A stretch of DNA of 64,000 nucleotides from Erwinia mallotivora (GTDB lineage Bacteria > Pseudomonadota > Gammaproteobacteria > Enterobacterales > Enterobacteriaceae): positions 1-64,000 of the forward strand of contig NZ_JFHN01000043.1 of the NCBI RefSeq assembly GCF_000590885.1, written 5' to 3'. The notes under the pieces were generated by a model. The model made no database searches. It saw only the letters and a program-made list of their open reading frames with translations, and was not told the DNA's origin. The translations under genes were made by a program, and so were the position numbers. Shown in pieces: positions 1 to 64,000 of this stretch; position 1 is the stretch's first letter, and every line of letters starts with the position of its first letter.

Positions 1-34
1 GACTAGTCCTGGCATAGGTTGACACTTTACGCCC

Positions 35-790
35 TCAAAACGCCTGATGTACTGCATCTGGCGTTTTATATTTCAGCGACAGATGCGGTCGCTGGCTATT
101 GTAGATTCTTACCGACTCCGCCACCATTATTTCTGCCTGAACGATGTCTGCCGGGCGCGTTATCAGCAGCTCGTTTTTCAGTATTCCGTTGACCCTCTCC
201 GCAATGGCGTTCTGATAACAGTCATACCCATCCGTCATTGAGCAGATTAGCCCGTGTCTTTCATGCACCGACTGGTACATCGCTGAGCAGTACTGTATGC
301 CGCGATCGGAGTGATGGATCAGCGGTGTCCTGCCATGCCGGTTTTTCAGTGCCATCTGTAGCGCCTTCACCACGTGCTCTGTATGAAGACTTTCATGCAC
401 ATGGTAACCCACTATTTTCCGTGAGAATGCGTCGGTTACCAGGCTCACGTAAGCCGTGCCGGTTCTGACCGGAAGCCAGGTAATGTCCGCCACCCAAACC
501 TGCTCCGGGCCGGAGATGACGGTCCGCCCCGGCCCGTCTTTCAGCAGGTTTGGATGCTTATAAAAGCGATGATGGCTGTGGGTTGTTTTATGATAAGCCC
601 TGGCCGGACGTACCCGCAGCCCGGCCTCCCGGAGTACGGTAAACAGGCTGTCCCGCCCGATATGCAGTTCAGGTGCATCCCGACAGTTAAGGATATGGTG
701 CAGCTTGCGCGTGCCCAGGCGCGGTTGCTGCATCCTGAGGTTTTTCACTTCCTCAGTAATGCGGCAGGCCTGCTCTGACTTACGTTGCAC
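35..790 (-). CDS. IS3-family transposase OrfB (DDE integrase domain)
   Basis: Catalytic part of the transposase, which cuts and joins the element ends. An rve/integrase core is visible with the acidic triad at Asp102 (WVADIT), Asp162 (HSDRG) and Glu198 (NAIAERV). This gives DD(35)E spacing, the IS3-family signature. The GTG at 790 is only the first start-like codon. The frame stays open upstream and reads into the end of orfA, so the working product is probably an OrfAB fusion made by -1 frameshifting near 866-875. No internal stop or deletion is seen, so the gene looks intact. Confidence 0.88.
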   Translation of the reverse strand: MQRKSEQACRITEEVKNLRMQQPRLGTRKLHHILNCRDAPELHIGRDSLFTVLREAGLRVRPARAYHKTTHSHHRFYKHPNLLKDGPGRTVISGPEQVWVADITWLPVRTGTAYVSLVTDAFSRKIVGYHVHESLHTEHVVKALQMALKNRHGRTPLIHHSDRGIQYCSAMYQSVHERHGLICSMTDGYDCYQNAIAERVNGILKNELLITRPADIVQAEIMVAESVRIYNSQRPHLSLKYKTPDAVHQAF

Positions 791-855
791 GCGCTGACAC
801 CCCTGATACCAGGCCTGACGGCTTATTTTTAAAAACCGGCAGACCCTGACGATGG

Positions 856-1254
856 TCAGTCCGGGTGTTTTTGCCTGCGCGATAACGAAGCTAACTGCTT
901 TTTTGTCAGCGTGGCACCGAACTCAGTGTTCATGACCTTCACGACGGCCTCAAAGAACTGCGCCTTCACTTCGGATTCAGCCAGCTGCTGCTCAAGCTCT
1001 TTGATTCGTTGTTCAGGCGTAAGGGGAAGGGATTTTTTCATGAGTCCTCCACATGCGCTGCGCTGCTTTGAAGAGTGCCAGTCCAGCTGGCCATATTTAC
1101 GCAGCCACTTCAGAACGGTGGAGCACCCCTGGATACCGTAGCGCTCCTGAGCCTGACGATAAGTCATCTCACCTTTTTCAACCTGCTCAACGACGGCCAG
1201 TTTAAAGGACAGAGAGTAGTCGCGTTGTGTACGTTTAACATATTGCTTCATCAC
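856..1254 (-). CDS. IS3-family OrfA (helix-turn-helix DNA-binding protein)
   Basis: 132-residue OrfA. The N-terminal half (about residues 12-60) is a helix-turn-helix that recognises the IS ends. It is followed by a charged helix with spaced leucines (about 85-115) that serves multimerisation in this family. The C-terminus overlaps the orfB reading frame, and an A-rich stretch (five A on the coding strand, 868-872) lies a few codons before the stop. This is a plausible -1 slippage site for OrfAB. It starts about 50 bp inside the right inverted repeat, as is typical. Confidence 0.85.
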   Translation of the reverse strand: MMKQYVKRTQRDYSLSFKLAVVEQVEKGEMTYRQAQERYGIQGCSTVLKWLRKYGQLDWHSSKQRSACGGLMKKSLPLTPEQRIKELEQQLAESEVKAQFFEAVVKVMNTEFGATLTKKQLASLSRRQKHPD

Positions 1255-1311
1255 ATTCTCCTCAGAATCGCGGGAAAATGTGTCAACGCTATTCAGGACG
1301 GGTCATGGCAA

Positions 1312-1346
1312 TAAAAAAGGCCGGGAATATCCCCAGCCCTTTTTTA
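1312..1346 (-). terminator. Rho-independent terminator of secA
   Basis: On the minus strand a GC-rich hairpin (GGCTGGGGATATTCCCGGCC, about 1320-1339) follows the secA stop by about 20 bp and is followed by a run of T. A run of T on the plus strand lies at the other side too, so it could work in both directions. The IS ends only about 10 bp beyond it. Confidence 0.8.
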
Positions 1347-1361
1347 CTTTAAGCGTAATGA

Positions 1362-4067
1362 TTATGCCAGACGCCCATGACACTGCTTATATTTCTTACC
1401 TGAACCGCAAGGACAGGGATCGTTGCGGCCAATTTTACGTTCTCCACCATGCTCTGCCAGGGCCGCAGCTGCTTCTGTTTCAGAGTCCACGTGACTTAAT
1501 TGCTGCTGCTGGGCCAGACGTTCAGCTTCTTCACGACGCTGTTCTTCCATCGCTTCCACTTCTTCCGGCATACGGACCTGAACTTTACTCAGGGTGCTAA
1601 TCACTTCATATTTCAGTGATTCCAGCATTGCTGCGAACATGGCAAAAGATTCGCGTTTGTACTCTTGTTTAGGATCTTTCTGCGCATAACCACGCAGGTG
1701 AATACCCTGCCGCAGATAGTCCATCGCCGCCAGATGCTCTTTCCACAGGCTGTCCAGCGTTTGCAGCATCACGCCTTTTTCGAAGTTGCGCATCATCTCA
1801 ATGCCGACAACTTCTTCTTTTTGCTGATACTGCTCTTTCGCCTGCTCCATGATGCGCTCACGCAGGGTTTCTTCGTGCAGCTCTGGCTCTTTGTCCAGCC
1901 ATTCAGCAATTGGCAATTGCAGGTCAAAGTCGTTATTCAGACGCTCCTGCAAACCTGGCACATCCCACATTTCCTCCAGCGACTGCGGTGGAATATAGCT
2001 GTCGATGGTGGATTTAAACACGTCCTCACGGATGCTGATAATGGTTTCAGATACATCGGAAACGTCCAGCAATTCATTACGCTGTGTATAGATTGCACGG
2101 CGTTGATCGTTAGCCACATCGTCATATTCCAGCAACTGCTTACGGATATCAAAGTTGCGGCTCTCAACCTTGCGTTGAGCATTGGCAATCGCCTTGGTCA
2201 CCCACGGATGTTCAATAGCTTCACCAGGTTTCATCCCCAGTTTCCGCATCATATTGGTAACGCGATCTGAAGCAAAAATACGCATCAGGGCATCTTCCAT
2301 CGACAGATAGAAACGGGAAGAACCGTTATCACCCTGGCGACCAGAGCGGCCTCGCAGCTGGTTATCAATGCGTCGGGATTCATGACGCTCAGTACCAATA
2401 ATGTGCAAACCACCAGAAGCAAGCACCGCATCATGGCGAACTTTCCAGGCACTCTTGATAGCATCAATCTGCTGGTCTGTTGGGTCTTCCAGTTCGGCAA
2501 TCTCTGCCTGCCAGCTGCCACCCAACACGATATCCGTACCGCGACCTGCCATATTGGTGGCAATAGTGACAGCGGCAGGCTGACCCGCCTGGGCAACGAT
2601 ATCCGCTTCGCGGGCATGGAATTTAGCGTTCAGTACCGCATGTTTGATACCGGCACGAGTCAGCTCGGCAGAAACAACTTCAGATTTCTCAATGGAGATA
2701 GTGCCCACCAGTATGGGCTGACCGTTGGCGGTACGCTCTTTGATATCTTCAATGATCGCATCAATCTTCTCTTTTTCAGTCATATAGACCAAATCCGGCA
2801 GATCTTTACGCACCATCGGGCGGTTGGTAGGGACGACAATGGTTTCCAGTTTGTAAATCGAGCTGAATTCAAACGCCTCGGTGTCAGCCGTACCGGTCAT
2901 CCCGGCCAGTTTGTTGTAAAGGCGGAAGTAGTTCTGGAAGGTAATGGAAGCCAGCGTCTGGTTTTCGTTCTGAATTTCCACACCTTCTTTTGCTTCCACC
3001 GCCTGATGCAAACCATCTGACCAGCGACGCCCCTGCATGGTACGGCCTGTGTGCTCATCAACAATGATTACCTCACCGTCTTTCACGATGTAATCCACGT
3101 CGCGGGTAAAGAGCACATGCGCACGCAAGGCCGCAGTGACGTGGTGCATCATCATGATATTGGCCGGGGAATAGAGCGATTCGCCCTCTTCCATGATGCC
3201 TTCACTGACCAACAGCTCTTCAATGGCGACCAGACCACGTTCAGTCAGATGCACCTGCCGGGCTTTCTCATCGACAGAGAAATGTCCTTCACCCTGGAAA
3301 GTATCAGAGTCTTCTTTTTCCTGGCGAATCAGGCCCGGAATGATTTTGTTAACTTTGATATATAAACCTGAACTGTCTTCTGCCGGGCCAGAAATAATCA
3401 GCGGCGTACGCGCTTCATCGATCAGGATCGAGTCCACCTCATCCACCAGCGCATAGTTCAACTTGCGCTGTACACGCTCTTCCGGACTGAAGGCCATATT
3501 GTCGCGCAGGTAGTCAAAACCATATTCGTTGTTCGTACCGTAAGTGATGTCCGCAGCATAAGCTTCGCGCTTGGCTGGCGCGGGCATGCCAGGCAGGTTG
3601 ATACCTATAGTCAGGCCGAGAAATTCAAACAATCCACGGTTGTTTTCAGCATCGCGCTGGGCCAGATAGTCGTTCACGGTGACCACATGGACGCCTTTAC
3701 CACTCAATGCGTTAAGGTAGGCAGGAAGGGTTGCCGTCAGTGTTTTACCTTCGCCAGTGCGCATTTCCGCAATGCAGCGATCGTTCAATACCATGCCGCC
3801 CAGTAACTGAACATCAAAGTGGCGCATTCCAAAAACGCGTTTGCTGGCCTCGCGAACGGTGGCAAAGGCTTCAGGGATCAGATTTTCAAGCACTTCCCCC
3901 TTTTCCAGCCGGGCACGAAATTCACTGGTTTTCGCTTTCAGTTCGTCATCGGACAGTTTTTCAAAGTCCGGTTCCATTTTGTTGATCTGATCAACGACTT
4001 TACGCATGCGGCGCAGCGTACGATCGTTGCTGCTACCAAAAATTTTTGTTAATACTTTTATGAACAT
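1362..4067 (-). CDS. secA: Protein translocase subunit SecA
   Basis: ATPase motor that pushes unfolded precursor proteins through SecYEG at the inner membrane. It is 901 residues, the normal length for enterics. Walker A MRTGEGKT lies at about residues 102-109 with Lys108, and the DEVD-type Walker B, the preprotein-binding region and helicase motifs ([21 protein letters not shown]) follow in order. The C-terminal tail ends in the zinc-binding [13 protein letters not shown] motif that contacts SecB. It lies downstream of secM with 68 bp between, and translation is probably controlled by SecM arrest. An IS lies beyond its terminator in place of mutT. Confidence 0.98.
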
Positions 4068-4077
4068 AGTTGATAAA

Positions 4078-4103
4078 TTCTCTCAGCCACCGCATCAGCG
4101 GTG
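4078..4103 (-). promoter_or_regulatory. secM-secA intergenic hairpin and secA ribosome-binding region
   Basis: Between secM and secA the transcript can form a perfect 6-bp stem with a 4-nt loop (CACCGC-TGAT-GCGGTG, 4088-4103). It lies just before the GAGAG-like ribosome-binding sequence (about 4078-4083) of secA. In E. coli a secM-secA structure hides the secA site until a ribosome stalls on SecM. The position here fits that model, but the exact fold has not been calculated. Confidence 0.55.
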
Positions 4104-4135
4104 AAGCACTAAACTTTGGGTACACGAACAAAATC

Positions 4136-4642
4136 TTACGACAGGAGACAGGCAGGTCCGGCACGAATGCCCTCAACCTGTGCCAGCCAGAGGCCAGTCT
4201 GCCAGACAGGTTTGATGGCAAGCTGATGAGGCTCAGTCTGGCGAATAATCGCAGGCGGTCTTTCTTCATGAGTCAGCAACGCATTGAGCGTGTCCAACAA
4301 CGCAAGCTTTTGCACTTCCAGCGGTGTGCTCTGCTCAGTAGTTGGCTGATTTGCAGGCGTCAGGGAAAAAGAAAGGTGGCGGATAACAGTGCGAATAGCA
4401 TGCTGATGCCAGTAGTCAACGACTGGGTTTTGCCGGCGAACACTCTCCTGGAGCAGCGCGAGGCGATCGACATGTACGCCAAAGCTGATATTCAGGCTGC
4501 GGGAATGCGTATCTGCTAAAGTGGGCTGATCGCCACCAGCAACGTAGGGCAAACCAAGACTCGCCGCGACCATCCCCAACAGGAGATGCGGCCAGAAATA
4601 ACGTCTGCCAAATTGTCGCCAACGATTTAGAATACCGATCAC
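4136..4642 (-). CDS. secM: Secretion monitor SecM (arrest peptide controlling secA)
   Basis: Exported nascent chain whose C-terminus stalls the ribosome when secretion is slow, exposing the secA ribosome site. The GTG at 4642 is chosen because the product then begins like E. coli SecM ([12 protein letters not shown]) and does not overlap the divergent gene at 4664. An in-frame ATG at 4684 is the alternative. A long signal peptide spans residues 1-37. The C-terminus carries GIRAGP at 158-163, preceded by Trp152 and Leu153. The E. coli Phe150 and Ile156 positions are Trp147 and Leu153 here. Five residues follow the stall proline (four in E. coli). The length is 168 residues (E. coli 170). Confidence 0.93.
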
Positions 4643-4663
4643 TGTTTTCCGCCGGAGCCTGCC

Positions 4664-5173
4664 ATGCGCGATAGTCGCCCGCAATCAATTGAGAATTTAT
4701 TCGAAGCAACCGAGGGCAAAGGAATGCTGGAATCCATTCAGCAAAGAGCAGTTGTGCTGAATAAGTTAAACCGTGCTGCACAGGGTATTCTCCCTGCACA
4801 GCTGCATCCCTGGTGCCGCGTGGCGAATTTTCGCCAGGGTATTCTGGTGCTCGAAACGGCTAATGCCAACTGGATGATGCGTTTACGCTATGAGCAATCC
4901 AGCCTGCTGTCAGCTTTACGAGCGCAAATATTACCATCATTAACGGCAATCGACATCAGGATAAATCCATCGTTAGCCGCAAAAGGGCATGAAAACGTAT
5001 ATCAAAGCGACAAACAGTCCGATGAACCTGTAGCAGGGCGTAAGCTGAGTGAACAGAGTGCAGAAATGTTGAGGGATATTGCCAGCAGAAGTCCGGAAAA
5101 ACTGAAGAGAATTATAGAACGACTGGCTTCACTGGCCGGAGAGAGTACCAGCTCAACCAGTCGTAATAAATGA
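4664..5173 (+). CDS. DUF721 family protein (DciA-like)
   Basis: 169-residue protein. Residues about 10-95 match the DUF721 fold (start SIENLF, then [22 protein letters not shown] and a hydrophobic [18 protein letters not shown] segment). DUF721 defines DciA, the replicative helicase operator of most bacteria, which enterics have replaced by DnaC. The C-terminal 70 residues are polar and probably flexible. The gene sits on the opposite strand between lpxC and secM. It starts 22 bp from the secM GTG and ends 7 bp from the lpxC stop with no terminator between, so convergent transcripts must overlap. Its role in an organism that presumably has DnaC is unknown. Confidence 0.8.
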
Positions 5174-5180
5174 TTCTGGC

Positions 5181-6119
<939 letters not shown>

Positions 6120-6199
6120 TCATCCGACCGCCAGTATATCTTACCAGCGGGCCAACACTTTAGCACAAAGAGCGGAGAATCCCAATTCTCAGGTAATTC

Positions 6200-7354
6200 T
6201 TAGTCCGCCTGCTTACGCAGGAAGGCCGGAATATCCAGATAGTCAGGCTCTTTGTTTGATTGTGCACCCTGATCGTTAACCACCTTCGCCGCAGGTTTCT
6301 GCTCCTGAGGTAATGGAGTCATACCATGCTGCTGATAGCGATGGTCCATCACCGGCTGGCTCTGCTGCTTGTTGGTTACCAGCGTGATTTCCGGACGTTT
6401 GTCCATGCCAATACCCGTAGCAACCACAGTAACCCGCAGCTCATCATTCATTTCCGGGTCCAGTGAAGTCCCGATAACTACAGTTGCATTGTCAGAAGCA
6501 AACGCGCGGATGGTGTTACCTACCGTTTCGAACTCATCCAGGCGCAGGTCAAAACCAGCGGTGATGTTAACCAGAACACCACGAGCGCCAGACAGATCGA
6601 TGTCTTCCAACAGTGGGCTGGAAATCGCCATTTCAGCCGCTTCTTCAGCACGATCTTCGCCACATGCGACGCCGGAACCCATCATGGCATAACCCATTTC
6701 AGACATTACCGTGCGGACGTCTGCAAAGTCGACGTTCATCAGACCAGGACGGGTGATCAGCTCTGCGATGCCCTGTACCGCGCCTTTCAGTACGTCGTTG
6801 GCCGCGCCAAACGCATCCAGCAGAGAGATACCACGACCCAATACTTTGAGCAGTTTGTCGTTAGGAATAGTGATCAGAGAATCCACATGCCTTGAGAGCT
6901 CGGCAATACCCTGCTCAGCAAAAGCCATGCGCTTTTTACCTTCGAAATTAAAAGGCTTGGTGACAACGGCAACCGTCAGGATACCTAAATCCTTCGCCAC
7001 TTCCGCCACGACTGGTGCAGCACCTGTACCCGTACCACCGCCCATGCCGGCCGCGATAAACACCATGTCTGCACCTTCCAGTGCCTGACGCAGTGCTTCA
7101 CGGTCTTCTTCAGCAGAATTGCGGCCCACTTCCGGGTTTGCACCGGCACCCAGACCTTTGGTGATACCGTTGCCGATCTGGATAGTCTGGCCCACTGCTG
7201 TTTTACGCAATGCCTGGGCATCGGTATTAACAGCAAAAAATTCCACGCCTTCGATGCGCTCACGCACCATATGCTCTACGGCATTGCCGCCGCCGCCGCC
7301 GACGCCGATGACTTTAATCACCGCGTCATTGGTTAATTCCATAGGTTCAAACAT
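6200..7354 (-). CDS. ftsZ: Cell division GTPase FtsZ
   Basis: Tubulin-like GTPase that forms the Z-ring at mid-cell. The 384 residues include the GTP-binding signature [10 protein letters not shown] (about 104-113), the N-terminal [10 protein letters not shown] loop and the T7 loop [12 protein letters not shown] variable linker with Gln/Pro leads to the C-terminal conserved peptide [15 protein letters not shown], which binds FtsA and ZipA. It lies 70 bp downstream of ftsA. Transcription is expected from several promoters within ddlB-ftsA, as in E. coli; these were not resolved by eye. Confidence 0.99.
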
Positions 7355-7424
7355 AGTTTCTCTCCGTTATGTGCCTGTCGCCTGGAGATCATAAACAAAT
7401 CGGGCATGATCCCCTTTTTCAAAA

Positions 7425-8681
7425 TCAAAATTCTTTTCTCAGCCAGCTGTTGATTCGTTTAAACCAGTTGCCCACTGAGACTCTTTTTTCTACATCTGCC
7501 TCACCGCTCAGATGAGACTCTTTTCCGTAGTGCAGTAAGCCAACCGCTGTTGAGTAGTATGGCTCCTGCGCGTAATCCGTTAATCCGGTAATGTTAAGCG
7601 GTTGTCCGATACGCACCTGGGTATGAAACACCCGCTGAGCACACGCCGCCAGGCCTTCAATCTGTGCCGCGCCGCCGGTCAGAACAATGCCAGCGGCCAG
7701 ATGATGCTTGACGCCCTGCTGACGCAGCTGTTCCTGCAATTGCAGAATCTCGTCGTTCACCAGATTCAGTAGTTCGGTATAGCGAGGTTCTATCACCTCA
7801 GCCAGGGTCTGCCGCTGCAAACTTCTGGGGGGACGGCCCCCGACACTTGGTACTTCGACATTTTCGTCTTTACCAACGATAGAACCCAACGCGCAACCAT
7901 GACGGACTTTGATTGCTTCGGCATCCGTTGGCGGTGTACCGAAAGCATAGGCAATATCGCTGGTCACCACATTGCCGGCATACGGGATCACTTTGGTGTG
8001 GCGTAATGCTCCGCCAGTATAAACCGCAATATCCATGGTGCCGCCGCCGACATCAACCACGCAGACGCCCAGTTCACGTTCATCTTCCGTCAACACGGCA
8101 AAGCTTGCAGCCAGTCCGGCAAAAATGAGTTGGTCAACTTTCAGGCCACATCGTTCAACGGCTTTGACAATGTTTTTTGCCATATCGTTGTGGCAGGTGA
8201 TCAGGTGCACTTTTGCCTGCATCCTGACGCCGGACAGACCAACAGGATTCTTAATCCCTTCCTGATAATCAATCGCATACTCTTGTGGAATGACATGCAG
8301 GATACGGTGTTCATCACGCACACGAACGGATTTCGCCGTGTGAACGACATTTTCCACATCTTCCTGGGTCACTTCCTCTTCTGAAATAGGAACCATCCCT
8401 ATTTCGTTCTGACAACTGATGTGTTTGCCAGATAATGCAAGGTATACCGAGGAAATCTGGCAATCGGCCATCAACTCTGCCTGATCGATGGCCCTTTGCA
8501 CGCACTTCACGACGGATTCCAGATCGTTTACACCGCCTTTATCCATCCCACGGGAAGGACAGCTGCCCACGCCGATAATGTTAACCATGCCATCGGGCAG
8601 AATTTCTCCTACTAAAGCGGCGACTTTTGCCGTGCCGATTTCGAGTCCAACTACCAGTTTTCTGTCCGTCGCCTTGATCAT
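7425..8681 (-). CDS. ftsA: Cell division protein FtsA
   Basis: Actin-like membrane adaptor that anchors FtsZ filaments and recruits later divisome proteins. The 418 residues begin with the actin-fold phosphate loop ([16 protein letters not shown]) and carry the SHS2/1C domain and a second phosphate loop ([14 protein letters not shown]). The last 15 residues ([15 protein letters not shown]) form the amphipathic membrane-targeting helix. Its start overlaps the end of ftsQ by 4 bp, so translational coupling is likely. Confidence 0.99.
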
Positions 8682-9517
8682 TGTTGTTTAACCTGTACCT
8701 GATTCTGTTGCTTGTTACCGTCAGCGTTCTGGATGAGTGGCGCCGCCCAACCTACTGCCGCACCGGCGTCATATCGTAGATCAACGTAACTGACACGTTT
8801 GTTTTCCGTCTGCGCCTGCTGCTGTAGCGTTGGGTTCAACTGAATAAAGCGTTGCAATCGCTTCATATCATCATTACGCCCTAACTCCAGACGAACGTCG
8901 TCTGATAGCACCAGTTGCCACGAACGCCGGGCGGTCATGGACGCTGCCTTCAGCTTAAATTTGCTGGCCGCCAGTAAATCACTCATCTGGTGATAGCCGG
9001 TCAATACTTCTGATTCGCTGCCCTCCGGGCCATAAAGCCCAGGCAGCGCTTCTTTACCGATAAAACTGGCTGGCACACTGAAGGATTTTCCCTGTGCATC
9101 AACCATATGCAGATCATTCCAGCGTGCGACCGGCACATATTCGACCAGATGAATTTTTAATTCGTCAGGCCACTGCTTACGCACACTCACCTGCTGGATC
9201 CACGGCAGGCGCTCAATCTGCTGCTGAATAACATCCACGTTCTGCGACATGAATGTACCGGGCGGCCCCAATGACAGAATCGCCTGGCGAATATCATCAT
9301 GGCTGGTGTAATGCATCTGTCCTGTTACCACCAGCCTCGACAATGGCAAACGGGATGCATCATTCATCCACTTCACCACCACCAAACCTCCGGCCAGCAT
9401 GACACCTAACACCAGCATCAGAAAAATGATGCCTGCCAGCCGCGTACCGTTACTTCGTCCTGAGCCCGCTTTTTTTTGCGCTTCACGGTTGCGAACATTC
9501 ATTGCCGCCTGAGACAT
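8678..9517 (-). CDS. ftsQ: Cell division protein FtsQ
   Basis: Bitopic inner-membrane protein that links FtsBL to the early divisome. The start at 9517 ([10 protein letters not shown]) matches the E. coli N-terminus and gives 279 residues. The ATG at 9550 would overlap ddlB and is less likely. A short cytoplasmic tail is followed by one membrane segment (about residues 27-50), a POTRA domain (about 55-125, [22 protein letters not shown]) and the beta domain with [21 protein letters not shown] Gln-rich end is also present in E. coli. One base separates it from ddlB. Confidence 0.97.
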
Positions 9518-9518
9518 A

Positions 9519-10439
9519 TCAGTCGGCCAGCTCCAGAATGCGGACAACAAGTTGCGAGAAGCTCATCCCCGCCTGCTTAGCCGCCATTGGCACCAGACTG
9601 TGGCTGGTCATGCCCGGCGACGTATTCACTTCCAGCAGGTAAAATGCGCCATCACCGCCCATCATCACATCAACGCGGCCCCAGCCAGTGCAACCCAGTG
9701 CCCGCCATGCCTTTAATACTATTTCGCTCAGTTCAGCTTCTTTTTCCACCGACAGGCCACTTGGGCAGAAGTACTGAGTATCGTCAGAAAAGTATTTTGC
9801 TTCATAGTCATAGAACTCTGACGCTACCTGAATTTTGATTGAGGGCAGGATATCGTCGCCAATCACGCCAACGGTGTATTCAGGGCCACTAAGAAACGCT
9901 TCAACCAGCACTTCGTCATCATGGCGAAACGCTTCATCAAGCGCAGCCTCCAGGGCATCGGCCTGATTCACACGCGATATACCGACGCTGGAGCCTTCAC
10001 TGCTCGGCTTAACAAACAGCGGCAGGCCCAACGCAGCGATTTGTGCCTGTATTTCCGGGTTCAGGCCCGCATCCCTCTGCTTACGGGTAATCGCCACATA
10101 CGGCGAAACCGGCAGGCCACAGCCCTGCCAGAGATATTTGGTGCGCAGCTTGTCCATAGTGATCGCGGAAGCCATCACGCCGCTGCCGGTGTAGGGGAGA
10201 GAAAGAAACTCCAGCACACCCTGTAGCGTACCGTCCTCACCGCCACGCCCATGCAGCGCGATAAAGGCTTTACTGAAGCCCTCTTCTTTCAGGCGTGATA
10301 CCGGAAAGTCGCGGGTATCCACCGCATGCGCATCGATGCCCGCCTCTTTCAAGCCCGCCAGCACGGCGTTTCCTGACATCAACGACACATCACGCTCAGC
10401 AGAGGTGCCACCCAGCAATACTGCAACTTTATCAGCCAT
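9519..10439 (-). CDS. ddlB: D-alanine--D-alanine ligase DdlB
   Basis: Cytoplasmic ATP-grasp ligase that makes the D-Ala-D-Ala added by MurF. The start at 10439 ([20 protein letters not shown]) gives 306 residues, as in E. coli. This start overlaps the murC end by 8 bp, while the longer frame to 10505 would run far into murC. Seen are the N-terminal [12 protein letters not shown] loop, the ATP-grasp segment [15 protein letters not shown] and the metal-binding end [23 protein letters not shown]. It lies between murC and ftsQ as in other enterics. Confidence 0.98.
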
Positions 10440-11907
10440 GATGATCCCCTTCATTGCCCTGCGGTTGTAACTTTTGATCGGCCAGCTTGCGGGCAATACG
10501 CCCAACGTTACCCGCCCCCTGGATCAGGATTAAATCGTTGCCATTCAGTTTTGGCGCCAGCATCTCCAGCACCGAATCATGGTCTGAAACCAGTATCGGA
10601 TCGACCTTGCCTCGCCCCCGTATGGTTCGGCATAGCGAACGGCTGTCTGCGCCTGGTATCGGCGTTTCACCGGCAGAATAAACATCCAGCAGCAACAGCA
10701 CGTCAACCTGCGACAGGACGTTGGCAAAATCATCATAAAGATCGCGGGTGCGGGTATAACGATGCGGCTGGAAAACCATCACCAACTGACGGTCCGGCCA
10801 CCCGGCACGTGCAGCTTTAATAGTCGCATCCACTTCAGTCGGATGATGACCATAATCATCAACCAGCATCGCCGTACCTTCTGTCCCGTTGACGTCCTGC
10901 AACGGAAACTCACCGAGGAAGTCAAAACGACGGCCAGTTCCCTGAAAACTCTCCAGCGCACTGAGGATCTCATCATCATCAATGCCTTCTTCCGTTGCGA
11001 CTGCCACCGCAGCTGCCGCGTTCAGCGCGTTATGTCGGCCAGGCGCATTCAGCGTCACCCGCATTAACGGTTTGTCGTGACGAGCCAGGGTGAAGTGTCC
11101 CTGAGCGCCATGCTGCTCGTAGCTGGCGATACGCACGTCTGCGTCTTCACTGAAGCCATAAGTCGTAATCTGCCTGCCAATACGTGGGATCAAATCGCGA
11201 ATCACCGCATCGTCAACGCATAGCACGGCACGACCATAAAATGGCAGATTGTGCAGGAAGTTAATAAACGTCTGCTTCAGGTTCTCAAAGTCACCCTGAT
11301 AGGTGTCCATGTGATCGGCTTCAATGTTGGTGACAATCGCCACCATCGGCTGCAAATGCAAAAATGAGGCATCGCTCTCGTCCGCCTCTGCAATCAGATA
11401 ACGGCTGCTGCCCAGCCGCGCATGTGTACCTGCCGCTTTAACCAGACCGCCATTCACAAAGGTCGGATCAAGCCCACCTTCCGCGTAAATGCTGGAAACC
11501 ATCGCCGTGGTGGTGGTTTTACCATGCGTTCCCGCCACCGCAATGCCATGCCGAAAACGCATCAGCTCGGCCAGCATTTCTGCCCGACGGATGACCGGAA
11601 TACGCGCCTCACGAGCCGCGATAATTTCCGGGTTATCCTGTGAAACCGCCGTTGAGACCACCACCACGCTGGCGTCACTGACATTTTCAGGACGATGGTT
11701 GAAATAGATAGTCGCCCCGAGATTAGTCAAATGACGGGTCACCGCATTCGGTGCCAGATCTGAACCACTGATTTCATACCCTTCATTGGCCAACACTTCG
11801 GCAATACCGCCCATGCCAGCACCACCGATGCCGACAAAGTGAATGTGCCGGACGCGACGCATCTCGGGCACGATAGAACGCAGTTTTGCCAGTTGTTGTG
11901 TATTCAT
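10432..11907 (-). CDS. murC: UDP-N-acetylmuramate--L-alanine ligase MurC
   Basis: Adds L-Ala to UDP-MurNAc, the first peptide step of muropeptide synthesis. The 491 residues match the family. They show the N-terminal Rossmann-like UDP-binding domain ([17 protein letters not shown]), the ATP loop [13 protein letters not shown] (about 120-132), the central [12 protein letters not shown] and the C-terminal Mur ligase domain ([16 protein letters not shown]). It is followed by ddlB with an 8-bp overlap. The gap to murG upstream (182 bp) is longer than usual for this cluster. Confidence 0.98.
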
Positions 11908-12089
11908 CTCTTCTGCCTGTCGGTATCCCTTAACCTTTCTCCTTGCCGGAAGTTCAGCTGACTTAAGGCCTCTGTTACTCAGTTAAGTTAGTAACGGGCT
12001 AAGTTGCCGTTTTCCTGCAACAGGAAATTCATCGGGATACATCTTGTATAACCATTCGGGGTCGGCCAGGCCAACCCGCTCTGTTCTGT
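11908..12089 (-). other. Long murG-murC intergenic spacer with hairpins
   Basis: This 182-bp gap separates two genes that are usually close in the dcw cluster. It holds a perfect hairpin (TTTCCTG-CAA-CAGGAAA, about 12011-12027) and a second near-perfect one just after the murG stop (GGGTYGGCC arms, about 12058-12076). Neither is followed by a clear T-run, so they are not convincing terminators. No ORF or known element was recognised. Confidence 0.45.
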
Positions 12090-13148
12090 TTACAGCGCGG
12101 CTCTGACTACTTCCGCTGCAACCCGTTCGGTTGCGTCAGGGATAGCCACCGCCCGCGCTTTTTCTGCCATGTTCAGTAACGCCAGACGATCCCATCCGGC
12201 CAGCGTTTCCGCCACAACCTCCGCAGTAAACTGCGGTTGTTCGTAAATTTTTGCTGCACCCGCTTTTTCCAGCGGCAGCGCATTCCAGTACTGTTGGCGA
12301 TCTTTATGTTGGAATGGCACAAAGATAGCGGGTAATCCAGCAGCGGCCACCTCACTCACTGTCAGTGCTCCCGAGCGACAGACCACCACATCAGCCCAGG
12401 CGTAAGCCGCCGCCATATCGTCAATAAATTCTGTCACCTTATGTCCGGGCAGGTTCAGTTGCTGATAAGCCTGGTTAAGGCTCCCGGCAGCCCCTTTCCC
12501 TGACTGGTGCCATAAGGTGATTTTGTCACCCAGCTTAGCCGCAACCTGTGGCATGGTCTGGTTAAGCACCCGGGCACCCTGGCTCCCCCCCACCACCAGA
12601 ACCCGAATCGGACCGGTGCGGCCAGCCAGACGCACTTCAGGCAGGGGCAGCGCCAGCACGTCGGTTCTGACCGGGTTACCCACCACTTCTGCATCCGGGA
12701 AAGCGCCTGGAAAGGCCTGCATGACTTTTTTGGCAATTCTGGCCAGCCATTTGTTGGTTAACCCGGCGATGCCGTTCTGCTCATGCAGTACCACCGGCAC
12801 CCCACTGCTCCAGGCTGCCAGACCGCCGGGACCCGATACATAACCGCCCATGCCCAGCACCACATCGGGCTGCCAGCGCCTGATGATAGCTCTGGCCTGA
12901 CATACCGCGCTGAAAATGCGCCAGGGGGCGGCGATTAATGCTTTTAATCCTTTGCCACGCAGACCGTTAATACGAATAAATTCAATGTCGATCCCGTGCT
13001 TTGGAACCAGATCGGCTTCCATGCGATCCGCCGTGCCCAGCCAGCGCACCTGCCAGCCCTGAGCCATTAACTGGTGTGCCACAGCCAGGCCGGGAAAAAC
13101 ATGGCCTCCCGTGCCACCGGCCATCACCATCAGCCGTTTGCCTTTCAT
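12090..13148 (-). CDS. murG: UDP-GlcNAc:lipid I N-acetylglucosaminyltransferase MurG
   Basis: Membrane-associated GT-B transferase that converts lipid I to lipid II. The 352 residues start [23 protein letters not shown], with the first glycine-rich loop. The second glycine-rich loop is [11 protein letters not shown] (about 190-200), and the UDP-GlcNAc-binding segment ([23 protein letters not shown]) follows. It overlaps ftsW by 4 bp, so coupled translation is likely. Confidence 0.98.
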
Positions 13149-14362
13149 CGGGCGCTCCGTGTAAACGCCTGGGCTTTCGCCAGACGTGTTTCATAATCGA
13201 TACGCAGTAAAAATACGATGGCTGTCGACATAATAATCAGACTGGAACCACCATAACTGATTAAAGGTAACGTCAGGCCTTTGGTCGGCAACATCCCCGC
13301 AGCCGCCCCGACATTAACCAGCGCCTGGAAGCTGAACCAGACGCCGATAGAGCAACCCAGAAAACCGGAAAAACGTTGATCGATTTCCAGTGCGCGACGG
13401 CCAATGGACATCGCACGAAAAGCGACGAAGAATACCATCAGCAGCGCCAAAACCACACCGATATAACCCAGTTCTTCCCCGATAATGGAAAAGATAAAGT
13501 CGGTGTGTGCTTCCGGCAGATACTCCAGTTTTTGTACCGAATTGCCCAGCCCCTGCCCCCAGAATTCACCCCGGCCAAACGCCATCAACGACTGAGTCAG
13601 CTGATAACCGCTGCCGAAGGGATCTTCCCAGGGATTCCAGAAAGAGGTGACACGACGCATACGATAAGGCTCGGCGACAATCAGCAGACACACGGCAAAT
13701 ATTCCGGAGCCGATAATCGCCAGAAACTGCCATAATTTAGCCCCTGCGAGAAACAGCATCGCCAGCGTAGTAACAAACAGTACCACCACGGTGCCTAAAT
13801 CGGGCTGGGCCAGCAGCAGAACGGCCAGTACCACCATCACGCCCATCGGCTTACAGAATCCCCAAAAGTTGTTACGCACCTCATCCACCTTGCGCACCAG
13901 ATAACTGGCGAGATAGCAGAACAGCGACAACTTAGAGAGTTCAGCAGGCTGGATACGCAATGGTCCCAGTGCAATCCAGCGGGATGCACCGTTAACCGAG
14001 CTACCCACCACCAACACAATCAACAACATGACAATGGTTACCAGCAACATGATGTTGCTGTAGCGCTGCCAGAAATCCATTGGCACACGCAGCGTAACCA
14101 GCGAAATGCCCAACGCCAGCGCGATATAGAATGCATCGCGCTTGGCAAAATAGAAGGGATCGTCCGACAGACGCTGCCCGACGGGCATTGAGGCAGAGGT
14201 CACCATCACGAAACCAATAATCGCCAGCCCCAACGTCAGCCACAACAGCGTGCGGTCGTAAAGCACCATTGAGGTCGCATCATTTTCACGCGACCCCATC
14301 ACCCACTCTTTCAGGCGGTCAGACAGTCCGCCAGCAAGGCTCAGGCCTGGTATGCGTATCAT
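13145..14362 (-). CDS. ftsW: Septal peptidoglycan glycosyltransferase FtsW
   Basis: SEDS-family integral membrane polymerase that works with FtsI at the septum. The 405 residues carry about ten hydrophobic segments. The conserved SEDS stretches are present: [13 protein letters not shown]-type first loop region, [12 protein letters not shown], the large periplasmic loop with [24 protein letters not shown] and [16 protein letters not shown], and the end [17 protein letters not shown]. The N-terminal cytoplasmic tail is slightly shorter than in E. coli (414 residues). It overlaps both murD and murG by 4 bp. Confidence 0.98.
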
Positions 14363-15675
14363 CCCAGCTCCTTAGCGAGTTGCGTAAACACATCGCCGCG
14401 TTGCTCGAAGTTTTTGAACTGATCCAGGCTGGCGCAGGCCGGAGAAAGCAAAACAATATCGCCAGGCTGCACTTTTGCTGCAATCTGCGCCATCGCCTCT
14501 GCCATGGTTTCAGTTTGCACCGCTTTTTGCGGGGAAAGCTCAGCCAGCTCGGCACCGTCGCGACCGAAGCAGTAAAGCTGCACGTTTTCAGCCTGCACGT
14601 ATTGACTCAGCGGCGTGAAGTCAGCCGATTTACCGTCTCCGCCCAGCAGCAGCCAGAGTGTGCCTGACAGCTGTAATCCGCTTAGCGCTGCTTCGGTGCT
14701 GCCCACGTTGGTTGCTTTCGAATCATTAATCCAGCGCACGCCATTATTTTCATGCGCAAGCTGGAAACGGTGAGCCAGGCCGGTAAAAGTGGTCAACGCC
14801 TTCAGACTGGAGGTGCGCGGCAACCCGACAGCATCAGCCAGTGCAAGGGCAGCCAGCGCGTTGGTGTAATTATGCTGCCCGACCAGCGTCATCTCATCAG
14901 TATTCAGCACTTTCTCGCCGTTGACTCTCAGCCAGATAGTGCCCTGCTGACGGTTAAGATGATAATCACCGACATCCACACCAAAACTGACGCAGCGTTT
15001 ATCCGCACCGCGAACGGGCATGGTCATCGCATCATCGGCATTGACCACACAGACCCTGGCCTGCTCGTAAATACGCAGTTTTGCTGCCCGATACTGCTGC
15101 ATGCCCAACGGATAGCGATCCATGTGATCTTCAGTGACGTTAAGAATTGTTGCTGCTGCGGCCTTCAGGCTGGAAGTGGTTTCCAGCTGGAAACTGGAAA
15201 GCTCCAGCACATACAGCTGTGCCGGTTGTTCCAGCAGCATCAGCGCAGGCAGACCAATATTACCGCCCACACCAACCTGCCAGCCGGCGGCTTTTGCCAT
15301 CTCACCCACCAGCGTCGTCACCGTACTCTTACCGTTTGAGCCGGTAATGGCAACAACCGGAGCCTGAACTTCACGGCAAAACAGTTCTATATCACCGATG
15401 ATTTCAACCCCGGCATCGGCGGCATCCATCAGCGAAGGATGCGCAAGCGACATCCCCGGGCTGGCTATAATCAGGTCGGCAGCGAGCAGCCAGCGGTCGT
15501 TAAGTGAACCCAGCCAGCACTCCACATTGTTGGGCAGCTTGTTCAGCCCCGGCGGCACGACACGGGTATCCATCACACGTGGTGTTACGCCACGTGCTAA
15601 AAAGAAATCAACACAGGAGAGGCCGGTCAGCCCCAACCCGATGATGACGACTTTTTTACCCTGATAGTCAGCCAT
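14359..15675 (-). CDS. murD: UDP-N-acetylmuramoyl-L-alanine--D-glutamate ligase MurD
   Basis: Adds D-Glu to UDP-MurNAc-L-Ala. The 438 residues equal the E. coli length. Shown are the N-terminal UDP-binding motif [17 protein letters not shown], the ATP loop [14 protein letters not shown] (about 109-122), [10 protein letters not shown] and the C-terminal domain with [14 protein letters not shown] and [12 protein letters not shown]. It overlaps ftsW by 4 bp and follows mraY with a 2-bp gap. Confidence 0.98.
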
Positions 15676-15677
15676 AG

Positions 15678-16760
15678 TTACCTTACCTTCAGCGTTGCCA
15701 GGCCAATCAGCACCAGCATCAGTGAAATGATCCAGAAGCGCACAATGACCCTGGGTTCAGGCCAGCCTTTCAGTTCGTAATGATGATGGATTGGAGCCAT
15801 GCGGAAAATGCGCTGACCACGCAGTTTGAAGGAACCCACCTGTAAAACCACCGACAGGGTTTCCACCACAAAGACGCCGCCCATGATCACCAGCAAAAAT
15901 TCCTGACGCAGCAGTACGGCGATGGTCCCAAGGGCCCCCCCGAGCGCCAGCGAGCCGACGTCGCCCATGAATACCTGTGCCGGATAGGTGTTGAACCACA
16001 AAAAGCCAAGGCCGGCACCGACAATAGCGGTGCAGACAATCACCAGTTCGCCCGCATGGCGCAGATAGGGAATATGCAGATATTCAGCAAATTTCACGTT
16101 ACCCGTAGCCCAGGCCACTAATGCAAAACCCGCCGCGACAAATACGGTAGGCATGATAGCAAGGCCATCAAGGCCATCGGTCAGGTTAACCGCGTTGCCG
16201 GTGCCGACAATAACGAAATAGGCTAATACCACATAGAACAAGCCCAGTTGCGGCATGATATCTTTGAAGAACGGCACCACCAGCTGGGTGGCAGGCGTAT
16301 CATAACCTGCTGCGTATAGCGCAAATGCCACCCCCAGCGAGATAACCGACATCCAGAAATACTTCCAGCGCGCAATCAGCCCCTTCGTATCTTTGCGTAC
16401 CACCTTGCGGTAATCATCGATAAAACCAATGATGCCAAAGCCAATCAGTACAAACAGCACACACCAGACATAAGGGTTTGAGGGATAGGCCCACATCAGC
16501 ACGGAAACGGTGATGGAAAACAGGATCATAATCCCGCCCATCGTTGGTGTGCCGCGTTTGCTGAAATGTGACTCAGGACCGTCGTTACGCACCACCTGAC
16601 CAAAAGACATCTCCTGGAGACGGGCAATCATGCGCGGGCCCATCCATAAAGAGATGAACAGTGCTGTCAGCAGGCTGACGATGGCCCTGAACGTCAGATA
16701 CGAAAAGACGTTAAAGCCAGAATATAAAGCGACCAGATGTTCGGCCAGCCAGACTAACAT
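15678..16760 (-). CDS. mraY: Phospho-N-acetylmuramoyl-pentapeptide transferase MraY
   Basis: Integral membrane enzyme that transfers phospho-MurNAc-pentapeptide to undecaprenyl phosphate, forming lipid I. The 360 residues have ten membrane segments. The aspartate motif GFIDDYRKV (about 113-121), the [13 protein letters not shown] loop (about 187-199) and the nucleotide-binding [13 protein letters not shown] are present, as is the C-terminal [11 protein letters not shown]. It overlaps murF by 7 bp. Confidence 0.99.
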
Positions 16761-18115
16761 GTACCTTTCTCCTGTAAGCTTTGTACCACCTGTTCCATGG
16801 CGGCACTACGTGAACCTTTGACCAGAATGGTGATTGAGGCGTGTTGAGACAGCAGTGCCCTGAGTCGGGCGGTCAGCGCGGCTTTATCACTAAAGTGCTC
16901 GCCGACTCCGCTGGCATCGCTGAGTAATTGACTTAATATCCCCACGCTCAGAACTTTATCCAGCCCTGCCAGACGTGCAGCCTCTCCCACCTGGCGGTGG
17001 CAGGCTTCAGCTTCATCGCCCAGTTCGGCCATATCACCCACAACCATCACCCGGTAGCCTGGCATTTCAGCCAGCACCTGCGCTGCCGCCGTCATGGATC
17101 CCACATTGGCATTGTAACTGTCATCCAGCAGCAGCTTGCCCTGCGCCAGCTGCACGGGAAAAAGACGGCCTGCAACGGCTTTCAGACTGGACAAGCCGTG
17201 CCGGATAGCGCTGAGTGGCGCACCGACGGATAAAGCCAGCGCCGCTGCCGCCAGGGCGTTGGCCACATTGTGCCGTCCTGGCAACGGCAGCTGGACGGTG
17301 ATACGTCCGGCTGGCGTGGTCATCACAAATTGCGTCCCCTCGCCGTTTACCGCAATCTCACTGGCATTAAACTCACAGTCGGCATTTGCTTTCGCAGAGA
17401 AACGCCAGACATGCTTGTCATGTAACATGCTCTGCCAGTGTGGCCAGTCATGACTGTCAGCATTGATAATCGCCGTACCATCAGCAGGCAAACCCTGAAA
17501 AATTTCGCCTTTTGCTTTCGCCACGCCAGCCAGCGAGCCAAACCCTTCCAGGTGAGCGGCCGCAAGATTATTCACCAGGGCGGCCTCAGGGCGGGCAAGG
17601 TCCGTCGTCCAGGCGATTTCCCCCTGATGATTAGCACCCAGTTCAATCACTGCATACTGATGATGTGCCGTCAGGCGCAGTAAAGTCAGAGGTACACCGA
17701 TATCGTTATTCAGGTTCCCGGCGGTATAAAGGGTTTCCCCGCATTCGCGAAGGATAGCGGCAGTCATCTCTTTTACTGAGGTTTTGCCTGACGATCCGGT
17801 CAGCGCAACCACCCTGGCCGTCGATTGCCGACGAACCCAGCCCGCCAGTTGTCCCAGCGCGATGCGGGTATCCGCTACCACCACCTGAGGCACGGCAATG
17901 GGTAAGTGCTTGCTGACTAATGCAGCGGTGGCACCGGCGCTCAGGGCATCCGCAATGAAGTCATGCGCATCAAAACGTTCGCCTTTCAGAGCAATGAACA
18001 GGCAACCCGCGCTGACCTTACGTGTGTCAGTGGTCACTTCAGCAAAAGTCAGGTTGCCACCGAAGAGTTCGCCACCGGTCAGCTCTGCCAGAGTTTGCAG
18101 TGAAAGCGGAATCAT
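16754..18115 (-). CDS. murF: UDP-MurNAc-tripeptide--D-alanyl-D-alanine ligase MurF
   Basis: Adds the D-Ala-D-Ala made by Ddl to the UDP-MurNAc tripeptide. The 453 residues (E. coli 452) contain the ATP loop [15 protein letters not shown] (about 104-118), the [11 protein letters not shown] segment, [10 protein letters not shown] and the C-terminal Mur ligase domain. It overlaps murE by 4 bp and mraY by 7 bp. Confidence 0.98.
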
Positions 18116-19599
18116 GCCACCACCCCCAGCAATCCGGCGACGGTCAGCCGATCGGAATAGTCCAGACGCTGGTTGCCGATAATCTGATAATCTTCATGAC
18201 CTTTACCAGCCACCAGCACAATATCACCCTCCTGCGCCTGCATGACGGTGTGAGTAACCGCTTGCACACGACCAGGCATCACGCGGGCACGCCCTGCGTC
18301 CAGCAGGCCAGTGAGCACATCGGCCACGATAGCCGCCGGATCTTCGCTGCGTGGATTGTCATCGGTGATCACCACCACATCGGAAAACTGTTCGGCAATG
18401 GCCCCCATTAATGGACGCTTACCTTTGTCGCGATCGCCACCACAGCCAAATACGCACCAGAGTTGCCCGTTGCAGTGCAGACGTGCAGCGGATAGCGCTT
18501 TTTCCAGCGCATCCGGTGTATGAGCATAATCAACCACCACGGTTGGCTTGCCTGGCGCAGTAAACACTTCCATTCGCCCTGTCACCGGTTGCAGATGGTT
18601 ACTGGTGGCAATCAGCGCATCGAGGGGATAACCCAGAGCGAGCAGCGTCGCCAGCGCAATCAGCAGATTGCTGACGTTAAATGCCCCCATCAGGCGGCTC
18701 TCGATAACGCCTGGTCCCCAACTGGAGTTGAATTCTATCGTTGCGCCATTGTCATGGAAGTTGACATCTGTGGCTGTCAGCCAGCGGCCACGACAGCCCG
18801 GCTGGAGACGGTTTTCCATACTCACCGCCACGGCATCAGGCAGCTTTTGCAGCCAGCGGAAGCCGGTTTCATCATCCGCATTGATAATTGCCTGACCGAT
18901 CTGATGTTCAGAAAACAGCAGCCATTTGGCATTTTCATAGCGGGTCATATCGCCGTGGTAATCCAGATGATCACGACTGAGATTGGTAAAGGCGGCGGCG
19001 GCAAAGGGTAACGCGGCAACACGATGCTGCACGAGGCCGTGGGAAGAGACCTCCATTGCTGCCAGCGTAGCCCCCTGTTCGACCAGGGTGCTTAACGTAT
19101 GCTGAACGTCAACCGCTGAACCGGTGGTATTTTCGGCCGGGGCCAGATGACCATACAGACCATTCCCCACCGTGCCCATCACGGCTCCCGTCTCGCCCAG
19201 CAATTGCGCCCACTGGGCGAGCAGTTGCGTGGTTGTGGTCTTGCCGTTAGTACCGGTGACACCAACCAGACGTAATTTTTCTGCGGGTTGTTGATAAAAA
19301 CGCCCCGCCAGCGCAGAGAGACGCTGAGCAAGCTGAGTCAGGTAAATGACCGGCACGCCATGTACTTCTTTAATTTCACCGTCCTGCGCTTCGCCTTCTG
19401 CTTCAGCAATGATCGCCGCCACGCCCTGAGCAACAGCCTGCGGAATAAAACGACGCCCATCCACCGCGTGGCCTTTTATCGCCACAAACAGATCGCCAGA
19501 CGCTGCCAGTCGGCTGTCCAGTATCATTTCACGCAGCAGCCGTTCCGGCGCATCAGCCACCCACGGAGCCAGTAAGTTGCGCAGATTACGATCTGTCAC
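18112..19599 (-). CDS. murE: UDP-MurNAc-L-Ala-D-Glu--meso-diaminopimelate ligase MurE
   Basis: Adds meso-diaminopimelate at the third peptide position. The DNPR motif ([12 protein letters not shown]) is the specificity signature for diaminopimelate over lysine. The ATP loop [15 protein letters not shown] (about 112-126) and [12 protein letters not shown] are clear. The GTG at 19599 aligns with the enteric N-terminus ([12 protein letters not shown]) and gives 495 residues. The ATG at 19611 would add four and cannot be excluded. The start overlaps the ftsI end by 14 bp. Confidence 0.97.
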
Positions 19600-21358
19600 T
19601 CGAAGCCTCACTTCTGTTTTGTACTATCTCGTTTTTATCACCCTGAGGCGCTGGCAGCGGCAGTGCATCAGGTTCAATGTTCATCGTACGTAAAACGCCG
19701 CCCATAATGGCGCCAAATACCGGGGCAGAAACGGCACCGCCATAATATTTGCCAGCCTGAGGATCGTTAATCACCACCACTAACGCAAAACGAGGGCGGC
19801 TCGCCGGGGCCACACCAGCGGTATAGGCAATATATTTGTTAACGTATTTACCGTCCGGGCCGACTTTCTTGGCCGTACCGGTTTTAATCGCGATGCGATA
19901 GCCTTTAATCGCCGCCTTCACCCCGCCGCCGCCGGGCAACGCCACGCTTTCCATCATGTGCATCACCGTACGCACCACGTCTTCAGAAAAAACGCGCTGC
20001 CCTGCTACGGGAGGATCGACTTTGGTAATCGACAGCGGGCGATACATGCCATAGCTGCCTATCGTTGCGTAGACTCGCGCTAACTGTAACGGTGTTACCA
20101 TTAGCCCGTAGCCAAAAGAGAAGGTGGCCCTCTCTATGTCAGACCACCGTTGTTTTTGAGGATATAAGCCACTACTTTCTCCGACCAACCCCAAATTGGT
20201 CGCCTTACCCAGTCCAAAGTGCGTGTAAGTTTCTACCAGCGCTGAGGACGGCATCGCTAACGCCAGCCTGGAAACGCCGACGTTACTCGATTTTTGCAAA
20301 ACCCCGGTCAGGGTCAACTCATTGTAACGGGCCACGTCTTTGATTTCGTGACCATTAATCCGGTATGGAACGGTATTCAGCACGCTGTTTTCTTTTACCA
20401 CACCGCGCTGTAACGCGGTCATCACTACCATCGGTTTTACCGTAGAACCCGGCTCAAAGATGTCAGTGATCGCCCGGTTCCGCATCACATCTTTGGTGGT
20501 GTTGGTCAGGTTATTGGGGTTGTAAGCCGGACTATTGGCCATCGCCAGCACTTCACCGGTATTCACATCCACCAGCACCGCCGTACCGGATTCTGCTTTA
20601 TTAAAAGCCACGGCATTGTTCAGTTCGCGATATACCAACGCCTGTAAGCGCTCATCAATACTCAGCGCAAGGTTATGGGCCGCACGGCTGTCAACAGAAG
20701 AGATATCTTCAATCACCCGACCATTGCGATCGCGGCGTACGGTGCGCTCACCCGGCTGTCCGGTCAGCCATTTGTCAAAGCTTTTTTCAACGCCTTCAAT
20801 GCCCTGGCCATCAATGTTGGTAAAGCCAATCAGGTGCGAGGTTACCTGCCCGGCCGGGTAGTAACGGCGTGACTCTTCACGCAGATTGATACCGGGAAGC
20901 TTGAGCTTTTTAACGTAATCACCAATGGCAGGATTGACCTGGCGGGCAAGATAAACAAAGCGGCCTTTGGGATTGGCATTGACCCGTGCTGCCAGTTGAT
21001 CAAGAGGAATGGAGAGGGCATCTGACAGTGCTTTCCAGCGGCTGTCCAGCGTGATCCCTCCCTTGTCGTGAAGTTCTTTCGGATCGGCCCAGACTGCATT
21101 AACAGGGACGCTGACCGCCAGAGGACGTCCGGCACGGTCGGTAATCATCCCGCGTGAAGTGGGTACAGCCTGTACACGCAAGGAGCGCATATCGCCTTCA
21201 CGCACCAGCTTATCGGGATTAATAATCTGCAAATAGGCGACACGCGCCAGCAATCCCAGTAACGCCAGCAGGATGCAGCCACAAAGCAACGCAAAACGCC
21301 AGCTGACAAAGCTGGCCTGATTTTCCGGGCGTTTTAACTTCATGGCGACAGTTTTCAT
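19586..21358 (-). CDS. ftsI: Septal transpeptidase FtsI (PBP3)
   Basis: Class B penicillin-binding protein that cross-links septal peptidoglycan, partnered with FtsW. The 590 residues have one membrane anchor (about 22-42), a pedestal domain with [15 protein letters not shown], and the transpeptidase domain. The catalytic serine is Ser305 in STVK (EPGSTVKPM), with the SSN motif in [10 protein letters not shown] and KTGT in AIKTGTAKK. It follows ftsL with an 8-bp gap. Confidence 0.98.
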
Positions 21359-21366
21359 TCAGTCTC

Positions 21367-21687
21367 TTATGGCTGTACCACTATATTTTCCTGCGATGGA
21401 TCAACATGCTGCATTTGCAGTTTTTCCGTCGCCGTTCTCTCTACCCGGCTGTGATCGCCAAGGGCATTCTCTTCCAGAATCAGATTTCGCCATTCGATAT
21501 CCAGCGCATCACGCTCCAGCACCAGTTGCTCACGCTGTGCGGTCAGCAAACGGGTTTTGTGCGCGGTGGTGACCACCAGAACCGACGAAACCAACACCGC
21601 TACCGCCAGGATGACCGGAATCTTGCCGTGACGCAGCAAATCGCTGGCAATAACACCGGGTAAACTGTGACGCTCATTGCCAATCAT
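21367..21687 (-). CDS. ftsL: Cell division protein FtsL
   Basis: Small bitopic divisome protein that forms a complex with FtsB and FtsQ and helps activate FtsWI. The 106 residues have a cytoplasmic tail, one membrane segment (about 24-42, [17 protein letters not shown]) and a periplasmic coiled coil with spaced leucines ([20 protein letters not shown]). It overlaps rsmH by 4 bp. Length and order match enteric FtsL (E. coli 121 residues), though it is somewhat shorter. Confidence 0.95.
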
Positions 21688-22625
21688 GACGCGGTCCTTT
21701 CAGCTATACGCAACACCGAGCTACGCGCTCTGGGATTTTCTGCCACTTCTGCATCACCGGGCATCATTTTGCCTGCCACTTTCAGCCGCCGACCACCTAA
21801 CTGGCTGAGCTGCGCTTCGGTCATCGGCAAGCCTGCCGGTACTTGTGGACCGCGGCTTTGTTCACGCATAAAGCGTTTCACAATGCGATCTTCCAGCGAG
21901 TGAAAGCTGATCACCGACAAACGTCCTGAAGGTGCCAGCGCCGTCAGCGCCCCTTGCAGAGCCCGCTCAATCTCTTCCAGCTCACTGTTAATCCAGATAC
22001 GAATCGCCTGGAAACTGCGGGTCGCCGGGTGCTTAAATTTGTCCTTCACCGGCGTGGCGTTGTAAATCACCTCCGCCAGCTCTTTCGTACGTGTCATCGG
22101 TTGCTCGCGGTTACGCTGCACAATGGCATGAGCGATACGTTTGGCAAATCGCTCCTCACCGAAGGTTTTCAGTACAAAAGCAATATCGTGCTCTTCGGCC
22201 TTGAGTAACCACTCCGCAGCCGATAATCCTTTGGTCGGATCCATACGCATATCCAGCGGTCCGTCACGCATAAACGAAAAACCGCGCTCTGCGTCATCCA
22301 GCTGTGGCGAGGAAACCCCCAAATCCAGCAAAATGCCAGCCACTTTCCCGGTCAGTCCGCGCGCTTCTACATAGTCAGCCAGCGCGGAAAAAGGGCCATG
22401 AATAATGGTAAAGCGTGGATCGGTAATTTCAGCAGCGGCGGCAATCGCTTGCGGATCGCGGTCAATAGCATAAAGCCGACCCTGTTCTCCCAGCTTTGCC
22501 AGAATCAAACGTGAATGGCCACCCCGGCCAAAAGTACCATCGATGTAGATGCCGTCGGGTTGAATATTGAGCGCGTTAACTGCCTCGTCCAACAGCACCG
22601 TGGTATGTTTAAAATTTTCCTGCAT
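21684..22625 (-). CDS. rsmH: 16S rRNA m4C1402 methyltransferase RsmH
   Basis: S-adenosylmethionine-dependent methylation of cytosine 1402 N4 in 16S rRNA. The 313 residues equal the E. coli length. The start [13 protein letters not shown], the SAM-binding [16 protein letters not shown], the [20 protein letters not shown] segment and the late [11 protein letters not shown] motif are all present. It lies second in the mra operon, 2 bp after mraZ. Confidence 0.98.
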
Positions 22626-22627
22626 AG

Positions 22628-23086
22628 CTATAACGACAAGTCCTGCAAACGCTCAGATAACGGTTCCTGAGTCGACTGCTCTGCGTCAATATCTTCCCTG
22701 ACTTGTTGATACCAGGTCTGTTCATCCCACAATTCAAATTTATTGAACTGCCCAACCAGCATCACTTCTTTGCTCAGTCTGGCGTGCTGGCGCAGCGTGT
22801 TCGCTACCAGCAGTCGACCAGCATTATCCATCTGACATTCACTGGCATGTCCAAGCAACAGGCGCTGAACACGACGCTCTGCGGGGTTCATGCTGGATAA
22901 ACGAGCCAGTTTGCGCTCAATAATTTCCCATTCAGGCAGGGTGTAAAGCAGCAGGCATGGCTGGTGGAGGTCAATGGTGCACACCATTTGCCCCTGTGAT
23001 TCCCCGATCAGCGTTTCGCGATAGCGCGTAGGCACGGCAAGCCGCCCCTTGCTGTCGAGATTGACTAACGTTGCTCCACGGAACAT
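22628..23086 (-). CDS. mraZ: Transcriptional regulator MraZ
   Basis: First gene of the dcw operon and its own repressor in E. coli. The 152 residues carry two AbrB-like MraZ domains, each with a DxxGR motif ([15 protein letters not shown] near 10-24 and [14 protein letters not shown] near 86-99). It acts as a ring-shaped oligomer binding spaced repeats; such repeats lie about 30-55 bp upstream of the start. The C-terminal tail is acidic. Confidence 0.98.
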
Positions 23087-23115
23087 GCCAGCCTCACCCT
23101 CCAGTTACCCTCTTT

Positions 23116-23140
23116 CACCACTTTCCACCACAAATTCCCA
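23116..23140 (-). promoter_or_regulatory. MraZ operator: three 10-bp-spaced repeats
   Basis: Read on the minus strand, the boxes TGGGA, TGGTG and TGGTG occur exactly every 10 bp (23136-23140, 23126-23130, 23116-23120), followed by a further GGG. In E. coli MraZ binds TGGGN-type direct repeats with this period just downstream of the mra promoter. They lie between the -10 element and mraZ, fitting autorepression. Confidence 0.8.
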
Positions 23141-23147
23141 CCAAAGG

Positions 23148-23177
23148 AGTTTACGGAGCGAAGGAAAACATTGTCAA
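23148..23177 (-). promoter_or_regulatory. mra promoter (Pmra) of the division/cell wall cluster
   Basis: On the minus strand TTGACA (23172-23177) and TAAACT (23148-23153) are separated by 18 bp. The stretch resembles the known E. coli Pmra promoter, which drives mraZ through much of the dcw cluster. The MraZ repeats follow immediately. The 23178-23590 stretch further upstream is AT-rich, with no gene recognised. Confidence 0.8.
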
Positions 23178-23589
23178 GCCGCAGCAGGCGTCGAATAGGA
23201 TTATTTCTTAACAGGTAAAAACGCAGATAAGTTTTAAAAACTACGATTTACCAGGGAGTTTAAAAATAAACTAATGAATAGTGACAGGAATTTCTGTGGG
23301 AATTTAACATTGCTCAAAAATATGCCAGTTTTTCGCTACAAAAATTTTCAGCCTTACTCTACGTCGCGGGAGGCATTTTAAGGTATTTCCTAAGAAAATC
23401 CCAGTCTGGCCGCGTTACGTCAGGCCTTGCCTCACAGGCTGCCCACGCAATTACTGTCATTCTGACGATTTATATATATAAAGTCAGGGCGCTGAACCTT
23501 TACTTTTATTTACTCATTTCAGAAAAAATTAATGCCAGCAATTGAAGATATTTATCAGCATCTTCTGGCAGATAAAAAAGAGGAGAGTT

Positions 23590-23619
23590 AAAAAAGGCAG
23601 ATGGGATTATCTGCCTTGT
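23590..23619 (-). terminator. Rho-independent terminator of cra
   Basis: A perfect 9-bp stem (AAGGCAGAT / ATCTGCCTT, 23595-23618) followed on the minus strand by a T-run lies about 12 bp after the cra stop. It separates cra from the mra promoter region. Confidence 0.85.
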
Positions 23620-23630
23620 TAAGTAAATGA

Positions 23631-24641
23631 TTAACTGTCGTGACGACTTAATCGGCCGCGATGATAAAGGTTGCGGCGAATGCGGGTTAAACCGGGTTTT
23701 GGTTTACGTGGTTCATCCAGACTGGCCAGCACCAGCTCAAGTACGCGCTCCGCCACGTCGCGATGGCGTTGTCCTACTGCCAGTACCGGGCATTCAAGAA
23801 AGTCCAGCAGCTCATGATCGCCAAAGGTGGCAATAGCCAGATCCCTTGGCAGACGGCCTTCACGACGGAGAGCAACATCCATTACCCCCTGAAGCAGTCC
23901 GAAAGAGGTGGTGAACAACGCATCGGGCATCGGATTATTTTCCAGCCAGCTTTCAAACCTGGCCGCAGCGGCACTCCGTTCGAAACTGTTGGCATAGATA
24001 AATTCAATCTTACGGGTGTCATCCTTCCATGCCTGGCGGAAGCCCATTTCGCGTAAAAAGCTTACCGACAGCTCAGGCAACGCCCCTAAGAAAAGCACGC
24101 TTTCAACCGCCTGCTTACTCAGCTCCGCCGCCAGCATCTCTGAGTCGTCCTGGTCGGCACCCACCACACTGGTGAAATGTTCACGGTCCAGCGCGCGATC
24201 TAAAGCGATAATCGGCAATGGATCGTTGATCCAGCGCTGATAGAAAGGGTGCTCTGGTGGCAGCGACGTGGAAACAATAATGGCATCAACCTGCCGTTGC
24301 AGCAGATGTTCAACGCAACGCATTTCGTTATCAGGCTGATCTTCCGAGCAGGCGATCAGTAGCTGATAACCGCGTTGACGCGCCTGCCGTTCAAGATAGT
24401 TAGCAATGCGGGTATAACTTGTATTTTCCAGGTCCGGAATCACCAGCCCAATCGAACGCGTTCGGCCGGCACGCAGACCTGCGGCAACCGCATTAGGATG
24501 GTAGTTATGCTCTCGCACCACCGCCATCACCTTCTCAACAGTTTTGTCGCTGACACGATACTGCCGCGCTTTACCATTAATAACGTAGCTGGCCGTCGTG
24601 CGCGATACACCGGCAAGGCGCGCAATTTCATCCAGTTTCAC
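23631..24641 (-). CDS. cra: Catabolite repressor/activator Cra (FruR)
   Basis: LacI-family regulator of glycolytic and gluconeogenic genes, responding to fructose 1-phosphate. The GTG at 24641 gives a protein that begins at the helix-turn-helix ([24 protein letters not shown]), as in E. coli, with 336 residues. The frame to 24686 would add 15 unrelated residues. The sugar-binding core (about 60-330) follows; [17 protein letters not shown] and PALFTTSF-like segments are visible. It is separated from ilvH by a terminator, so it has its own promoter. Confidence 0.97.
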
Positions 24642-24782
24642 ATTGAACTCCACGCTGGCACCGCGAAGGCGCAAAAAAATAGCCACGTTTTGGCTATGGA
24701 TAAGTCATTTATTACATCTAACCGTAGATCAGATTGGCGAGCAACTGCTTTTATTTCTGGCCGGGGCTTTTCCAGCAAAAAT

Positions 24783-24809
24783 AAAAAAACCCGGCATTAC
24801 GCCGGGTTA
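24783..24809 (-). terminator. Rho-independent terminator of ilvIH
   Basis: An 8-bp stem (AACCCGGC / GCCGGGTT, 24788-24808) with a 5-nt loop and a T-run on the minus strand, about 30 bp after the ilvH stop. Confidence 0.9.
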
Positions 24810-24839
24810 GCAGGGGTCGATGACAATCACCCGCAGGAA

Positions 24840-25331
24840 TTATCGCATAATGCGATCGCCCCTGGAGACGCCAACAATTCCTGAACGGGCAACTTCAACA
24901 ATTTCTGCCACTTCACGCACGGTATTTAAAAAGGCGTCGAGTTTGTCGCTGGTGCCAGCCAGCTGAACCGTATAAAGCGACGGAGTAACATCCACTATCT
25001 GACCACGGAAGATTTCTGCACTGCGCTTCACCTCTTCGCGACCATATCCCGTGGCCTGAATTTTCACCAACATGACTTCGCGTTCAACAAAGGCTCCCTG
25101 CCCCAGTTCGCTGACACGCAGCACATCGACCAGTTTGTGCAGTTGCTTTTCGATCTGTTCCAGCACTTTTTGATCGCCGACGGTCTGAATCGTCATCCGC
25201 GACAAGGTCGGATCGTCAGTAGGAGCAACCGTTAAGCTTTCAATGTTATAGCCGCGCTGAGAAAACAGCCCCACAACGCGCGATAATGCGCCGGATTCGT
25301 TTTCCAGCAGTACCGATAAAACACGACGCAT
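24840..25331 (-). CDS. ilvH: Acetolactate synthase III small (regulatory) subunit IlvH
   Basis: Regulatory subunit giving valine feedback inhibition of the IlvI catalytic subunit. The start at 25331 ([21 protein letters not shown]) gives 163 residues, the E. coli length, and leaves a 2-bp gap after ilvI. The ATG at 25361 would lie inside ilvI. An N-terminal ACT domain (about 3-75) with NESGALSRV and NIESLTV is followed by the C-terminal ALS domain ending [15 protein letters not shown]. Confidence 0.98.
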
Positions 25332-25333
25332 AA

Positions 25334-27058
25334 TTAAGTCCTCTCCGTTTTGCTCAACCACATTTCGTCCATTCCACCGCCACGAATTTGCATAGGGTAT
25401 ACGTGCTCGGTGCCATCAACATTCACATCCACAAAGACCAGCCGCCCTTTGCCTAATGCTTCCAGCGCCTCGGTCAGCTTTGCCTCCAGTTCATGTGGGT
25501 GGTCAATGCCGATACCAACATGGCCATAGGCCTCCGCCAGACGGACAAAATCAGGCAGAGATTGCATGTAGGATTGCGAATGACGCCCGGAATAAATCAT
25601 GTCCTGCCATTGTTTAACCATACCGAGGAAACGGTTGTTCAGGCTCAGCACCAGCACCGGAAGGTCATACTGTAACGCCGTGGAAAGCTCCTGAATGTTC
25701 ATCTGGATACTGCCATCGCCGGTGACACAAATCACCGTTTCTTCCGGCAGTGCCAGCTTAACGCCAAGCGCGGCAGGCAGACCAAATCCCATCGTGCCCA
25801 GACCACCCGAGTTAATCCAACGACGCGGCTTATCGAACTGGTAATAGAGTGCGGCAAACATCTGGTGTTGTCCGACATCGGAAGTCACATACGCTTCACC
25901 TTTGGTCAGACGCCAGATGGTTTCAATTACCGCCTGCGGTTTAATCTTCTCGCTGGTCTGGTCCCAGGCCAGACAATGGCGTGCGCGCCACTGTTCGATG
26001 CTCTGCCACCAGTCACGCAGGCTGTCATAGTCCTGCTCCTTTTCACCCTGAGTCAGCAGCTCAAGCATCTGGTTCAGAACCTGCTTAGCATCCCCGACGA
26101 TCGGAACATCTGCGGATACCGTTTTGGAAATTGACGTCGGATCGATATCAATATGCAATACGGTCGCGTTCGGGCAATATTTCGCCAGATTGTTGGTGGT
26201 ACGGTCATCAAACCGTACGCCGACAGCGAAAATGACATCAGCGTTGTGCATGGTCATGTTGGCTTCATAGGTGCCGTGCATCCCCAACATCCCCACACAC
26301 TGACGGTGCGACCCCGGAAAACCGCCCAGCCCCATCAGGGAGCAGGCCACCGGCAAGTTCAGCTGTTCAGCAATCTGGCGCAGCTCATCGTGGCAGGCCG
26401 CATTGATTACGCCGCCCCCGGCATAAATGACCGGTTTTTTTGCCGCAAGAAGCGTTTGCAGAGCGCGCTTAATCTGGCCTTTATGCCCCTGAGTGGTGGG
26501 GTTGTATGAACGCATACTGACTGACTCAGGCCAGGCATAAGGCAATTTGCTGGCAGGATTCATCACATCTTTTGGCAGATCGATCACCACCGGCCCGGGG
26601 CGACCACTGGAAGCCAGCCAGAACGCTTTTTTCATCACGGTGGGAATGTCTTCGGCTTTTTTGACCATAAAACTGTGTTTCACCACCGGACGCGAAATAC
26701 CCACCATGTCGCATTCCTGAAAGGCGTCATAGCCAATCAGCGTCGAGGGCACCTGCCCGGAGAGCACCACCATCGGCACTGAATCCATATAGGCAGTAGC
26801 AATCCCGGTAATCGCATTGGTTGCGCCAGGGCCAGAGGTAACCAGTACCACGCCCACTTCACCGGTTGAACGGGAATAACCATCCGCCATGTGCACCGCG
26901 CCCTGCTCATGACGGACCAGCACGTGGTCAATACCGCCAACGGTTTGCAATGCATCATAGATATCGAGGACGGCCCCGCCGGGGTAGCCGAATACATGTT
27001 TAACTCCCTGGTCGATCAACGATCGAACGACCATCTCGGCTCCTGATAACATCTCCAT
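25334..27058 (-). CDS. ilvI: Acetolactate synthase III large (catalytic) subunit IlvI
   Basis: Thiamine-diphosphate enzyme for the first common step of valine, leucine and isoleucine synthesis. The 574 residues equal the E. coli length. They include the active-site glutamate in [15 protein letters not shown] (near 47), the FAD/regulatory middle domain and the ThDP-binding [15 protein letters not shown]...NN segment. A good ribosome site (GGAGG-like) precedes the start. In E. coli the promoter is activated by Lrp from an AT-rich upstream region; the equivalent DNA here is AT-rich but was not resolved into sites. Confidence 0.98.
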
Positions 27059-27721
27059 TTTTGCCTCCAGGCTTTAACTTTAAGGTGCTGAGTTATCTGG
27101 CAGCACACCCTGTGGTTTACAGAAACAGGGTGCCGCCCGGATAAGGTCAAAACCAGTATTTAGTATCGGTAGGAAATCGTTTGCAAAAACCGGGCAGCAG
27201 ACTGCACACCGGTATTTTGATTTTTTATGACCAGTACCATAACCGCAGACAACTTAGCAGGCAAACGGCATTCCCTATCCCGGTCTCCGCTGACGGGCAG
27301 CAAGGTACTGCTCATCACAGGAACTTAACGACAATTACACTGACCCCCCGGCGAAAGAAAAGCGCTTTCTACTAATGAAGGAAATATTTTCAGTGTGATC
27401 GTTTTGTTATAAAAACAAAGTCGCAGACAAATTAAGTCAGGATGTTTTAATATTGTCGCCATTTTGGTTTTATATGCTGCATTTTTTCACAAAAAAAGAA
27501 CAAGCCACTCACTCCAGGTGATTATTATTCTGGATGATTTATAAGTTTTACCTATATAACAGACTGATTAAAATAACTTTTATCCATTATACCGGGGACA
27601 TTGACCATTTTTTTTACCGGTGATTTTCAGCGACGTTTTTACTGCTTTCTTTTGTTCTGCAACACCTCCGGGGACCAGCATTATTTTCCTTTGTGGCTAC
27701 GCAATAACCTCACAGCGGCAG
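27059..27721. other. ilvI-leuL intergenic region without leuO
   Basis: About 660 bp between divergent operons. In E. coli leuO, a LysR-type regulator gene, lies here. No LysR-like reading frame or helix-turn-helix remnant is seen in any frame. The middle (about 27340-27600) is strongly AT-rich and could hold Lrp or H-NS sites for ilvIH control; no precise site is claimed. The short frames here look like chance. Confidence 0.6.
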
Positions 27722-27751
27722 TTGACATCGCCCCCCGGTTTCAAGTATCAA
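27722..27751 (+). promoter_or_regulatory. leu operon promoter
   Basis: A consensus -35 TTGACA (27722-27727) and a -10 TATCAA (27746-27751) lie 18 bp apart, upstream of leuL. This matches the position of the leu promoter in E. coli. Confidence 0.7.
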
Positions 27752-27783
27752 TACCGGACAGAAAATTTTTAAGGTCTGATTCA

Positions 27784-27870
27784 ATGATTCGTACCACCTA
27801 CCTCCTCGGTCTACTACTACTAAACGCCTCTTTTGTGCGCGGTAGACTTGTGGGCGGAGTGAATCACTGA
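27784..27870 (+). CDS. leuL: leu operon leader peptide LeuL
   Basis: 28-residue leader beginning MIRTTYLLGLLLLNAS. It includes CTC CTC GGT followed by four consecutive CTA codons, a rare leucine codon. Ribosomes stall there when charged leucyl-tRNA is low and let the leu genes be read. The length and the four CTA codons match E. coli LeuL. The attenuator hairpin follows 20 bp after the stop. Confidence 0.95.
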   Translation: MIRTTYLLGLLLLNASFVRGRLVGGVNH

Positions 27871-27888
27871 TTCAGGCTTGCAAAGCAA

Positions 27889-27917
27889 AAAAACCCGCGC
27901 CAGTCGCGGGTTTTTTT
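27889..27917 (+). terminator. leu attenuator terminator
   Basis: A GC-rich stem (AACCCGCG / CGCGGGTT, 27891-27912) with a loop of about 5 nt and a T-run, between leuL and leuA. It is the terminator arm of the leucine attenuation switch; the competing upstream arms were not drawn. Confidence 0.9.
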
Positions 27918-27960
27918 ATGTCCGCAATCAGGGCAAAGCAAACACGACAAGGGATACACA

Positions 27961-30620
<2,660 letters not shown>

Positions 30621-30622
30621 TT

Positions 30623-32032
30623 ATGAAAACATTATACGAGAAGCTGTTTGATGCCCATCTGGTACATGAAGCACCGGGAGAAACGCCGCTGCTTTACATT
30701 GACCGGCACCTGGTTCATGAAGTGACCTCGGCCCAGGCTTTTGATGGCCTGCGGGCGCACGGACGCCCGGTGCGCCAGCCGTCTAAAACCTTCGCCACCA
30801 TGGACCACAATGTCTCGACGCAAACCCGTGACATTAATGCCAGTGGCGAGATGGCCCGAATTCAGATGTCGCTGTTAATCAACAACTGTAAAGAGTTTGG
30901 CGTCACCCTGTACGATCTCCAGAACCCTAATCAGGGCATCGTCCATGTTATCGGACCAGAACTGGGTTTATCGCTGCCGGGCATGACCATTGTCTGCGGC
31001 GATTCACACACCTCCACCCACGGTGCCGTTGGTGCGCTGGCATTTGGTATTGGCACTTCAGAAGTGGAGCATGTTCTGGCCACACAGACGCTGAAACAGT
31101 CCCGTGCCAGAACCATGAAGGTTGAAGTTACCGGCCAGGTCGCGCCGGGCATCACGGCGAAAGATATCGCCCTCGCGGTGATCGGTAAAACCGGCAGCGG
31201 CGGCGGTAACGGCCATGTGGTGGAATTCTGCGGTCCGGCGATTGAGCAGCTGAGCATGGAAGGTCGGATGACCGTCTGCAATATGGCGATTGAACTGGGC
31301 GCAAAAGCGGGCCTGATTGCGCCGGACGACACCACATTTAACTACATCAAAGGCCGCAAGTTTGCCCCTCAGGGGGAAGCCTGGGAGCAGGCGGTGGCTT
31401 ACTGGCGCACGCTGAAATCCGACAGCGATGCAAAATTCGATAAAGTGGTGACCCTTGACGCTGCGGATATCGCGCCGCAGGTCACCTGGGGCACCAACCC
31501 CGGGCAGGTGATTGCCGTTGACCAGCTTATTCCCGATCCGGCCTCTTTCAGCGATCCAGTGGAACGTGCCTCGGCTGAAAAAGCCCTGGCCTATATGGAT
31601 CTCAGGCCCGGAATCCGGCTGACCGAGGTCAGGATTGATAAAGTGTTTATCGGTTCCTGTACCAATTCCCGCATCGAAGACCTGCGGGCAGCGGCAGCGG
31701 TAGTCAAAGGGCAGAAAATTGCCACAGGCGTCCAGGCCTGGGTCGTGCCGGGCTCCGGTGCGGTGAAAGCGCAGGCTGAAGCGGAAGGGCTGGATAAAAT
31801 CTTTCTGGAAGCAGGATTCGAATGGCGTCTGCCCGGCTGTTCGATGTGTCTGGCGATGAATAACGATCGCCTCAGCCCCGGCGAACGCTGCGCCTCCACC
31901 AGCAATCGAAACTTTGAAGGTCGTCAGGGTCGCGGTGGACGAACCCATCTGCTCAGTCCGGCAATGGCAGCCGCTGCGGCAATAGCCGGTCACTTTGCCG
32001 ATATCCGTCAACAGGCCGTAACGCCTCATTAA
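30623..32032 (+). CDS. leuC: 3-isopropylmalate dehydratase large subunit LeuC
   Basis: Aconitase-family [4Fe-4S] subunit that isomerises 2- to 3-isopropylmalate with LeuD. The 469 residues include cluster ligands in [14 protein letters not shown] (about 347) and [11 protein letters not shown] (about 408-411), together with [27 protein letters not shown] long antisense frame covers much of this gene and is judged a composition artefact. leuD follows after 9 bp. Confidence 0.98.
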
Positions 32033-32041
32033 GGAGCCAGC

Positions 32042-32647
32042 ATGGCGAAGAAATTTACCCGGCATACCGGCATCGTGGTGCCGATCGATATAGCAAACGT
32101 CGATACCGATGCGATCATTCCAAAACAGTTTTTGCAGATGGTGACCCGCACCGGCTTTGGCCGCAACCTGTTTTATGACTGGCGTTACAGTGATGCCGAA
32201 GGCCAGATCCCCAATGCGGATTTTGTCCTCAACCAGCCTGCCTTTCGCGGTGCCAGTATCATGCTTACCCGCGAAAACTTTGGCTGTGGTTCTTCCCGTG
32301 AACATGCCCCCTGGGCGTTGACCGACTATGGTATTCAGGCGATTATCGGCAGCGATTTCGCCGATATATTCAGCAATAACGCATTCAACAATCAGCTTCT
32401 GCTGGTGACGCTGAGTGAAGCCGATGTTGACCAGCTGTTCCGGATGGTTGCAGCACAGCCAGGGATCAGTTTCACGGTGGATCTGGAGAATCAGCAGGTG
32501 CTCGCCGGGGAACAGCGCTATGACTTTGCCATTGACAGCTTTCGCCGTCACTGCCTGCTCAACGGGCTGGACAACATTGGCCTCACCTTGCAGCACAATA
32601 CGCAGATTAGCGACTACGAGCAGAAACAGCCGCTCTTCTTACGCTAA
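32042..32647 (+). CDS. leuD: 3-isopropylmalate dehydratase small subunit LeuD
   Basis: Swivelling small subunit completing the isomerase with LeuC. The 201 residues equal the E. coli length. They show [20 protein letters not shown] and the substrate-binding loop [15 protein letters not shown]. It is the last gene of the leu operon. Confidence 0.98.
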
Positions 32648-32679
32648 TGGCACCAGTAACACAGCACCGTTGAGAAACG

Positions 32680-32704
32680 CAGCCTGAGTGAAGGGCTGTT
32701 TTGG
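32680..32704 (+). terminator. Possible weak terminator after leuD
   Basis: An imperfect CAGCC...GGCTG stem followed by four T lies in the short convergent gap to the next gene. The stem is short and the T-run weak, so this is only a candidate. Confidence 0.35.
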
Positions 32705-33898
32705 TCAGAGCTGCCGCGAAGCGCCTACCTGGGTGGCAACGGCTGTTCTGACGGCGAGATAACACGCCAGCGCCAGCAGGTAGCCGCCCAGTAGCACCAC
32801 GCTCATCGACACGCCGGATGTGCCTCCGATGCCGGTCAGCGGGGCACTCACGCCACCCATCGCAAACATCAGCATCCCCATCCACGCGGACGCCGTGCCC
32901 GAACTTTCGCCCTGGCGCTGCATGGCAACCGAGCTTGCCAGTGTGCAAATTCCGCTGTTGATCGACACGGTAAAAAACAGCACCGCAATGATCAGCCACA
33001 GCGGCCCCTGCAATAAAAAGGTCAGCAGCAGCGACAGGGCAAAAATAACCGCCAGCGGTAAAGCGGCGCTTAACACGGCAGATTCTCCCCACTTCACGGA
33101 GACTCTGGCCAGCAGCAAAGAAAAAATCACCAGCCCGACACCGTTAACAGCAAAGGTACAACTGTATTGCAGCGCAGAAAGCTGCCAGGCCTGCTGAAAG
33201 ATATAAGATGACGCGCCAATATAGGCAAACAGCCCCGCCATCATAAAACCCTGCAACAGGCATAACAGCATAAAAGTACGATCGCCAAACACACTGCCAG
33301 AGCCAGACGATGCCGTGGCGTTGCGAGGCCCGGAGCGGGTTTCCGGCAGTACCCGCCACGCCAGCAGCAACAGCAGCGCACCGGCAACCGCCAGAGAGAT
33401 AAACAGTCCCCGCCAGCTGGTGATACTCAGTTGCAGGCCGCCCAGAACCGGAGCCACAACAGGCGCAATGCCATTGATGGTCATCAGCAAAGCAAAAAAA
33501 CGGGTCAATGCGGTGCCATCATAAAGATCGCGGGCAATAGCGCGCGACAAAACCGCGCCACCGGCCCCGGCCACTCCCTGAAAGAATCGCGCGGCGATCA
33601 GCTGCGCCATGTCATCAGTCCAGGCACACCATAACGACGCCAGACAAAACAGCAGCAGCGAAACCAGCAACGGTATTTTTCTGCCGATACGGTCACTCAA
33701 CGGCCCGAAAACAAATTGCCCCACCCCCAGCCCAGCCAGCGCGGCGGTCAGCGTCAGCTGTCCGGAAGCGGTAGAGGCATTCAACTGCCGGGTGAGTTCG
33801 GGTAAGGAAGAGAGATAAAAATCCGTGCACAACGGCCCCAGCGCCGTCAACGCGCCGAGCATCAGCGCATAGCTAAACCTGCCTGTTTTCATAATCAA
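32705..33898 (-). CDS. Bcr/CflA-type MFS drug exporter
   Basis: Inner-membrane proton-coupled exporter with twelve predicted segments over 397 residues. It resembles the Bcr/CflA (DHA1) group: an early TDFYLSSLPELTRQL segment in helix 1-loop, the MFS loop GPLSDRIGRKIPLL (about 63-76), RFFQGVAGAGGAVLSRAIARDLYDG in helix 4-5 and GIAPVVAPVLGG in helix 5. The substrate is unknown; relatives export bicyclomycin, chloramphenicol or sulfonamides. The gene is not found between leuD and setA in E. coli K-12, so it is an addition here. An alternative start lies two codons in. Confidence 0.85.
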   Translation of the reverse strand: MIMKTGRFSYALMLGALTALGPLCTDFYLSSLPELTRQLNASTASGQLTLTAALAGLGVGQFVFGPLSDRIGRKIPLLVSLLLFCLASLWCAWTDDMAQLIAARFFQGVAGAGGAVLSRAIARDLYDGTALTRFFALLMTINGIAPVVAPVLGGLQLSITSWRGLFISLAVAGALLLLLAWRVLPETRSGPRNATASSGSGSVFGDRTFMLLCLLQGFMMAGLFAYIGASSYIFQQAWQLSALQYSCTFAVNGVGLVIFSLLLARVSVKWGESAVLSAALPLAVIFALSLLLTFLLQGPLWLIIAVLFFTVSINSGICTLASSVAMQRQGESSGTASAWMGMLMFAMGGVSAPLTGIGGTSGVSMSVVLLGGYLLALACYLAVRTAVATQVGASRQL

Positions 33899-34020
33899 TC
33901 CATCCTGAAATGAGAGCGCTCATTCTTATCACTTTCGTTTAACGGGTCAATTAACCACCAGCCGCATCCCTGCCTGCTGACTTTATTTTTACAGGGTGAT
34001 AACGCTATCCCTGGATTTCC

Positions 34021-35199
34021 TTAGACGTCCTTAACTTTGGCCGTCATCACCAGTGCCGCAACCGCCAGCAAAAATGCCGCCCAGTAGACCGATATATGCC
34101 CAAAGCTTTCTGCCAGCGCCCCCTGAAGCACCCCGGCGAGGATCACCCCGGTGGAAATACTGTTGGTAAACAGGGTGGTTGCCGCACCGGGCCTGGAGGG
34201 CATCAGATCCTGGAACCAGAGCATACCGATCCCCGCCACAATGCCGATGAATACCGCATTAAAAATCTGCATCGCCATTAATGCCGCGCGCGAATGGAAC
34301 AGCACCAGGCTGAGATAAAACAGCACGCCCGCTACCGATGCCAGCAGCATCATTCTGCGTTTACCAAAACGTTTGACGTAATGCCCGGCCAGCAGCATCG
34401 CCGGGATCTCCAGTCCGGCAGCCACCCCCATCAACAGGCCAGCCAGACGGTCCGGCAACCCCAGCACGCTACTGATATAGATTGGCATATCAATGATATA
34501 CATGGTATTGCAGGTCCACATCAGCAGGGAAGCGAGAAACAGCAGTCTGACATCCCGATTTTTCCAGCCGCCGATTTCGGTTATCGCCACGTCTGCCGGT
34601 TGCACCACCCTGGGCACCGAGGGCAGCGCGAACCAGATTAGCGCCATACACACCACGAACAGCCCGGCGGCGATAACAAACATGGTGGTAAAACCGTAGT
34701 TCAGCGCCAGAGCAAAAGAGAGGGGCGGCCCGATAACCCAGGCCAGCGACAGCTGAGCGCGCATCACTGAGCTGAACATCACTACTTCACGTGCGGAGCT
34801 GTCGGCATATTCCCGCGCCAGCGCAAAAATTTGTGGCATCGCCACGCTGGCCAGTGCCGCCAGCACCACCCCGGCAGTAATCAGCGTCAGATAGTGACGA
34901 TTAAAAGCAAACAGCAGTGCATTGCCCACCGCCATCAGGCAACAAAACAGGATTAGCATACGTCTGTCGCCCCGGTTATCTGAGCGCTTTGCCAGCAGAA
35001 AGCTGACCACAATACCGGCGACCGCGTTGATGGTGTAGAACAGCCCTACCCAGAATGGACGAACCGCGACCTCACGGGTGAGAAACAGACTCAGCGTCGG
35101 TGCCTGCAACGCGCCCGCCACCCCCACCATAAAGGACACGGCCATAAAGGCGAGGTAGACGGGGTTAATGCGGCGGCGACGCGATAAAAGCGATTTCAT
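34021..35199 (-). CDS. setA: Sugar efflux transporter SetA
   Basis: MFS exporter of glucosides and lactose-like sugars. The 392 residues equal E. coli SetA and carry long matching runs (MWTCNTMYIIDMP, FNAVFIGIVAGIGMLWFQDLMP, TTLFTNSISTGVILAGV). It lies directly downstream of the SgrS-like RNA and in the same direction, as in E. coli, where both are induced by sugar-phosphate stress and SgrR. Confidence 0.96.
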   Translation of the reverse strand: MKSLLSRRRRINPVYLAFMAVSFMVGVAGALQAPTLSLFLTREVAVRPFWVGLFYTINAVAGIVVSFLLAKRSDNRGDRRMLILFCCLMAVGNALLFAFNRHYLTLITAGVVLAALASVAMPQIFALAREYADSSAREVVMFSSVMRAQLSLAWVIGPPLSFALALNYGFTTMFVIAAGLFVVCMALIWFALPSVPRVVQPADVAITEIGGWKNRDVRLLFLASLLMWTCNTMYIIDMPIYISSVLGLPDRLAGLLMGVAAGLEIPAMLLAGHYVKRFGKRRMMLLASVAGVLFYLSLVLFHSRAALMAMQIFNAVFIGIVAGIGMLWFQDLMPSRPGAATTLFTNSISTGVILAGVLQGALAESFGHISVYWAAFLLAVAALVMTAKVKDV

Positions 35200-35274
35200 A
35201 CTGATCCTTCGACAAAGAGGTCATGGTGGCGGACTGGCAACAAACAGCAAGCATAGAAGAAAACCCGCGCCAAT

Positions 35275-35379
35275 GAAAAAAGCCAGCGGCTGAACGCCCG
35301 CTGGCTGGTGAAGTCGCACCATACTCAGATTCAAATAATGTCAGAGCGCCATTCGAAGAATGCCTCCCGCTCTTTCATC
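35275..35379 (-). ncRNA. sgrS: Short SgrS-like small RNA (no sgrT)
   Basis: On the minus strand the sequence reads GATGAAAGAGCGGGAGGC at its 5' end (from 35379), similar to the E. coli SgrS start. It is followed by CTGAGTATGGTG, which matches the ptsG-pairing core CTGAGTATTGGTG, then a small GGTG/CACC hairpin and the terminator stem AGCCAGCGG / CCGCTGGCT (35281-35307) with a T-run. It lies where sgrS belongs, divergent from sgrR and upstream of setA. At about 105 nt it is less than half the E. coli RNA (227 nt), and no SgrT-coding segment fits. A possible promoter is TTGCTG-16 bp-TAATAG upstream. Confidence 0.8.
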
Positions 35380-35446
35380 GTCGGCTATTATTCACCTAAT
35401 ATAGGGCAGCAAAAACAGACAACCTTTTAATGAGGGTTCCCCTTTT

Positions 35447-37108
35447 ATGTCCTCTTCCCGCCTGCAACAGCAATTTATCCGGCTCTGGCAGAGCTGCGAA
35501 GGTCAGTCACAACAGACCACGCTCAACGATTTGGCCCTCAGGCTGAGCTGCTCACGACGTCATATGCGTAACCTGTTAAATGCCATGCAGCAACAGGGCT
35601 GGCTGGAATGGCAGGCAGAAGCCGGGCGCAGTAAGCGTTCACAGTTAACCTTCCTCTATACCGGGCTGGCCCTGCAACAACAACGGGCAGAAGATCTGCT
35701 GGAACAGGATCGAATTGATCAGCTGGTCCAGCTGGTTGGCGATAAAAATACCGTGCGTCAGATGCTGATCTCCCGTCTGGGACGCAGCTTTCGTCAGGGC
35801 AAACATATTCTGCGCGTCCTCTATTACCGCTCACTGCTTAATCTGTTGCCGGGAACGCCGCTCAGGCGCTCAGAAACACACCTGGCGCGGCAGATTTTCA
35901 GCGGGCTGACCCGGATAAATGAGGAAAATGGGGAAATCGAAGCGGACATCGCCCATCACTGGCAGCAGATTACGCCACGGCACTGGCGCTTTTTTTTACG
36001 TCCGGCAATCCATTTTCATCATGGCCGTGAGCTGGAGATGGCCGATGTGATTGCCACGCTGGAAAGGCTGAAAAGCCAACCGGCCTGTGCCAATCTGCAA
36101 CAGATCTCCTCATCTGCGCCCTGGACGCTGGATATCCATCTTCATCAGCCAGACAACTGGCTTCCGTGGCTGCTGGGCAGCGTCAACAGCATGATCCTGC
36201 CGAAAGAGTGGCCGTTTATGGCTGACTTTGCCCGCCAGCCCGTTGGCACCGGGCCGTACGAAGTGGTACGCAATCAGCAGACCCAGTTACGCATCCAGGC
36301 GTTCGATGACTATTTTGGCTACCGGGCGTTGGTCGATGAAGTCAACATCTGGGTGCAGCCAGAGATCAGCGAAGAGCTGGTCTACTCCGGGGTAAAACTC
36401 CAGGGGGGCAGTGTGGACGAAAAATCAGAAGAGAGCAGGCTGGAAGAAGGATGCTATTTTCTGTTGTTCGATCAGCGTTCAGCTCTGGGCCGCAACGAGC
36501 AGGTGCGTCGCTGGGTAAGCATGATAGCCAACCCGATAGCCCTGCTCAGCCAGACCGGCACGGGGTATCAGCGCTACTGGTTTCCCGCCTGGGGCCTGCT
36601 GCCGCGCTGGCATCACCGCCGCGATATGACCCTGACAGAAAAACCGGACGCCCTTACCTCACTGACGCTCACCTGGTATCACGATCATATCGAATATCAG
36701 GCTATTGCTGAGGCGCTGAGGCCGCTGCTGGCCGCCCACGGCGTAACCCTGAAAACCCGCCAGGTGGATTATGCCAGCTGGCATCGTGGCGACGCTGAAA
36801 GCGACATCTGGTTGGGCAGTGCCAATTTCACCCTGCCACTGGAATTCTCCCTGTTTGCCCTGCTGTACGAAATCCCGCTGGTGCATCACTGCGTAGCTAT
36901 AGACTGGGAAAAAGACGCTCAGCAGTGGCGTGAACAGACTCTCCCGCTGGCCGACTGGAGCAAAGCGCTGGTTGACACTTACAGCCTGCATCCGCTGTTC
37001 CATCACTGGCTGCTGCTGGAGGGCGAGCGCAGTATGCGTGGTGTCAGAATGAATACGCTGGGTTGGTTTGACTTTAAATCAGCCTGGTTTGCCCCGCCAG
37101 AAGGATGA
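35447..37108 (+). CDS. sgrR: Sugar-phosphate stress regulator SgrR
   Basis: Transcription factor activating sgrS and setA when glucose phosphates build up. The N-terminal winged-helix domain (about 1-115, [28 protein letters not shown]) is fused to a solute-binding-protein-like domain (SBP_bac_5 type, about 160-550) thought to sense the signal. The 553 residues match the family (E. coli 551). It is divergent from sgrS, 67 bp from that RNA's start, and precedes the thiamine genes. Confidence 0.96.
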
Positions 37109-37148
37109 TGCTTTCGCTGTTGCGCGGAAATCACTAGAATAGGCCCGT

Positions 37149-37352
37149 TCTCAACGGGGTGCGAAAAAACCAGGGCAATAACCGGCCCGCAGCACAGGCA
37201 GTCAGTAACAGAAAGGCAGTGCACAGAACCGCAGCAGACTGGCTGATACGGATACTGAGCGATGCCCGACCTTAGCCGACGCCACGCGTTTTTTTCGCTG
37301 AGACAGACCCGTCGAACCTGATCCGGCTAATACCGGCGTAGGGATTTGAGAG
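37149..37352 (+). promoter_or_regulatory. TPP riboswitch (THI element) with expanded P3 arm
   Basis: The conserved halves are clear: TCTCAACGGGGTGC (37149-37162) and CTGAGA...ACCCGTCGAACCTGATCCGGCTAATACCGGCGTAGGGA (pieces within 37298-37346), ending TTGAGAG. The element controls thiBPQ by sensing thiamine diphosphate. In E. coli the P3 hairpin is about 20 nt. Here GCGAAAAAA (37161-37169) pairs with TTTTTTCGC (37290-37298), and about 120 nt are inserted between, so the element is about 204 nt. Confidence 0.93.
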
Positions 37353-37400
37353 TTGTGCCTGCTCAGATCATGCGTCCTCACCATCACCAAGGAACGCAAC

Positions 37401-38387
37401 GTGCTAAAGAAAGTCCTTCCCCTGCTAGTTTTATGCTCTCTCCCTGCTTTTGCTGAAAAACCCACGCTGACCGTCTACACCTATGATTCCTTCTCCGCCG
37501 ACTGGGGACCCGGACCGGCGATTAAAAAGGCCTTTGAAGCCAGCTGCGACTGCCAGCTGAAATACGTCGCGCTGGAAGATGGGGTTTCCCTGCTTAACCG
37601 CCTGCGGCTGGAAGGGAAAAACAGCAAGGCTGACGTGGTGCTGGGGCTGGATAACAACCTGCTGGATGCGGCTGAAAAAACCGGCCTGTTCGCGCCCGCC
37701 GGGGTCGATACCCACAGCCTCAGCGTACCTGGAGGCTGGAAAGATCACACCTTTGTGCCTTACGACTATGGCTGGTTCGCCTTTGTTTATGACAAAACCC
37801 GGCTGCAAAACCCGCCGTCCAGTCTGAAGGAGCTGGTAGAGAGCAATCGCCCGTTAAAAATCATCTACGAAGATCCGCGCACCAGCACCCCGGGACTGGG
37901 CCTGCTGCTGTGGATGCAAAAAGTTTACGGTGACCAGGCCGCTTCGGCATGGCAGAAACTGGCGGCAAAAACCGTCACCGTGACTAAAGGCTGGAGTGAA
38001 GCTTACGGGCTGTTCCTGAAAGGGGAAGCCGATATGGTGCTGAGTTACACCACCTCCCCGGCTTATCATCTGATTGAGGAAAAAAAATCGCAGTACGCTG
38101 CCGCCAACTTCAGCGAAGGGCATTATTTACAGGTGGAAGTTGCCGGTCAGCTGAAATCCAGCAAGCAGCCACAGCTGGCGCAGAAGTTCATACAGTTTAT
38201 GCTGGATAAACCTTTTCAGGACGCTATCCCGACCGGCAACTGGATGTATCCGGTGGTAAAAGGGACGCTGCCCGCCGGTTTTGAGACGCTGACGGTGCCC
38301 ACCACCTCGCTCCAGTTCACGCCGCAGGACGTCGCCAGCCATCGCAGTCAGTGGATCAGTGCATGGCAACGCGCCGTCAGCCGCTGA
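37401..38387 (+). CDS. thiB: Thiamine-binding periplasmic protein ThiB (TbpA)
   Basis: Periplasmic receptor of the thiamine/TPP ABC importer ThiBPQ. The GTG at 37401 is preceded by AAGGAA and gives the enteric N-terminus with a signal peptide (LKKVLPLLVLCSLPAFA, cleaved near residue 18). The earlier ATG at 37353 lies at the riboswitch end and is rejected. The mature protein shows LTVYTYDSFSADWGPGP and PRTSTPGLGLLLWMQKVYG. It has 328 residues and overlaps thiP by 25 bp. Confidence 0.97.
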   Translation: MLKKVLPLLVLCSLPAFAEKPTLTVYTYDSFSADWGPGPAIKKAFEASCDCQLKYVALEDGVSLLNRLRLEGKNSKADVVLGLDNNLLDAAEKTGLFAPAGVDTHSLSVPGGWKDHTFVPYDYGWFAFVYDKTRLQNPPSSLKELVESNRPLKIIYEDPRTSTPGLGLLLWMQKVYGDQAASAWQKLAAKTVTVTKGWSEAYGLFLKGEADMVLSYTTSPAYHLIEEKKSQYAAANFSEGHYLQVEVAGQLKSSKQPQLAQKFIQFMLDKPFQDAIPTGNWMYPVVKGTLPAGFETLTVPTTSLQFTPQDVASHRSQWISAWQRAVSR

Positions 38388-39973
38388 GTAAAGCCACCTT
38401 AGTGCCAGGCATTATTGCCGCTACGCTGCTGGTCAGCGTGGCGTTGCTGGCCTTTGGCGCGCTGTGGCACCACGCCCCCGCTGACGGACAAATGGCCCTC
38501 TGGCAGGATGATTATGTCTGGCACCTGTTAGCTTTCTCATTGCAGCAGGCGTTGTTGTCCACCGCGCTGGCGGTGCTACCGGCGATCCCGCTTGCCAGAG
38601 CGCTGTATCGCCGCCGCTTCCGGGGGCGAACCACCCTGCTCAGGCTGTGCGCCATGACCCTGGTGCTCCCGGTGCTGGTGGTCATTTTCGGCATCCTCAC
38701 GGTTTATGGCCGCAGCGGCTGGCTGGCCGACCTCTGCACCCTGTTGGGCGTGAACTACACCTTCACGCCCTATGGTCTGCGCGGCATTCTGCTGGCCCAC
38801 GTCTTCTTTAATCTGCCACTGGCGGCGCGGCTGCTGTTGCAGACGCTGGAACAGATCCCTGGTGAACAGCGCCAGCTGGCGGCACAGCTGGGAATGCGCG
38901 GCTGGAACCACTTTCGTATCGTCGAATGGCCGTGGCTGCGACGGCAGATCCTGCCCACCGCCGCGCTGATTTTTATGTTGTGCTTTGCCAGCTTTGCCAC
39001 GGTATTAGCCCTCGGCGGCGGCCCGAAAGCCACCACCCTCGAACTGGCCATTTTTCAGGCGCTGAGTTTTGATTTCGATGCAGGTCGCGCAGCCCTGCTG
39101 GCGCTGCTGCAAATGACCTGTTGTCTTGGACTGGTGATGCCCAGCCAGAGACTGAGTAAAGCCCTGCCCTCCGGGAGCGCCAGCATCAGCGGCTGGCGTA
39201 ATCCGGAAGACAGCCTGCCGGCCAGAATCAGCGACTGTTTGTTAATCATTCTGGCGCTGCTGTTGCTGCTACCGCCGCTGCTGGCGGTGGTGGCACAGGG
39301 CATCAACCGGGGCTTACCGCAGGTGTTGCAGCAGCCTGCACTCTGGCAGGCCACCTTTACCTCGCTGCGGGTGGCGGTGGCAGCAGGTATTCTCTGCGTG
39401 ATCCTGACGGTGATGCTGCTGTGGAGCAGCCGTGAACTGCGCCTGCATCAACGGCTGTGGATGGGTCAGGCGCTCGAGCTGAGCGGAATGTTAATCCTCG
39501 CCATGCCCGGCATCGTGCTGGCTACCGGCTTTTTTCTGCTGCTGAATGACACCACCGGCCTGCCACAATCGGCTGAGGGCATCGTGATTTTTACCAATGC
39601 GCTGATGGCCGTGCCTTATGCGATGAAAGTGCTGGAAAACCCACTGCGGGACAGCGCCGCACGCTACAACCTGCTGTGCCTGTCGCTGAATATTCGCGGC
39701 TGGAACCGGCTGCAACTGATCGAGCTGCGGGCGCTGAAGCGCCCGTTGACTCAGGCACTGGCTTTTGCCTGTGTGCTGTCGGTCGGCGATTTCGGCGCGG
39801 TGGCGCTGTTTGGTAATGAAGATTTCCGTACCCTGCCGTTCTGGCTGTATCAGCAGATCGGTGCTTATCGCAGTGATGACGGTGCAGTGACAGCGCTGCT
39901 GTTATTGCTGCTCTGTTTTCTGCTGTTTACGCTGATTGAAAAACTGCCGGAGCGCCATGCTGACACTGAGTAA
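38363..39973 (+). CDS. thiP: Thiamine ABC transporter permease ThiP
   Basis: Inner-membrane permease with two fused BPD-type halves and about 12 segments. The start at 38363 (MATRRQPLS) gives 536 residues as in E. coli. Both EAA-type loops are seen: [22 protein letters not shown] (about 165-186) and the second in [25 protein letters not shown] (about 440-465). It overlaps thiB and thiQ, which supports coupled translation. Confidence 0.97.
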
Positions 39974-40658
39974 CCTGACCTGGAACGACAGCCCCCTTTC
40001 GATGTGCTTTTCTCTCAAGGTCGCGGCGGGTGAGAGAGTGGCAATTCTCGGTCCCAGCGGCGCGGGTAAAAGCACCCTGCTGAGCCTGATTGCCGGGTTT
40101 CTGCCCGCAGACAGTGGCGGTCTGTGGCTGAACGGTGAGGATCACCGCACGACGCCCCCGGCCAGACGCCCGGTATCGATGCTGTTTCAGGAGAACAATC
40201 TTTTTCCGCATCTGACGGTGGCGCAGAATATTGGCCTGGGATTGCATCCAGGTCTGCGGCTGGATGCGGAGCAAAAGCAGGCGTTAAACATCATCGCCCG
40301 CCGCGTTGGCTTACAGGACTACCTGACACGTCTGCCTGCCCAGCTGTCTGGTGGGCAGCGGCAGCGAACCGCGCTGGCCCGTTGCCTGGTGCGCAGGCAA
40401 CCCCTGCTGCTGCTTGATGAGCCTTTTTCCGCGCTGGACCCGGCGCTACGCCAGGAGATGCTCCAGCTGGTCAACGAGGTCTGTGCGGAGCGTGATATCA
40501 CCCTGTTGATGGTTTCCCACCATATAGAGGATGCCGCACGCATTACGCCGCGCAGCACGGTGATTGTTGACGGTCAGGTGTTCTGGGATGGCAGTACGAC
40601 AGCATTGATGCAGGGCGACGTTGCCGCCGCCAGGGTGTTGGGCATTACTGCCCAATAA
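39957..40658 (+). CDS. thiQ: Thiamine ABC transporter ATPase ThiQ
   Basis: ATP-hydrolysing subunit of the thiamine importer. The start at 39957 ([10 protein letters not shown]) gives 233 residues. Walker [10 protein letters not shown] (about 32-40), Q-loop [11 protein letters not shown], signature [13 protein letters not shown], Walker [14 protein letters not shown] and the switch His in [10 protein letters not shown] are present. It overlaps the convergent yabI end by 14 bp. Confidence 0.97.
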
Positions 40659-41412
40659 AGACTTTCCACAACAGCTGACGGAACAGCGGCATCATCGGAT
40701 GGAACTGGATAGCGATAAAGCCTGCCATCGCCACCGCCATCATCAGCGGTGCCAGCCAGCGCAGACGGGCGGCAGGCAGATATGGCGTTGCCCAGTCGGC
40801 GGTTTTTTTCGCCCGCAGCCAGCGCCAGCACAGCCAGCAGCCCAGCCAGACCAGCAGCGCCACCGCCAGCAGCAGCCAGCGAAACATCGCGCTGTTGGTG
40901 TCTTTCGGCACGTCAATCGCAACTCCGGCCAGAATCCCCGGCAGCAGATAGAGCGGCGGCCAGAGCAGACAGCCAATGATATTCGGGGGAATAAACTTTT
41001 TCACCGGCAGTTCCAGCATCCCCGCCACCAGCGGGATTAGCGGGCGGGTAGGTCCGACAAAACGCCCGACAATAATGGTGAACATACTGTGCTGATGCAG
41101 GGCGTGTTCCGTTTTATCCATCAGCGCCTGATGTTTTTTAATAAACGACCAGCGATGCAACGGTCCTTTAAACTGCCAGCCGATAAAGTAAGAAATCCAG
41201 TCGCCCAGCAGACAACCCAGCGTGCCCGCCAGCCAGGCCGGATAAAGCCCGATCTGCCCACTGCCGATCAGCGCGCCAAATGACGCCATCAACACCGTGC
41301 CAGGCAACAGCAATCCCACCAGCGCCAGCGACTCAAAAAAGGTAATCAACCCGACGGCCAGCAGCGACCAGGCAACGGACTGGGTAATAAGATGTTGCAG
41401 CCAGGCTTCCAT
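40645..41412 (-). CDS. yabI: DedA-family inner membrane protein YabI
   Basis: DedA/SNARE-associated family membrane protein. Members move or balance membrane lipids (undecaprenyl phosphate flipping is known for some), but YabI's own substrate is not settled. The start at 41412 ([15 protein letters not shown]) aligns with E. coli and gives 255 residues. The family core [19 protein letters not shown] (about 125-143) is present, with about five hydrophobic segments. In E. coli araC-araBAD separates it from polB; here they are adjacent and divergent. Confidence 0.93.
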
Positions 41413-41530
41413 ACTTTCCACACTGTTTTTTTCAGGAAAGCGGATTGTCCAGAGCCTCCCGGAGTCCGTCAAGTGCTGTTTTGTACAGAAGTGTCTTGCG
41501 CGCTGATGGCGGCGGTATCACAGGAGAAGC

Positions 41531-41548
41531 ACTGTATAAATAAACATG
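41531..41548 (+). promoter_or_regulatory. LexA (SOS) box upstream of polB
   Basis: CTGT-8 bp-ACAT (41532-41547, centre ATAAATAA) fits the LexA consensus CTGT-N8-ACAG with one mismatch. It lies about 40 bp before polB, which is a known SOS gene in E. coli. Confidence 0.7.
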
Positions 41549-41585
41549 CTATTATCAGAGCTTATCAGCTCAACAGGAACGTAAG

Positions 41586-43946
41586 GTGAACGACGCACGC
41601 GCAGGCTTTCTGTTAACCCGCCACTGGCGGGATACCCCATCCGGCACCGAAGTGGTGCTGTGGCTGGCGACCGATACCGGTCCACAGCGGGTGGTGCTGC
41701 CTGTGCAGGAGTCGGTAGCGTTCATCCCGCAGGAGGCGTTGCCGCAGGCTGAAGCGCTGTTGAAGCAGGAACGTCACTACCGGCTGGTGCCACTGGAGCT
41801 GAAAGATTTTCGCCGACGTCCGGTTGCCGCGCTCTATTGCAGGCAGTATCGCCAGTTACTGAAGCTGGAAAAGCTGCTGCGTGAGCAGGGTGTGATGGTG
41901 TACGAGGCCGATATCCGACCGCCTGACCGCTTTCTGATGGAACGCTACATCACCTCACCGGTGTGGTTCAGCGGCCAGCCTGCCGGTAACAGTCTGCTCA
42001 ATACCCGTGTTAAGCCGCATCCTGACTATCGTCCGCCGCTGAAGTGGGTATCGCTGGATATTGAAACCACCCGTCACGGTGAGCTGTACTGCATCGGACT
42101 GGAAGGCTGCGGTCAGCGCGATGTTTATATGCTTGGCCCGGAGAATGGCGATGCCAGCGGGCTGGATTTCAACCTGGAATATGTCGCCAGTCGGCCACTG
42201 CTGCTGGAAAAACTGAATGCCTGGTTTGCGCAGCACGACCCGGACGTACTGATTGGCTGGAACGTGGTGCAGTTCGATCTGCGGGTGCTGCAAAAACATG
42301 CGGACCGCTACGCCATCCCGCTGCGGTTAGGACGTAATAACGAGGTGCTGGAGTGGCGCGAACACGGCTTCAAGCCCGGCGTATTCTTTGCCCAGGCCAC
42401 CGGACGGCTGATTATTGATGGCATAGAAGCGCTGAAATCCGCCTTCTGGAACTTTGACTCCTTCAGCCTGGAGGCCGTTTCGCGCCAGCTGCTGGGCGAA
42501 GGCAAAGCCATCGATAATCCGTGGGACAGAATGCAGGAGATAGACCAGCGTTTTGCCGAAGACAAACCCGCGCTGGCGCGCTACAACCTGAAGGACTGCG
42601 AGCTGGTCACGCGCATCTTCCATCACACCGAGCTGATGCCCTTTCTGCTGGAACGGGCAACGGTAACCGGGCTGGCAGCCGACAGGCACGGCGGCTCGGT
42701 TGCTGCCTTCAGCCACCTTTATCTGCCCAGAATGCATCGCGCTGGCTACGTCGCGCCGGGACTGGGGGAAATCGCCCCGGAGGCCAGCCCCGGCGGCTAT
42801 GTCATGGATTCGCGCCCTGGCCTGTATGACTCGGTGCTGGTGCTGGACTACAAAAGCCTCTATCCCTCGATTATCCGTACCTTCCTGATCGACCCCGTTG
42901 GCCTGATTGAAGGCATCGCCCATCCTGATGACGCGGATTCGGTCAGCGGCTTTCGCGGCGCACGATTCTCACGCCGCCGACACTGCCTGCCGGAGATCGT
43001 CAGCCAAATCTGGCAGGGACGCGAAGCGGCCAAAAAACAGGGTAACCGGCCGCTCTCCCAGGCACTGAAAATTATCATGAATGCCTTTTATGGCGTGTTG
43101 GGCACCAGCGCCTGCCGCTTTTTCGATCCCCGGCTGGCCTCATCGATCACCCTGCGCGGCCATGAGATTATGCGCCAGACGCGAGAGCTGGTAGAAGCCG
43201 AAGGCTACGACGTGATCTATGGCGACACCGACTCCACCTTTGTCTGGCTGAAAACACCGCATGATGAGCCGACCGCTGCCGCCATTGGCCGCACTCTGGT
43301 CGCAAAGGTTAACCAGTGGTGGCGCGAACATCTTCAGCAGCAATACGGCCTTGAAAGCGCGCTGGAGCTGGAATATGAGACCCATTTTTGCCGTTTCCTG
43401 ATGCCGACAATACGCGGTGCCGAGCAGGGCAGTAAAAAGCGCTACGCCGGACTGATCCGTGAAGGAAACAGTGAGCGCATGGTATTTAAAGGCCTGGAAA
43501 CCGTGCGTACCGACTGGACGCCGCTGGCGCAAAACTTTCAGCAGACGCTCTACCTGAAGATCTTCAAAAATCAGCCTTATCAGGAGTATATCCGCGAGAC
43601 GGTGCGTCAGTTGCTGGACGGCGAACTCGACAGCCAGCTGACCTACAGCAAAAGGCTGCGTCGCCCACTGGACGATTACCAACGCAACGTGCCACCGCAT
43701 GTCAGAGCCGCGCGCATTGCCGATGAGCAAAACCACAAGCTGGGCCGCCCGTTGCTGTATCAGAACGGCGGGAAGATTCGCTACGTGATCGCCACCAGCG
43801 GGCCGGAACCACTGGAAGCACGGATTACGCCGCTGGACTACGATCACTACCTGACAAAGCAGTTACAGCCGGTAGCGGAAGGGATACTTCCTTTTCTGGA
43901 AGATGACTTTGCAGCACTGGTGACCGGACAGTTGGGGCTTTTTTGA
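41586..43946 (+). CDS. polB: DNA polymerase II
   Basis: Family B polymerase induced in SOS, used for replication restart and translesion synthesis. The 786 residues start at a GTG. The 3'-5' exonuclease motif [18 protein letters not shown] (about 155), palm motif [15 protein letters not shown] (about 421), motif [13 protein letters not shown] and motif [12 protein letters not shown] are all intact. The end GQLGLF is the usual beta-clamp binding motif. A LexA box lies upstream. Confidence 0.98.
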
Positions 43947-44046
43947 CAGGTGACGAATCTCTTTCCTTCCAGTACCATAGCGCCCTTTCTGATTTTCTGA
44001 ATTGTTTTGCCTGTACCCACCACAAAGAGAACCGAGCCAAATATCT

Positions 44047-46953
44047 ATGCCTTTTACCCTTGGTCAACGCTGGATCAGCGATACGGAAAGCGAACTGGGA
44101 CTGGGAACCGTGGTCGCCATCGACACACGCATGGTCACCCTGCTTTTTCCTGCTACCGGTGAAAACCGACTCTATGCAAAAAATGACTCTCCTATCACCC
44201 GCGTGATGTTCAATCCGGGGGATACCATCACCAGTCATGAAGGCTGGCAGATGGAGGTCAGCGATGTTAACAGCGACAACGGGCTGATGACCTACACCGG
44301 CACCCGACTGGATACCGGCGAAACTGACGTGGTGCTGCGTGAGGTGATGCTCGACAGCAAGCTGGTATTCAGTAAGCCGCAGGACCGTCTGTTCGCCGGC
44401 CAGCTGGATCGCATGGATCGCTTCGCCCTGCGCTTCCGCGCCCGCAAATACCAGAGCGAACAGTATCATCTGGCAACCAGCGGCCTGCGTGGGATGCGCA
44501 CCAGTCTGATCCCGCACCAGCTACACATCGCCCACGACGTCGGTCGCCGTCATGCGCCGCGCGTCCTGCTGGCGGATGAAGTTGGCCTGGGGAAAACCAT
44601 TGAAGCCGGGATGATCATTCATCAGCAGTTGCTGGCGGGACGTGCAGAGCGGGTGCTGATAATTGTGCCGGAAACCCTGCAACACCAGTGGCTGGTGGAG
44701 ATGCTGCGCCGCTTTAATCTGCATTTCGCGCTGTTTGATGATGACCGCTATGCCCAGGCCCAGCTGGACAGTGACAACGCCTTCGAAACAGAACAGCTGG
44801 TTATCTGCTCGCTCGACTTTGTGCGCCGTAACAAGCAGCGGCTGGAAAAACTGGCTGATGCCGCCTGGGACCTGATGATCGTTGACGAAGCGCATCACCT
44901 TGCATGGCAGGAAGGTCAGCCGGGTCGTGAATATCAGGTAATTGAACAGCTGGCAGAGCAGATCCCCGGCGTACTGCTGTTAACCGCCACGCCTGAACAG
45001 CTGGGTATGGAGAGCCATTTTGCCCGTCTGCGCCTGCTCGATCCCAGTCGTTTCCATGATTTTGCTGCCTTTGTTGAAGAACAACAGCATTTCCGTCCGA
45101 TTGCCGATGCGGTTGCCACGCTGCTGGCTGACCAGGCCATCACGCAGCAGGAGATGAACATGCTTAACGACCTGGTCGGAGAGCAGGACATCGAACCGCT
45201 GTTGCAAACGGCGAATGGCGAGGGCGACAACAAGCTGGCGGCGCGTCAGGAACTGATCGCAATGCTGATGGATCGCCACGGCACCAGCCGCGTGCTGTTC
45301 CGCAATACCCGTAACGGCGTGAAAGGTTTTCCACGGCGTGAACTGCATCAGATCCGTCTGCCGCTGCCGACGCAGTACCAGACCGCAATCAAAGTCTCCG
45401 GCATTATGGCCGCGCGTAAGAGCGCCGATGAACGTGCGCGGGACATGCTCTATCCGGAGCAGATTTATCAGGAGTTTGAAGGCGACAGCGGCACCTGGTG
45501 GAACTTCGATCCGCGCGTCGAATGGCTGATGGGCTTTCTCACCAGCCACCGGGCCGACAAGATCCTGGTGATCTGCGCCAAAGCCGCGACCGCGCTGCAA
45601 CTCGAACAGGTGCTGCGTGAACGTGAAGGTATCCACGCCGCCGTGTTCCATGAGGGTCTGTCAATTATCGAACGCGACCGTGCCGCCGCCTGGTTTGCTT
45701 CAGAGGAAAACGGCGCACAGGTGCTGCTCTGTTCAGAGATCGGTTCCGAAGGCCGCAACTTCCAGTTTGCCAGCCAGATGGTGATGTTCGATCTGCCCGC
45801 CAATCCGGATCTGCTGGAACAACGTATTGGCCGTCTGGATCGCATCGGCCAGGCGCACGATATTCAAATCCATGTGCCGTATCTGGAAAAAACCGCCCAG
45901 GCCGTACTACTGCGCTGGTATCACGAAGGCCTGGATGCCTTTGAACACACCTGCCCTACCGGCCGCACAGTGTATGACAAAGTCAGTGCGCAACTGACCG
46001 GCTATCTGGCCGCACCGGAGAGTACGGATGGACTGGATCACTTTATCAGCGAGTGTCGTCAACAGCATGACGACCTGAAAAATCAGCTGGAACAGGGGCG
46101 GGACCGTCTGCTGGAACTGAACTCCAACGGTGGCGAAAAAGCGCAGGCGCTGGCAGAGCAGATAGCGGAACAGGACAACCATATTGAGCTGGTTAACTTT
46201 GCGCTGAACCTGTTCGATATCGTCGGCATTAATCAGGAAGATCGCAGTGATAACCTGATTGTCCTGACGCCTGGCGATCATATGCTGGTGCCGGACTTTC
46301 CCGGCCTGCCGGAAGATGGCTGCACCATCACCTTTGATCGCGGCCAGGCGCTCTCGCGGGAAGATGCGCAGTATATTACCTGGGAGCATCCGATCATCCG
46401 TAACGGGCTGGATCTGATCCTCTCCGGCGATACCGGCAGCTGTGCGCTCTCCCTGCTGAAGAACAAAGCGCTGCCGGTCGGCACCCTGCTGCTGGAGCTG
46501 ATCTGGGTGGTGGAGGCGCAGGCCCCCAGACATCTGCAACTGACCCGCTTCCTGCCGCCGACGCCGGTACGGATGCTGGTTGACAGAAAAGGCACCAATC
46601 TGGCCGAAAAAGTGGAATTCGAAAGCTTCAACCGCCAGCTGAATGCCGTTAATCGCCACACCGGCAGCAAACTGGTGAACGCGGTTCAGCAGGATGTGCA
46701 CGCGATCCTGCAACTGTCAGAAGAACAGGCCGCCGCCGAAGCCCGTAAGGTGATCGACCGCGCCCGTCAGCAGGCTGACGAGAAACTGAGTGCAGAACTG
46801 TCACGTCTGGACGCATTACGCGCCGTCAATCCCAACATCCGTCAGGATGAAATCGACGCGCTGGAAAACAATCGTGAGCAGGTCCTGCTGGCGCTGAACG
46901 AGGCAGGCTGGCGACTGGATGCCCTGCGCCTGATTGTCGTCACCCATCAGTAA
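44047..46953 (+). CDS. rapA: RNA polymerase-associated ATPase RapA
   Basis: SWI2/SNF2 ATPase that binds core RNA polymerase and helps recycle it. The start at 44047 ([12 protein letters not shown]) gives 968 residues, the E. coli length; the ATG at 44002 is rejected. Two N-terminal Tudor-like domains are followed by the helicase core with [15 protein letters not shown] (about 173-187), DEAHH (about 280), TATPEQ and the C-lobe [16 protein letters not shown] and [25 protein letters not shown] hairpin lies between it and rluA. Confidence 0.98.
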
Positions 46954-46960
46954 TATCCAC

Positions 46961-46979
46961 GGGGCGGTGAATCCGCCCC
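46961..46979 (+). other. Perfect hairpin between rapA and rluA
   Basis: A 7-bp GC stem (GGGGCGG-TGAAT-CCGCCCC) begins 7 bp after the rapA stop. There is no T-run, so a rho-independent terminator is unlikely. It may limit or process a shared transcript. Confidence 0.4.
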
Positions 46980-46992
46980 TACAGGCAGAAAG

Positions 46993-47646
46993 ATGGAACC
47001 CTATAACCCACCGCAGGAACCCTGGCTACATATTCTGTATCAGGACCAGCATATTATCGTGGTCAATAAGCCCAGTGGACTACTCTCGGTTCCTGGCAGG
47101 CTGGCAGAACACAGCGACAGCGTGATGAGCCGCATCCAGCGCGATTTTCCCGCCGCGGAATCCGTTCACCGGCTGGATATGGCCACCAGCGGGGTGATCG
47201 TGGTGGCGCTGACCAAAAGCGCAGAGCGTGAACTTAAACGGCAGTTTCGCGAACGGGAACCGCAGAAGACCTACGTGGCAAGAGTTTGGGGACATCCGGC
47301 ACAGGAAAAGGGGCTTATCGATCTGCCGCTGATTTGCGACTGGCCGAACCGGCCAAAACAGAAGGTCTGTTTTGAAACCGGTAAAGCCGCGCAAACCGAG
47401 TATCAGGTGCTGGAGTACGCCGCCGATAACAGCGCACGGCTACAGCTGAAGCCCCTTACCGGCCGCTCTCATCAGCTCAGGGTTCATCTGCTGGCGCTGG
47501 GGCATCCTATTCTTGGCGATAACTTCTATGCCCATGAACAGGCCAGAATGATGGCTTCCCGCCTGCAACTCCATGCCGAGGTGCTGACCATCACCCATCC
47601 CAGCTTTCAGTCCGCAATGACCTTTCGTCAGCCCGCAGACTTTTAA
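46993..47646 (+). CDS. rluA: Dual-specificity pseudouridine synthase RluA
   Basis: Makes pseudouridine 746 in 23S rRNA and position 32 of several tRNAs. The 217 residues include the catalytic aspartate in SVHRLDMATSGVIV (about 60) and the TGRSHQLRVHLLALGHPILGD segment. It matches E. coli RluA along its full length. Just beyond its stop begins the convergent glycyl radical enzyme cluster; E. coli K-12 has yabP/yabQ in this interval. Confidence 0.97.
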   Translation: MEPYNPPQEPWLHILYQDQHIIVVNKPSGLLSVPGRLAEHSDSVMSRIQRDFPAAESVHRLDMATSGVIVVALTKSAERELKRQFREREPQKTYVARVWGHPAQEKGLIDLPLICDWPNRPKQKVCFETGKAAQTEYQVLEYAADNSARLQLKPLTGRSHQLRVHLLALGHPILGDNFYAHEQARMMASRLQLHAEVLTITHPSFQSAMTFRQPADF

Positions 47647-47679
47647 GCGCGGGCGACAGCCATCATCGGCCATCGGGGC

Positions 47680-48636
47680 TTATCCAATACAGTGCGACAG
47701 CGTGGTGGTCGGCAGACCGTGCTGCCGGGCAATCGCGGCCATCAGCGCCACCTGTGGCTTACCGTGATCCGGATGCAGTTGCTCATAGCGGCACTCCCTG
47801 CCGGACAGCTCATATTTGCGATTGCCAAAGTTATGGTAAGGCAGCAGATCAATCATGCGGAAACTGCTGTGTCCCTGCACTATCCCGGCAATCATCGCCA
47901 TCATCTTCTGTGCCTCTTCTTCACTGTCGTTCACCTCGGGGATGACCGGAATACGGATATGCAGCGGAATATCCTGCGAAAGCAGCTTCTTCAGATTACT
48001 CAGAATGCGGTGATTACTGACGCCGGTGTAGCGTTGATGCCGTGTTTCATCCGCCAGCTTGATATCAAACAGCACCAGCTGGCTCAGCTCACAGGCCTGC
48101 CATAACGCAGGCCAGGAGGCAAAACCGGAGGTTTCCACCGCAGTATGGATGCCTTCCTGCCTGGCGCGTAGCAACAGCGCGCGAGAAAACTCCGGCTGCA
48201 ACGCCATCTCACCGCCGCTGAGGGTCATCCCGCCGCCAGAGGTGCGGTAGTAAAGCTCGTCAGCCAGCACCGTGCGCATCACGTCATCAACGCTGAGCTG
48301 ACGCCCCACATGGCGGATCGCCGCCGCCGGGCAGGCATCTTCCGCCGGCCAGGCGACCCGTCCGACGTGCCCGGCCTTATCGGCAGGTCCCCGGCCGGGA
48401 CACGCCTGCCAGCAGGACGCTTTTGCACAGCGGGCACGGTCAAAAAACAGTTCCGGGGCCGATGCCAGACTTTCCGGATTGGCACACCAGGCGCACTTCA
48501 TCTGGCATCCTTTCAGAAACACCACGGTGCGCACGCCGGGACCGTCATGCAGCGAGAAACGTTGCAGGTTAAACACCGTGCCCGTCGGGGTGGTAGACTC
48601 AGAACCGCTCAAGCTGGGTGCGGCTGATAATTTCAT
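47680..48636 (-). CDS. Glycyl radical enzyme activase (radical SAM, CutD-like)
   Basis: Makes the glycyl radical on the partner enzyme encoded just upstream. The radical-SAM cluster motif is Cys44-x3-Cys48-x2-Cys51 (GCQMKCAWC). GPGVRTVVFLKGC precedes it and TLSGGEMALQPEF follows. The ATG at 48636 is chosen because GAGG lies 6 bp before it; this gives 318 residues and a 38-bp overlap with the upstream gene. The inserted ferredoxin-like region has only four cysteines (70, 75, 79, 102), while CutD-type activases usually have eight for two extra clusters. The exact start is uncertain; 48663 and a GTG at 48576 also fit. Confidence 0.88.
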   Translation of the reverse strand: MKLSAAPSLSGSESTTPTGTVFNLQRFSLHDGPGVRTVVFLKGCQMKCAWCANPESLASAPELFFDRARCAKASCWQACPGRGPADKAGHVGRVAWPAEDACPAAAIRHVGRQLSVDDVMRTVLADELYYRTSGGGMTLSGGEMALQPEFSRALLLRARQEGIHTAVETSGFASWPALWQACELSQLVLFDIKLADETRHQRYTGVSNHRILSNLKKLLSQDIPLHIRIPVIPEVNDSEEEAQKMMAMIAGIVQGHSSFRMIDLLPYHNFGNRKYELSGRECRYEQLHPDHGKPQVALMAAIARQHGLPTTTLSHCIG

Positions 48637-50980
48637 CCTGAACCTCACGACTGAGTTCGACAAAAAAGGCGCTGTACCCGGCCACCCTGATCATCAGATT
48701 ACGGTACTGCTGCGGATCCTGCTGAGCCTTACGCAGCGTTTCATCATCAACGTAGCTGAACTGCATCTGTGCGTTGCCCAACATGCTGGCACTGCGCAGC
48801 AGGGTGATCAGCCCCTGTTCGCCTTCCGGCGTGTCGAGAATGCCATGCAATAACTTGAAGTTATGCACCATGCCAATTTCCATCTCTTCAACGTTGATGC
48901 GACCAACAGAGTTGATAATGGCGGTGGGTCCGGCAAAGTCAGTCTGTTGCGATGGGCTGATGCCGTCCGCCAGCGGCATTCCGGCAAGACGCCCACTGGG
49001 TAGCGCACCGGTCACCAATCCGAACGGGGTATTGTTGGAAATCGACAGGGTGCCGTGGGTAAAGGGACCATACAGCATCTGGTACTGACGATGCTCATTT
49101 TCGGTGAAACGGATCAGATCGCGTGCGATGACGTCAACTTCCTCAACATCGTTGCCAAATTTCACCACGTTCAGACAGGCCAGGTGCAGTTGCTGATGAC
49201 CGTCAAAATTATCCCGCAATGCCTGAGCCATCTGCTCCAGCGTAACCTGCTGCCGTCGCCAGACCAGCTCATGCATCACCATCATTGAGTTGGCATAATC
49301 CGCCATACCGGTCCAGATCAGTCCCGGACCGTTGTTAATCATCGCGCCGCCCTGCATCACCTCTTTACCCTGCGCCATACACCCTTCCAGCAGGCAGGAG
49401 ATAAAAGGTTTTGGTGCCAGGCTTTTATGTAGTTTCTGCACCAGCAGCGTGGCTCTGGCCGCCTGCTGAACGATATGGCTGAGCTGCTGCTTGACCGCAG
49501 ACTCGAAGGCTTCATAGCTGGTCAGCTGGTGCAGTTCACCGGTTTGCGGGCCAGCCTGCGAACCGGTGACGGTTTTGCCATTGTTCAGCGCCAGTTCGAT
49601 GGCACAGGTGAAGGTGGTGTAGCCCACGGAGGTCCATTGATAGATACGGCCTGCACGCTGAGGCTCGACACAGCCCATCAGGCAGTAGTCGCGGGCATCG
49701 TCATAATCAAACCCTTTACGCAGCATCATTTTGATATGGGCATCATCAAAATGGCAGGCGGGGAAACCAATCCCGGCGCGAACCACCTCGACAATTTTGC
49801 GCATAAACGGCTGTGGCGACTGGTTGTGAATACGCACGGCAAGGCTCGGCTGATAAATTTTCAGCTTACGCGAGCAGTCCATAATCAGCAGGGAGAGTGG
49901 ATTGGTTGCGTCTCCGCCTTCACGTTTTTGTCCCCCCACCACCAGGTTAACGAAAGGCTGATAACCGGCGAAGTACATTGCGGAGGCGGCGCTGCAAATC
50001 CACATGCATTCCGACATCTTGATCATCCAGCAGCACAGCAGCTCTTCCGCCTGTTCCAGCGTCAGTACGCCTGAAGCCAGATCGGCCTCCAGCAGCGGCC
50101 AGAGATATTGATCAACGCGCCCCAGCGAAATGCCGGTCTGATTCTCTTCCAGAATAAACAGCGACTGCGCAAACCAGATAGCCTGTAAAGCCTCGTGAAA
50201 GCTTTGCGGTGGCTGCTCGGGAACGCGGCGGCAAATGACCGCCAGATTTTCCAGCTCGGCCTTACGCTGTGCAGAGGTTTCCTGCTGCGCCAGCTGGTCG
50301 GCATAGTCGGCATAGCGATGGGCATAATCCGTCACGCCCTGACAGGTTTCGATAATGGCCTGATAAAAGTACTGTTTTTCCTGATCTTCCGCACAGGTTG
50401 CAGAGAGCTGGCACAGCGCCTCTTCTGCCTCTTTACGCACGCCTCCCAGCCCTTTTTGCAACAAAATGATGTCGTAACCGGGACAGGTATCGCCGCCGCC
50501 ATTCTGGGTTTTAATGCTCAGATCACAGATGCCATCGTGGGTGCTCCATTCCCACAGCCCGGCATGGCGCAGCTGTGTTTCCGCCATTTCATCCAGAGAA
50601 CGCCCCTGCCAGAAGGGAAAGATCTCTTCACGCAGTTCGCGCTTGACCTCTTCGCTGATCTGATAAGGGTCCTGAGTACGCGTTGACATGGTTTCCAGCT
50701 CATCAGCCACCCAGCGCCAGGCAATTTCAGGCGAGATTTCTCCGCCACGCGCCGCCCCGGCTGGATGGCTGATGATCAGCTCCTGCTCACCAATGACCAG
50801 CGGGGCAATCTGACAGGCACGGCGAAACGCCATCGCGCGCAATAACAAAACCGGCATTCCAGGGTAACGACGATAAATTTCGGTTACCGCTCTGGCACGG
50901 GAGGCTGAAATAAAAGGCTTAGCCTGTAAATAACGCTCACGCAGGGCGGAAATTCTTGGAAGAAGCGTCTCATTTGTCAT
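48599..50980 (-). CDS. CutC-like glycyl radical enzyme (putative quaternary-amine lyase)
   Basis: 793-residue glycyl radical enzyme. The closest known family is choline trimethylamine-lyase CutC, which cleaves choline to trimethylamine and acetaldehyde. The PFL-like domain spans about 8-650, with the active-site cysteine and glutamate in GCVEP (Cys437, Glu439) and the glycyl loop RVAGYSAFF with Gly768. At a constant offset of 52 from the D. alaskensis CutC numbering (recalled, not computed) Asp164, Phe343, Cys437, Glu439, Thr450 and Tyr454 are kept. The choline-contacting Tyr208 is Ile156. The N-terminus is about 50 residues shorter. No microcompartment targeting or shell genes are near. It overlaps the upstream SMR gene by 4 bp. 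The substrate is therefore inferred as choline or a related amine, not proven. Confidence 0.85.
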   Translation of the reverse strand: MTNETLLPRISALRERYLQAKPFISASRARAVTEIYRRYPGMPVLLLRAMAFRRACQIAPLVIGEQELIISHPAGAARGGEISPEIAWRWVADELETMSTRTQDPYQISEEVKRELREEIFPFWQGRSLDEMAETQLRHAGLWEWSTHDGICDLSIKTQNGGGDTCPGYDIILLQKGLGGVRKEAEEALCQLSATCAEDQEKQYFYQAIIETCQGVTDYAHRYADYADQLAQQETSAQRKAELENLAVICRRVPEQPPQSFHEALQAIWFAQSLFILEENQTGISLGRVDQYLWPLLEADLASGVLTLEQAEELLCCWMIKMSECMWICSAASAMYFAGYQPFVNLVVGGQKREGGDATNPLSLLIMDCSRKLKIYQPSLAVRIHNQSPQPFMRKIVEVVRAGIGFPACHFDDAHIKMMLRKGFDYDDARDYCLMGCVEPQRAGRIYQWTSVGYTTFTCAIELALNNGKTVTGSQAGPQTGELHQLTSYEAFESAVKQQLSHIVQQAARATLLVQKLHKSLAPKPFISCLLEGCMAQGKEVMQGGAMINNGPGLIWTGMADYANSMMVMHELVWRRQQVTLEQMAQALRDNFDGHQQLHLACLNVVKFGNDVEEVDVIARDLIRFTENEHRQYQMLYGPFTHGTLSISNNTPFGLVTGALPSGRLAGMPLADGISPSQQTDFAGPTAIINSVGRINVEEMEIGMVHNFKLLHGILDTPEGEQGLITLLRSASMLGNAQMQFSYVDDETLRKAQQDPQQYRNLMIRVAGYSAFFVELSREVQDEIISRTQLERF

Positions 50981-51306
50981 TTAAATACTCCCATCGTAAT
51001 ACAACCAGTGACAATTAAAAGGATGCCTGTGAGGGTGTACTTCCCTGTTTTCTGCCGAAAAAAAATCATCCCTGCGATATTAACCATCGCAATGCCCAGA
51101 CCGGACCATAAGGCGTAAGTCAGCCCCACCGAAAGAGCAGTCATCGCTCTGGAAAGTGAAAAGAAACAGAGAAAATAAATCGTCAGGACGGCAAGGGTTA
51201 TTCCTGCCCGACGAAAATCATTGGTTTTAGGTAAAAGGCTGGTAGCAATAACTTCGGTAATTATTGCCACCGATAACCAGGCAAAACCAGATAAGGCAAC
51301 AGGCAT
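50977..51306 (-). CDS. SMR family transporter, second of pair
   Basis: 109-residue four-helix small multidrug resistance protein of the inner membrane. The essential proton- and cation-binding glutamate of helix 1 is Glu18 (AIITEVIATSLL), and helix 3 has TYALWSGLGIAMV with Trp67. It ends TGILLIVTGCITMGVFK. Its start shares one base with the stop of the first SMR gene and its end overlaps the glycyl radical enzyme by 4 bp, so all are translated together. Paired SMR proteins often work as heterodimers. Here they probably move the substrate or the amine product; direction is unknown. Confidence 0.88.
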   Translation of the reverse strand: MPVALSGFAWLSVAIITEVIATSLLPKTNDFRRAGITLAVLTIYFLCFFSLSRAMTALSVGLTYALWSGLGIAMVNIAGMIFFRQKTGKYTLTGILLIVTGCITMGVFK

Positions 51307-51671
51307 TAACTGTTCTCCTCTGCCGTATTTTCATTTAACTCATCTCTGGCCAGTAAATTAATGACCAGTACACCCGTAATAATCAGTAAAATCCCGCACA
51401 GCCCCCCGGGATGAACGCCTTTACCAGACAGGAAAAAATTAATCAGCGATGTCGCTACAATGCCGATGCCCGCCCAGAGCGCATAAGCCAGGCCAATGGG
51501 GATTTTTTTTAACGAAAGCGTCAGCAAATAATATGAACAAAAATAAGCGGCCAGCGCACCTGACGCAGGGAGCCATTTTGTCATACCACTGGATAAGCCC
51601 AGCAATGTGGTAGCAATGATTTCGGTTATGATGGCCAGTATCAGGAACCTGCTGTATTTATCATTAGTCAT
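51306..51671 (-). CDS. SMR family transporter, first of pair
   Basis: 121-residue SMR protein and first gene of the four-gene operon. The helix-1 glutamate is Glu17 (AIITEIIATTLLGLS), and helix 3 has AYALWAGIGIVATSLINFF with Trp66, as in EmrE. An acidic C-terminal tail (RDELNENTAEENS) follows helix 4 and is not present in EmrE or in the second protein; such asymmetry fits a heterodimer with fixed orientation. The ribosome site GGTG is modest. Confidence 0.88.
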   Translation of the reverse strand: MTNDKYSRFLILAIITEIIATTLLGLSSGMTKWLPASGALAAYFCSYYLLTLSLKKIPIGLAYALWAGIGIVATSLINFFLSGKGVHPGGLCGILLIITGVLVINLLARDELNENTAEENS

Positions 51672-52084
51672 ATAAGTTCACCGATTTCAGAACAGCTTAT
51701 TAACAATGCATTAAAATCATGCGGCAGTTATCTTGCGGCAGACTATACAGACCAGCTTCTCAATCACACCTAAACCACTCAGGCATTTACCTGATAATTA
51801 AAATCAGCCTTATTTAAAAGAGGTATTGATCATGCTGACCATCTTAATAAACATCGCCATGTCGGAAGAAAAAAAGACGCCACCTTAGCCAGAGAGTTTA
51901 TTATTTCCTGGTACAGCCTGATATTAAAAAACCGTTTTTCAAATGGATAAGATGACAGGTAAGACGCTTTAATCTGATAAAAATTATTAATTTTTGCGTC
52001 ACGAGAAAGAACTATTTATAGTTATCCGACTTGAGATAACGGTGGCAGGAAAGCCACGTTAACGAAAACAGGGATGGAGAAAAT
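51672..52084. other. AT-rich upstream region of the SMR-lyase operon
   Basis: About 410 bp, clearly AT-richer than the core genes around it. TGCGGCAG occurs twice in the same direction, 14 bp apart (51720-51727 and 51734-51741), about 50 bp before the operon start; this could be an operator. No convincing FNR box, regulator gene or known riboswitch was found. A short frame at 51832-51888 (18 codons, plus strand) has an AGAGG ahead of it but is not claimed as a gene. Confidence 0.5.
52021..52063 (+). other. Two adjacent hairpins ahead of a small ORF
   Basis: GTTATC-8 nt-GATAAC (52021-52040) is directly followed by an AACGGTGGC / GCCACGTT stem with one bulge and an AGGAAA loop (about 52039-52061). 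They lie in the leader of the small ORF at 52085. No match to a known riboswitch class was recognised. Confidence 0.4.
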
Positions 52085-52273
52085 ATGGCTCGTCACATCG
52101 CCCCCGGATACTGCGTGGTGAAACGCCCCGGCACGCTGGATTATCATATTAATAAGATTATGTCTTTTTATTACACATTTTTGACGGGTACAGGCTTTAC
52201 AGTTTTTATTTGTTTTATGGGCCTGATAATAAATTTGACGCACCCAAATACGGCTACCCCCGCCGCACAGTGA
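52085..52273 (+). CDS. Possible small membrane protein, unrecognised
   Basis: 62-codon frame with GGAG 5 bp ahead of the ATG and a hydrophobic stretch at about residues 28-50 (TFLTGTGFTVFICFMGLIIN), compatible with one membrane segment. An internal ATG (codon 26) would give a 37-residue protein made almost wholly of that segment. No homologue is recognised. It is divergent from the SMR-lyase operon and convergent with djlA. Coding status is uncertain. Confidence 0.4.
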   Translation: MARHIAPGYCVVKRPGTLDYHINKIMSFYYTFLTGTGFTVFICFMGLIINLTHPNTATPAAQ

Positions 52274-52318
52274 ATATCACGAGTATTCCAGAATGGGACC
52301 ACGTCCTGGTTATTAAGC

Positions 52319-52348
52319 CTGATAAAGGGAGACGCGCTCCCTTATCAG
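52319..52348. terminator. Intergenic hairpin between small ORF and djlA
   Basis: A strong stem (CTGATAAAGGGAG / CTCCCTTATCAG with one bulge, loop ACGCG) lies in the convergent gap, 10 bp after the djlA stop. Neither side has a clear T-run, so termination would be weak or rho-assisted. Confidence 0.5.
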
Positions 52349-52358
52349 CATCAGCGTC

Positions 52359-53186
52359 CTACTTAAAACCTTTCTCACGTTTGATCAGGTCATATGCAGC
52401 CTGGATATTTTGTGCCTTCTGCTTGGCCATTTCCATCATCTGCGGAGGCAGACCTTTGGCGACCAGTTTATCCGGATGGTGCTCGCTCATCAGCTTGCGG
52501 TAAGCCCGCTTGATGGTTGCCGCATCGTCACTGCTTTTCACGCCCAGCACGCTACAGGCATCTTCCAGCGTCGGTCCACGCTGACCAGCATTGAATCCCC
52601 CCTGAGAACCGGTATTCCTCCACGATTGACCTTCGCCACCAAATTGCTGACCGCTTTCCATCATTCGCAGAAACTGATCAAACTGCATACGGGAGATGCC
52701 CAGCTCTTCAGCAATGACATACAGCACCTGGCGCTCATTGGGGTGCAGTGAACCATCCGCAAACGCAGCCTGGATCTGAATCTCCAGAAACATCCTAATC
52801 AGATCGAAACGCCCGAAGCAGGCACTGCGCAGCTCCTGCAATTTACTGCGCAGCGGGTAGTCACCCTCTTTACCTTCACGAAAAGCGCGTTGTGCAGAGG
52901 ATCGCGCTTCACCATGCAATTGCATACGATCCATCAGCAAGGACGCCATCTGGATATCAGCATCGGTCACCCGGCCTTTCGATTTCGTCAGGTGCCCCAT
53001 AACCTCAAAGGTGGTGCGAAAAAACAGTGTCTGCCGGACCTGCTGATTAGCAAAATATCCCTGCCCTTTGACTGTCCTCACCTTGTCAAACAGGTGACCA
53101 ATCAGCAGGCCGAACGCTAATCCCCAAAAACCCGTACCGCTTAATAATCCCAGTACCAGCCCGATAACTTTTCCCCAATAGCGCAT
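52359..53186 (-). CDS. djlA: DnaJ-like membrane co-chaperone DjlA
   Basis: Membrane-anchored co-chaperone that stimulates DnaK and affects the Rcs envelope stress system. The 275 residues start with a glycine-rich membrane segment (about 6-30). A TerB-like central domain ([19 protein letters not shown]) and a C-terminal J domain with the HPD tripeptide in [13 protein letters not shown] (about 240) follow. It is divergent from lptD. Confidence 0.97.
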
Positions 53187-53496
53187 ATACTCCTCAATTC
53201 GCCATGCTGAAGGCTAAAAATTGCATTATCATACCCGTCATTTATCCCAGAGCCTAACGGCAACGCGGCCAGACCATCAGGCGTTACCTGACATATTTCA
53301 GATTTACAGGCAACCGGCAACTGCCCGAACTCACCTGAAGCTTACTAAAGTAAGTGACTGAGCGGAGTAAGGGAAGCCGACATGTCTGCAATTTGCAAGA
53401 TGCAAGGTATAGCACTGGCGCAACGCTGTTGAGTACGTTAGTCTCTGACCGTTTGTCGGCATGATGCTTGCTATCACGGAATTTTCGATACCGCGT
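53187..53496. other. djlA-lptD divergent intergenic region
   Basis: About 310 bp carrying the start regions of both genes. It includes a perfect palindrome CTTACT-AA-AGTAAG (53341-53354). lptD has a sigma-E promoter in E. coli; a GAACTC at 53327-53332 resembles the -35, but no -10 stands at the right distance, so it is not called. Confidence 0.45.
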
Positions 53497-55863
53497 ATGA
53501 AAAAACGATTACCTACTCTGCTGGCCACACTGATTGGTTCAGCACTTTACAGCCAGCAGGGTCTGGCCGACGACCTCGCATCGCAGTGTATGCTGGGTGT
53601 GCCAAACTACACCCGTCCCCTTGTGCAGGGGAAAAATACCAACGATCTGCCGGTGACGATTAACGCGGACAAGGCACAAGGCAATTATCCCGATAATGCG
53701 GTGTTTACCGGCAACGTGGATATTCAGCAAGGCAATGGGCGTCTACAGTCTGATGAAGTGCAATTACACCAGAAACAGCCGCCGGGCGAGACCACGCCGG
53801 TACGTACCGTCGATGCGCTGGGTAATGTGCATTACGACGATAATCAGGTGGTGTTAAAGGGACCGAAAGGCTGGTCCAACCTCAATACCAAAGATACCAA
53901 CGTCTGGAATGGTAGCTATCAGATGGTGGGACGTCAGGGGCGAGGCACCGCCGATCAGATGAAGTTGCGCGGCCAGAACCGCTACACCATCCTGGAGAAC
54001 GGCACCTTTACCTCCTGCCTGCCCGGCGATAACAGCTGGAGCGTCGCGGGAACAGAGGTCATCGAAGATCGCGATGAGCAGGTGGCAGAAATCTGGAACG
54101 CGCGCTTTAAAATTGGCAAAGTGCCGGTGCTCTACAGCCCTTACTTACAGCTGCCGATCGGCGATCGACGCCGCTCAGGTTTCCTGATTCCCAATGCCAA
54201 GTACGGTAGTTCTAACGGCTTTGAATTCATACTGCCTTATTACTGGAACATCGCGCCGCAGGTTGACGCCACTATCACGCCGCATTACATGAGTAATCGT
54301 GGTACGCAGTTGCAGAATGAATTCCGCTACCTGACCCAGGCTGGTGTCGGTCTGATGGAGTTTGACTACATGCCATCTGACGACCAGTTCACCAAAGATG
54401 CCGCGGCGCGTAACATCACCAACGCTGATGATTCCGACCGCTGGATGTTTACCTGGAAACATGCCGGGGTCTACGATCAGAACTGGCGCTTTAACGTTGA
54501 CTACACCAAAGTCAGTGATGTTTATTACTTCACCGATCTCGACTCGCCCTACGCCAGCTCCACCGATGGCTATGTCACGCAGAAATTCAGCGTAGGCTAT
54601 GCGGATACAAACTGGGATGCGACGCTGTCGACCAAGCAGTTCCAGATTTTCTCCACGCAAACCAGCAACGACGTTTATCGTGCTGAGCCGCAGTTTGATT
54701 TCAACTATTACCAGAACGATGTCGGTCCGTTTGACACCCATCTGTACGCTCAGGCGGTCAAATTTACCAACGTTAATGAGAAGTACCCGGATGCCACCCG
54801 TCTGCATCTGGAGCCCACCATTAATCTGCCGATGTCCAACCGCTGGGGTAGCCTGAACACCGAAGCCAAACTGCTGGCGACCCATTACCAGCAGGATGAG
54901 ATTGATTACTGGAATCAGAATGTCGATACCAGCAAAGTGAACCAGCTGAAAAGCACGGTTAACCGGGTGATGCCGCAGTTTAAAGTCGACGGTAAAATGG
55001 TGTTTGACCGCGATATGGACTGGTCACCAGGTTACACTCAGACGCTGGAGCCACGTTTGCAGTATCTGTATGTGCCTTATCGCGATCAGAGTAATATTCG
55101 CGCTTACGACTCCACCCTGTTGCAAAGCGACTACACCGGTTTGTTCCGTGACCGCACTTACAGCGGCCTGGACCGTATCGCTTCCGCTAATCAAATCACC
55201 ACCGGTGTGACCACCCGAATATTTGATAACGATCTGGTTGAACGTTTTAACGCATCCGTTGGTCAAATCTACTCGTTTACCCCATCCCGAACCGGTCTTG
55301 AAACGGCTGACTCGGACGATCGTGGCAGTATTGAGTGGGCGGGAGACACGTTCTGGAAAATCAGCGATCGCTGGAACGCACGCGGCGGGGTTCAGTACGA
55401 TACCCGGCTGAATGCCGTTTCACAGGGAAATGCGGTGCTGGAATACCGTCGTGATGCAGACCGTCTGGTGCAGCTGAATTATCGCTATACCAGCCCGGAG
55501 TACATTCAGCAGACGTTAAGCCAGATCACCAATCCAGGTTATCAGCAGGGGATTTCGCAGGTAGGCGCGACCGCCAGCTGGCCAATTGCTGATGCCTGGG
55601 CAGTCGTGGGCGCATGGTATTACGATACCAAAGCCAAACAGCCTGCCGATCAGCTGCTTGGCTTACAGTACAGCTCATGCTGCTATGCCATCCGTCTGGG
55701 GTACGAGCGTAAAATCACCAGTTGGGACAGCACTAACAGTACAAGTCACTACGACAACAAAATCTCGTTCAACATTGAGCTACGTGGCCTGAGCCCGTCT
55801 TACAGTCTGGGTTCAGGTGAAATGCTGCGTCAGGGCATTTTGCCTTATCAGCGCTCTTTCTGA
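53497..55863 (+). CDS. lptD: LPS assembly outer membrane protein LptD
   Basis: Outer-membrane beta-barrel that, with LptE, inserts lipopolysaccharide into the outer leaflet. The start at 53497 ([15 protein letters not shown]) gives 788 residues with a 24-residue signal peptide ending at GLA. The OstA-type N-terminal beta-taco domain (about 55-200) carries [23 protein letters not shown]. The barrel follows. The four cysteines that form its two disulfides are seen: LASQCMLG and TSCLPG near the N-terminus and the pair SSCCYAIR near the end. surA, its folding chaperone, follows 54 bp later. Confidence 0.98.
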
Positions 55864-55917
55864 TGTTGTGATAATTCGTTTGTAAACCCGCTGAGCGGAC
55901 AGAAGAATGGAAAAAGT

Positions 55918-57213
55918 ATGAAGAACTGGAGAATGCTGATCCTTAGTGCGGCGCTGACAGCCAGCACCGCATTTGCAGCGCCACAGGTAGTTGATAAAGT
56001 TGCCGCCGTGGTTAATAACGGCGTGGTCCTGGAGAGCGACGTAGACGGCATGATGCAGTCAGTCAAAAGTCAGGCCCAGGAGGCTGGTCAGCAGCTTCCT
56101 GACGACAAAACGCTGCGCCATCAAATTGTTGAACGTCTGGTAATGGACAACATTCTGTTGCAGATGGCCAAACAGGGCGGTATCCAGATTCAGGACGCAC
56201 AGGTCGACCAGGCGATTGCTAACATTGCTCAGCAAAACAAAATGACCGTCGATCAGCTCCGCAGCCGTCTGGCTTATGATGGTATGAACTATGCCACCTA
56301 CCGCGAGCAGATCCGCAAAGAGATGACCATTGCCGAAGTGCGCAACAATGAAGTGCGCCGTCGCATCACCATCCTGCCGCAGGAAGTGGACTCGCTGGCT
56401 AAACAGGTTTCTTCTCAGAACAGCGAAGCGGCCGAACTGAACCTCAGTCATATCCTGTTGCCGCTGCCTGAGAATCCGACGCAGCAGCAGGTGGACGATC
56501 AGGAAAAGCTGGCTAATCAGCTGGTCAGCGAAGCAAAAAATGGCGGTGATTTCGGCAAACTGGCTATTACCTACTCGGCCGATCCGCAGGCGCTGAAAGG
56601 CGGCAATATGGGCTGGGGCCGTATCCAGGAGCTGCCGTCGCTGTTTGCACAGGCGCTGATTACCGCCAAAAAGGGCGATATCATTGGTCCAATCCGCTCC
56701 GGCGTTGGTTTTCATATTCTGAAAGTGAATGACATTCGTGGTGATAACCAGAGCATCTCGGTAACGGAAGTTCATGCCCGGCATATTCTGCTGAAGCCTT
56801 CACCCGTGATGACCGACGACCAGGCGCGTCAGAAGCTGGAGCAGATTGCGGCAGATATCAACAGCGGCAAAACCACCTTTGCGCAGGCCGCGAAAAATAT
56901 CTCAGAAGATCCGGGCTCGGCTAACCAGGGCGGCGATCTGGGCTGGAGTTCACCCGAAGTGTTTCATCCGGCGTTCCGCGATGCGTTACTGAAGCTGAAT
57001 AAAGGCCAGATGAGCGGTCCGGTCCACTCCTCCTTCGGCTGGCATCTGATCCAGATGATGGATACACGCCAGGTGGATAAAACTGACGCAGCGCAGAAAG
57101 AGCGGGCTTATCGTCTGCTGTTCAATCGTAAGTTTGCAGAAGAAGCACAAACCTGGATGCAGGAACAGCGAGCCTCAGCCTATGTGAAAATTCTGGATGG
57201 CAATGCTCAGTAA
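55918..57213 (+). CDS. surA: Periplasmic chaperone/isomerase SurA
   Basis: Periplasmic chaperone for outer membrane proteins, LptD in particular. It has a signal peptide (about 1-21), an N-terminal substrate-binding domain (about 22-170) and two parvulin domains (about 173-275 and 284-384). The second is the active one in E. coli ([12 protein letters not shown] to [10 protein letters not shown]). The 431 residues include the final helix of the core domain. The end overlaps pdxA by 11 bp. Confidence 0.98.
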
Positions 57214-58189
57214 TCAGCGCGTCGTGATCACCAGCGGCGAACCTGCCGGAATAGGCCCTGACGTCACCGTACAACTGGCCCAGCATGACTGGCCGGTTGA
57301 ACTGGTGGTTTGTGCCGATCCGGCGGTGCTGCTGGAGCGGGCCGCCGCGCTGGGATTACCGCTGGCGTTGCGGCAGTATCAGCCGGGCAGTATCGCACAA
57401 CCCCAGGCGGCAGGTACGCTGACGCTGCTGCCGGTTGCCACCGCGCAACCGGTCCGGCCCGGTGTGCTCTGTGTCGAAAACAGCCATTATGTGCTGGAGA
57501 CGCTGACCACCGCCTGCGATGGCTGCCTCAGCGGCGAATTTGCCGCGTTGATTACCGGCCCGGTGCATAAAGGGGTGATCAACGATGCCGGTATCCCTTT
57601 CAGTGGTCACACCGAGTTTTTTGCAGAACGCGCAGGGTGTGCACGCGTGGTGATGATGCTTGCCACCGAAGCGTTGCGGGTGGCGCTGGCAACCACGCAT
57701 TTACCGTTAAAAGATGTCTCAGCCGCTATCACTCGCGACAGCCTGCGCGAAGTCATCGACATTCTCCATACCGATCTGCGCACTAAATTTGGCCTGGCTG
57801 AACCACATATTTTTGTCTGTGGCCTCAATCCTCATGCCGGAGAAGGCGGTCATATGGGGCGGGAAGAGATCGATGTGATAATTCCTCTGCTGGATGAACT
57901 GCGGCAGCGCGGTATGCGGCTGACGGGGCCCTTACCGGCAGATACCCTGTTCCAGCCCAAATATCTGCAACAGGCAGATGCGGTTCTGGCGATGTATCAC
58001 GATCAGGGACTGCCAGTACTGAAATATCAGGGCTTTGGCCGGGCAGTCAATATCACCCTCGGCCTGCCTTTTATCCGCACCTCAGTCGACCACGGCACCG
58101 CCTTAGATCTGGCAGGCCTGGGGCAGGCTGATGCGGGCAGCTTTATTACGGCGCTTAATCTCGCCATCACCATGATCTCAACTCAATGA
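57203..58189 (+). CDS. pdxA: 4-hydroxythreonine-4-phosphate dehydrogenase PdxA
   Basis: NAD-dependent step of pyridoxal phosphate synthesis. The start at 57203 ([20 protein letters not shown]) aligns with E. coli and gives 328 residues; an ATG two codons earlier (57197) is an alternative. Metal-binding histidines lie in [35 protein letters not shown] and [13 protein letters not shown]. It overlaps rsmA by 4 bp (ATGA). Confidence 0.97.
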
Positions 58190-59013
58190 ATAATCGCGTC
58201 CATCTGGGCCACTTTGCCCGCAAACGTTTCGGCCAGAACTTTCTGAACGATCAATACATTATTGACAGCATTGTCTCCGCCATTCATCCACAGCCCGGCG
58301 AGGCGGTAGTGGAAATCGGGCCCGGTCTGGGCGCGCTGACCGAACCGGTTGGTGAGCGACTGGAGAGCATGACGGTTATCGAACTTGATCGTGATCTGGC
58401 CGCCCGCTTGCAGACTCACCCTTTTCTCGGGCCGAAGCTGACGATTTTTCAGCAGGATGCGATGACCTTTAATTTCGCGGAACTTGCCGCTGAAAAAGGC
58501 CAGTCTCTGCGCGTTTTTGGTAACCTGCCCTACAACATCTCCACCCCGCTGATGTTTCACCTTTTCAGCTATACTGATGCGATTCGTGACATGCATTTCA
58601 TGTTGCAAAAAGAGGTGGTTAACCGCCTTGTCGCCGGGCCAGGCAGTAAAGCCTATGGACGCCTGACGGTGATGGCACAGTATTACTGCCAGGTAATCCC
58701 GGTGCTGGAAGTGCCGCCTGAATCCTTCACCCCGGCACCTAAAGTGGATTCAGCAGTGGTACGGTTGGTGCCCCATGCCAGACTGCCCCACCCGGTTAAG
58801 GATATTCGTATGCTGAGCAGGATCACGACCGAAGCCTTTGGTAAACGTCGTAAAACGCTGCGCAACAGCCTCGGCCATTTGTTCTCGCCTGAGGCATTAC
58901 AGCAGATGAATATCGACCCGACATTGCGGGCCGAAAACATCTCTGTCGCGCAGTATTGTCAACTGGCAAACTGGCTGGCTGAGCATCCTCAGCCATCGTC
59001 GCAGGAGAACTGA
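58186..59013 (+). CDS. rsmA: 16S rRNA dimethyladenosine transferase RsmA (KsgA)
   Basis: Dimethylates A1518 and A1519 of 16S rRNA late in 30S assembly. The 275 residues show [12 protein letters not shown] at the start, SAM-binding [15 protein letters not shown] (about 39-53) and the catalytic [10 protein letters not shown] (about 112-121). Order pdxA-rsmA-apaG-apaH is conserved in enterics. Confidence 0.98.
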
Positions 59014-59017
59014 TACC

Positions 59018-59395
59018 ATGGCCGAGACGCCCCGGATTTGTATTCAGGTGCAGAGCGCCTGGGTCCCGTCACAGTCGGCACCGGAAGATGATCGTTATGT
59101 TTTTGCTTACACCATCACCATTCGCAATCCGGGGCGCACCCCCGTGCAACTGATCAGCCGATACTGGCTGATCACCAACGGCAATGGCCGCGAGACGGAA
59201 GTTCAGGGCGAAGGGGTGATCGGTGAGCAGCCACATATCCCACCAGGCGGCGAGTTTCAGTATACCAGCGGTGCCATTCTGGAAACTCCGATGGGCACCA
59301 TGCAGGGCCACTACGAGATGATTGACAGCGAAGGCGAAGCTTTCCAGGTGGCGATTCCGGTGTTCCGACTGGCTATTCCCAGCCAGATTCATTAA
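59018..59395 (+). CDS. apaG: ApaG, DUF525/Co-Mg family protein
   Basis: 125-residue single-domain protein with an immunoglobulin-like fold; its exact function is unsettled. The family motifs [40 protein letters not shown] and [11 protein letters not shown] are clear. It lies 4 bp after rsmA and is probably cotranscribed with apaH. Confidence 0.97.
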
Positions 59396-59445
59396 TTCAT
59401 CTTCTACGCCGGGCTCCGCAGGCCCGGCGTGTTTCGGACAGATTT

Positions 59446-60276
59446 ATGAGTACTTATCTGATTGGCGACGTTCACGGTTGCTACGACGAATTGCAATCTC
59501 TGCTGAAGCAGGTTGCCTTCGACCCTGCACAGGATACCCTGTGGCTTACCGGCGATTTGGTCGCCCGTGGCCCGGATTCGCTGGACGTTCTGCGCTTTGT
59601 TCGCTCGCTCGGCGATGCTGCGCGCATGGTGCTGGGAAATCACGATTTGCATTTGCTGGCGGTATTTGCCGGCATCAGTCGCAACAAACCCAAAGATCGC
59701 CTCACGTCTCTGCTCCAGGCGGAAGACGCTGACGAGCTGATCAACTGGCTGCGACGTCAGCCACTGTTGCAGGTGGATGATGAGAAAAAGCTGGTGATGG
59801 CGCATGCCGGGATCACCCCGCAGTGGGATCTGGAAACGGCACGTGGCTGCGCCCGTGAAGTAGAGGCCGTGCTTGCCAGCGATACCTACCCGCTGTTTCT
59901 TGATGCCATGTACGGCGACATGCCCAATAACTGGAGTACATCGCTGAGTGGCCTGGCCCGTCTGCGCTTCAGCACCAACGCGCTGACCAGAATGCGTTAC
60001 TGCTTTCCGGGTGGTCAGTTGGATATGATCTGCAAAGATACCCCTGATTCCGCTCCTCCGCCCTTAAAGCCCTGGTTTGCGATCCCCGGCCCTGTCGCCC
60101 GCGACCACACCATTGTATTTGGCCACTGGGCTTCTCTGGAAGGCAAAGGGACTCCGGAAGGAATTCTGGCACTGGATACCGGCTGCTGCTGGGGCGGGAC
60201 GTTGACCATGCTGCGCTGGGAGGACCAGACGTGGTTCCACCAACCTTCCGTGCTGGAAAAATCCGACCAGCAGTAA
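59446..60276 (+). CDS. apaH: Symmetrical diadenosine tetraphosphatase ApaH
   Basis: Hydrolyses Ap4A to two ADP and removes Np4 caps from RNA. The 276 residues carry the phosphoesterase motifs [11 protein letters not shown] (about 7-17), [14 protein letters not shown] and LGNHDLHLL, plus [11 protein letters not shown] near 225. It ends the operon and is followed by a terminator shared with the convergent folA. Confidence 0.98.
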
Positions 60277-60318
60277 ACTCGTGCCGGACCTCTCTCCGCT
60301 GAGAGATGCTGAACGGCA

Positions 60319-60357
60319 TAAAAAAACATCCCGTGCGATCAGGTACGGGATGTTTTT
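60319..60357. terminator. Bidirectional terminator between apaH and folA
   Basis: A 10-bp stem (AACATCCCGT / ACGGGATGTT, 60325-60354) is flanked by an A-run on the left and a T-run on the right. It can therefore end both the apaH (plus) and folA (minus) transcripts. Confidence 0.9.
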
Positions 60358-60389
60358 ATTTATGAGCTTACCGGTATGAAACCTGTCCG

Positions 60390-60869
60390 TTAGCGGCGAT
60401 CCAGAATTTCCCAGAAACAGCTGTGACTGTTTTGCTGGTCCGCATCACGGAACTCGCTGAAAACAGACTGCCATTCATCCGGTTCATAATCCGGGAAGCT
60501 GGTATCACCTTCAACTTCAGCATCAATATGCGTCAGATAGAGTCGGTCAGCCTGTGGCAGTAGCTGTTCATAAATACGGCCACCGCCAATGATCATAATC
60601 TCTTCCGCTTCGCCGGCAGCACGTAACGCTTCATCGACAGAGGTGACCCAGGTCACGGCGGCGTCAGCACCGGGTGAACTGCTGATAACAATATTCAAAC
60701 GGTCAGGCAGAGGACGTCCAATCGATTCAAAGGTACGACGCCCCATAATCACGGGCTTATTCAGCGTATGTCGTTTGAACCACGCCAGGTCTGCGGGCAG
60801 GTGCCAGGGCATGCCATTTTCCATCCCAATTATGCGGTCGGCCGCCATGGCCACAATAAGGCTTATCAT
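60390..60869 (-). CDS. folA: Dihydrofolate reductase FolA
   Basis: NADPH-dependent reduction of dihydrofolate and target of trimethoprim. The start at 60869 ([28 protein letters not shown]) gives 159 residues, as in E. coli; the ATG at 60908 would add 13. The active-site Asp27 (PADLAWF), Trp22, the [18 protein letters not shown] loop and [12 protein letters not shown] are intact. No known trimethoprim-resistance substitution stands out at these positions. Confidence 0.98.
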
Positions 60870-61221
60870 CTGATGATACTCAACAGGGTGTAAAATTGGC
60901 GTCATCATACGGAAAGGTGAAAGTTTCGTCGATAGCTAAGCCGGGTGAAGTGCGTAAAGGTTTTTAAACGAAAAGTATAATGCGGTATCAAGCTCCATCA
61001 GGCTTTAAAGCTCCCTGCCCGATGCCCTTATATCCCACATTCGTTCATACCGTAAAAGAGAAAGAACAAGAGTGCCGAAGATTTCAATCATCGCAAAACG
61101 TTGCAAAAATGCTCTTTGTTTGGCCTGTTTGAGCAACAGGCCCCGGGAACCAGGCGATATCCTGGCTGTCACCAGTTTCACGCTGCGTCTCCAGATTGCA
61201 GGCGATTGCTGTCAACCAGAC
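60870..61221. other. folA-carB intergenic region (kefFC absent)
   Basis: About 350 bp between folA and the carB terminator. It should hold the folA promoter close to 60870-60990. No reading frame with recognisable content is present. In E. coli the potassium efflux genes kefF and kefC lie here. Confidence 0.5.
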
Positions 61222-61250
61222 AAAAAAATCCCCGCCTGAGCGGGGATAAT
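61222..61250 (-). terminator. Rho-independent terminator of carAB
   Basis: Stem ATCCCCGC / GCGGGGAT (61229-61248) with a short loop and a T-run on the minus strand, 16 bp after the carB stop. Confidence 0.9.
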
Positions 61251-61265
61251 CTTTCCTGTGGGATA

Positions 61266-64000
61266 TTAACCCTTAATCTGCGCGTGCATTTCCTGAACCG
61301 AAATCACCTGCTCAGTGGGATCGGCATTTAATGACATCGCCGTGGCAAAACCGCCGTTCAGGGTGGTGTCATAGTGCACTTTGTACTGAAGTGCGCTGCG
61401 GCGAATAAGCTTAGAATCTTCGATCGCCTGACGCCCTGCCGTGGTGTTGACAATATAGGCATACTCACCATTCTTCAGCCGGTCCTGAATGTGCGGACGT
61501 CCCTCATGCACTTTATTAACCAGCCGTGGATTGATGCCCGCTTCACCCAGCACCACAGCCGTACCGTGAGTGGCATCCAGCTCAAAGCCCAGTTTTTGCA
61601 GTTTGGCTGCCAGATCGACGATGCGCTTTTTGTCACCTTCACGTACCGACAGTAAAGCACGACCACTTTTTTTCATGTTGCTCTGCGCACCGAGCATCGC
61701 TTTACCGAAGGCTTCTGCGAAGGTACGCCCCACGCCCATCACTTCTCCGGTCGAACGCATTTCCGGACCGAGGATAGGATCCACGCCCTGGAATTTATTA
61801 AACGGCAGTACCACTTCCTTCACCGAGTAATAAGGCGGAATAACCTCTTGTGTCACGCCCTGAGCAGCCAGTGATTTACCGGCCATCACGCGAGCAGCCA
61901 CTTTCGCCAGCGGCACGCCCGTTGCCTTGGAAACGAAGGGGACGGTACGTGCGGCGCGTGGGTTCACCTCAATCAGGTAAACTTCATTATCCTTCACCGC
62001 AAACTGCACGTTCATCAAACCACGTACGCAAAGCTCGAAGGCCAGTTTCTCCACCTGTTGACGCATCACATCCTGAATCTCTTTGCTCAGGGTATATGCT
62101 GGCAAAGAACAGGCAGAGTCGCCGGAGTGAACGCCAGCCTGCTCGATATGTTCCATGATGCCGCCAATCAGCACTCGCTCACCGTCACAAATTGCATCGA
62201 CGTCCACTTCCACCGCATCATCAAGGAAACGATCCAGCAGCACGGGTGCATCGTTCGACACCGAGACCGCAGTGTGGAAATAACGTTTCAGATCGATTTC
62301 ATCATAAACAATTTCCATCGCACGACCACCCAGCACGTAGGACGGACGCACCACCAGTGGATAACCAATGGTTGCGGCTTTTTCCACCGCCTGTTCCAGT
62401 GCGGTGACGGTGGCATTGGCCGGCTGCTTCAGACCCAGACGCTCAACGGCTTGCTGGAAACGTTCACGATCTTCCGCACGATCAATGGCATCCGGGCTGG
62501 TGCCAATGACCGGTACACCTGCTGCTTCCAGTTCACGAGCCAGTTTCAGCGGCGTCTGGCCACCATATTGCACGATAACCCCTTTAGGTTTCTCGATTCG
62601 TACAATTTCCAGCACGTCTTCCAGCGTGACCGGCTCGAAGTAGAGGCGGTCTGAGGTGTCATAATCGGTTGAAACCGTCTCCGGATTACAGTTAACCATG
62701 ATGGTTTCAAAACCATCTTCACGCAGGGCCAGCGAGGCATGGACGCAGCAGTAGTCAAATTCAATCCCCTGACCAATGCGGTTTGGACCACCGCCCAGCA
62801 CCATCACTTTGTCACGGTCCTGATTTGGATTCGCTTCGCACTCTTCATCATAGGTTGAGTACATATAGGCGGTATCGGTAGAGAATTCAGCCGCGCAGGT
62901 ATCGACACGCTTGTAGACCGGGTGAAGCTGATACTGCTCGCGCAGCTTACGCACTTCCGACTCAGCAATGCCCGCCAGCTTCGCCAGACGGGCATCGGCA
63001 AAGCCTTTACGCTTCAGCGTCCGCAGGAAATCAGCGGTCAGACCGTTAATCCCCTGATGGGCAACCTGTGACTCCAGCTGCATCAGTTCTTCAATCTGCA
63101 CAAGGAACCAGCGATCGATGTTGGTCAGGCTGAATACAGCATCCACCGACATCCCCGCCCGGAAAGCATCGGCCACGTACCAGATACGATCCGAACCGGC
63201 ATCTTTCAGCTCACGACGGATGGTGGTCATCGCTTCGGCATCATTCAGACAGACTTTTGGATCAAAGCCATGCGCCCCGACTTCCAGGCCGCGCAGCGCT
63301 TTCTGCATCGACTCCTGAAGCGTGCGGCCAATCGCCATGACTTCACCCACCGATTTCATCTGGGTGGTCAGGCGGTCGTTTGCACCGGCAAATTTCTCAA
63401 AGTTAAAGCGAGGAATTTTGGTGACAACATAATCGATAGATGGCTCAAACGAGGCTGGCGTACGTCCGCCGGTAATATCGTTCATCAGCTCATCCAGCGT
63501 ATAACCTACCGCCAGTTTGGCAGCAATTTTCGCAATCGGGAAACCCGTCGCCTTTGAAGCCAGTGCAGAAGAACGTGATACGCGAGGGTTCATCTCAATG
63601 ATAATCAGACGACCATTTTCCGGGTTAACCGAAAACTGAACGTTGGAACCGCCGGTTTCCACACCAATTTCACGCAGTACCGCCATTGAGGCGTTACGCA
63701 TGATTTGATATTCCTTGTCGGTCAGCGTCTGTGCAGGTGCCACGGTGATCGAGTCACCGGTATGGATGCCCATCGCATCGAAGTTTTCAATTGAGCAAAC
63801 AATGATGCAGTTGTCATTGCGATCGCGCACCACTTCCATTTCATACTCTTTCCAGCCAATCAGCGATTCATCAATTAACAGCTCATTGGTTGGCGACAGA
63901 TCCAGACCGCGCTCGCAAATCTCTTCAAACTCTTCACGGTTATAAGCAATGCCGCCACCGGTCCCGCCCATGGTGAAGGAAGGGCGAATAATGCACGGAA
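61266..64000 (-). CDS. carB: Carbamoyl phosphate synthase large subunit CarB (5' end outside window)
   Basis: Large subunit that makes carbamoyl phosphate for arginine and pyrimidines. The frame is open to the window edge, and about 910 of the usual 1073-1074 residues are present; the first about 160 codons lie beyond 64000. The first visible residues ([18 protein letters not shown]) belong to the first ATP-grasp half. The oligomerisation domain, the second ATP-grasp half ([19 protein letters not shown]) and the C-terminal allosteric MGS domain ([30 protein letters not shown]) follow. A terminator lies just after it. Confidence 0.98.

Follow-up and report, generated by a model that had tools for sequence, protein, structure and literature searches.

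A four-gene operon in the window, the whole 64,000-nucleotide stretch of Erwinia mallotivora DNA analyzed here, appears to encode a self-contained cytosolic C-N lyase of the CutC family that would act on an amine resembling choline, possibly one other than choline. We give this reading a probability of about 0.52. The operon consists of two small multidrug resistance (SMR) genes, a CutC-like glycyl radical enzyme (GRE) gene, and a radical-SAM activase gene, all present on the minus strand (Table 1). An earlier note on this DNA had described four tightly overlapping genes of these kinds, flanked by rluA and djlA without shell genes. The overlaps are exact at the sequence level (1 bp for SMR1/SMR2, 4 bp for SMR2/GRE, and 38 bp for GRE/activase), and the gene identities are backed by Pfam and NCBIfam (PF00893 for the SMR proteins, PF02901 and PF01228 for the GRE, and a radical-SAM GRE activase family for the fourth gene). 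Both flanks match their profiles, on a contig without a BMC shell match. An alternative TTG start would extend the activase gene to position 48663.

Table 1. Features of the SMR-GRE-activase operon and its flanks (window coordinates)
Feature	Coordinates	Strand	Profile match
SMR1, small multidrug resistance protein, 121 aa	51306..51671	-	PF00893, 78.4 bits
SMR2, second SMR protein, 109 aa	50977..51306	-	PF00893, 70.2 bits
CutC-like glycyl radical enzyme (GRE), 793 aa	48599..50980	-	choline_CutC, 1186 bits (cut-off 1050)
Ile156-Lys157 codons of GRE (Tyr208-His209 in D. alaskensis CutC), altered amine-pocket pair	50510..50515	-	
Radical-SAM activase (CutD-like), ATG start	47680..48636	-	TIGR02494, 300 bits (cut-off 174)
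rluA, flank	46993..47646	+	NF007543, 448 bits (cut-off 286)
djlA, flank	52359..53186	-	NF006948, 430.6 bits (cut-off 162)

Ten orthologues of the GRE, the window protein included, were found in Enterobacterales (68 to 100% identity). The GRE and activase genes are adjacent in all eight named orthologue loci, with the activase truncated in one, and also in a further congener (G229); two SMR genes precede the GRE in the same order in seven of the eight, SMR1 being frame-broken in one. Because this gene order recurs across orthologue loci, the four-gene arrangement is not due to chance. Five loci carry the SMR-SMR-GRE-activase order away from rluA and djlA (activase truncated in one), and rluA itself was matched in all 37 genomes of the genus. 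Guanidine-type riboswitches go with SMR genes; between positions 46900 and 53300 of the window, no riboswitch or structured RNA was detected, the only match under E = 0.1 being to gntR-DTE, within the activase gene and below threshold. Upstream FNR and CRP boxes are not conserved, the best matches varying in place and quality among loci, and anaerobic control is therefore unsupported.

The GRE exceeds the cut-off of the curated CutC equivalog model TIGR04394, as do three further orthologues (1132 to 1181 bits; four of four scanned, counting the window GRE). The canonical CutC of the same genome reaches 1644 bits, and the orthologues are the lowest scoring of the eight CutC-like proteins scanned (1132 to 1186 versus 1319 to 1644 bits). 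The NCBI equivalog model still names the window GRE choline TMA-lyase. The earlier note had asked whether this protein falls in the CutC clade or a sister clade, and the tree places it in a sister clade: the orthologues form a clade of their own (support, 100), nested within the CutC family and outside the clade of the genome's canonical CutC. Identity to type II CutC of Enterobacteriaceae is about 58 to 60%. The predicted structure of the GRE has a good overall fold (pTM 0.84, mean pLDDT 78.5), and its nearest solved folds by Foldseek are CutC structures (TM-score of 0.95 to 0.96 to Desulfovibrio alaskensis CutC, 5FAU). Since pLDDT falls below 50 in active-site loops (337 to 342, 438 to 449, and 766 to 793 among others), model geometry was not used for Lys157. 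The dN/dS values of the GRE against four relatives (0.056 to 0.076) indicate strong purifying selection.

The catalytic residues C437, E439, and G768 correspond to C489, E491, and G821 of D. alaskensis CutC, whose numbering we use for the pocket, and are kept. Asp216, Thr334, Phe389, Phe395, Met487, Cys489, Glu491, Thr502, Tyr506, Leu698, Ile700, and Gly821 are identical in all nine aligned orthologues. Tyr208 with its neighbor His209, a membership feature of the CutC choline pocket, is absent from the GRE clade: Ile-Lys occupies these positions in 10 of 10 orthologues, and among the 90 other CutC-like proteins compared, 87 have Tyr-His. Beside Tyr506, the nine aligned orthologues all carry Thr508, Phe509, and Thr510, found in none of the 90 others. 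Tyr208 is described as a substrate-binding residue of CutC, and catalytic efficiency as falling about 83-fold in Y208F/Y506F (PMC8473560, PMC12451663). Because Ile-Lys replaces Tyr208-His209 in every orthologue found, a choline relative would be slightly more likely than choline itself as the preferred substrate. Tentatively, at somewhat under even odds, we propose that the Ile208-Lys209 clade represents a distinct C-N lyase that works without a shell on another hydroxy-ammonium substrate and is served by the SMR pair as a dedicated carrier. Such a substrate may, for example, bear a carboxylate or a bulkier head group; conversion of carnitine to trimethylamine and acetoacetate would be chemically possible.

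An ordinary second choline TMA-lyase, in which Ile-Lys is tolerated and acetaldehyde passes to AdhE (here also to the cut locus), differs from the main explanation only in its substrate, and we consider it possible, at odds well short of even. The four orthologues above the curated CutC cut-off favor it, as does nesting within a family whose types I and II are both reported to be active as choline lyases (PMC6325248). The retained Phe395, Asp216, Glu491, Thr502, and Tyr506 and the presence of an SMR pair in the canonical cut locus point the same way. Moreover, a Desulfuromonas relative with Ile-Lys (L039) and a Pelobacter relative with Tyr-His (L041) have the same neighbor genes, which weakens the link between the 208-209 pair and a new substrate. 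Against a choline TMA-lyase stand the bottom-ranking model scores of the orthologues, the invariant Ile-Lys together with the clade-specific residues 508 to 510, and the retention of the orthologue beside a canonical CutC in three genomes.

Type II (GRM2) CutC, encoded in the cut/BMC loci of Klebsiella, E. coli 536, and Proteus, is of the same GRE family and shares the catalytic Cys, Glu, and Gly and most pocket residues with the window GRE; both loci also contain an activase and an SMR pair. The window GRE differs in belonging to another clade, in having Ile-Lys for Tyr208-His209 and an activase with a reduced ferredoxin insert, and in lacking both the N-terminal extension of about 350 aa and adjacent shell, AldDH, or ADH genes. 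With type I (GRM1) CutC of D. alaskensis, it shares the catalytic residues and fold, whereas the extension of about 65 aa and the microcompartment genes are missing and the pocket pair is changed. In eight of nine orthologues, 29 aa or fewer of open frame (6 to 29 aa) precede the catalytic core; the L035 frame extends for 76 aa, but this stretch overlaps SMR2. Most other CutC-like proteins compared have about 65 or about 350 aa in this position (PMC6325248). An N-terminal extension tied to encapsulation was thus seen in none of the nine orthologues examined, the start in L035 being ambiguous.

Searches with tblastn revealed no shell protein in the eight loci L028 to L035, which within their 18 kb include AldDH-like matches of 32% (L029) and 27% (L030). 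A BMC shell match is lacking in five of the nine orthologue genomes searched, and a second CutC in seven of nine; both absences are less sure because two of the eight named orthologue genomes are MAGs and completeness is not given for the eight. The earlier note's proposal that released aldehyde is handled by genes elsewhere gains a possible sink in AdhE, which exceeds its cut-off in all nine orthologue genomes (the model also matched 14 of 14 control genomes, over the cut-off in 2).

By sequence matches, shell-lessness is not unique to the window GRE: the CutC relatives of Pelobacter (L041, L042) and of the Desulfuromonas type (L039, L100) also lack a BMC match in loci of 7.7 to 18.4 kb, and the Pelobacter CutC-like frames are open for only 24 aa before the core. 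Lys209 also occurs in L039, L100, and L038 (from Desulfovibrio sp. DV and truncated at a contig end), whereas the Pelobacter relatives retain Tyr208-His209. Unlike the window, L039 and L041 have no SMR pair and carry genes for an alginate-export-like outer-membrane protein, a DeoR regulator, an APH-family kinase, and an EamA-type transporter, of which L100 has three and L042 one.

A complete canonical cut/BMC locus, including a separate SMR pair, lies elsewhere in the same genome as the window. The earlier note had viewed the operon as a reduced system with the lyase free in the cytoplasm, a view to be abandoned if the GRE fell inside the canonical CutC clade and a full cut/BMC locus lay elsewhere in the genome. 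The full locus exists; the GRE lies outside that clade. A shell-less cytoplasmic lyase agrees with the missing packaging extension and the five genomes without a shell match; with the full locus alongside it, a reduced system is only part of the picture in this genome. The operon is also more than a cut locus stripped of its shell, because the pocket is altered at two positions in all 10 orthologues and the ferredoxin insert of the activase is reduced or lost. Coexistence with the full locus would suit an accessory enzyme of that microcompartment, such as a shell-loadable variant; the lack of a packaging extension and the orthologue genomes without a shell match make this explanation the least credible of those considered.

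Within the genus, 2 genomes have both GREs, 3 the orthologue only, 4 the canonical CutC only, and 28 neither, with no significant association between the two (Fisher p = 0.18). No orthologue is present in 32 of these 37 genomes, one of which, the close relative G221, retains no more than fragments of the activase and GRE at the corresponding site. Among other orthologue loci, the SMR pair is lost in Erwinia sp. 198, SMR1 is frame-broken in one, and the activase is truncated in Franconibacter. This damage to some loci counts against the main explanation. The absences, the remnant, the lost SMR pair, and the truncated activase would be expected of a decaying cut-locus relic with no present function. 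That reading is very improbable, given that the four window genes are all open, that GRE dN/dS is about 0.06, and that the unit is maintained in several genera and at several sites. Of the absence and decay that the earlier note had regarded as contrary evidence, widespread absence and one remnant were indeed found, but elsewhere the operon is intact and under selection.

Plasmid carriage was not found, the 33 plasmid records matched all being below 60% identity. Of 5426 E. coli genomes, 322 gave a match, in no case over 80% of the operon; among the 15 matches listed, cutC was at 64 to 66%. Overlapping draws of genomes at the family, order, and class levels (198, 394, and 369, respectively) gave no orthologue above 60% except the window's; because only the best candidates per genome were scored and known carriers were missed, they show no absence for whole groups.

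The activase passes only the cut-off of the general GRE activase subfamily TIGR02494 and scores below that of the CutD model cutC_activ_rSAM (TIGR04395; 249 bits, cut-off 360). It keeps the radical-SAM CxxxCxxC motif, and its ferredoxin insert is reduced from eight Cys to four. This insert has four or five Cys in the window, L034, L028, L031, and L032 and is lost in L029, L030, L035, and L033.

The TM1 glutamate is kept in all 23 SMR sequences aligned, including SMR1 and SMR2. SMR1 groups with other SMR1 proteins and not with the first SMR of the cut locus; SMR2 lies in a clade of eight SMR2 proteins (95/95), whose grouping with the second cut-locus SMR is weak. In the seven orthologue loci with SMR genes that were compared, the best matches of the cut SMRs have only 29 to 43% identity. 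The window SMRs are closest to Qac/EmrE models, yet reach the cut-off of none of the named SMR models that they match. This resemblance, and the two intact SMR genes that accompany the GRE gene in 8 of the 10 loci, could reflect defense against toxic quaternary ammonium compounds by SMR export and GRE breakdown. We find this improbable, in view of the sub-threshold SMR scores and because glycyl radical enzymes are active only without oxygen. In addition, a comparable SMR pair is reported for choline-degrading cut loci (PMC5026066), and in the cut locus of this genome, too, two Qac-type SMR genes lie next to each other. From gene order, we take the cut-cluster pair to be CutU/CutV, as named in the gene list of PMC12977544.

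As a cytosolic lyase, the system would resemble its family in mechanism. The activase would use S-adenosylmethionine to place a radical on Gly768, and Cys437 would then abstract a hydrogen from the hydroxyl-bearing carbon of an ammonium alcohol resembling choline, with the conserved Glu439, Thr450, and Asp164 presumably handling the proton. Departure of the amine would yield trimethylamine or another amine plus an aldehyde which, with the GRE outside any shell, could pass to the AdhE found in these genomes. The reaction may serve as an electron sink and carbon source in anaerobic growth, and the SMR pair may act as a proton antiporter for the cationic substrate or product.

The cutC gene serves as a marker for the formation of trimethylamine from choline (PMC5433236). 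If the substrate differs, members of this clade, which exceed the curated CutC cut-off despite a changed amine pocket and no shell, would be miscounted as choline degraders, and, if the Ile208-Lys209 reading is true, Enterobacterales would have an unrecognized anaerobic route of quaternary-amine breakdown. If choline is used, facultative anaerobes would be able to cleave it in the cytoplasm outside any shell, AdhE serving as the aldehyde sink, which would bear directly on the purpose of the microcompartment. With four genes in 4 kb, the operon is small enough to be moved whole into a laboratory strain, making both questions testable.

The operon is bracketed by rluA and djlA. Its glycyl radical enzyme (GRE; 793 aa) scores 1186 bits against the curated NCBIfam choline_CutC model (cut-off, 1050). 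Against the CutD model the radical-SAM activase reaches 249 bits, where 360 are required; the one cut-off that it passes is that of the general GRE-activase subfamily. The 38-bp overlap between these two genes rests on the activase ATG at 48636, and methionine occupies this start column in 7 of 7 aligned orthologous activases.

Genes of the operon in the window
Feature	Position	Strand	Model matches and overlap
SMR1	51306-51671	-	Pfam and NCBIfam family match
SMR2	50977-51306	-	Pfam and NCBIfam family match; 1 bp overlap with SMR1
GRE	48599-50980	-	Pfam and NCBIfam; 4 bp overlap with SMR2
Activase	47680-48636	-	Pfam and NCBIfam; 38 bp overlap with GRE

A single, non-exhaustive scan of a species-genome collection with short peptide patterns retained at least 79 loci, at least 8 of them 68 to 88% identical to the window GRE. 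The matches listed include orthologues from Pantoea sp. IMH, Pantoea sp. BAV 3049, a Pantoea MAG, Erwinia sp. 198, Brenneria sp., Franconibacter helveticus, Enterobacter sp. 10-1, and an Enterobacterales MAG; the next-best GRE among them, from Desulfovibrio sp. DV, is 65% identical. A genus survey added an orthologue at 85% identity (genome G229), giving 10 with the window. Within the genus, 5 of 37 genomes carry an orthologue (including, as matching contig positions indicate, Pantoea IMH, BAV 3049, and Erwinia 198, already among the eight named), each at the djlA/rluA site. The window's flanking genes were not found at the five other named loci, so the operon lies at another site there. A YfaZ-family gene directly precedes the operon in Brenneria (L029:6644-7216) and the Enterobacterales MAG (L030:6670-7236).

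Intact SMR1 and SMR2 adjoin the GRE gene in 8 of the 10 orthologue loci; SMR1 is broken across two frames in Pantoea IMH, and an SMR1 fragment is all that remains of the pair in Erwinia sp. 198. In Franconibacter helveticus the activase is cut short (L033:10285-10845) and the GRE is open. A near relative, G221, carries activase residues 204-327 and short N-terminal GRE fragments at the rluA/djlA site (L149:2180-2724, contig C12), with no SMR match at that site; these fragments are the remnant of a decayed operon. In contrast to these losses, the window GRE has a low dN/dS against four relatives (0.056-0.076, with synonymous sites near saturation), somewhat higher than that of djlA and surA (0.024-0.051); values for the activase and SMR genes are 0.05-0.26.

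Pocket residues (D. alaskensis CutC numbering), taken from PMC12451663, PMC12838924, and PMC8473560, were read from an alignment of 108 GREs: 9 orthologues (the window and the eight named), 90 other CutC-like proteins (>50% identity to the window), and 9 other GREs. Asp216, Thr334, Phe389, Phe395, Met487, Cys489, Glu491, Thr502, Tyr506, Leu698, Ile700, and Gly821 are identical in all nine orthologues. Tyr208-His209, present in 87 of the 90 other CutC-like proteins, is replaced by Ile-Lys in all nine, and likewise in G229; of the remaining three CutC-like proteins, that of Desulfovibrio sp. DV has Val-Lys and those from Desulfuromonas and Desulfuromonadales have Ile-Lys. Near Tyr506, the alignment confines Thr508, Phe509, and Thr510 to the orthologues; Trp509 and Pro510 are fixed in 90/90 others. 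According to PMC8473560 and PMC12451663, Tyr208 is a substrate-binding residue of CutC, with an approximately 83-fold loss for Y208F/Y506F; the same published calculation gives tyrosines 208 and 506 little direct electrostatic role. The pocket changes and the published role of Tyr208 thus suggest a substrate shift in the Ile-Lys orthologues, tempered by that small electrostatic role. In a second unusual group (13/90), Phe506 and Gln700 replace Tyr506 and Ile700 (loci L062, L084, L085, L088, L089, L090, L093, L094 [second copy], L096, L098, L102, L103, and L104); in several of these loci no shell protein was matched, and an SMR gene lies near the L104 GRE.

A 59-GRE tree (IQ-TREE quick search, SH-aLRT support only, with a program warning of long branches among non-CutC rows) places CutC-like proteins in a single group separate from other GREs. 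The nine orthologues form a clade (100), joined by Desulfovibrio DV (100) and then by two Desulfuromonas-type proteins (100); the sister (98) of this Lys209 clade unites Pelobacter with the Phe506/Gln700 group. Canonical type II CutC, including that of E. mallotivora, falls in a different clade. Judged from this placement, the orthologue group is a branch inside the CutC family.

The earlier note had proposed a stand-alone lyase with no shell or aldehyde genes beside it. This is right for the operon's flanks; elsewhere in the same genome, contig C18 carries a full cut locus. Scanning the assembly (4.64 Mb, 75 contigs) for members of the PFL-like family picked out four genes with six matches between them. 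One of these, on C18, encodes a type II CutC (1129 aa, 1644 bits); its locus also contains CutD (403 bits, over cut-off), an acetylating acetaldehyde dehydrogenase (711 bits, over cut-off), an alcohol dehydrogenase of the iron type, four matches to BMC domains, a EutN/CcmL protein, a member of the phosphate propanoyltransferase family, and a separate SMR pair of its own. A further GRE (G000:C20:69616-71997, 839-aa frame) passes the PFL2-3 subfamily cut-off alone (792 bits) and no equivalog.

BMC searches gave no match in 5 of the 9 orthologue genomes (the window's and the eight named, whose completeness is not stated) and matches in E. mallotivora, Brenneria, the Enterobacterales MAG, and Enterobacter 10-1. 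A second, canonical CutC occurs in two of the nine (E. mallotivora and Enterobacter 10-1), and likewise in G229 in the genus survey; AdhE is over cut-off in all nine. PMC6325248 describes a short N-terminal stretch, a predicted encapsulation peptide, on GRM1 GREs and an extension of ~350 aa on GRM2 GREs. The open frame starts 6-29 residues ahead of the catalytic core in 8/9 orthologues; in Enterobacter 10-1, 76 residues are open, in a stretch overlapping SMR2. As described in PMC10710832, choline metabolism persisted in E. coli 536 after deletion of three shell genes, although acetaldehyde was higher (21 versus 12 mM) and the cells grew more slowly with choline. A route without a shell is therefore feasible.

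The eight SMR2 proteins make up one clade (95/95), which shows a weak grouping with the second cut-locus SMR. The eight SMR1 proteins cluster separately from SMR2 and show no grouping with the first cut SMR. Their side of the tree also takes in three SMRs from other loci, one of which lies, on a long branch, among the SMR1 proteins. The TM1 glutamate is kept in both window SMRs. In Proteus mirabilis, the genes that change with choline include two emrE homologues (PMC5026066); in E. coli 536, putative transporters encoded in the cut cluster reportedly play an important part in trimethylamine formation (PMC12977544). The activase keeps CxxxCxxC. Its ferredoxin insert has four cysteines, unlike canonical CutD, Desulfovibrio DV, and the Desulfuromonas locus L039, which have eight; the window and near relatives have 4-5, and the insert is lost in Brenneria, Enterobacterales MAG, Enterobacter, and Franconibacter activases.

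Loci L039 (Desulfuromonas) and L041 (Pelobacter) gave no shell-protein or cut aldehyde dehydrogenase match. Both have an outer-membrane protein, a DeoR regulator, an APH-family kinase, an EamA transporter, and an activase; despite these shared neighbours, the L039 lyase has Ile-Lys and the L041 lyase Tyr-His. At L039:7962-17261 the outer-membrane protein beside the Desulfuromonas-type GRE is alginate-export-like and the activase separate; at L100:1649-11365 such a GRE lies beside an alginate-export-like outer-membrane protein, DeoR, and an APH-family kinase, with no shell match. PMC3543383 says that Pelobacter carbinolicus strains grow by splitting choline to trimethylamine and acetaldehyde, and itself points to a duplicated ethanolamine lyase; in sediment, 13C-choline labelled Pelobacter (PMC6331629). 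We infer that the choline-splitting Pelobacter strains use a shell-less lyase. Literature searches covering few subscription papers gave no paper that pairs glycyl radical enzymes with small multidrug resistance, and among the papers listed nothing on a CutC that stands alone or is linked to SMR genes other than in cut clusters.

Because the CutC-family pocket feature tested is not found in the GRE, choline is a candidate substrate only. It is fairly clear from the sequence that the GRE would work like a CutC-type C-N lyase, and the operon is real and conserved, a variant of the choline-lyase system that has no shell.
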